Origin: a virus
Direction: 5' to 3' (one strand)
DNA: 27,164 bases
Virus record (IMG/VR): IMGVR_UViG_3300023172_000154
Span: 1 to 27,164 of that record
This document shows, piece by piece, positions 1 through 27,164 of this stretch; position 1 is the first letter of the stretch; each line of letters starts with the position of its first letter. The notes under the pieces were generated by a model. The model had not been told where the DNA came from. It was given only the letters and a program-made list of their open reading frames with translations, and did not search any database. The translations under genes were made by a program, and so were the position numbers.

Positions 1-214
1 CAAAACCAGTAGACACAAATGTTGTTGAGTCTATGGTGTTTGATAGATAATATTTTTCAGTAACGGTATCCCAAACTAAAATATTGCCGTCTTTATTTTC
101 TTTATTGTCACTATTAATGTCTGTTAGACCATTTAATTTTAAAGGCGGCGCAGCTGCATTGGATAAGACACGAATTACATTTTTAGTTCCAATTCTGTCG
201 TTTATACTAGGCAT
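1..214 (-). CDS. Virion structural protein, 3' part missing (N-terminal 71 codons present)
   Basis: An open frame runs from an ATG at 214 on the minus strand to the window edge without a stop, so only the N-terminus is visible. It begins MPSINDRIGTKNVIRVLSN and continues with LVWDTVTEKYYLSNTIDS. I recognise this start from long virion structural (tail/baseplate-associated) proteins of T4-like cyanophages, but this is recall and not a search. The start codon overlaps the stop of the preceding 112-aa gene (TAATG), which indicates translational coupling within one late transcript. The full length and the rest of the domain structure lie outside the window. Confidence 0.8.
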   Translation of the reverse strand, partial: MPSINDRIGTKNVIRVLSNAAAPPLKLNGLTDINSDNKENKDGNILVWDTVTEKYYLSNTIDSTTFVSTGF

Positions 215-552
215 TACCTTGTTACCCCTGCTCTTACTAGTGCTGCTCCTTCTACAGCTTTATATTCACCACCATCAGAATATGTCAGTTTTACATCGTA
301 AACATATCTTCCTGGTTTTAAATCAGCACTTTGACCAGAAGTTAAAGCAATTGAAACAACACCCGCATCAGCATCATATATTGATGAAGCAAAAGATACA
401 GATGTGCTAGATCCATAATGCTTTCTTATCTGTGCTTCTGGTGTAGCACTAGATAATGGTAAAGCTGTATTAGTTCTGGGATCCTCAAGTTGAAAATAAG
501 TTATAAAATCATATCCCTGCTCAATTACAATATTTGAGACATAAACGGACAT
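214..552 (-). CDS. Small virion structural protein, Ig-like/baseplate-associated (112 aa)
   Basis: The 112-aa product has alternating hydrophobic strands (SVYVSNIVIEQGYDFITYFQL, then a C-terminal stretch around GRYVYDVKLTYSDGG). It has no signal peptide or membrane segment. Such a pattern suits a small beta-sandwich, as in phage baseplate or fibre adaptor domains, and similar short proteins sit beside structural genes in T4-like cyanophages. An exact T4-type late promoter (TATAAATA) lies 27 bases upstream of the ATG and no clear Shine-Dalgarno is present. Its stop overlaps the start of the next structural gene. The structural role is inferred from position and fold pattern, since no catalytic motif is seen. 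Confidence 0.75.
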   Translation of the reverse strand: MSVYVSNIVIEQGYDFITYFQLEDPRTNTALPLSSATPEAQIRKHYGSSTSVSFASSIYDADAGVVSIALTSGQSADLKPGRYVYDVKLTYSDGGEYKAVEGAALVRAGVTR

Positions 553-579
553 TATTTAAAGTTACAGTACATGTATAGC

Positions 580-587
580 TATTTATA
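580..587 (-). promoter_or_regulatory. T4-type late promoter for the 112-aa structural gene
   Basis: The minus strand reads TATAAATA, an exact match to the T4 late promoter consensus recognised by the gp55 sigma factor. It sits in the only gap between the 67-aa gene and the 112-aa gene, 27 bases before the ATG. No -35 element is expected for this class. Confidence 0.75.
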
Positions 588-594
588 TTAGTCC

Positions 595-798
595 TCAACT
601 ATGTTTTTCTTTTACCAATTCTTTCAGTAAAGATTTTATCTCCTCAATATCACTTTTCATCCTATCAATTTCAGACTTCTGTAACTCTTTTTGTTGTAGC
701 ATATTAATATGATTATTGTAAGCAGTGGTGTCACAATTAATTATGGCACCACTTTTTTCATCTCTATAAAGATTTTTATGCCCCTCTACTCTTATCAT
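595..798 (-). CDS. Conserved cyanophage protein with C-terminal coiled coil (67 aa)
   Basis: This 67-aa protein starts MIRVEGHKNLYRDEKSGAII and ends in a charged, heptad-like helix (about residues 33-66, with KSEIDRMKSDIEEIKSLLKE). The two-part design, a short compact N-terminus followed by a coiled coil, matches a small protein I recognise from T4-like cyanophages and pelagiphages. No function is established. Its ATG overlaps the stop of the DUF4815 gene (ATGA), so it is translated with the structural proteins. It may be an assembly or scaffolding partner of the large neighbour, but only its position supports that. Confidence 0.8.
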   Translation of the reverse strand: MIRVEGHKNLYRDEKSGAIINCDTTAYNNHINMLQQKELQKSEIDRMKSDIEEIKSLLKELVKEKHS

Positions 799-3700
799 AT
801 CAGAGCGATTGTTCTAAGATTTTTAATTCTTGGAGCATATGCTTGATTTGTTCCGGACATTACAATTTTGATTGTATATCCCGTGAACAATTCCAAATTA
901 TCGGCAGTAAATTCATATTCACGGTACTGACCTTCCAAACTTGCAGGAACAATAACGTCAGGTCTTCCACTATTATTCGCAGAATTAATAACACTCAAAC
1001 CACTTGCCGTTAGTTTTAGATTGTCGTATCCTGGGAATAATTCAAATTCTTGTGTAACTTCACTAGAATCTGCTTTAATTAGACTATAAAGAACTCTAAA
1101 ATCTGCAGATTCATGTCTATATGCATCCAAAATAACTTTAAGAGATGTGGATGGTTGGGTAAGTTTTACTGTATTTGAAACATATACCGATGCATGTGGG
1201 TCAAAGAGTAAAGAATTTACACTTCCATCGGCAGAATAATCACTAACTGGAGAGTTAAGTCTATTTAATCTAAACTCTGTCAATGAATTGTTGGTGTATA
1301 TTATTGGTGAGAGATTTTCATCATCTGTGCTCAAAACAATTCTTGTAGTAAATGACTTGTTGCTTGGTAATGTGGTTAACTTATTAGATTCATTAATTTC
1401 CGATGCTACCATTCTCACGGAGTTAAGTTTATTAACCTCATTTAATTCAACATTTTCGAATCCATTATCTAAGAAGGGAGTTTCGGAACCGTCAACACTT
1501 CTACCACTAATAGTTCTAATAGATGCTGAAACATTAGTGGAAGAACTTGGGATCAAAATATCGTACCTTGGAACTACTTCATTAAATTGTAAGTTTTCTG
1601 TTGCTTTTAATTTGGAACCTCCAACAGAAGATTTATAGTTGAATGATAATTCTGGTAAATCAGATGTTGTGCCATCTCCAGATCTGTCGTTGCCATTAGA
1701 TGACATGTCAATCTGAATATTATAACTATCAATTTTATTTTCTAAATTACTTACAGAATTTTCAACGCCATTAATTCTTCTGAGAGATACTCCACCCAAT
1801 TCATACTTATAAACCACATCTTTAGAGGAATGTGGTTGTGCTATGGTATTATCTACTCCTCTACCAGAACCAGCAATGGTAAGAGATCCAGATCCAACCG
1901 AAGTATATGCAACAATTTCATCACCTATTAGAACATAACCAGTATATCCAGCACCAACAGTTTGACCTTCAAATGTATCAAATCCTGCTGTGCTTGCAAC
2001 ACTTACCGTTCCAGTCTCATCCTTACTTAAAGAAGCACTTAAAGTAGTTGGAGTAGTATCTGGTTCAATATCAGTAAGAATTACTGAATTTGTATTCGAA
2101 TACATTCCATGGTCAAAGTGTTTAACATTAAGATATTTTCCACTATTTAAATCGGTTCCACCACTAACACTGGTTATATCTGTAGATCCTAAAGATACAA
2201 TAGTTCCAGAATCATTGTAGTAACTAACACCCGCACCAACCTCAAAAGCATTTCCAGCACCAACTGTTCCTTGAACATTGGATAAGTATAAAGTATCAAG
2301 ACCAGTTATATCAGAGATAGTAAACTGAGCACCTGAACCCAAATTGGTAGTTACTCCAACAACATCACCAACTTTATATCCATTACCAAATGCTGTTGTT
2401 GCTGCAATGCCAGTGATTTCTCCTGCAGCATCGGCAGTTAAACTCAATCTAAGTCCAGAACCACTACCAACAATATTTGTTGTTGGTAAATCGACAATCG
2501 TTCCTGTTGGATAATTTGACCCAGCATTAGTGATAGTTACCTGACCTACAGAACTTCCTTGTCCAACAACATACCCATAACCAAATCCATTAGATCCAGC
2601 AATTTTTCTTCCAACTGTCAGAATTCCAATATTACCATCACTATCAGCAATAGTTGTAATTCCAAGAATGAGTGTTTTTGGAAGAATAGTTATCGCATTA
2701 TTTTCCAATTTTTCAACATACCCGTTACTTTCATCAAGTGGTGGATTATAGAAAAATGCTGTACCAACATCAGAAGTAAATTTAGCTTTGTAGAGTTTAA
2801 ATTTTAGGTCTTGATCTTGATTTGGTGTCCAAATAGTCCCGTTTTGAGACTTAAACAAACTTCCTAATGCAAATTGTTGAGAATAGACGACTGCCTCAGA
2901 ATCTGGTAAAGTTTGGGTATTAATAGTTTTTTCGCCCATCTTTGCTGTCCAGACTTCATAACCATCTGTTGTTTCAGAAATTAAAACGATAGCATATTCT
3001 TTTCCTGGAGCCAAATAAATTGGTTGATCAAAAGTAACAGTAGTTGCGGTAGATCCATCTGTAGAAGTACTAACATCTGATGGTCTTAAAGTAACCGAAT
3101 TTCCAACAATTTTTTTAGTTGGAGTTCCAAGTTTAACTGTTCTGATCTCTACCCGTATCGGATCATTTCCTGTCGTTGGTTTTGAAGAGAAGAATAAATC
3201 TAATTTGGTCAAAAATGCTCCATTAGCATCATCATTTTGACCATTGACATCTGGTGCTTCAATATTTCCACCAACACTAAAAGTTTGTGCTAATGGATTG
3301 TAATAATTATCTGTTGTTTTAGTTAATTTATTCTTTTGATTTAATGTTTTTCTCAACTTAGAAGTGTATTCTATTTCAGCAGTAGATATTGAATTGCTTC
3401 CAGATTGTGGAGATGCATTAGTTGAACTGCTTGTTAACTTATAAGTTTTGGTTCCGGTAGTAATTCTTACTATTGGTGGTGGAGTTGTATTTGGATCTCT
3501 CAAGAAGAATGATCCTATCAAATCACCAAATTGATCACTAACAAGACGAAGATCTTTTACATATGCTATTGCACCACTAGTTTGACCAACTAACTTAGTG
3601 CCTTTGGTTACATAACCAAAATACCTACCCTGTGCTTCTTCTGATAATGCGAGTGTATCAACGTTTAATATTTTTGATGATTGGCTATATCCAGTTGATA

Positions 3701-6700
3701 ATGATTCATTTTTATCATATGGATTTGCGCTAAAAGTTGTTGAAGGTGAATTGTAGAAACCAGTCTTATGATTTGAGTTACAAACTCTAAAACTAATAAT
3801 AGATTCATTATCATCATATCCAATTACAGTCTCTCCAACTTCAAATACACCAGAAGAACCATAAGTTGTTAAAGTACCATCTGCTGCGATTTCTAACAGT
3901 TTAGGTATAAAATCAACTCCAGACTCACCATCAAGGAATTGATAGAATTGTGTTGACTGAAGTAAGTTAGTTGCGAAGAACTGTGTGTTTCTGGAACGCA
4001 TGTATTTGGTGCTTCCAGAGAAAGTGACTACTCCTTTAGGTAATTTAACAGTTTTCGTCCAACTATCGTTTGATGGAGATAGTTTTATGAAACCTTTATA
4101 AGAAACAATATTAAATGGATTTACATTTTCAGACTCTGTTGCTAAAGATTGTTGAATCCAAGTAACATCATCATATGCCAGAGTAATTGTGTCACCTGTT
4201 TTTTTAACATTAGAATCTAAAAGATTAAAGTTTTGAGAAAAATCTAATGTTTCACTAGAAACATCTGTTTTAGGCGCAATTTGACTCTTTAATGTGTTTC
4301 TACTGATTATTGGTATCAACTCCTGCTCATTTGGATCTACTTGTATAGAAGATACGTCCAAATTAATTAATGAATTCCCCCTGAAATCATCAACAAAAAA
4401 TCCTGTCTTAAATTTCGAAATGCCATTAGCATCTTGTACTTGAGTTGCCTGAGCACTCAATTCTAATAAAGATAGAGAAGTAACTTTTTCAAGATTTTCA
4501 ATTCTATCTTCAAGACTTCCAATATCTCTCATTGTATATCTTCTATTATCTACCAAAGAAATAGAAGCATCATCTGGATTATAAAGATATGCTGGAAGTT
4601 TAATTGTTCCCAAATCCATGAATTTATCTGGATTTGAATTTACAGGAACCTTAGGATTTTTACCAGAAATTCCTTTTTGAACGATAAAATTACCAAAGAT
4701 ATCTAATAAAACTTTATCAATTCTAGGTAAGTAATAAGAATAACCTATAGATGACTGCTCTTTTGGTTTTAGGACCAACTTTGGCAAAGTTCCAAAACTT
4801 CTAGAATCAAAGTCAAATGGTGATTTGTCAATATCAGTAAACTGCGATACTCTTGGTCTGAAATCTAAAGTATCTGTTGCTCTTACTTTATTAAGACCAA
4901 TTTCGGGAATATCTTCTAAAAATCTATCATTGTCATAACTAAGAATAGTATACACATCACCATTATCACCACTATTAACCGTATAATGGTCAAATATAAC
5001 CTTCAACCTTCTTGAAGGAATAGAAGATCCTAACTTTCTTTTAAGTTTCGAATAATCGTAATATTGCTCTTTCTGACCCTTATCTAAATCAAATGTCGAG
5101 GTTACGTCCTTATATGAACCTAAAATTACTGATTGAATACTGGTCGTAACATTACTTTCTTCAAAAGTTACCGATTGTCCGGAAATAAATTTGCCTTGAT
5201 TCAAATAGACAATTTCAATTTGAGTTGCTGTTGGTTTTGAAACAACTCTGGCGATGGTGTTATTTGTAGAACTTGAAATATTTTCACCAATAACTGCATT
5301 TGTTACAATTGAAGTGTCTGCAAATTGCAATCTAGTTAATGTGGCATCAGAAGTTCCAAGGGATTCATAAACTGCCAATACTTTTACTACATCTGGATAG
5401 TTGAGAGAGATTTCTTCGTCTTGAACTCTCAGACCATAATTTGTATTATAAGTAAGTCCATCATTAATTGAGGTATTGACACCTACACCAGATTCTTTAT
5501 TTTTGGAATAAATTACATCAAGAACTGTGTTTCTGGTATAATTTTTAATTTTACTTTGTATTTTATTTTTAACAGTTGTAACGTTAACTACAACACTTGT
5601 CTCACTTCCTTCAAGACCTGTTATTGTAACTTGATCATTAGTCAAATCAAAAGCATCTGAGGTTACTGTTCCAATGCCGCCACCAGTGTAGTGAACAGAA
5701 TATCTTTGATTGTTAAATGCTTTTAACGAACCTTGGAGATTTGTTCCGTCAAATTCTAATACACCACCAGAATCTGTGGTTTCTCCTGTAATTTGTTCAG
5801 AAATTTCTAAGGTTGAATTTGTAAGAACTACTGATTGAATATTTTTCTCAGGGAGTTCTGTATAAAGATAACCAGCATCCTCGTTCTTTATGACAGGAAC
5901 TCCAAGTTTAATGGAAGAATAAGTTCCATTAGTTACTGCTCCATTAAATACGCCAGAAACACCAGTTAAAGATGCTATTGTTAATGATGTGGTGTTGTTT
6001 GCGGTTACTCTATTGAAAGTTTCATCCCCAGTTGTTGTTTGATAGCGAATAATGTCGCCTACTTTAACTCCAGTAAATACTTTTCCTGGACTTACTAAAG
6101 TATTACCACCACTGATGGTTCCCCCAGTAATTCCATTTGGTAAATCAAAAGTATCAAGTAAAGAATCTGCGGTAAATGCTGGAAATCCTGCTACACCAGT
6201 TTGAGAAACTGATTTAATATCTCTAGTTCCAAAAACGATTGAAGCACTGACGGTTGCAGAAGCATCAATACCATTGATAATCAACTGTTCCCCAGAAGAG
6301 AATGTTCCTGATGTTTGTCTCAGGGAAATAGTGCTACCAGTGCCAGAATCGACAGCATATCCACTAGCACCACTACTCTTTCCTTTAATATAAGTTGAAG
6401 TCGTAAATCCTAATGGACCTACAGGAGTATTTAACGTAAGTGACGTATATGTTTGAATGTCATATAAGTATAAGTCCCAATTTGTTGAATCATCTTCATA
6501 TACGGTGTCAGTTAGATTGAATGTATATACTCTAGCATCTCCAATTTTTGTTCCAGCACCAGCAAATTGGTTATAGAGTTCTACCGCTCCCTTTTGTTGA
6601 GGTGCTCCAGATACATTATTAACTCTTAAAACATTACCCATCTCAAATGGAATGTTTTCTAGAGTAATAGTTTGAGTATCTCTTGGTTTTTCAACATCGA

Positions 6701-7814
6701 CAATAGTATTAGATACTTTTTCTACATTATATCCACCAACATAAGCTTCTCCCGGAGAAAACTTTACACACATTAAATCATCTGATGGGGTATTATTCTG
6801 ATCAGTTGACTGTGTGCTTAAGAAAAGACCATCATTTCCTAATTTATCATTTAATGAATTGTGAACAGAAATATCAAAATCTTCTATTGAATAATGTCCA
6901 GACTCCTCATATGTTCTTTCTGCAAGAAAATCTTGAATTTTGTTGAATTCTGTTTTTGTATTAATTTTTTTAATCTTACCATTTTCTAATCTAAGTAATT
7001 CTATAAAATCAGTATCATTTATATCACTTAATGTTTTTTTGGTTAATGTAAGATTGATTTTAAATCTATCTGCTCCAGGAGCTGCAAAATTTGAAAATCC
7101 CTTTGCGTTATCATAGAGTGAAGAGTCATCTTTTGCATTGACTATCGTTTCTTCAATCTTTAAACCAACTCTATATGAAGGCGTATTTGTATAATAATCT
7201 AATACTAAAGTTTGCTTTGAAACATTTACAAAATTTCCTCTAATATAATAAATTCCTTCTCCTATTGATACCGCAGATCCAATCGAAGTTGCATTTAAAC
7301 CAATTAATGTTGCGAATGGTGTTCCTGCATTAATTGTAGTGTTACCATAAGTAACATTTTCACTCGCAATTAATGCTTCGCCGTCTTGAAATTGTGAAAA
7401 ACTTAAACTATTGTTGGAGTTTGAATATTTTACATAAATTGTTAAATCCTCTACATTCCCCCCAATAGGAGCAACCAGTTGAATTTTTGCATTGGTTCCC
7501 GATACCTGACCTGTTACTGTTTTTCCTATAAAATTGTTAATATAAGAAGAAACATCAACTCCAAAATTGCTGGAATTTATCTTTACGGCATAAAACTGAC
7601 TATCATATGATATATTTCCGGGAGATACTATCGATCCATCTTTAAAAATTTGACTTCCAAAACTTTCAACTTGATTTTGTAAAATGGATTGAAGAGTGGT
7701 TAGTTCTCTAGCTTGAACTGGAAATCCTGGCTTAAATAAGACCTTATGAAAATTTTTATCTGCATCAAAGTCATCAAAATATGGATTAACGTTTAAGTCT
7801 GTTTTTTGTGCCAT
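795..7814 (-). CDS. DUF4815-containing virion structural protein (2339 aa)
   Basis: A 2339-aa late structural protein. The N-terminus (about residues 1-300) has the DUF4815 signature, with NPYFDDFDADKNFHKVLFKPG and a following PVQARELTTLQSILQNQ helix. Mid-protein it has the stretch around RNTQFFATNLLQSTQFYQF. Toward the C-terminus there is a module with GDEIVAYTS followed by a GRG turn (about 1960-1990). Near the end is DAYRHESADFRVLY (about 2230-2245), with FELFPGYDNL just after. These blocks are typical of large cyanophage structural proteins sitting where T4 has gp9/gp10. It starts five bases after the gp8 stop and has only weak Shine-Dalgarno potential (AAAAAAG). It probably forms a peripheral baseplate or fibre-attachment component. 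The family call is firm and the exact role is inferred. Confidence 0.9.
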   Translation of the reverse strand: MAQKTDLNVNPYFDDFDADKNFHKVLFKPGFPVQARELTTLQSILQNQVESFGSQIFKDGSIVSPGNISYDSQFYAVKINSSNFGVDVSSYINNFIGKTVTGQVSGTNAKIQLVAPIGGNVEDLTIYVKYSNSNNSLSFSQFQDGEALIASENVTYGNTTINAGTPFATLIGLNATSIGSAVSIGEGIYYIRGNFVNVSKQTLVLDYYTNTPSYRVGLKIEETIVNAKDDSSLYDNAKGFSNFAAPGADRFKINLTLTKKTLSDINDTDFIELLRLENGKIKKINTKTEFNKIQDFLAERTYEESGHYSIEDFDISVHNSLNDKLGNDGLFLSTQSTDQNNTPSDDLMCVKFSPGEAYVGGYNVEKVSNTIVDVEKPRDTQTITLENIPFEMGNVLRVNNVSGAPQQKGAVELYNQFAGAGTKIGDARVYTFNLTDTVYEDDSTNWDLYLYDIQTYTSLTLNTPVGPLGFTTSTYIKGKSSGASGYAVDSGTGSTISLRQTSGTFSSGEQLIINGIDASATVSASIVFGTRDIKSVSQTGVAGFPAFTADSLLDTFDLPNGITGGTISGGNTLVSPGKVFTGVKVGDIIRYQTTTGDETFNRVTANNTTSLTIASLTGVSGVFNGAVTNGTYSSIKLGVPVIKNEDAGYLYTELPEKNIQSVVLTNSTLEISEQITGETTDSGGVLEFDGTNLQGSLKAFNNQRYSVHYTGGGIGTVTSDAFDLTNDQVTITGLEGSETSVVVNVTTVKNKIQSKIKNYTRNTVLDVIYSKNKESGVGVNTSINDGLTYNTNYGLRVQDEEISLNYPDVVKVLAVYESLGTSDATLTRLQFADTSIVTNAVIGENISSSTNNTIARVVSKPTATQIEIVYLNQGKFISGQSVTFEESNVTTSIQSVILGSYKDVTSTFDLDKGQKEQYYDYSKLKRKLGSSIPSRRLKVIFDHYTVNSGDNGDVYTILSYDNDRFLEDIPEIGLNKVRATDTLDFRPRVSQFTDIDKSPFDFDSRSFGTLPKLVLKPKEQSSIGYSYYLPRIDKVLLDIFGNFIVQKGISGKNPKVPVNSNPDKFMDLGTIKLPAYLYNPDDASISLVDNRRYTMRDIGSLEDRIENLEKVTSLSLLELSAQATQVQDANGISKFKTGFFVDDFRGNSLINLDVSSIQVDPNEQELIPIISRNTLKSQIAPKTDVSSETLDFSQNFNLLDSNVKKTGDTITLAYDDVTWIQQSLATESENVNPFNIVSYKGFIKLSPSNDSWTKTVKLPKGVVTFSGSTKYMRSRNTQFFATNLLQSTQFYQFLDGESGVDFIPKLLEIAADGTLTTYGSSGVFEVGETVIGYDDNESIISFRVCNSNHKTGFYNSPSTTFSANPYDKNESLSTGYSQSSKILNVDTLALSEEAQGRYFGYVTKGTKLVGQTSGAIAYVKDLRLVSDQFGDLIGSFFLRDPNTTPPPIVRITTGTKTYKLTSSSTNASPQSGSNSISTAEIEYTSKLRKTLNQKNKLTKTTDNYYNPLAQTFSVGGNIEAPDVNGQNDDANGAFLTKLDLFFSSKPTTGNDPIRVEIRTVKLGTPTKKIVGNSVTLRPSDVSTSTDGSTATTVTFDQPIYLAPGKEYAIVLISETTDGYEVWTAKMGEKTINTQTLPDSEAVVYSQQFALGSLFKSQNGTIWTPNQDQDLKFKLYKAKFTSDVGTAFFYNPPLDESNGYVEKLENNAITILPKTLILGITTIADSDGNIGILTVGRKIAGSNGFGYGYVVGQGSSVGQVTITNAGSNYPTGTIVDLPTTNIVGSGSGLRLSLTADAAGEITGIAATTAFGNGYKVGDVVGVTTNLGSGAQFTISDITGLDTLYLSNVQGTVGAGNAFEVGAGVSYYNDSGTIVSLGSTDITSVSGGTDLNSGKYLNVKHFDHGMYSNTNSVILTDIEPDTTPTTLSASLSKDETGTVSVASTAGFDTFEGQTVGAGYTGYVLIGDEIVAYTSVGSGSLTIAGSGRGVDNTIAQPHSSKDVVYKYELGGVSLRRINGVENSVSNLENKIDSYNIQIDMSSNGNDRSGDGTTSDLPELSFNYKSSVGGSKLKATENLQFNEVVPRYDILIPSSSTNVSASIRTISGRSVDGSETPFLDNGFENVELNEVNKLNSVRMVASEINESNKLTTLPSNKSFTTRIVLSTDDENLSPIIYTNNSLTEFRLNRLNSPVSDYSADGSVNSLLFDPHASVYVSNTVKLTQPSTSLKVILDAYRHESADFRVLYSLIKADSSEVTQEFELFPGYDNLKLTASGLSVINSANNSGRPDVIVPASLEGQYREYEFTADNLELFTGYTIKIVMSGTNQAYAPRIKNLRTIALI

Positions 7815-7819
7815 CTTTT

Positions 7820-9358
7820 TTAGAATTCCAGAATGATTTTAATGTCTTCTTTTTGTCTTATATTTCTTTCGACAGTTGGTCTATTATCAATGTAAATAAT
7901 ATCCCCTGTCTTTTTATTTATCTCTGGATTTGCAAGACCTCCAGTAAAATTAACTCCCAAATTAACACCATTAGAAACAGAACCAGTAAAACCTGAAGAA
8001 ACACTGGTAGATGAAGTATCTTGAAAAGTTATACTGTTAGTATTATTAAAATTGACAATCTTTGATGCAACACTTATATCATTTCTATCAGTTTGGTCTA
8101 CAGTATTGCTAAAATACAAAGATCTATCTTGATAGTATTTTAATACTTTTGTATCACTATCATAAGAAGCAATATAACCTTTCGCAATGTCTGTATCTGA
8201 TTGAGATTGTGTTATTTTAGTCCCTATAGTTGGTTTTCCTGTATATGAATCATCCAGTTTTAGAGAATAAAGAGAAGAATATGTGGATGCAGTATATGTT
8301 GTAATTCCAGAAGAATACTCTTTTGGATTTTTAATTATTCCTACTTGAGCAAATTGGGTATTGGTGGGAAAGTCTCTAGTAGAATCATCAAATCTGGCAT
8401 AAACTAAAACTCTATCAGCACCCAACTCTTCGTAAATATCATATCCATGACCTTTAGATGGTGGAATAATGGGGATAAGTTTTGCTGGAGGAGAAGCAAT
8501 AGTTCCACTTCTTTGCAAATCTACAACACCCCAAGTATATCCTTTCCCTCCAGCAACTACATTTGTATCGGTAATTACACCATTTGTCGTTATTATTTCT
8601 ACCTGTCCTCCTTCACCATCGCCTAAAATATTATAAACTCCATCACTATATCCGCTTGTTCCTCCAGATTCTATATAAACTTTTTTAATCTGGTTTTCAT
8701 TTACATCAGAATCTCCACCATCTCTTACTCTCGATATTTCAGCATCTTCCGAAGAACTCCAATTATTTGGAAGAATAATATATTCTGAGGAATCAAATTT
8801 AATAATATCATTTGGAGAAATTGTGAATAAGTATTTCCAAAGGTATCCGTCACTTCCTGCAGAAAATGGTGCTAAATCTGTAGATGTTGGTTCAAATTTA
8901 GAATTTTCTCCTCTCAAATTCTCGCCAGAAGACCCATTATCAATACAAATATAAACTCTAAAATCTTTATTGACTACGTAATAATTAGAATCGTAAAGTC
9001 TTAGAGATTCTGAGTTTGGAGTTCTATTGTTGGCACTGTAATCATGCCTATACATTTCATAGCGAGTATTAGAAGTCCATTCTACTTTTCTCACAACTCT
9101 TCTGATATTCTCAGATGTAACTCTTTTTCCAAAAAGTGATGTGTCTCTATAATGAGACATATACTGAAGGTTGTCTGTTGGATTTGGCGGGGTTTCACCT
9201 TCATCACTCCAAGATGTAGTCCTACCAAATCCAGAATTGGGAGTTTCTGGGTTTGATAAACCCAAAAATACATAATAAGAATTATTCGAATCTAAAACAG
9301 AATCTACAAAATTACCTGCATTAAAAATTCTAAATTTATCTGTTACTAAAGCAGACAT
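7820..9358 (-). CDS. gp8: Baseplate wedge protein, T4 gp8 homologue (512 aa)
   Basis: The N-terminus LVTDKFRIFNAGNFVDS matches the start of T4 gp8 (IVTSKFRTEKMLNF). GSDGYLWKYLF with a downstream EYIILP (about residues 168-196) matches T4 GDGYVWEYLF and EYIVVP. The C-terminus GDIIYIDNRP followed by a QKEDIKIILEF tail matches T4 GEMIYMENRPP and its QTEEINILFTF end. gp8 forms a dimer in each baseplate wedge and binds gp7 and gp10. T4 gp8 is 334 aa; the extra length here is mainly about 130 residues after the conserved FAQVGIIKNP (336-345), plus a GKGY-type stretch near 251. An exact late promoter lies 18 bases upstream. Confidence 0.95.
   Translation of the reverse strand: MSALVTDKFRIFNAGNFVDSVLDSNNSYYVFLGLSNPETPNSGFGRTTSWSDEGETPPNPTDNLQYMSHYRDTSLFGKRVTSENIRRVVRKVEWTSNTRYEMYRHDYSANNRTPNSESLRLYDSNYYVVNKDFRVYICIDNGSSGENLRGENSKFEPTSTDLAPFSAGSDGYLWKYLFTISPNDIIKFDSSEYIILPNNWSSSEDAEISRVRDGGDSDVNENQIKKVYIESGGTSGYSDGVYNILGDGEGGQVEIITTNGVITDTNVVAGGKGYTWGVVDLQRSGTIASPPAKLIPIIPPSKGHGYDIYEELGADRVLVYARFDDSTRDFPTNTQFAQVGIIKNPKEYSSGITTYTASTYSSLYSLKLDDSYTGKPTIGTKITQSQSDTDIAKGYIASYDSDTKVLKYYQDRSLYFSNTVDQTDRNDISVASKIVNFNNTNSITFQDTSSTSVSSGFTGSVSNGVNLGVNFTGGLANPEINKKTGDIIYIDNRPTVERNIRQKEDIKIILEF
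7915..7922 (-). promoter_or_regulatory. Possible late promoter inside gp8, for the DUF4815 gene
   Basis: The minus strand reads GATAAATA, seven of eight bases of the T4 late consensus and a full match to the ATAAATA core. It lies about 100 bases upstream of the 2339-aa gene, within the gp8 coding region. The sequence is AT-rich, so a chance match is quite possible. Confidence 0.3.
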
Positions 9359-9375
9359 ATTAATAGTTTTTTAGA

Positions 9376-9383
9376 TATTTATA
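9376..9383 (-). promoter_or_regulatory. T4-type late promoter for gp8
   Basis: An exact TATAAATA on the minus strand lies in the 39-base gap between the giant gp7-type gene and gp8, 18 bases before the gp8 ATG. No Shine-Dalgarno is visible behind it, so the leader would be very short and AT-rich. Confidence 0.75.
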
Positions 9384-9397
9384 AAGATTTTGTAGGG

Positions 9398-12300
9398 TTA
9401 TATATTGTAAATTGATCCTTTACCTCTCAAAGTCACATCTCCACCTCTTCTCATAATTATTGGATATGTAGAAAGTCCAGAAACAACTCTCCCTGTTACA
9501 CCTATTCCAATCGGATTCAATCTTTCTAAACCAGTGGGATTTGATATTCTTCCCCAAGAGAATCTTCCTACAGGATAGTTTACACTTCCTGTTGTATCAA
9601 TTCCACTTAGATTTGAATTAGAATCCACATAGCATGTAATAATACCAGTACTTCCTCCAGTATTAGAAATTGCTTGAATTCTGTAAATATTATCTAAGTA
9701 TGTTGTTCCTATTGCTATTATTTCAGTATTAGTAAGATTAATTGAAGTAACCCCACTTCCAACATTAGTGTTTGTTATATAAATTGGATATCCAACTTGA
9801 AGATTTGTCATGTCATTAATTGCAAATTCTATCCCTAATTGTGGAGATGTTATTGATGTGATTCCAGTAACATCTCCCGTTATTCCCTGAATAATATTAA
9901 AGTCTGATATAAATTCAACATAATCAACCGAGGCAGTAGATCCAACACCAACCGTTACATTATCTACAACTAATCCGTTAAACGGTACAGCATAACTACC
10001 GCCATCATTTTCATATCTGAATAATGTAACATCATCAACAAATATAAAATCATCAGAAACAGAAATATCACCGATAATATTTGCCGTTGGGTATATTAAA
10101 GCTTTAAGCGAATCTCTTGCTTTTGATATGACTTCACCACCGATTATTTTATCTGATTTTTGTTTTATCCACAATAATGGTTTATTTTTATTTTCGTCAG
10201 ATTCTATTCCAGGTCCAATATATGGATTGGTTTCAAATTTGTCGGAATAAGTTAAATCCGTGATAACTCTTTTTTCTTGGGCAACAGAATTTTGAATGTA
10301 ATTATTTTTTAGAAGTTGAACCTCATCGCCCACTTTGAGTGTTTCATCAACATCATCAGATACGACATCAGAATCTAAACCTTTATAAAAATAAATTGTT
10401 ACATTATCATCTTTTTTCGGAGGAGTTGTAAATATTACTGATGTTCCTCCTCCAAATATATAAGAAAATCCTGGTTCTTGTATAATTCCATTAATAAAAA
10501 TAAGTAAAGAACTTGAAAAGTCTACTCTACTATCTTCTCGTGCCTGAATACTACGCAACTGTGAATTATAAAAGAGTGGGAAACTAGTTCTTTGACCATC
10601 CTGATAAGGAGATATATTATCAATCATATCAAGTTCACCAAATTCCCAAGAGGCAAATTTATCGGTATATGTTTCAATGACTGTTATTTCAAAATCTTCT
10701 ATGGGAGATGCTAATCTTCCATCTGTGACTAATCCTACTGGTTTAAATACATCACCTCTTTGGAATGAATATCCAATCTTAGTAAATTCAAAATCTGTTA
10801 CACCAAAGTATGTTGCACCTGCTCCAGTTTGTCCCACAGGTCCTACTTTAAGACTCATAGAAAGTCCAATACCTGTGGTTGTTGTTGTACCAATACCAAG
10901 TCTAGAAACACCTATTACAGAAAGATTTTCATAAGAAGGTGGTGAAACAAATATTGATGGACTATTATACCCAGAACCTGGAGCATCTATGTTAAATGAT
11001 AACGTTCCACCAGCACCAACAACTGCTGTAATTGTTGCTGGTGACCCAGTATGACCTGTTTCAGTAACAGCAACACTCACTGGTCCATAATATCCAGATC
11101 CATATGATCCCAGAACAGGTGATGTTGTCACACCTGCGATAGTTCCTCCGGCACCGATTATGGCAGTTACAGAAGCTCCTACAAGGGGTGCAAAACCAAG
11201 TCCTGTAGTAGATCCATAAGAAATAATTATTCCACCTCTTGGAGTTTCATTTACATTAATATCATACTCTGACGTATAGAATTCTATTGGATCACTGTTT
11301 GGTTTTGTTACTCCAGAAAATACAACACTGGATATTCCTGGAGCAGGAGATTTTGTTTCTAAAATATTAAAGTTTCCATTGATATTATTTTCTGTTGATG
11401 GTTGTTGGAATATTCCATTTATTAAAATTATACCATTTCCGCCAATTGTTCCAATTCCAGATGTATTTGCTCCACCAACTTGTAGAGTGAATGTTCTTCC
11501 AATTCCATTGAACTGGTTTGATATATCATCATATATTTTATTGGTAGTATAATCTGATCTTAAAAATACCCTTCCAGCAAAAGTTGAGGTATCAAAATTT
11601 AAATTGGAACTAGTTCTATCAATTTGCGGATTCCCTCTTGGAGGTTCTGCAAAATGTATTTCATTTCCTACAATATTATATGCGCCACGATAAATGTCTA
11701 CCGTTGTAGATGCTGAATGGCTAGTGGAAGAAGTTCCTACAAATCCTCTTTCGACAAGAACAAGATTAAATGTTCCATTGTTTGTTATTGGTCCAACACT
11801 CGTAGTTCCCAATCCAACATTATCAACCCTTACATATTCATCCTCAATTTTTAATATATCTGATGGATTTACACGGGATATACTATTAAGTTCAAATAAG
11901 GTTGTTTCAGTACCAATTGTTCCAGATAAAGTGCGTGATTCTCCACTGTAAATTAGTGGATGTTGAATTAATTCGTCGATTGTTACAATTGTCTTATTAA
12001 CTTTATTAAACATCTCAAACTGGTGAATGTTTCCACCACCAAGATCTGTAAATGTTACTGGTGTTCCACCTCTAGTTGTTGATATTTGGAAAGTATCATA
12101 ATCATTTACAATTGCAAATACTGTCGATGGAAGTATATCAGTAACTCCACTAGTTGAATCGTTATAAGTCATTGCAGTTGTAGCAAGACCGATAACCGAT
12201 GATTTTGGTGTATAAATTAATTCTTCATTATTTTTGAAGAAATGATTGTTTATATTAAAGACCCCAGTTGTTGAAATTAGAGCATTTGTATCTTGTGGAT

Positions 12301-15300
12301 CAAAAATTCTAACAAAAATTGGGAATCCATCACTAGTCAAACTAAAGTTAGTTCTATTAATTCTATCTCCATTAATAGAATTGAAGAATTTAATCTGCAT
12401 TTCCTCTTCAATACTACCATACTCTAATATTTTTGGGGTGTTGATTATATCATAATCTGTATAGAAATATTGACTAAATGCTGAAATTTCTAAATTATAT
12501 GAAGAATATTCTGCTTCTGGTGTAAATGTTAAATCTAGAGTTGATCCACTATTATTTCCTCCAAATGTTCCTATTCCAAGGGCAGTATCGAAAGTATTAA
12601 TACCACTTACAGAAAGTAAAGGAGATTGATGAACATAAACATTGGTGCCATCTTGAACCATCATTACTTGATGGACAGCTTTAGTAGAACCTATACTTAC
12701 TTCAACAATAGATTTAACTGCATTATAGAAGTTTTTATTGAGAGATACTACAGTTGTTGCACCTATTCCAGTGACATAATTTGATTGATAAACCACAGTT
12801 CTTTCAGAACCGTCTGTTTGTCTATTAGTTTTAAATCTATATTCAGATTCACCCAAAGAAGTTGTTCCAAATCCAACTATCTTTGCTCTTACTGTATTTG
12901 TATTTGATGTTACATTATCATAATTTAAGGATAATGTTCCACCATTTAGATTTGCTTCAAATGATCCAATAGAGTCTGATGTAAATGTGGAATTTGTAAA
13001 GTCAGAGTCTGAGTAATATTCGGATATAAAAGTATTAGTTCCAATTCCAACAACATACAACTCAACAAAATTCATCTCATCGGTAGCATTATCTATGACT
13101 TGAACATTTGCATACAAAGATTCGAAATTGCTAGAATTTAACTCTACAATAGAAGATGATGTATTTGGTCCTACAACTTTGTTGGAACTAATCAAATCCA
13201 CAAATCCAATAGATGTGGATCCTATTCCAGATAAAGATGATGTGTACGAATTTTTAATTAATTTTAAGTCATAGTCAGTGTCATAAGCATCAACTGGTAT
13301 GAATCTCAAGTAGGTATCACCAAATTCATCTTCAAACAGTTCAAATTCACCATAAGAGGTGGTATTATTTTGAATATTTGCTTTTTGTATAATAAACTGA
13401 TCATCTCCGGTGTTTAAAGTTATTAGTTCAGTAAATTGAATTTCAGTGTTATTTGAATTAGTAATTTTAATCAAATAGTTATTATAAGAATTTCCATTGT
13501 CTAATTTTAGAATATTTAAAAATTCGCTAGGTTCATCCTCATAATAAGAGAACAAATTACTAATATCATCTATGCTTAAAACTTCAGAATTTCTATATTC
13601 TGTGTAATCTGTAGTTTTTATATTTTTTAATTTCAAATATTTTGATGTTCCATTAACTACTTCATAGTCTGATGTTAAATCAAAATTATAAATGGCATCA
13701 ACTCTATAAGAATCTTCAAATTTATTTAAGTATATACTTTCATCTAAACCAGAAGAGAATCCAACATTAGAAGTTTTATCAATTTTTGTATCTGCAAAAT
13801 TCTTCATTCCACTTGTATGAAGGATGCTAAAAACTGGAGACTCTAATGTAGAGTATTCTTTACTACTCTTTACCGAATATGATAAATTTTGATAATAATC
13901 ATTATTTGGTGTGACTTGAGTATCGGAATCTAACTTACCAATTTCATTGGACCATCCTAAATTATAATCTGATGAATACTTCACACTATATTTGCCAGAA
14001 TATTTTGAGACAGAATCTACAGTTGCTATTACTCCACTATTTTTACCAATAATAGTTTGTCCTGCAGAAAGATCATATGATCCATCAATTGTTAAATACT
14101 CACCCTCAGTATTAGTAACAATGAGATCTAATTCATTATCACCTAAAATTAAAGATTCTCCAATTAAGAATTTTGTCCTCTTCAATGAAATTTCAAATTC
14201 TGGATAATTATTTTTGTTTACAATAATACCAGAACCATCCTGAATAGTTTTTGCTGTTCCAGTGTTAGTTGTTATGTCAGATACATCAAATACTACCAGA
14301 TCATATGGAGAACTTACTATATAATTGTCTACTGTCAAGAATTTGTATCCAAAATCTTCAGAATTAAATCCTAGTCCATCAGAACTATATTTTTGAATTC
14401 CTTCAATAAAAACTTCATCACCTGGATCAAATAGGTTTGGTAAACCGAATGATGGTTTTGTTATTTCACAAGTAAATATTCCACTATTAGAAGATTGCAT
14501 TCTTTGAATAGTAATGCCATTACTGTTATTGGTAGTAAATATTTCTACAGAATTATCTGGAAGTCCCTGTGGTTCTGATACAATTTCAATTGATTGTATA
14601 GAACTTCCGGTAATTTTTGATTGTAAAAATCCAGAATCAATTTTCTTTCTTGTATCATTACTTACAATTACAACATTTGGTGCGGAAAGAAATTCTCCTC
14701 CACCATTAGAAACTATAATTTCATCTATGGTGTTGAAATCTTTGATGGAAATTTGTGATGGTATTAAAACATTTGGTTGTAAAGTAGTATCAAATGGATA
14801 TTCAAATTCTTGATTTATAATTTTTACTTCTTTAATATTTCCTATTTTGTTAGATTTTGGTAAAATTTTACCATTTTCTCCAGAAGAAGATGTTATAGAA
14901 TTAAATTCTGGCAATTTTTTATATCCACTTCCACTTGAAATAATTTTTAAGTCGTCAATTGATCCAGTAGATGTTGGAGAATTTGTGGTATATTCTAATA
15001 TATCACACTCAGATTGTAGATATGAAGATTTTTCTGGATTTGTATCTAAAATTAATTCAAAAGTAGTTGTCCCAACCCCTATTATATTGTAATTTCCATT
15101 ATAGTAACTTTTTACAAAACTTATTTCGGAATATTTTTTTACATCTTTATCTGGTTGAATTAAAACACCAGATTTTTCTATAGCATAGTACAATTTCTCT
15201 GGGATATTAGAGTCATAATTTATAATTAAGTCTGTTCCAATTCTAGAAATATTAAAACCAGAAGTAGAAGCGGTTGATACAAATTTTGATTTAAATTCTT

Positions 15301-18300
15301 TATCATAGTAAATATTAAAATCATATCCTGATAAGGAAGAATCTGATAAATCAAATACTAAGTTATTATTTCTAAAAGAATTGATTTTTGGATTTACTGA
15401 TGATAATTTTTGATCAGATCCGCCTGTTCCACCAATACTTACCACCAGTGGTGGGTTGTTTGTAGAATCAATATAAGTTTCACAAAGTTTTATATTATTA
15501 TCATTCACCTTATAAACATAAAAATCACCAGTAGAAAGACCAGAAGATACTACATCTGCCGAATAATTAACTTTATCACCAGTAGATAAATTGTGGTTAG
15601 GAATAGTAATAGTATTTGTAGTTGTATTCACTCCAGCAGAATTAAATCCAATTTGATTAATAAGAATCTTAGAGGTATATAAATCTCTGATAACTTTAAC
15701 CGAAGTGGAAGCAATTCCTACAGAAAGATTTGGATTGACTGTAAGATTAATTAAATCTCCACTTAACATTCCATGTGCGGTAGAAACCGAAACGGTTGCC
15801 TTTACTCTAGATACGGTGCCAGTTTCTTGTGTGTAATCAGAATTGAAATAGTATTCATAATCATTATCATCTCCTCCACTGTGGAAGAAAAATTCACTAG
15901 TTCCAATACTAGCCTTTAAACCAATTAAATCCTTACCTTTGTTAGAAACATAAACTGTGGAAGGCAATCCACCACCAATTAAGTTAACACCATCTGTAGA
16001 AACGTTAATTAGTGAACCAGTATAACTGTATGAAAGTTTTTGATTATTTTTGAACGGATGATTTTCTACGTAAATTGATTTTGTAGGAACACTTCTTGTT
16101 ACAGTTTCTATTCCAAAATCAAAAGTTTTTGTATCAAAAGATCCAACAGTTGTTCCAAATCCAACAGACTCTTGTGGATTAAAATAAACTTTATCATTAA
16201 CCTTAGAATCAAAATAATCTAATTCTTTTTCAATTGTAAATGAATCGGGGTAGAAAGTGACAATAGAATTTTTATTGTGAGAAGTTCCTGTTAAACCTCT
16301 CTTAACTTTTAATATATTTTTATCTTCAAATACACCCAATACTTCTAAAAATTCTGTTCCAATGCCAATACTGCTACCGATTGATATATTATTCGGAATA
16401 TTTGAAAGATATAGTTCTGTTCCACCGATACTGATAGAACTTGTTACAGTAGAAAGTGAAGTTGCTGATTCGGAGGGAACTGATATTTTATAAGTTCCAT
16501 TTAAATCCGAAAGGTTATTTGATAGATTTGAAAACGTTATATAATCACCATGATTGAAGTTGTGATTTGAATAATTTGAACTTGTTACTTCTACCTTAGT
16601 TGAATTTTTTTGCGAAATAATAAAATTATCTTGCGATAATACTGATGTGTTTATATCAACAATATCTTTACCTTTTATTGATGACACTTCTAAATTCAAA
16701 CCACCACCACTGGTTCCTGTATTGTCAAAATTTACAGAGTCTCCGACAGAATACTTGTCTCCAAAATTTATGATTTCAAAATCATCAATAGAACCAGAAA
16801 AAACGGATTCAACTTTAATTTTTTGCCTTGTTATATCATCAATTTCTGTAAAATAATCATATCCTGCACCAATATCCGAAACTTTATATGGTAAAGTGTT
16901 TCTTAAAAGATTGGAGGATTTGAAATCAAAAGATTGATCTAATGACTCATTTTCATCTAATGTTTCTGATGTATATTCATCACCAATAAAATATGGGAAA
17001 ACTGGATTTCCTGAAGAATCTATTGTAGCATAATACGCATAAACTCCATTTGGAAACTCTATCGTTTTTGCAAATCTTCCATTGTTTTTATCTAAATCAC
17101 CTCCAGGTAAAAATTGATAATCTTCATTGAAAAATCCATCAATAAATCCTAATGGTCTATCTACGACATTTGATGAATTTAATGAATATCCAGAACTTAA
17201 TAAAGTTTTTGTAGAAGTTTCATCATCTGGATCGGAGTATCCAAAAGGACCATAAATTGGATTTCCATCATAAGCCCATCCAATAATTTTAGAAATAGAT
17301 GGTGTAGGTGAATTTGAAGAACTTTCTTTAAATGCTGTTCTTAAAGAGTTGAAATATCCCGAAACTGTATATTTTAGTTTATTGGAAGAATTTAGTAAAA
17401 TTTCATCTCCAAACTTAAAGTTATTATTGACCGTCAGATATCTAATTTGTGTTCCAAATGATGCATCAGTTCCCGATGATTTTACTCTGATACTTGAAGA
17501 AGTGGAATACGAAATGCCTGGATTTACAACTATTGCATTTGAAATTTTACCATTTGAAATAGTTGCTCTAACTACAGCACCTGTTCCAGATCCGGTTGGA
17601 TCAAATACCTCCAATTCTGGAATAGAATAGTATTCTGCACCTCCATACTGTAAAGTTACTGATTGTACTTCTCCACCTATGATATTTGGACTAAGTGAAG
17701 CATTTTTGCCATTTTTGATAGTTATTACTGGTTTTTCTTCATAATTTAAAACTGTTGATCCATAACCAGTTCCTTTCTCATAAAGATATGTATCAACGAT
17801 GCTTCCTTTGACTACAGGAGTTACTGATAACTCTTGATATTGTTGAGAAGAAGATGAAAATCCAACTGGACTATATTTTATTGTTACTGATACATCTGGA
17901 TAATTAAAATATTGATAACCAGAACCAGTATCCGAAAACTTAATATAGTCTCTTCTATTAAACTCACTTACAATGGTTCCACCAACTCCAGCATTGCAAA
18001 TTCTAAATGAGTCATCATCAATTTTAATAACAAAATATTGATTGCTTGTCGAAATTCCAGTTATACCAGAAGTCTCAAAATTGTAAGTTATTAATTCTCC
18101 AGTATTGAATCCATGATTTGCAAAATTAATAGTATTATTTTCTGTAGAAATTCCAGTGGGTAATACTATAAGTTTTCTATTTGTATATCCACTTCCACTA
18201 TCTAATATTTTTACGGTTGAAATTTTGTTTTTTGGTACTGACGTTCTAAATTTATGAATACCATCAGTTCCTGTAGAAAAACCAACCTTGTTAATATTTA

Positions 18301-21019
18301 AATTATAATCAGATTGTGTTTCAAATAAAGATATAGTCCTATTATTTTCTACTTTAACAAAATAAGATTGTTTATCTATTAATGTTGTTGTTGATCCATC
18401 TATACTTAAATTTAAATTTCCATTGTTATTATAAACAATTTCTTCACCATCTTGGAAATTATGGTCGGAAGTAAACTGAATTCTGTTTAATCCTGTTCCT
18501 ATTCCACCACCATTAGTTGATTGTCTTCCGTCAAAAGATACTGATCTAAATTGTTGTGTTATAATAGGTTCAATTATAGCACCAGAACCGTTTCCGCCAG
18601 AAATATCTATTGATAATATTTTATCAATATCATAATTTTGCGTATCAATATAAACATTTTCAATTTTTCCACTAACAACTGGTTGTACTAAAGCTGTTGT
18701 TCCATTACTCGAAGAAACTTCTAATACTGGAGGATTTAATACATCGTATCCACTTCCCTGGTTAAAAACCTCCACATTAGATAATGGACCATAATATACT
18801 TTATCAAAAGACTTATAATTTGAAATTTCAACTCCATTAATCAACATTCCTGTTGTTCCTGGAGTAGTTGATTTTCCGGGAGATTTTATTTTTGTATTTA
18901 AAGGAAATTTTTTAAATATTTTTTGAATTCCAATCTCATCTTCTTTTTGAGAATACAAAGAAAATGTGTGAGTACCTATTCCAGCATTTGGTATGCTAAA
19001 AGTTTCATAATCAGTTCCACCTATAAAAGACCTGGAACTATAAAGTCTCATCTGTTTGGGATTAGACAAAACCTCAACATAATAAGATCCTGTTTCCAAT
19101 CCAACGAGTGCAGTTGAATCTGGTTGGTAATAAATTCTATCACCAGTTATAAATGGAATATTAACATCACTCAATATGATAGAATACTGATTTTCTAAAT
19201 TTTTATCTAATAATCTATCTTCAGAATTTATTGTAAACTTAAAAATATTTTTTGTAATATTATACCTGTAACTATTATCTCCATCAATCTGTCCAGATGG
19301 TAAAGAATTTGAAGCAACATATGCATAATCACTACCATCAGTATATACATTTTGAATGTCAGAGGTTATTATATTATTACCATATTCAATTGGAACACCA
19401 GAACTAAAAGATGTATTAATCTTTCTTCTAAGATCATACTTTATAGAAGGAACGGTATCAAAAGAACCTTCAAGTTTTACCGTATTTTCTGTTATAATAT
19501 TGTCGATATAAGCAGGAACACTTCCAGTTTCTGCCACAAAACTTTCTTCACCATTTCTTTCTAATAATTCTACCCTATCACCAACTTTCAAACTTGATTT
19601 GTCAACATTACTATTAAGAATATAATTTGATTCTATTGAATCTACTTCATATTTTGCTGCAGTATTGTAGATCCAAGAATTTGCAAAAATTTCTTTATAT
19701 GTTTTATTTTCAATTGGATTTTTTACTACATCTCCAAGATTTTTAATGGATATTTTACTTCCTTCAACTACTCTGATATTTTCAGATTCTTTTATAAAAT
19801 CTGAAATTACTCCAAGGAATCTTAACTCTACTTTTTTAGAGATATCATTGTCTTGATAAACATAATAAGTCTTATCAGATGTAATTAAACTATTTTTGGA
19901 TATTTCGTTACTAATCCCAGAACAACCCAAAAATTGATTAATACTCTTACCTGTATACAGTATTGTATTGCTTCCAGATATTAAAGTTCCACTATCTTCA
20001 AATCCTATAGTAGAATCTACTGTCAATACATTAGATCCAACAGAAGCCGTTAAAGTTGATTTTGTGCTTGGAGTTATTTCAAAATTTCCTTCAATTGCGG
20101 AAAATTCATTATATCCAACAAAGAGAAAAAGTTTGTAGTATGTTTTAGATCCTCTTCTAAAAGGTTCTATTGATGATATAGAGGCACTAGTAGAACTATC
20201 ATTAGTTTTTTTAATAGTCCTTCCAGATAATTTTGATGCATCAAAATCACTTTCATCAAAATTTAAAGAAATAACCTCAGCAATTACAACTTCTCTTCTT
20301 AAATATTCGGATGATGATGGTTTAATTAAGTATTGTTCTAAATTTAAAACAGTTGGTTTTTCATTGTAAAGAACAGCAAATAAAATTCTAAAAGATTCAT
20401 CTGTTCCTTTGGCAGTATAAAAAGATTTTGTTTCTTTTAAAAAATTACTAACTTTTAAACTAGGAGTAAAATCAACCTTTTGTAATTCGGGAGTAAGAGT
20501 ATATTTTATCTTTTCATAAAATTCTTTCAAAAATAAAGAACTTAAATTTTCTATTGTTGAACCAGAAGTATGAGAATCTGATGTAGTTTCGGAAAAAACC
20601 AATTCTTCTTGATCTAAATCTTGATGATATCCAGTAATTCCACTAAATCCACGAATACAACCAGTAAAAGTATTTCCACTAATTCCAGTATACGTAATTA
20701 CTTCATCGTCAATTTTAAATAGACCATACTTACTTGGGAATCCTTTTGTACTCGATACTTCAATGGTATCGTCAGACGCACTAATATCTGTAGATAGAGT
20801 AGAGTTATCTACTATTACTTCTGGTATGAGTTTATCTAACTCCAAATATTGGTCTAAATTTTCAGCAATATCAATTGGTCCACCTTGATATTCTTGAGAT
20901 ATGTAATATTGCTTTAAAAATTCTACCGCATTTGGATTTTCATCCAATATAAAACTTGGAAGTTGGTTCTCAATAATTTGCTGAACCTTAACTCTAGATT
21001 CAAATCCAGTCTGTATCAT
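9398..21019 (-). CDS. gp7: Giant gp7-type baseplate wedge protein (3873 aa)
   Basis: This lies between gp6 and gp8, the position of T4 gp7 (1032 aa), but is nearly four times longer. The N-terminus (about 1-60, QIIENQLPSFILDENPN) and FLKETKSFYTAKGT followed by ESFRILFAVLY (about 193-218) are typical of the cyanophage version. The rest is modular and beta-rich. A module with DDEVITYTG then an RG turn lies at about 75-133. Several NHxFxxGDxIxY modules lie near 850, 965, 1480, 1650, 1800 and 2920. Several GSGYxxxP repeats lie near 755, 940, 1030 and 3350. A YHYH-like motif is at about 1246-1263. Two INGIxQ modules lie near 3195 and 3505. It starts one base after the gp6 stop. The gp7 assignment rests on gene order and recall of the family, not on clear similarity to T4 gp7. 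Confidence 0.85.
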   Translation of the reverse strand: MIQTGFESRVKVQQIIENQLPSFILDENPNAVEFLKQYYISQEYQGGPIDIAENLDQYLELDKLIPEVIVDNSTLSTDISASDDTIEVSSTKGFPSKYGLFKIDDEVITYTGISGNTFTGCIRGFSGITGYHQDLDQEELVFSETTSDSHTSGSTIENLSSLFLKEFYEKIKYTLTPELQKVDFTPSLKVSNFLKETKSFYTAKGTDESFRILFAVLYNEKPTVLNLEQYLIKPSSSEYLRREVVIAEVISLNFDESDFDASKLSGRTIKKTNDSSTSASISSIEPFRRGSKTYYKLFLFVGYNEFSAIEGNFEITPSTKSTLTASVGSNVLTVDSTIGFEDSGTLISGSNTILYTGKSINQFLGCSGISNEISKNSLITSDKTYYVYQDNDISKKVELRFLGVISDFIKESENIRVVEGSKISIKNLGDVVKNPIENKTYKEIFANSWIYNTAAKYEVDSIESNYILNSNVDKSSLKVGDRVELLERNGEESFVAETGSVPAYIDNIITENTVKLEGSFDTVPSIKYDLRRKINTSFSSGVPIEYGNNIITSDIQNVYTDGSDYAYVASNSLPSGQIDGDNSYRYNITKNIFKFTINSEDRLLDKNLENQYSIILSDVNIPFITGDRIYYQPDSTALVGLETGSYYVEVLSNPKQMRLYSSRSFIGGTDYETFSIPNAGIGTHTFSLYSQKEDEIGIQKIFKKFPLNTKIKSPGKSTTPGTTGMLINGVEISNYKSFDKVYYGPLSNVEVFNQGSGYDVLNPPVLEVSSSNGTTALVQPVVSGKIENVYIDTQNYDIDKILSIDISGGNGSGAIIEPIITQQFRSVSFDGRQSTNGGGIGTGLNRIQFTSDHNFQDGEEIVYNNNGNLNLSIDGSTTTLIDKQSYFVKVENNRTISLFETQSDYNLNINKVGFSTGTDGIHKFRTSVPKNKISTVKILDSGSGYTNRKLIVLPTGISTENNTINFANHGFNTGELITYNFETSGITGISTSNQYFVIKIDDDSFRICNAGVGGTIVSEFNRRDYIKFSDTGSGYQYFNYPDVSVTIKYSPVGFSSSSQQYQELSVTPVVKGSIVDTYLYEKGTGYGSTVLNYEEKPVITIKNGKNASLSPNIIGGEVQSVTLQYGGAEYYSIPELEVFDPTGSGTGAVVRATISNGKISNAIVVNPGISYSTSSSIRVKSSGTDASFGTQIRYLTVNNNFKFGDEILLNSSNKLKYTVSGYFNSLRTAFKESSSNSPTPSISKIIGWAYDGNPIYGPFGYSDPDDETSTKTLLSSGYSLNSSNVVDRPLGFIDGFFNEDYQFLPGGDLDKNNGRFAKTIEFPNGVYAYYATIDSSGNPVFPYFIGDEYTSETLDENESLDQSFDFKSSNLLRNTLPYKVSDIGAGYDYFTEIDDITRQKIKVESVFSGSIDDFEIINFGDKYSVGDSVNFDNTGTSGGGLNLEVSSIKGKDIVDINTSVLSQDNFIISQKNSTKVEVTSSNYSNHNFNHGDYITFSNLSNNLSDLNGTYKISVPSESATSLSTVTSSISIGGTELYLSNIPNNISIGSSIGIGTEFLEVLGVFEDKNILKVKRGLTGTSHNKNSIVTFYPDSFTIEKELDYFDSKVNDKVYFNPQESVGFGTTVGSFDTKTFDFGIETVTRSVPTKSIYVENHPFKNNQKLSYSYTGSLINVSTDGVNLIGGGLPSTVYVSNKGKDLIGLKASIGTSEFFFHSGGDDNDYEYYFNSDYTQETGTVSRVKATVSVSTAHGMLSGDLINLTVNPNLSVGIASTSVKVIRDLYTSKILINQIGFNSAGVNTTTNTITIPNHNLSTGDKVNYSADVVSSGLSTGDFYVYKVNDNNIKLCETYIDSTNNPPLVVSIGGTGGSDQKLSSVNPKINSFRNNNLVFDLSDSSLSGYDFNIYYDKEFKSKFVSTASTSGFNISRIGTDLIINYDSNIPEKLYYAIEKSGVLIQPDKDVKKYSEISFVKSYYNGNYNIIGVGTTTFELILDTNPEKSSYLQSECDILEYTTNSPTSTGSIDDLKIISSGSGYKKLPEFNSITSSSGENGKILPKSNKIGNIKEVKIINQEFEYPFDTTLQPNVLIPSQISIKDFNTIDEIIVSNGGGEFLSAPNVVIVSNDTRKKIDSGFLQSKITGSSIQSIEIVSEPQGLPDNSVEIFTTNNSNGITIQRMQSSNSGIFTCEITKPSFGLPNLFDPGDEVFIEGIQKYSSDGLGFNSEDFGYKFLTVDNYIVSSPYDLVVFDVSDITTNTGTAKTIQDGSGIIVNKNNYPEFEISLKRTKFLIGESLILGDNELDLIVTNTEGEYLTIDGSYDLSAGQTIIGKNSGVIATVDSVSKYSGKYSVKYSSDYNLGWSNEIGKLDSDTQVTPNNDYYQNLSYSVKSSKEYSTLESPVFSILHTSGMKNFADTKIDKTSNVGFSSGLDESIYLNKFEDSYRVDAIYNFDLTSDYEVVNGTSKYLKLKNIKTTDYTEYRNSEVLSIDDISNLFSYYEDEPSEFLNILKLDNGNSYNNYLIKITNSNNTEIQFTELITLNTGDDQFIIQKANIQNNTTSYGEFELFEDEFGDTYLRFIPVDAYDTDYDLKLIKNSYTSSLSGIGSTSIGFVDLISSNKVVGPNTSSSIVELNSSNFESLYANVQVIDNATDEMNFVELYVVGIGTNTFISEYYSDSDFTNSTFTSDSIGSFEANLNGGTLSLNYDNVTSNTNTVRAKIVGFGTTSLGESEYRFKTNRQTDGSERTVVYQSNYVTGIGATTVVSLNKNFYNAVKSIVEVSIGSTKAVHQVMMVQDGTNVYVHQSPLLSVSGINTFDTALGIGTFGGNNSGSTLDLTFTPEAEYSSYNLEISAFSQYFYTDYDIINTPKILEYGSIEEEMQIKFFNSINGDRINRTNFSLTSDGFPIFVRIFDPQDTNALISTTGVFNINNHFFKNNEELIYTPKSSVIGLATTAMTYNDSTSGVTDILPSTVFAIVNDYDTFQISTTRGGTPVTFTDLGGGNIHQFEMFNKVNKTIVTIDELIQHPLIYSGESRTLSGTIGTETTLFELNSISRVNPSDILKIEDEYVRVDNVGLGTTSVGPITNNGTFNLVLVERGFVGTSSTSHSASTTVDIYRGAYNIVGNEIHFAEPPRGNPQIDRTSSNLNFDTSTFAGRVFLRSDYTTNKIYDDISNQFNGIGRTFTLQVGGANTSGIGTIGGNGIILINGIFQQPSTENNINGNFNILETKSPAPGISSVVFSGVTKPNSDPIEFYTSEYDINVNETPRGGIIISYGSTTGLGFAPLVGASVTAIIGAGGTIAGVTTSPVLGSYGSGYYGPVSVAVTETGHTGSPATITAVVGAGGTLSFNIDAPGSGYNSPSIFVSPPSYENLSVIGVSRLGIGTTTTTGIGLSMSLKVGPVGQTGAGATYFGVTDFEFTKIGYSFQRGDVFKPVGLVTDGRLASPIEDFEITVIETYTDKFASWEFGELDMIDNISPYQDGQRTSFPLFYNSQLRSIQAREDSRVDFSSSLLIFINGIIQEPGFSYIFGGGTSVIFTTPPKKDDNVTIYFYKGLDSDVVSDDVDETLKVGDEVQLLKNNYIQNSVAQEKRVITDLTYSDKFETNPYIGPGIESDENKNKPLLWIKQKSDKIIGGEVISKARDSLKALIYPTANIIGDISVSDDFIFVDDVTLFRYENDGGSYAVPFNGLVVDNVTVGVGSTASVDYVEFISDFNIIQGITGDVTGITSITSPQLGIEFAINDMTNLQVGYPIYITNTNVGSGVTSINLTNTEIIAIGTTYLDNIYRIQAISNTGGSTGIITCYVDSNSNLSGIDTTGSVNYPVGRFSWGRISNPTGLERLNPIGIGVTGRVVSGLSTYPIIMRRGGDVTLRGKGSIYNI

Positions 21020-21020
21020 A

Positions 21021-23006
21021 TTAGTTTCTTATTAGTTTTGGAGTTGGATAACTTGGTGTATAATAATCTCTAGCAAACACATTTCCTGTTATTTCATCAC
21101 CAGAAGCAATTACATCTCTTCTCATATTTATTTGACTTTTTGAAATATCAAATACCAAATATAAGTCTTTTAGTCCAATAACATCATTTGATAGTGGAAC
21201 AGCATCTACTTCAATTATATCATTCGCCTTTACCGTAGATGTAACGTTTATTGGACCCAAAACCATCTCTCCAGTTTGATAATTAACAGTTCCGGCATCT
21301 TTTACAACAATCTGCCTATTTCCATCAGAATCAATCTTAAATATAGAAATTACTCCCTCTGTAGCGCGAATAGATTGTGGTCTTCTGAGGAAAAGATCAC
21401 TGGCACCAGTAGCAGTGGTTACTGCAGTGTTGTTTAATAAAATTGTAGGTGTATCTGTCAGATATACCGTAGAAGTTTCTCCGAATATGGTAAAACCTGT
21501 AGAAGAAATATTACGACCTTCTGGATTTACATGGAATCTGTTTCCAAAACAAAGTTCATATTGTACAAGTTGATTAATCGAAGATCTTAAATCTCTTCTC
21601 ATTCTCACCGTTGTAATATTTGATGTTATTGCATTGTCCGTATTGTCAATTGTTTGAAGAACTTTACTATATTTAAATCTACCACCAAACTTATTAAGGT
21701 CTATTGATTCTGAGTATTTTGTGAGGGTATCTGTAACTCTTGTTTTCAGAGAACTTTCTAAAGATATTTGAGAATTATTATAATAAACCGCAGAATCTAT
21801 TTCTACATATAGTATCTTAAGGTCAACAATTCTTTGATTAATACCAGATATAGTATATTGCTTTAAATCACTAAGAATTCTAGATTTATCAAAATCCGAC
21901 ACATATGTCCCATTTTTGGGTTTAATGCTCAAAAGAACATTTCCAAATTCTGGAGGATCTAATTCTTCACCACCAACAACGGCAACAGATTCTGTATTTG
22001 GATAAATTTGTTTAATTATTGCCTCATAATCTCTTGAAGTAACTGCTCTATTCTGAGAAGAATAAACTCTTGGAGCATAGTACTTAATAGAATTAACTGA
22101 TTCTATTTCCGAACCATTAATTGCTGGATTGATTGTGGTTATAGTAACATTGCCTGGATCAATTACGGTCTCAACATCATCAACTACTTTTACAATACTT
22201 CCTGCAAATGAGAATACACTGGGACCATTACCGTCTCTTCCATCTGTTACAATATAGTTGGCAGTTATGATTGTACCATCGGAAGTAACTTCATCACCAA
22301 GTTTTTTGCCGATTATGCCATCACCAAAAATAATTTCATATTTTTCATCTTGAATTTCTTGTATCAAATAAATTCTTGATTTTGAATCTACATTTAAAAT
22401 ATTATCTACTATATTATACTCAATACCAAGTCCATTTTCTGATGTTTTTTTAACATATACTTTTAGTGTAGATGTGTCAACATATGAGTTATTGAGAACA
22501 AATCTTTGCTCTAATGAACCATCGTATGTAAAAGATTTTGTTAAATATGTTCCTTGATATATCTCTATCTCATTAAATTGCGCTGAACCATCTACTACAT
22601 TTGCCGTGATATCTTCTGGAATTGAGAATGTGTATGTTGTCCCGCTTGCCTCTCCAACACACACTAAACCTCTTTTGAGGGTAAGAGTAGGAACATTTTC
22701 CGAAGTCGTTATAGAGAAGGATACAGTTGCCTTTGCTGCTGTTCTAGACCTTGGAACATATCCAATATTTTTTGCAAGGGATACGACATTCTCACGAAGA
22801 GTTGCAGAATCTAAAAATGACTCATTTACAACCATATTACTGTTGAATGCAGTAATATAAGTGTTGTATGCTAATACATCGATTAAAATTGACAGATTAG
22901 ATCCTTCAAAATCAAAGTCACTAAACGTGGAATTAGCACGAAGATAGTCTTTGATTGATGTTTTTATCTGCTCAAAATCTAGATTGGTAAATTTAGTAAA
23001 AGGCAT
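21021..23006 (-). CDS. gp6: Baseplate wedge protein, T4 gp6 homologue (661 aa)
   Basis: The length (661 aa) is almost that of T4 gp6 (660 aa). The N-terminus has FTNLDFEQIKTSIKDYLR, then DFEGSNLSILIDVLAYNTY and FLDSATLRENVVSLAKNIGY (to about residue 83). This is the conserved helical start of gp6/baseplate J-like proteins. A region at about 320-345 has YAPRVYSSQNRAVTSRDYEA, the core motif of the baseplate J fold. gp6 dimers form the inner iris ring of the baseplate with gp25 and gp53. It sits three bases after gp25 and one base before the gp7-type gene, so all three are probably co-translated from the late promoter before gp25. Confidence 0.95.
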   Translation of the reverse strand: MPFTKFTNLDFEQIKTSIKDYLRANSTFSDFDFEGSNLSILIDVLAYNTYITAFNSNMVVNESFLDSATLRENVVSLAKNIGYVPRSRTAAKATVSFSITTSENVPTLTLKRGLVCVGEASGTTYTFSIPEDITANVVDGSAQFNEIEIYQGTYLTKSFTYDGSLEQRFVLNNSYVDTSTLKVYVKKTSENGLGIEYNIVDNILNVDSKSRIYLIQEIQDEKYEIIFGDGIIGKKLGDEVTSDGTIITANYIVTDGRDGNGPSVFSFAGSIVKVVDDVETVIDPGNVTITTINPAINGSEIESVNSIKYYAPRVYSSQNRAVTSRDYEAIIKQIYPNTESVAVVGGEELDPPEFGNVLLSIKPKNGTYVSDFDKSRILSDLKQYTISGINQRIVDLKILYVEIDSAVYYNNSQISLESSLKTRVTDTLTKYSESIDLNKFGGRFKYSKVLQTIDNTDNAITSNITTVRMRRDLRSSINQLVQYELCFGNRFHVNPEGRNISSTGFTIFGETSTVYLTDTPTILLNNTAVTTATGASDLFLRRPQSIRATEGVISIFKIDSDGNRQIVVKDAGTVNYQTGEMVLGPINVTSTVKANDIIEVDAVPLSNDVIGLKDLYLVFDISKSQINMRRDVIASGDEITGNVFARDYYTPSYPTPKLIRN

Positions 23007-23009
23007 TTT

Positions 23010-23411
23010 TTATCTTGTTGCCTCTAAGAGGAATGTATATTCTTGTGTCGGAAACTCTTGACCTATAATATCAAAAAAGATCGTTACCTCAAAAGAATTT
23101 TGATCTGGTTGAGGATTGACATCAACGTTAACATTATCAACTCTTGGTTCAAAATTTTCTATTGCGATAGAAATTTGTCTTTGAATAACAGATGCCGTAC
23201 CAAAGTCAACGAAATCAAATAAACTTCCCCTAACATCAGATCCAAATGATGAATTAAAAAATCTTTCTGTGGGGATCGTTTCAACAATATTTCTTACGGA
23301 TCTACGAATCGCATTCTCATTTTTTATTATTTGAAGATCCTTTGTCACAGGATGAGGAACAAAGGATAAACTGATGTCTTTAAATGATCTGGATATCCTT
23401 TGTTCTGCCAT
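23010..23411 (-). CDS. gp25: Baseplate wedge protein, T4 gp25 homologue (133 aa)
   Basis: At 133 aa it is within one residue of T4 gp25. It contains NFEPRVDNV (EPR at residues 88-90), the hallmark motif of the gp25/W family, where T4 has NYEPRIDKL. It also has FGSDVRGSLFDFVD (56-69), matching the conserved FGCDLSDQLFE segment. gp25 binds gp6 and the sheath-initiating complex in the inner baseplate. It is the first gene of the late cluster gp25-gp6-gp7, with an exact late promoter 23 bases before its ATG. The ribosome binding site is weak (TCAAGAAAAC). Confidence 0.95.
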   Translation of the reverse strand: MAEQRISRSFKDISLSFVPHPVTKDLQIIKNENAIRRSVRNIVETIPTERFFNSSFGSDVRGSLFDFVDFGTASVIQRQISIAIENFEPRVDNVNVDVNPQPDQNSFEVTIFFDIIGQEFPTQEYTFLLEATR

Positions 23412-23433
23412 TAGACTAGAGTTTTCTTGATTT

Positions 23434-23441
23434 TATTTATA
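23434..23441 (-). promoter_or_regulatory. T4-type late promoter for gp25-gp6-gp7
   Basis: An exact TATAAATA on the minus strand lies in the 31-base gap after the stop of the 72-aa gene. It is placed to drive gp25, gp6 and the giant gp7-type gene, which together span about 14 kb. Confidence 0.8.
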
Positions 23442-23442
23442 T

Positions 23443-23661
23443 TTACTCATGCCACCTTTCAACAAAATCATCAAAACCATGAGAACCACCACAAGGACGC
23501 TCTAAACGATCGTCTGGAATTGGGTAGAGTTCCTCATTTTGAGTAATTTTTCTTTGTTTTGATGCTTTTCTAAGGTATTTCTCACTTTCTACTTCTGTAA
23601 TAAGGGTCATTCCTTGCTCTATGAATAATTCTCCCTTATCAACCTGGTGATAATTTGACAT
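23443..23661 (-). CDS. Conserved hypothetical cyanophage protein (72 aa)
   Basis: A 72-aa charged, soluble protein with no membrane segment or known motif. The N-terminus (YHQVDKGELFIEQGMTLITE) looks strand-rich, and the C-terminus ends with a conserved-looking CGGSHGFDDFVERWHE tail. A good Shine-Dalgarno (AGGAGC) precedes the ATG, next to a small hairpin. I have seen similar small proteins near gp25 in cyanophages but know no function. The region upstream holds an AATAAATA late-promoter-like site inside the 222-aa gene. Confidence 0.75.
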   Translation of the reverse strand: MSNYHQVDKGELFIEQGMTLITEVESEKYLRKASKQRKITQNEELYPIPDDRLERPCGGSHGFDDFVERWHE

Positions 23662-23663
23662 TT

Positions 23664-23688
23664 TTAGCTCCTGATTCGTTAAAATCAG
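23664..23688 (-). promoter_or_regulatory. Hairpin adjoining the ribosome binding site of the 72-aa gene
   Basis: On the minus strand CTGATT and AATCAG form a perfect 6-bp stem with a 6-base loop. The second arm runs directly into the AGGAGC Shine-Dalgarno. The stem could modulate ribosome access to the 72-aa gene. It has no following T-run, so it is not a canonical terminator. Confidence 0.3.
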
Positions 23689-23705
23689 AACTTTTAGAGG
23701 GGTTG

Positions 23706-24374
23706 CTATCCCTTATCAGTATTTATTTCACGCTCTTGAGCAGTCTTCCAGTGATATTCATCTTCATTTCCCATTCCTAGACGATCATAACCACACTCTA
23801 CCTGATAATATTGGGTGGAAACCTTAAAATCTGGCATTTTTGGTTCGGCAGGTGTCAGACTATTATCAAAAATACGTAATCGATTGTTTGGATACAGTGC
23901 AAATTGTCCATTGTTCAGTTTAATCAGGTTATGTGACTTATGTTCGGCAGGATTTTCACTCGTTGCCCAGTCAACCATATCTGGATCACGGTGATAATTG
24001 TCGATGGTACAAACATAAGTACCTTTTTGGATTCCAAAGTCGCGTGTATAACACTCAAAGTCCATACTACCAATGAATTTCTTGTCAATACTGACTACAC
24101 CATAGTCCATACAGTTCCAAAACTGTAGATTTGGTAGGTTCATATCAGGGTCAGGTAGTTCTGGACGAGATAAAAAGGCACTGATAGGCAATTTATCATA
24201 CATTGCCGCATATTCTGGTAAATATGTCTCAAAATAAAAAGCGCGTCCAGGAATCGACTTTGCCGAAACCCAGACGCCCTTAACAAATTCACCGTGCCCA
24301 CTTTGATGGTCTGTAAGATATTCTTTACGAACCCATACCTCAACAGATGGTAGATTGGTGATGAGACAACTCAT
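23706..24374 (-). CDS. Conserved hypothetical cyanophage protein (222 aa)
   Basis: A 222-aa soluble protein rich in aromatic residues and prolines (EVWVRKEYLTDHQSGHGEF at 12-30, LQFWNCMDYGVVSIDKKF near 83-100, YPNNRLRIFDNSLTPAEPK near 161-179). I recognise the overall sequence type as a conserved cyanophage protein of unknown function, and I cannot assign a fold or active site. Its ATG lies at the base of a 7-bp hairpin whose other arm contains the stop of the 44-aa gene, and it has little Shine-Dalgarno. This suggests coupled translation. An AATAAATA late-like element lies in its 3' end. Confidence 0.8.
   Translation of the reverse strand: MSCLITNLPSVEVWVRKEYLTDHQSGHGEFVKGVWVSAKSIPGRAFYFETYLPEYAAMYDKLPISAFLSRPELPDPDMNLPNLQFWNCMDYGVVSIDKKFIGSMDFECYTRDFGIQKGTYVCTIDNYHRDPDMVDWATSENPAEHKSHNLIKLNNGQFALYPNNRLRIFDNSLTPAEPKMPDFKVSTQYYQVECGYDRLGMGNEDEYHWKTAQEREINTDKG
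23720..23727 (-). promoter_or_regulatory. Probable late promoter for the 72-aa gene
   Basis: The minus strand reads AATAAATA, seven of eight bases of the T4 late consensus and a full ATAAATA core. It sits in the last codons of the 222-aa gene, 58 bases before the 72-aa ATG. The surrounding sequence is less AT-rich than the structural region, which makes chance somewhat less likely. Confidence 0.4.
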
Positions 24375-24396
24375 AAGACTTTAGTAACTGTCTTAT
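24372..24396 (-). promoter_or_regulatory. Hairpin spanning the stop of the 44-aa gene and the start of the 222-aa gene
   Basis: ATAAGAC and GTCTTAT pair perfectly (7 bp) around a 10-base loop. One arm holds the TAA of the 44-aa gene and the other leads into the ATG of the 222-aa gene. There is no T-run of the kind expected for a terminator, so a role in translational coupling is more likely. Confidence 0.35.
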
Positions 24397-24527
24397 TTAC
24401 CTTGACCACGATAACGCTTTCGTGCTTTATTGCGAGAAGACGCGGCATACTTGGTATGAGCACCCCTGCCTTGACGAGTTTTCTTCGGTGCGCCTTCAAC
24501 ATAACCGCCACCCTTACGCATAGCCAT
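24393..24527 (-). CDS. Small basic glycine-rich cyanophage protein (44 aa)
   Basis: A 44-codon frame encodes MAMRKGGGYVEGAPKKTRQG and ends with SRNKARKRYRGQGK. Fourteen of the 44 residues are Lys or Arg, with Gly-rich ends. I recognise this as a very small protein widely conserved in T4-like cyanophages, but no function is known to me. The composition suggests binding to nucleic acid or an acidic partner. A strong Shine-Dalgarno (AAGGAG) lies inside the end of the preceding gene, and only two bases separate the genes. Confidence 0.85.
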   Translation of the reverse strand: MAMRKGGGYVEGAPKKTRQGRGAHTKYAASSRNKARKRYRGQGK

Positions 24528-24529
24528 AA

Positions 24530-24691
24530 TTAATACTCCTTAGTAATCTTAGTTTCAAGTTCTTGTGGACTTGGATGACCTGTCTGATAAAACTCTACCG
24601 ACAGGTCCTCCATCATATCAAAGTACTCCTCCTCCGTCAAGTTCTTATATAAGACTTTGTTGTTTCGGAGAATTGTATACTTTTCTGTCAT
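24530..24691 (-). CDS. Small conserved cyanophage protein (53 aa)
   Basis: The 53-aa product begins MTEKYTILRNNKVLYKNLTE and continues EEYFDMMEDLSVEFYQTG. The N-terminal strand-turn-strand and central acidic helix match a small protein I recall from many T4-like cyanophages. No function is known. It starts four bases after the glycosyltransferase stop and ends two bases before the 44-aa gene, so the three are one translational string. Its last codons supply the Shine-Dalgarno of the 44-aa gene. Confidence 0.85.
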   Translation of the reverse strand: MTEKYTILRNNKVLYKNLTEEEYFDMMEDLSVEFYQTGHPSPQELETKITKEY

Positions 24692-24695
24692 CGTA

Positions 24696-25454
24696 TCAAA
24701 TCACTCTTGTCTTCTCGTGACCAACTCTGATACGAGGGTCACACCAAATCTCAAAGCCTGCTTCCTTTGCATCCAGACAGAAACTTACATCCTCTCCGCA
24801 CATATCCTGAACCTCTCCAGATTCAAAGACTTGCATCTTCGGTGCAAACCAAGGATACTTCATATCCTCATGTTCAAAGACTCCGTGCTTGATCAGTAAC
24901 CATCCAAATCCTGCATAATCAACAGTAAATGGCTCCTTACGCTTTGACATGGTTTCACCAGTTTCATGATTCATGACTCCACCATTATTGCGGAAGTCAT
25001 CCTCCTCCATCCAGTGTGCAACAGATGTAGTACGACCGTCCTCAGTCATGTACCATCCACTTGCAATGTCCTGATCCATTAGAACCAGTTGCAAGAATTT
25101 CTCAGTATTGAAAATAATATCACTATCAATCCACAATTGATAGTCATAATTCAACTTTCCATCCCAGGGAATTTGGTCGGGTCCTCGCAGTACATTCGCT
25201 CCTAAACATTTGCATCTTGCAAAGTTTACCATCGATGAATAGTCTTGCGAGATCTGAATGCTTGCTCCTGCTTGTACAAGATCAAAACACAATTGTACAA
25301 AATTTTTCAGATATGTATATGAGACACCCCTTCCAGGTAGACAGAAGACGATTGCCTTTCCTTTGATCATCTCCTTTGCTTTCTCATAGTCCCACTCTGG
25401 GGCACTTTGAGACGGTGTGGGTGGTTTTGCTTTTACGGTAAATCCTTTAGCCAT
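24696..25454 (-). CDS. Putative GT-A-type glycosyltransferase (252 aa)
   Basis: A 252-aa soluble protein with hallmarks of a GT-A fold. An initial strand and glycine-rich turn AIVFCLPGRGVSYTY lies at 34-48. A YQLWIDSDIIF strand contains a DxD-type motif (DSD, 110-112) that would bind the metal and nucleotide sugar. A VDYAGFGWLLIKHGVF segment lies at 178-193. A late GEDVSFCLDAKEAGFEIWCD (220-239) with a following VGH (His 246) resembles the ED catalytic region and metal-ligand His of such enzymes. The acceptor is unknown; modification of virion or host surface is only a guess. A near-consensus sigma70 promoter lies directly upstream, and no Shine-Dalgarno is visible. Confidence 0.75.
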   Translation of the reverse strand: MAKGFTVKAKPPTPSQSAPEWDYEKAKEMIKGKAIVFCLPGRGVSYTYLKNFVQLCFDLVQAGASIQISQDYSSMVNFARCKCLGANVLRGPDQIPWDGKLNYDYQLWIDSDIIFNTEKFLQLVLMDQDIASGWYMTEDGRTTSVAHWMEEDDFRNNGGVMNHETGETMSKRKEPFTVDYAGFGWLLIKHGVFEHEDMKYPWFAPKMQVFESGEVQDMCGEDVSFCLDAKEAGFEIWCDPRIRVGHEKTRVI

Positions 25455-25476
25455 AATAGAGTGTAATTACTTCAGT

Positions 25477-25505
25477 ATCATACAGTATTATCTATGTAAC
25501 GTCAA
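25477..25505 (-). promoter_or_regulatory. Sigma70-type (early) promoter for the glycosyltransferase gene
   Basis: On the minus strand a -35 TTGACG (25500-25505) and a -10 TATGAT (25477-25482) are separated by exactly 17 bases. Each hexamer matches the consensus at five of six positions. The start of transcription would fall near 25470, leaving a leader of roughly 16 bases before the ATG. This is a host-type early promoter, unlike the late elements further left. Confidence 0.7.
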
Positions 25506-25526
25506 TCTCCCTTGATTTCACTACGT

Positions 25527-25709
25527 TCAGTCCTTACGGACCTCGGTTATCACAATACAGTCTCCCTCGATCTCCATGTTTACTTGGGTGCCCTCGTACC
25601 ATCCAAAATCATTCAGTACCCACTCGGGCAACTTTATATAATACTCCCCAGTCACGGTATCGACTTCTACGGTCGTAAAATTTTCCTCCGGATTTTTTTG
25701 CATTTTCAT
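25527..25709 (-). CDS. AbrB/MazE-like (SpoVT-AbrB fold) small protein (60 aa)
   Basis: A 60-aa protein whose core (about residues 12-58) reads VEVDTVTGEYYIKLPEWVL, then GWYEGTQVNMEIEGDCIVIT. The order is strand, a KLP turn in place of the usual IP, helix, a W-x-E-G turn, and two strands. This is the swapped-hairpin AbrB/MazE pattern. Similar small proteins occur in cyanophages and cyanobacteria. No toxin gene is adjacent, so a role as transcriptional regulator is as likely as antitoxin. A clear Shine-Dalgarno (AAGGAA) lies eight bases before the ATG. A second in-frame Met at codon 3 is possible. Confidence 0.7.
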   Translation of the reverse strand: MKMQKNPEENFTTVEVDTVTGEYYIKLPEWVLNDFGWYEGTQVNMEIEGDCIVITEVRKD

Positions 25710-25858
25710 GTTTTCGTTCCTTGATTTTATATATGTGCTTGAAGAATTTAGAGGTCGATCGTAACACTTTGTAGACTAAGGGGACCCATGGGTTTTATAT
25801 ACACGGCGGCGACCCCGCCCCGGTCGGGGGGTCGGGGCACTGCTGCTGCACGAACGAA
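25710..25858. other. Longest intergenic gap, at the base-composition boundary
   Basis: These 149 bases hold no supported gene. The left half is AT-rich and carries the Shine-Dalgarno and TATATAAAA/CTAAATT sequences upstream of the 60-aa gene; neither is a clear promoter match. A perfect palindrome ACCCATGGGT lies near 25785-25794. The right half is strongly GC-rich and structured. The switch occurs within about 20 bases around 25795-25805. Confidence 0.6.
25811..25837. repeat. GC-rich tandem octamer and hairpin
   Basis: GGTCGGGG occurs twice in tandem (25822-25829 and 25830-25837). The preceding CCCCGCCCC can pair with the repeat in a 9-bp stem with one bulged base, and GACCCC/GGGGTC offers an alternative 6-bp stem. 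It lies just past the stop of the 142-aa gene. It could slow or stop minus-strand transcription, but no T-run follows. Confidence 0.5.
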
Positions 25859-26287
25859 TCAGAACCCGAAGCGTTCTGCATCCAGGGCACGGCAGATGCT
25901 CTCAACCTGAGCATCGGTCTGCCATTCGGTATCGGTGGCAAACTCCGTGTCCAGGGTGCGGATACGGGAGACCTTCATCCAGACGGAGGAAGCAGAATGC
26001 GATGCCTCAGGGAACTGGCGGAAGTAGGCGGAGCGGGTTGCCTGCATGTCGGCACCCGATGCCAGGTAGGTCTGAACCAAGAAGACGACCTCTGCATCGG
26101 AGTAGAGTTCGCGGGTGGGTGCCTTAGCGGCGGCGAGTGCTGCCTCCATCAGTTGGCGTCCCTTCTTAAAGAGGAGACGCTCAGGACGGTCCAGGTTGGT
26201 CAGACCAAACCCGTCAACGTAGGCGACGTTCTCTTGATAGAACTCCAGAGCGGCGGTGTCGGCGGAGGTCAGAGCGGCGATGGTCAT
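25859..26287 (-). CDS. Putative DNA-binding accessory protein (142 aa)
   Basis: A 142-aa protein with a helical N-terminus. It then has LYSDAEVVFLVQTYLAS (61-77) and, after a short arginine-bearing helix, SHSASSVWMKVSRIRTLD (96-113). This spacing of an E-x3-L-x2-Y helix, a middle helix and a S-S-V-x2-K-x2-R-I recognition-like helix resembles Myb/SANT or phage HTH domains. It ends WQTDAQVESICRALDAERFGF from residue 122. I recall related proteins in cyanophages but have no function. A strong Shine-Dalgarno (AAAGGAAA) precedes the ATG, downstream of one copy of the duplicated promoter module. GC content is far higher than in the structural genes. Confidence 0.7.
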   Translation of the reverse strand: MTIAALTSADTAALEFYQENVAYVDGFGLTNLDRPERLLFKKGRQLMEAALAAAKAPTRELYSDAEVVFLVQTYLASGADMQATRSAYFRQFPEASHSASSVWMKVSRIRTLDTEFATDTEWQTDAQVESICRALDAERFGF

Positions 26288-26299
26288 GAGGTCGTTTCC

Positions 26300-26359
26300 T
26301 TTGAACTGAAGTCAGTATAGGGTCAATCGGTCCCCCAAAGCGGGGGGAGTGGACAGTTG
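26300..26359 (-). repeat. Duplicated 60-bp promoter module, copy 1 (upstream of the 142-aa gene)
   Basis: On the minus strand this copy reads CAACTGTCCAC (box A), 26 non-conserved bases, then box B: CCCTATA, C, TGACTTCAGTTCAAA. Copy 2 at 26838-26897 has both boxes at the same spacing, with one difference in box B. The variable middle here includes a TCCCCC/GGGGGA hairpin (26331-26348). Confidence 0.75.
26314..26319 (-). promoter_or_regulatory. Putative -10 element (TATACT) for the 142-aa gene
   Basis: TATACT matches the TATAAT consensus at five of six positions and lies within the conserved box B, 26 bases before the ATG. No conserved -35 hexamer is found at 17 bases upstream. Box A lies about 29-39 bases upstream of the -10, where an activator could bind. 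Confidence 0.5.
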
Positions 26360-26521
26360 TCAGAACTGGATCGGTTCGGCACCCAGGGCGACAACCCTGG
26401 CGTGTTCGGCGGCATCGATGCCCTGAGTTTCCAAATCGGTGGCGATGCTGTCCAGGATTGCCAGCAGTTGGGTTCCGTCAGCGGCACGGTTCAGGAGGGA
26501 GGTTGCCAGGTCGCGGGTCAT
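26360..26521 (-). CDS. Short accessory protein (53 aa)
   Basis: A 53-aa frame encodes MTRDLATSLLNRAADGTQLL followed by AILDSIATDLETQGID, and ends EPIQF. It looks like a small all-helical protein with an acidic, alanine-rich tail. The N-terminal pattern (RDLA-x2-LL followed by G-x3-L-x2-LD) resembles short proteins I recall from cyanophages and cyanobacteria, but no function is known. No Shine-Dalgarno is visible before the ATG. The stop is directly followed by box A of the 60-bp module. Expression is less certain than for the longer neighbours. Confidence 0.6.
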   Translation of the reverse strand: MTRDLATSLLNRAADGTQLLAILDSIATDLETQGIDAAEHARVVALGAEPIQF

Positions 26522-26565
26522 GGTAGGATGTTGGTTTGTGGTTTGAAAGGAAAGGGGGAGGAGGG

Positions 26566-26829
26566 TCAGAGGTCCGCCATCATCTCCTCCATCTCAGCGG
26601 CGTTGATGGCGGGGTCATCCCAGCGAACACCGTCGCCAGTTTGACCGATGAAACGACCAATCTGCCCCTCCATCATACAGCGTTGGAACTTTTCCCAGGG
26701 GGTCTCCCAGGAGGCACAGAATTCCACACACGCCTTAGCGGTGTTGTACAGGAACTCATCGTTGCCGATCCAGAGGGCGGCATTCCAGGTTTCGTAGTTT
26801 GCCCAACCGTTGTAGGTAGCGGTGCTCAT
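26566..26829 (-). CDS. YNGWxNYETW-family cyanophage protein (87 aa)
   Basis: The protein starts MSTATYNGWANYETWNAALW and has two Trp-rich segments (to about residue 47) and an acidic methionine-rich C-terminal helix (EMEEMMADL). YNGWxNYETWN marks a family (I recall DUF7249) found in cyanophages, other phages and cyanobacteria, with no known activity. I chose the ATG at 26829 over an in-frame one at 26853. The upstream ATG forms part of the TATAATG of the putative -10 element and would not be in the transcript. There is no clear Shine-Dalgarno. It lies 44 bases upstream of the 53-aa gene. Confidence 0.8.
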   Translation of the reverse strand: MSTATYNGWANYETWNAALWIGNDEFLYNTAKACVEFCASWETPWEKFQRCMMEGQIGRFIGQTGDGVRWDDPAINAAEMEEMMADL

Positions 26830-26837
26830 CGGTGTCG

Positions 26838-26897
26838 TTTGAACTGAAGTCATTATAGGGTGGAGAAGCGTCCCATCGGTTGGGCGGTGGACAGTTG
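26838..26897 (-). repeat. Duplicated 60-bp promoter module, copy 2 (upstream of the 87-aa gene)
   Basis: On the minus strand this copy reads CAACTGTCCAC, 26 non-conserved bases, then CCCTATA, A, TGACTTCAGTTCAAA. Box A and the middle encode the last residues of the 102-aa protein, so the module overlaps coding sequence. Conservation continues weakly into the leader (CGAC), but the GGAAA that gives copy 1 its Shine-Dalgarno is missing here. Confidence 0.75.
26852..26857 (-). promoter_or_regulatory. Putative -10 element (TATAAT) for the 87-aa gene
   Basis: A perfect TATAAT lies 23 bases before the ATG at 26829. It contains the TAA stop of the 102-aa gene. Seventeen bases further upstream the sequence is ACCGAT, a poor -35 match, so activation through box A is plausible. 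Confidence 0.55.
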
Positions 26898-27161
26898 CTG
26901 AATTGCCATCTGCTCCATGATGGGTCGCCAGTTCAGACGCTTAGAGTCGGACTTTTGCAGACAGTGGCGGTTGACCCATCCCCCTTTGCTAGTCTTGCCA
27001 GAATACCAGAGCATTCCCAGGATGGCGCGACGGGAGACGTGGGTGTGGCGGTATTCGGTCAGGGGGGCATTGAACCAGCGGACCCGCGCAGTGCCCGTGA
27101 TAGGGTTAAGGCGAAGCGTCCAAACGCTTTGGGAGTCGTTGCAGTTGATGGGGTAGCGCAT
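26853..27161 (-). CDS. Accessory protein with a KTSC-like region, possibly incomplete at the N-terminus (102 aa)
   Basis: The visible frame starts at an ATG three bases from the window edge, so the true start may lie outside. The segment WTLRLNPITGTARVRWFNA (14-32), then Y-x-H-x2-VSRRAILGML and SKGGWVNRHCL (58-68), follows the strand, strand, helix, G-x-x-N-x-H order of KTSC-like domains, which are small and of unknown or RNA-related function. This is a weak pattern match. The C-terminal QQLSTAQPMGRFSTL is encoded inside the 60-bp module, and the stop is part of the downstream -10 element. GC content matches the accessory block. Confidence 0.65.
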   Translation of the reverse strand: MRYPINCNDSQSVWTLRLNPITGTARVRWFNAPLTEYRHTHVSRRAILGMLWYSGKTSKGGWVNRHCLQKSDSKRLNWRPIMEQMAIQQLSTAQPMGRFSTL

Positions 27162-27164
27162 CGG

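Follow-up and report, generated by a model that had tools for sequence, protein, structure and literature searches.

The window analysed here, a 27,164-base virus record of a T4-like cyanophage (IMG/VR record IMGVR_UViG_3300023172_000154), carries, on its minus strand, homologues of gp25 and gp6 together with long tail genes, followed by small genes. Before two of these small genes the same pair of short sequences occurs at one fixed distance, and this raises the question of what kind of element is repeated there. Each copy lies on the minus strand and has the form CAACTGTCCAC - N26 - CCCTATA(C/A)TGACTTCAGTTCAAA, at 26359..26300 (copy 1) and 26897..26838 (copy 2); the C/A position is the sole mismatch in the 34 box positions, and the 26-nt middles differ. 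A preliminary description of this DNA, which named the upstream block box A and the downstream block box B, proposed a dedicated phage regulon and not a simple recent duplication. From the analyses presented below we conclude that each copy is likely to be a complete promoter of a −35-less, activator-dependent, early-type class of T4-like cyanophages (Kyanoviridae). The features of the region are the following:

25859..26287, minus strand: 142-aa ORF behind copy 1, predicted to be driven by it; ATG 12 nt past box B
26300..26322, minus strand: box B of copy 1, CCCTATACTGACTTCAGTTCAAA, with the −10-like hexamer TATACT at 26314-26319; a block conserved in 93 non-redundant sites
26323..26348, minus strand: 26-nt spacer of copy 1, with the hairpin TCCCCC-N6-GGGGGA (six-pair stem, −11.0 kcal/mol, z −2.0)
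26349..26372, minus strand: putative operator palindrome of copy 1; right arm AACTGTCCAC at 26349-26358, left half CCAGTT at 26364-26369, 5-nt gap
26360..26521, minus strand: 53-aa ORF preceding copy 1, with its stop codon (26360-26362) inside the gap between the palindrome arms
26566..26829, minus strand: DUF7249 gene (PF23907, phrog_871), predicted to be driven by copy 2; ATG at 26827-26829, 8 nt past box B
26838..26860, minus strand: box B of copy 2, CCCTATAATGACTTCAGTTCAAA, with the −10-like hexamer TATAAT at 26852-26857
26861..26886, minus strand: 26-nt spacer of copy 2, with a weaker hairpin (−5.7 kcal/mol, z −0.87)
26887..26910, minus strand: putative operator palindrome of copy 2, GATGGCAATT-cagc-AACTGTCCAC; left arm near 26901-26910
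26853..27161, minus strand: 102-aa ORF (phrog_7365) preceding copy 2; the 3' end of this ORF crosses the right arm and the spacer, with the stop in the −10

The coordinates, the 33 matching positions out of 34 and the N26 distance are exactly those that had been described. The gapped pattern had two matches in the window, as against none in 100 dinucleotide shuffles, and a profile of the site family, run on the window with filters off, scored the two copies at 48.4 and 43.5 bits (E 2.7e-14 and 9.2e-13), the next-best match having an E of 0.35. Protein comparison bore out that the products encoded downstream of the two copies are unrelated to each other; for the 142-aa ORF a family search gave nothing better than E 0.2. 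In copy 1, box A lies in non-coding sequence immediately past the stop codon of the upstream ORF, and that of copy 2 codes for QQLST near the C-terminal end of the 102-aa ORF, so that box A is not forced by protein coding, a possibility that the preliminary description had left standing. ORF callers may start genes within box B, as at 26853 in the window and at 24102 in S-PM2, and since the reading frame stays open through TATAATGACTTCAGTTCAAAC, unrelated proteins can acquire a false leader, for example MTSVQT.

The G+C content of the window is about 33-37% up to 24 kb versus 56-60% at the modules. In the stretch 25500-27164, which holds four small genes, the G+C content is 56-60% with 0.72-0.75 at third positions, and in the adjoining tail genes about 33% with 0.14-0.22. 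A chimeric assembly at this jump is unlikely because a second IMG/VR contig (L041) shares the junction, within 99.8% identity across 15713-27164 of the window (11.4 kb). This sibling contig carries a third copy of the module, at about 572-645 in its own numbering and some 1.4 kb further upstream. The same block of small genes upstream of gp25 was found again in related contigs.

A further 68 IMG/VR contigs held the exact box B pattern; when three mismatches were allowed, 128 sites were found, of which 93 were left once near-duplicates were removed. Alignment of these 93 sites on box B separates an inverted repeat, a spacer without conservation and CCCTATAMTGANNTCAGTTCAAAC. The first of these blocks is a 24-bp imperfect palindrome, TGTGMCAGTT-N4-AACTGKCACA, of which box A is the right half; box A, read earlier as an activator site, is only one part of a longer site. 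In 92 of the 93 sites the repeat ends 25-28 nt ahead of CCCTATAMT, whereas the same palindrome matrix gave a flat distance distribution on shuffled upstream sequence, and the first ATG follows 7-14 nt past box B in 87 sites. This fixed spacing around a free middle, together with the differing adjacent genes, upholds the reading as a regulon against that of a simple recent duplication. The middle varies freely, as had been noted, but it often holds a terminator-like hairpin of the upstream gene: the spacer hairpins average −6.9 kcal/mol versus −4.1 in shuffles, with 32% below z −2, and that of copy 1 is a possible candidate for the terminator of its upstream gene.

The −35 region shows no conservation among the 93 sites. 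Compared with a canonical sigma-70 promoter (−35 and −10 separated by 16-18 nt), the −10 is present and the −35 absent, and a −35/−10 consensus scan of the window listed neither copy; the sequence TATAAATA, which a T4 late promoter carries at −10, is replaced by TATAMTGA in the box B of the family. The centre of the repeat lies 41-43 bp, or four helical turns, upstream of the −10, and would fall at roughly −54 if transcription starts 6-8 nt past the hexamer. The arms are complementary at 5.5 of 10 positions within a site and at 5.6 between sites, with a random expectation of 2.5; as pairing is equally good within and between sites, the DNA site of a dimer is favoured and an RNA stem disfavoured. 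This argues for both arms following the symmetric preference of a protein, and we therefore speak of a predicted dimer site. The expected start falls within box B, which also contains a repeat of the half-site CAGTT, with a small inverted repeat ACTGANNTCAGT around that start.

A profile built from 91 sites was searched against 13 cultured T4-like cyanophages and T4, and although some of the weaker cyanophage matches (E as high as 0.5) could be due to chance, all 13 cyanophages gave matches (S-PM2 19, S-RSM4 9, S-WAM2 13, S-SM2 1, S-T4 13, S-SCSM1 5, Sf-CH1b 8, S-H9-1 14, S-RIM32 9, Bellamy 4, Syn9 3, P-SSM2 3 and S-CRM01 11) and T4 gave none. The further copies that the preliminary description proposed to look for are thus found in the sibling contig, in the 68 other contigs and in every cultured cyanophage tested, and the element is common to marine and freshwater T4-like cyanophages. 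One copy precedes cobS in S-SM2, S-T4 and Bellamy, and the element therefore also occurs outside the small-gene block. Many of these profile matches span the palindrome, the spacer and the −10 only. With a matrix of the palindrome, hits above 9 bits numbered 67 in S-PM2 and 55 in Syn9 (18 and 24 in reversed controls), and of these 21 and 6 had a TANANT hexamer 27-31 nt further on (0 and 1 in reversed controls); Syn9 had been left out of the training of the matrix and makes the one fully independent test, since S-PM2 had supplied two of the 91 training sites. The Syn9 sites lie on the plus strand before the small genes gp55-gp90 of the block upstream of gp25, and past the −10 their sequence differs from that of the window family, with GTGTATTCTATAAGAGTCAAAG in several of them. 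They include those at 43113, 44774, 47204, 48558, 49078, 51000, 51211 and 52996. From these results and the differing tails it follows that the palindrome plus the −10 is the general element. The TGACTTCAGTTCAAA tail, judged by the sites compared, belongs to one set of lineages only, and its conservation goes beyond what promoter recognition alone explains. As a common box, box B accordingly holds for its −10, but not for its 3' part, from which Syn9 and other S-PM2 sites depart. In Syn9, the record positions 48558, 51000 and 52996 carry that phage's own repeated tail GTGTATTCTATAAGAGTCAAAG after the palindrome; tails appear to be homogenised within a genome.

Some of these copies touch on annotation. 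In S-PM2 the modules at 21487, 22929 and 23418 (region 21480-24550) are followed by plus-strand small ORFs without annotation in the record; p067 and p070 are annotated there on the opposite strand, p070 overlying a plus-strand homologue of DUF7249. The annotated starts of gp61 and gp73 in Syn9 (record positions 44804 and 48608) fall within the module, and for both the ATG past the −10 is the likelier start.

Among 61 host-family genomes the full profile found no match at E 0.01, with 77 candidates scored per genome. The relaxed palindrome alone occurred 12 times versus once in the reversed control, in 7 genomes, and the loci that were read lacked a −10 at the fixed distance. We take the module, on the evidence of these searches, to be a phage feature. 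One host contig with two palindromes showed no phage match. The strict palindrome was seen in 84 stretches of bacterial genomes, many of them from filamentous cyanobacteria and Acidobacteria; near-perfect TGTGACAGTT-N4-AACTGTCACA palindromes occur in both groups, several in one Pyrinomonadaceae genome (SSF56), and are perhaps other operators or the ends of elements.

The flanks of the module are mosaic. Homology between contigs begins or breaks off at box B much more often than elsewhere (459 homology starts observed versus 51 with random sites), although promoter conservation alone accounts for part of this clustering. When the flanks of 118 distinct sites were compared, 72 pairs were similar on both sides and 442 on one only (248 upstream, 194 downstream), and one-sided pairs in both directions indicate that genes are exchanged at the module. 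This behaviour resembles that of the PeSLs, the promoter early stem-loop cassettes known from T4-like phages (Arbiol et al. 2010 and Comeau et al. 2014, as cited in PMC4503421), without the −35 of a PeSL.

Taken together, we favour the following working. A homodimeric DNA-binding protein would bind the 24-bp inverted repeat, and given that the repeat is centred four helical turns upstream of the −10 and no −35 is present, the bound protein would most likely recruit the host RNA polymerase, substituting for the −35 contact at a sigma-70-type −10. Short-leader transcripts of single small phage genes would result, probably early in infection; both activation and early timing are suggested by the anatomy of the site. 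The 26-28-nt spacer would be free to carry the terminator hairpin of the upstream gene, and the conserved box B also serves as a point of cassette exchange. An immediate-early promoter of this type would need a host or a virion-borne activator.

The symmetry of the operator could also serve a repressor that silences early genes later in infection or in superinfected cells, the −10 working unaided with the host polymerase, and the half-site CAGTT and the ACTGANNTCAGT repeat over the expected start fit such a role. However, a core without a −35 would be weak unaided, and a palindrome that precedes the core promoter in strict phase is typical of activators, so we judge repression improbable. That the bound protein is a cyanobacterial transcription factor, whose site the phage imitates, agrees with the need of early transcription for pre-existing proteins and with the excess of relaxed palindromes in host-family genomes; these sites are restricted to 7 genomes and are without the phased −10 in the loci read, and the full profile gave no match among the 77 candidates scored in each of the 61 genomes, for which reasons a host regulon also seems unlikely. 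The part of TGACTTCAGTTCAAA that would be transcribed stands directly before the ATG, where it could act in the mRNA leader, for instance as a translational operator; nevertheless, conservation reaches upstream of any possible start, and RNA structure in the palindrome is disfavoured by arms that do not covary within sites and by an Rfam search that gave no match, which makes an RNA element very improbable.

If the module were kept mainly as a recombination joint of promoter plus stem-loop, with regulation secondary, the excess of homology starts at box B, the many pairs sharing a single flank and the frequent spacer hairpins would all be expected. Yet recombination requires neither fixed phasing nor a symmetric operator, the spacers that should supply the homology are the least conserved part, fewer than a third of them hold a hairpin below the z threshold, and conserved promoters by themselves also end homology at such points; a PeSL-type cassette is accordingly improbable as the main explanation. 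Only tentatively do we extend the activator-dependent promoter to a wider scheme, in which an activator specific to the Kyanoviridae, perhaps carried in the virion, would bind the palindrome, replace the −35 contact and define a transcription class; the lineage-specific box B would also be a cassette joint, and lineages would trade promoter-plus-gene units of small takeover genes in a mobile system distinct from PeSLs.

Candidates for the regulator were sought among the phage proteins. The zinc-finger activators of the Ogr/Delta family (PF04606) were found in none of 14 phages at E 1, and the GerE-type helix-turn-helix (PF00196), which would point to a LuxR/GerE-type activated promoter, matched no cyanophage at E 1. 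By eye, the "transcriptional regulator" S-PM2p196 has no recognisable DNA-binding motif and was set aside. A 60-aa AbrB/MazE-like protein (phrog_661) is encoded at 25527-25709 of the window, and its family occurs in 10 of 14 T4-like records. It is a possible phage regulator; as regulator of the module it was rejected, being missing from Bellamy, S-SCSM1 and S-CRM01, all of which have the module. As a predicted operator of exact sequence and fixed geometry, the module can serve as bait for the regulator; it can also help to detect small genes that annotation has missed, to put start codons right and to trace the exchange of small takeover genes between phages.

Late promoters of phage P2 are activated by Ogr/Delta, have no −35 and carry an inverted repeat centred near −55, from which the activator contacts the host polymerase. 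The module shares the missing −35 and a symmetric site predicted near −55 but differs in sequence and half-site spacing, and since neither an Ogr/Delta nor a GerE protein was found in these phages, it is not a member of the P2-type class. T4-like cyanophages lack alt, modA, modB, motA and asiA, and the control of their early and middle transcription has been called unclear; sigma-70 early promoters and NATAAATA late promoters have been described in S-PM2 and Syn9 (PMC2984593). With the former the module has a TATAAT-like −10 in common, whereas it lacks the −35 and adds the upstream palindrome; its box B is not the late octamer NATAAATA. Cyanophage genomes were also searched earlier for sigma-70, T4 late, Pho and NtcA sites (PMC3037559). 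Like a PeSL, the module is a promoter between small genes, in many copies with a hairpin nearby, and is a point where adjacent genes shuffle; in contrast, it has no T4-type −35, its palindrome stands in fixed phase and its hairpin is optional. PeSL-driven acquisition was judged unlikely for the S-PM2 ORFanage (PMC4503421). In S-PM2 the modules are most densely packed at 21.5-24.3 kb, past the tRNA cluster that comes after the ORFanage.

A search of the open literature found no paper quoting the motif of the module; the geometry of the palindrome, the lineage-specific tail and the exchange of cassettes are documented here from sequence comparison. In 2016, Doron and co-workers (ISME J, doi 10.1038/ismej.2015.210) reportedly described a novel regulatory element that controls early genes in Syn9 and P-TIM40 and is both abundant among T4-like cyanophages and conserved in them. 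The module is probably the same element, given that phage, position and distribution fit: the phage family is the same, the module sits in Syn9 between small genes, and its occurrence in 13 of 13 cultured cyanophages and not in T4 corresponds to the spread attributed to the Syn9 element. Unlike the sites in Syn9, those of the window family also carry the conserved tail TGACTTCAGTTCAAA.
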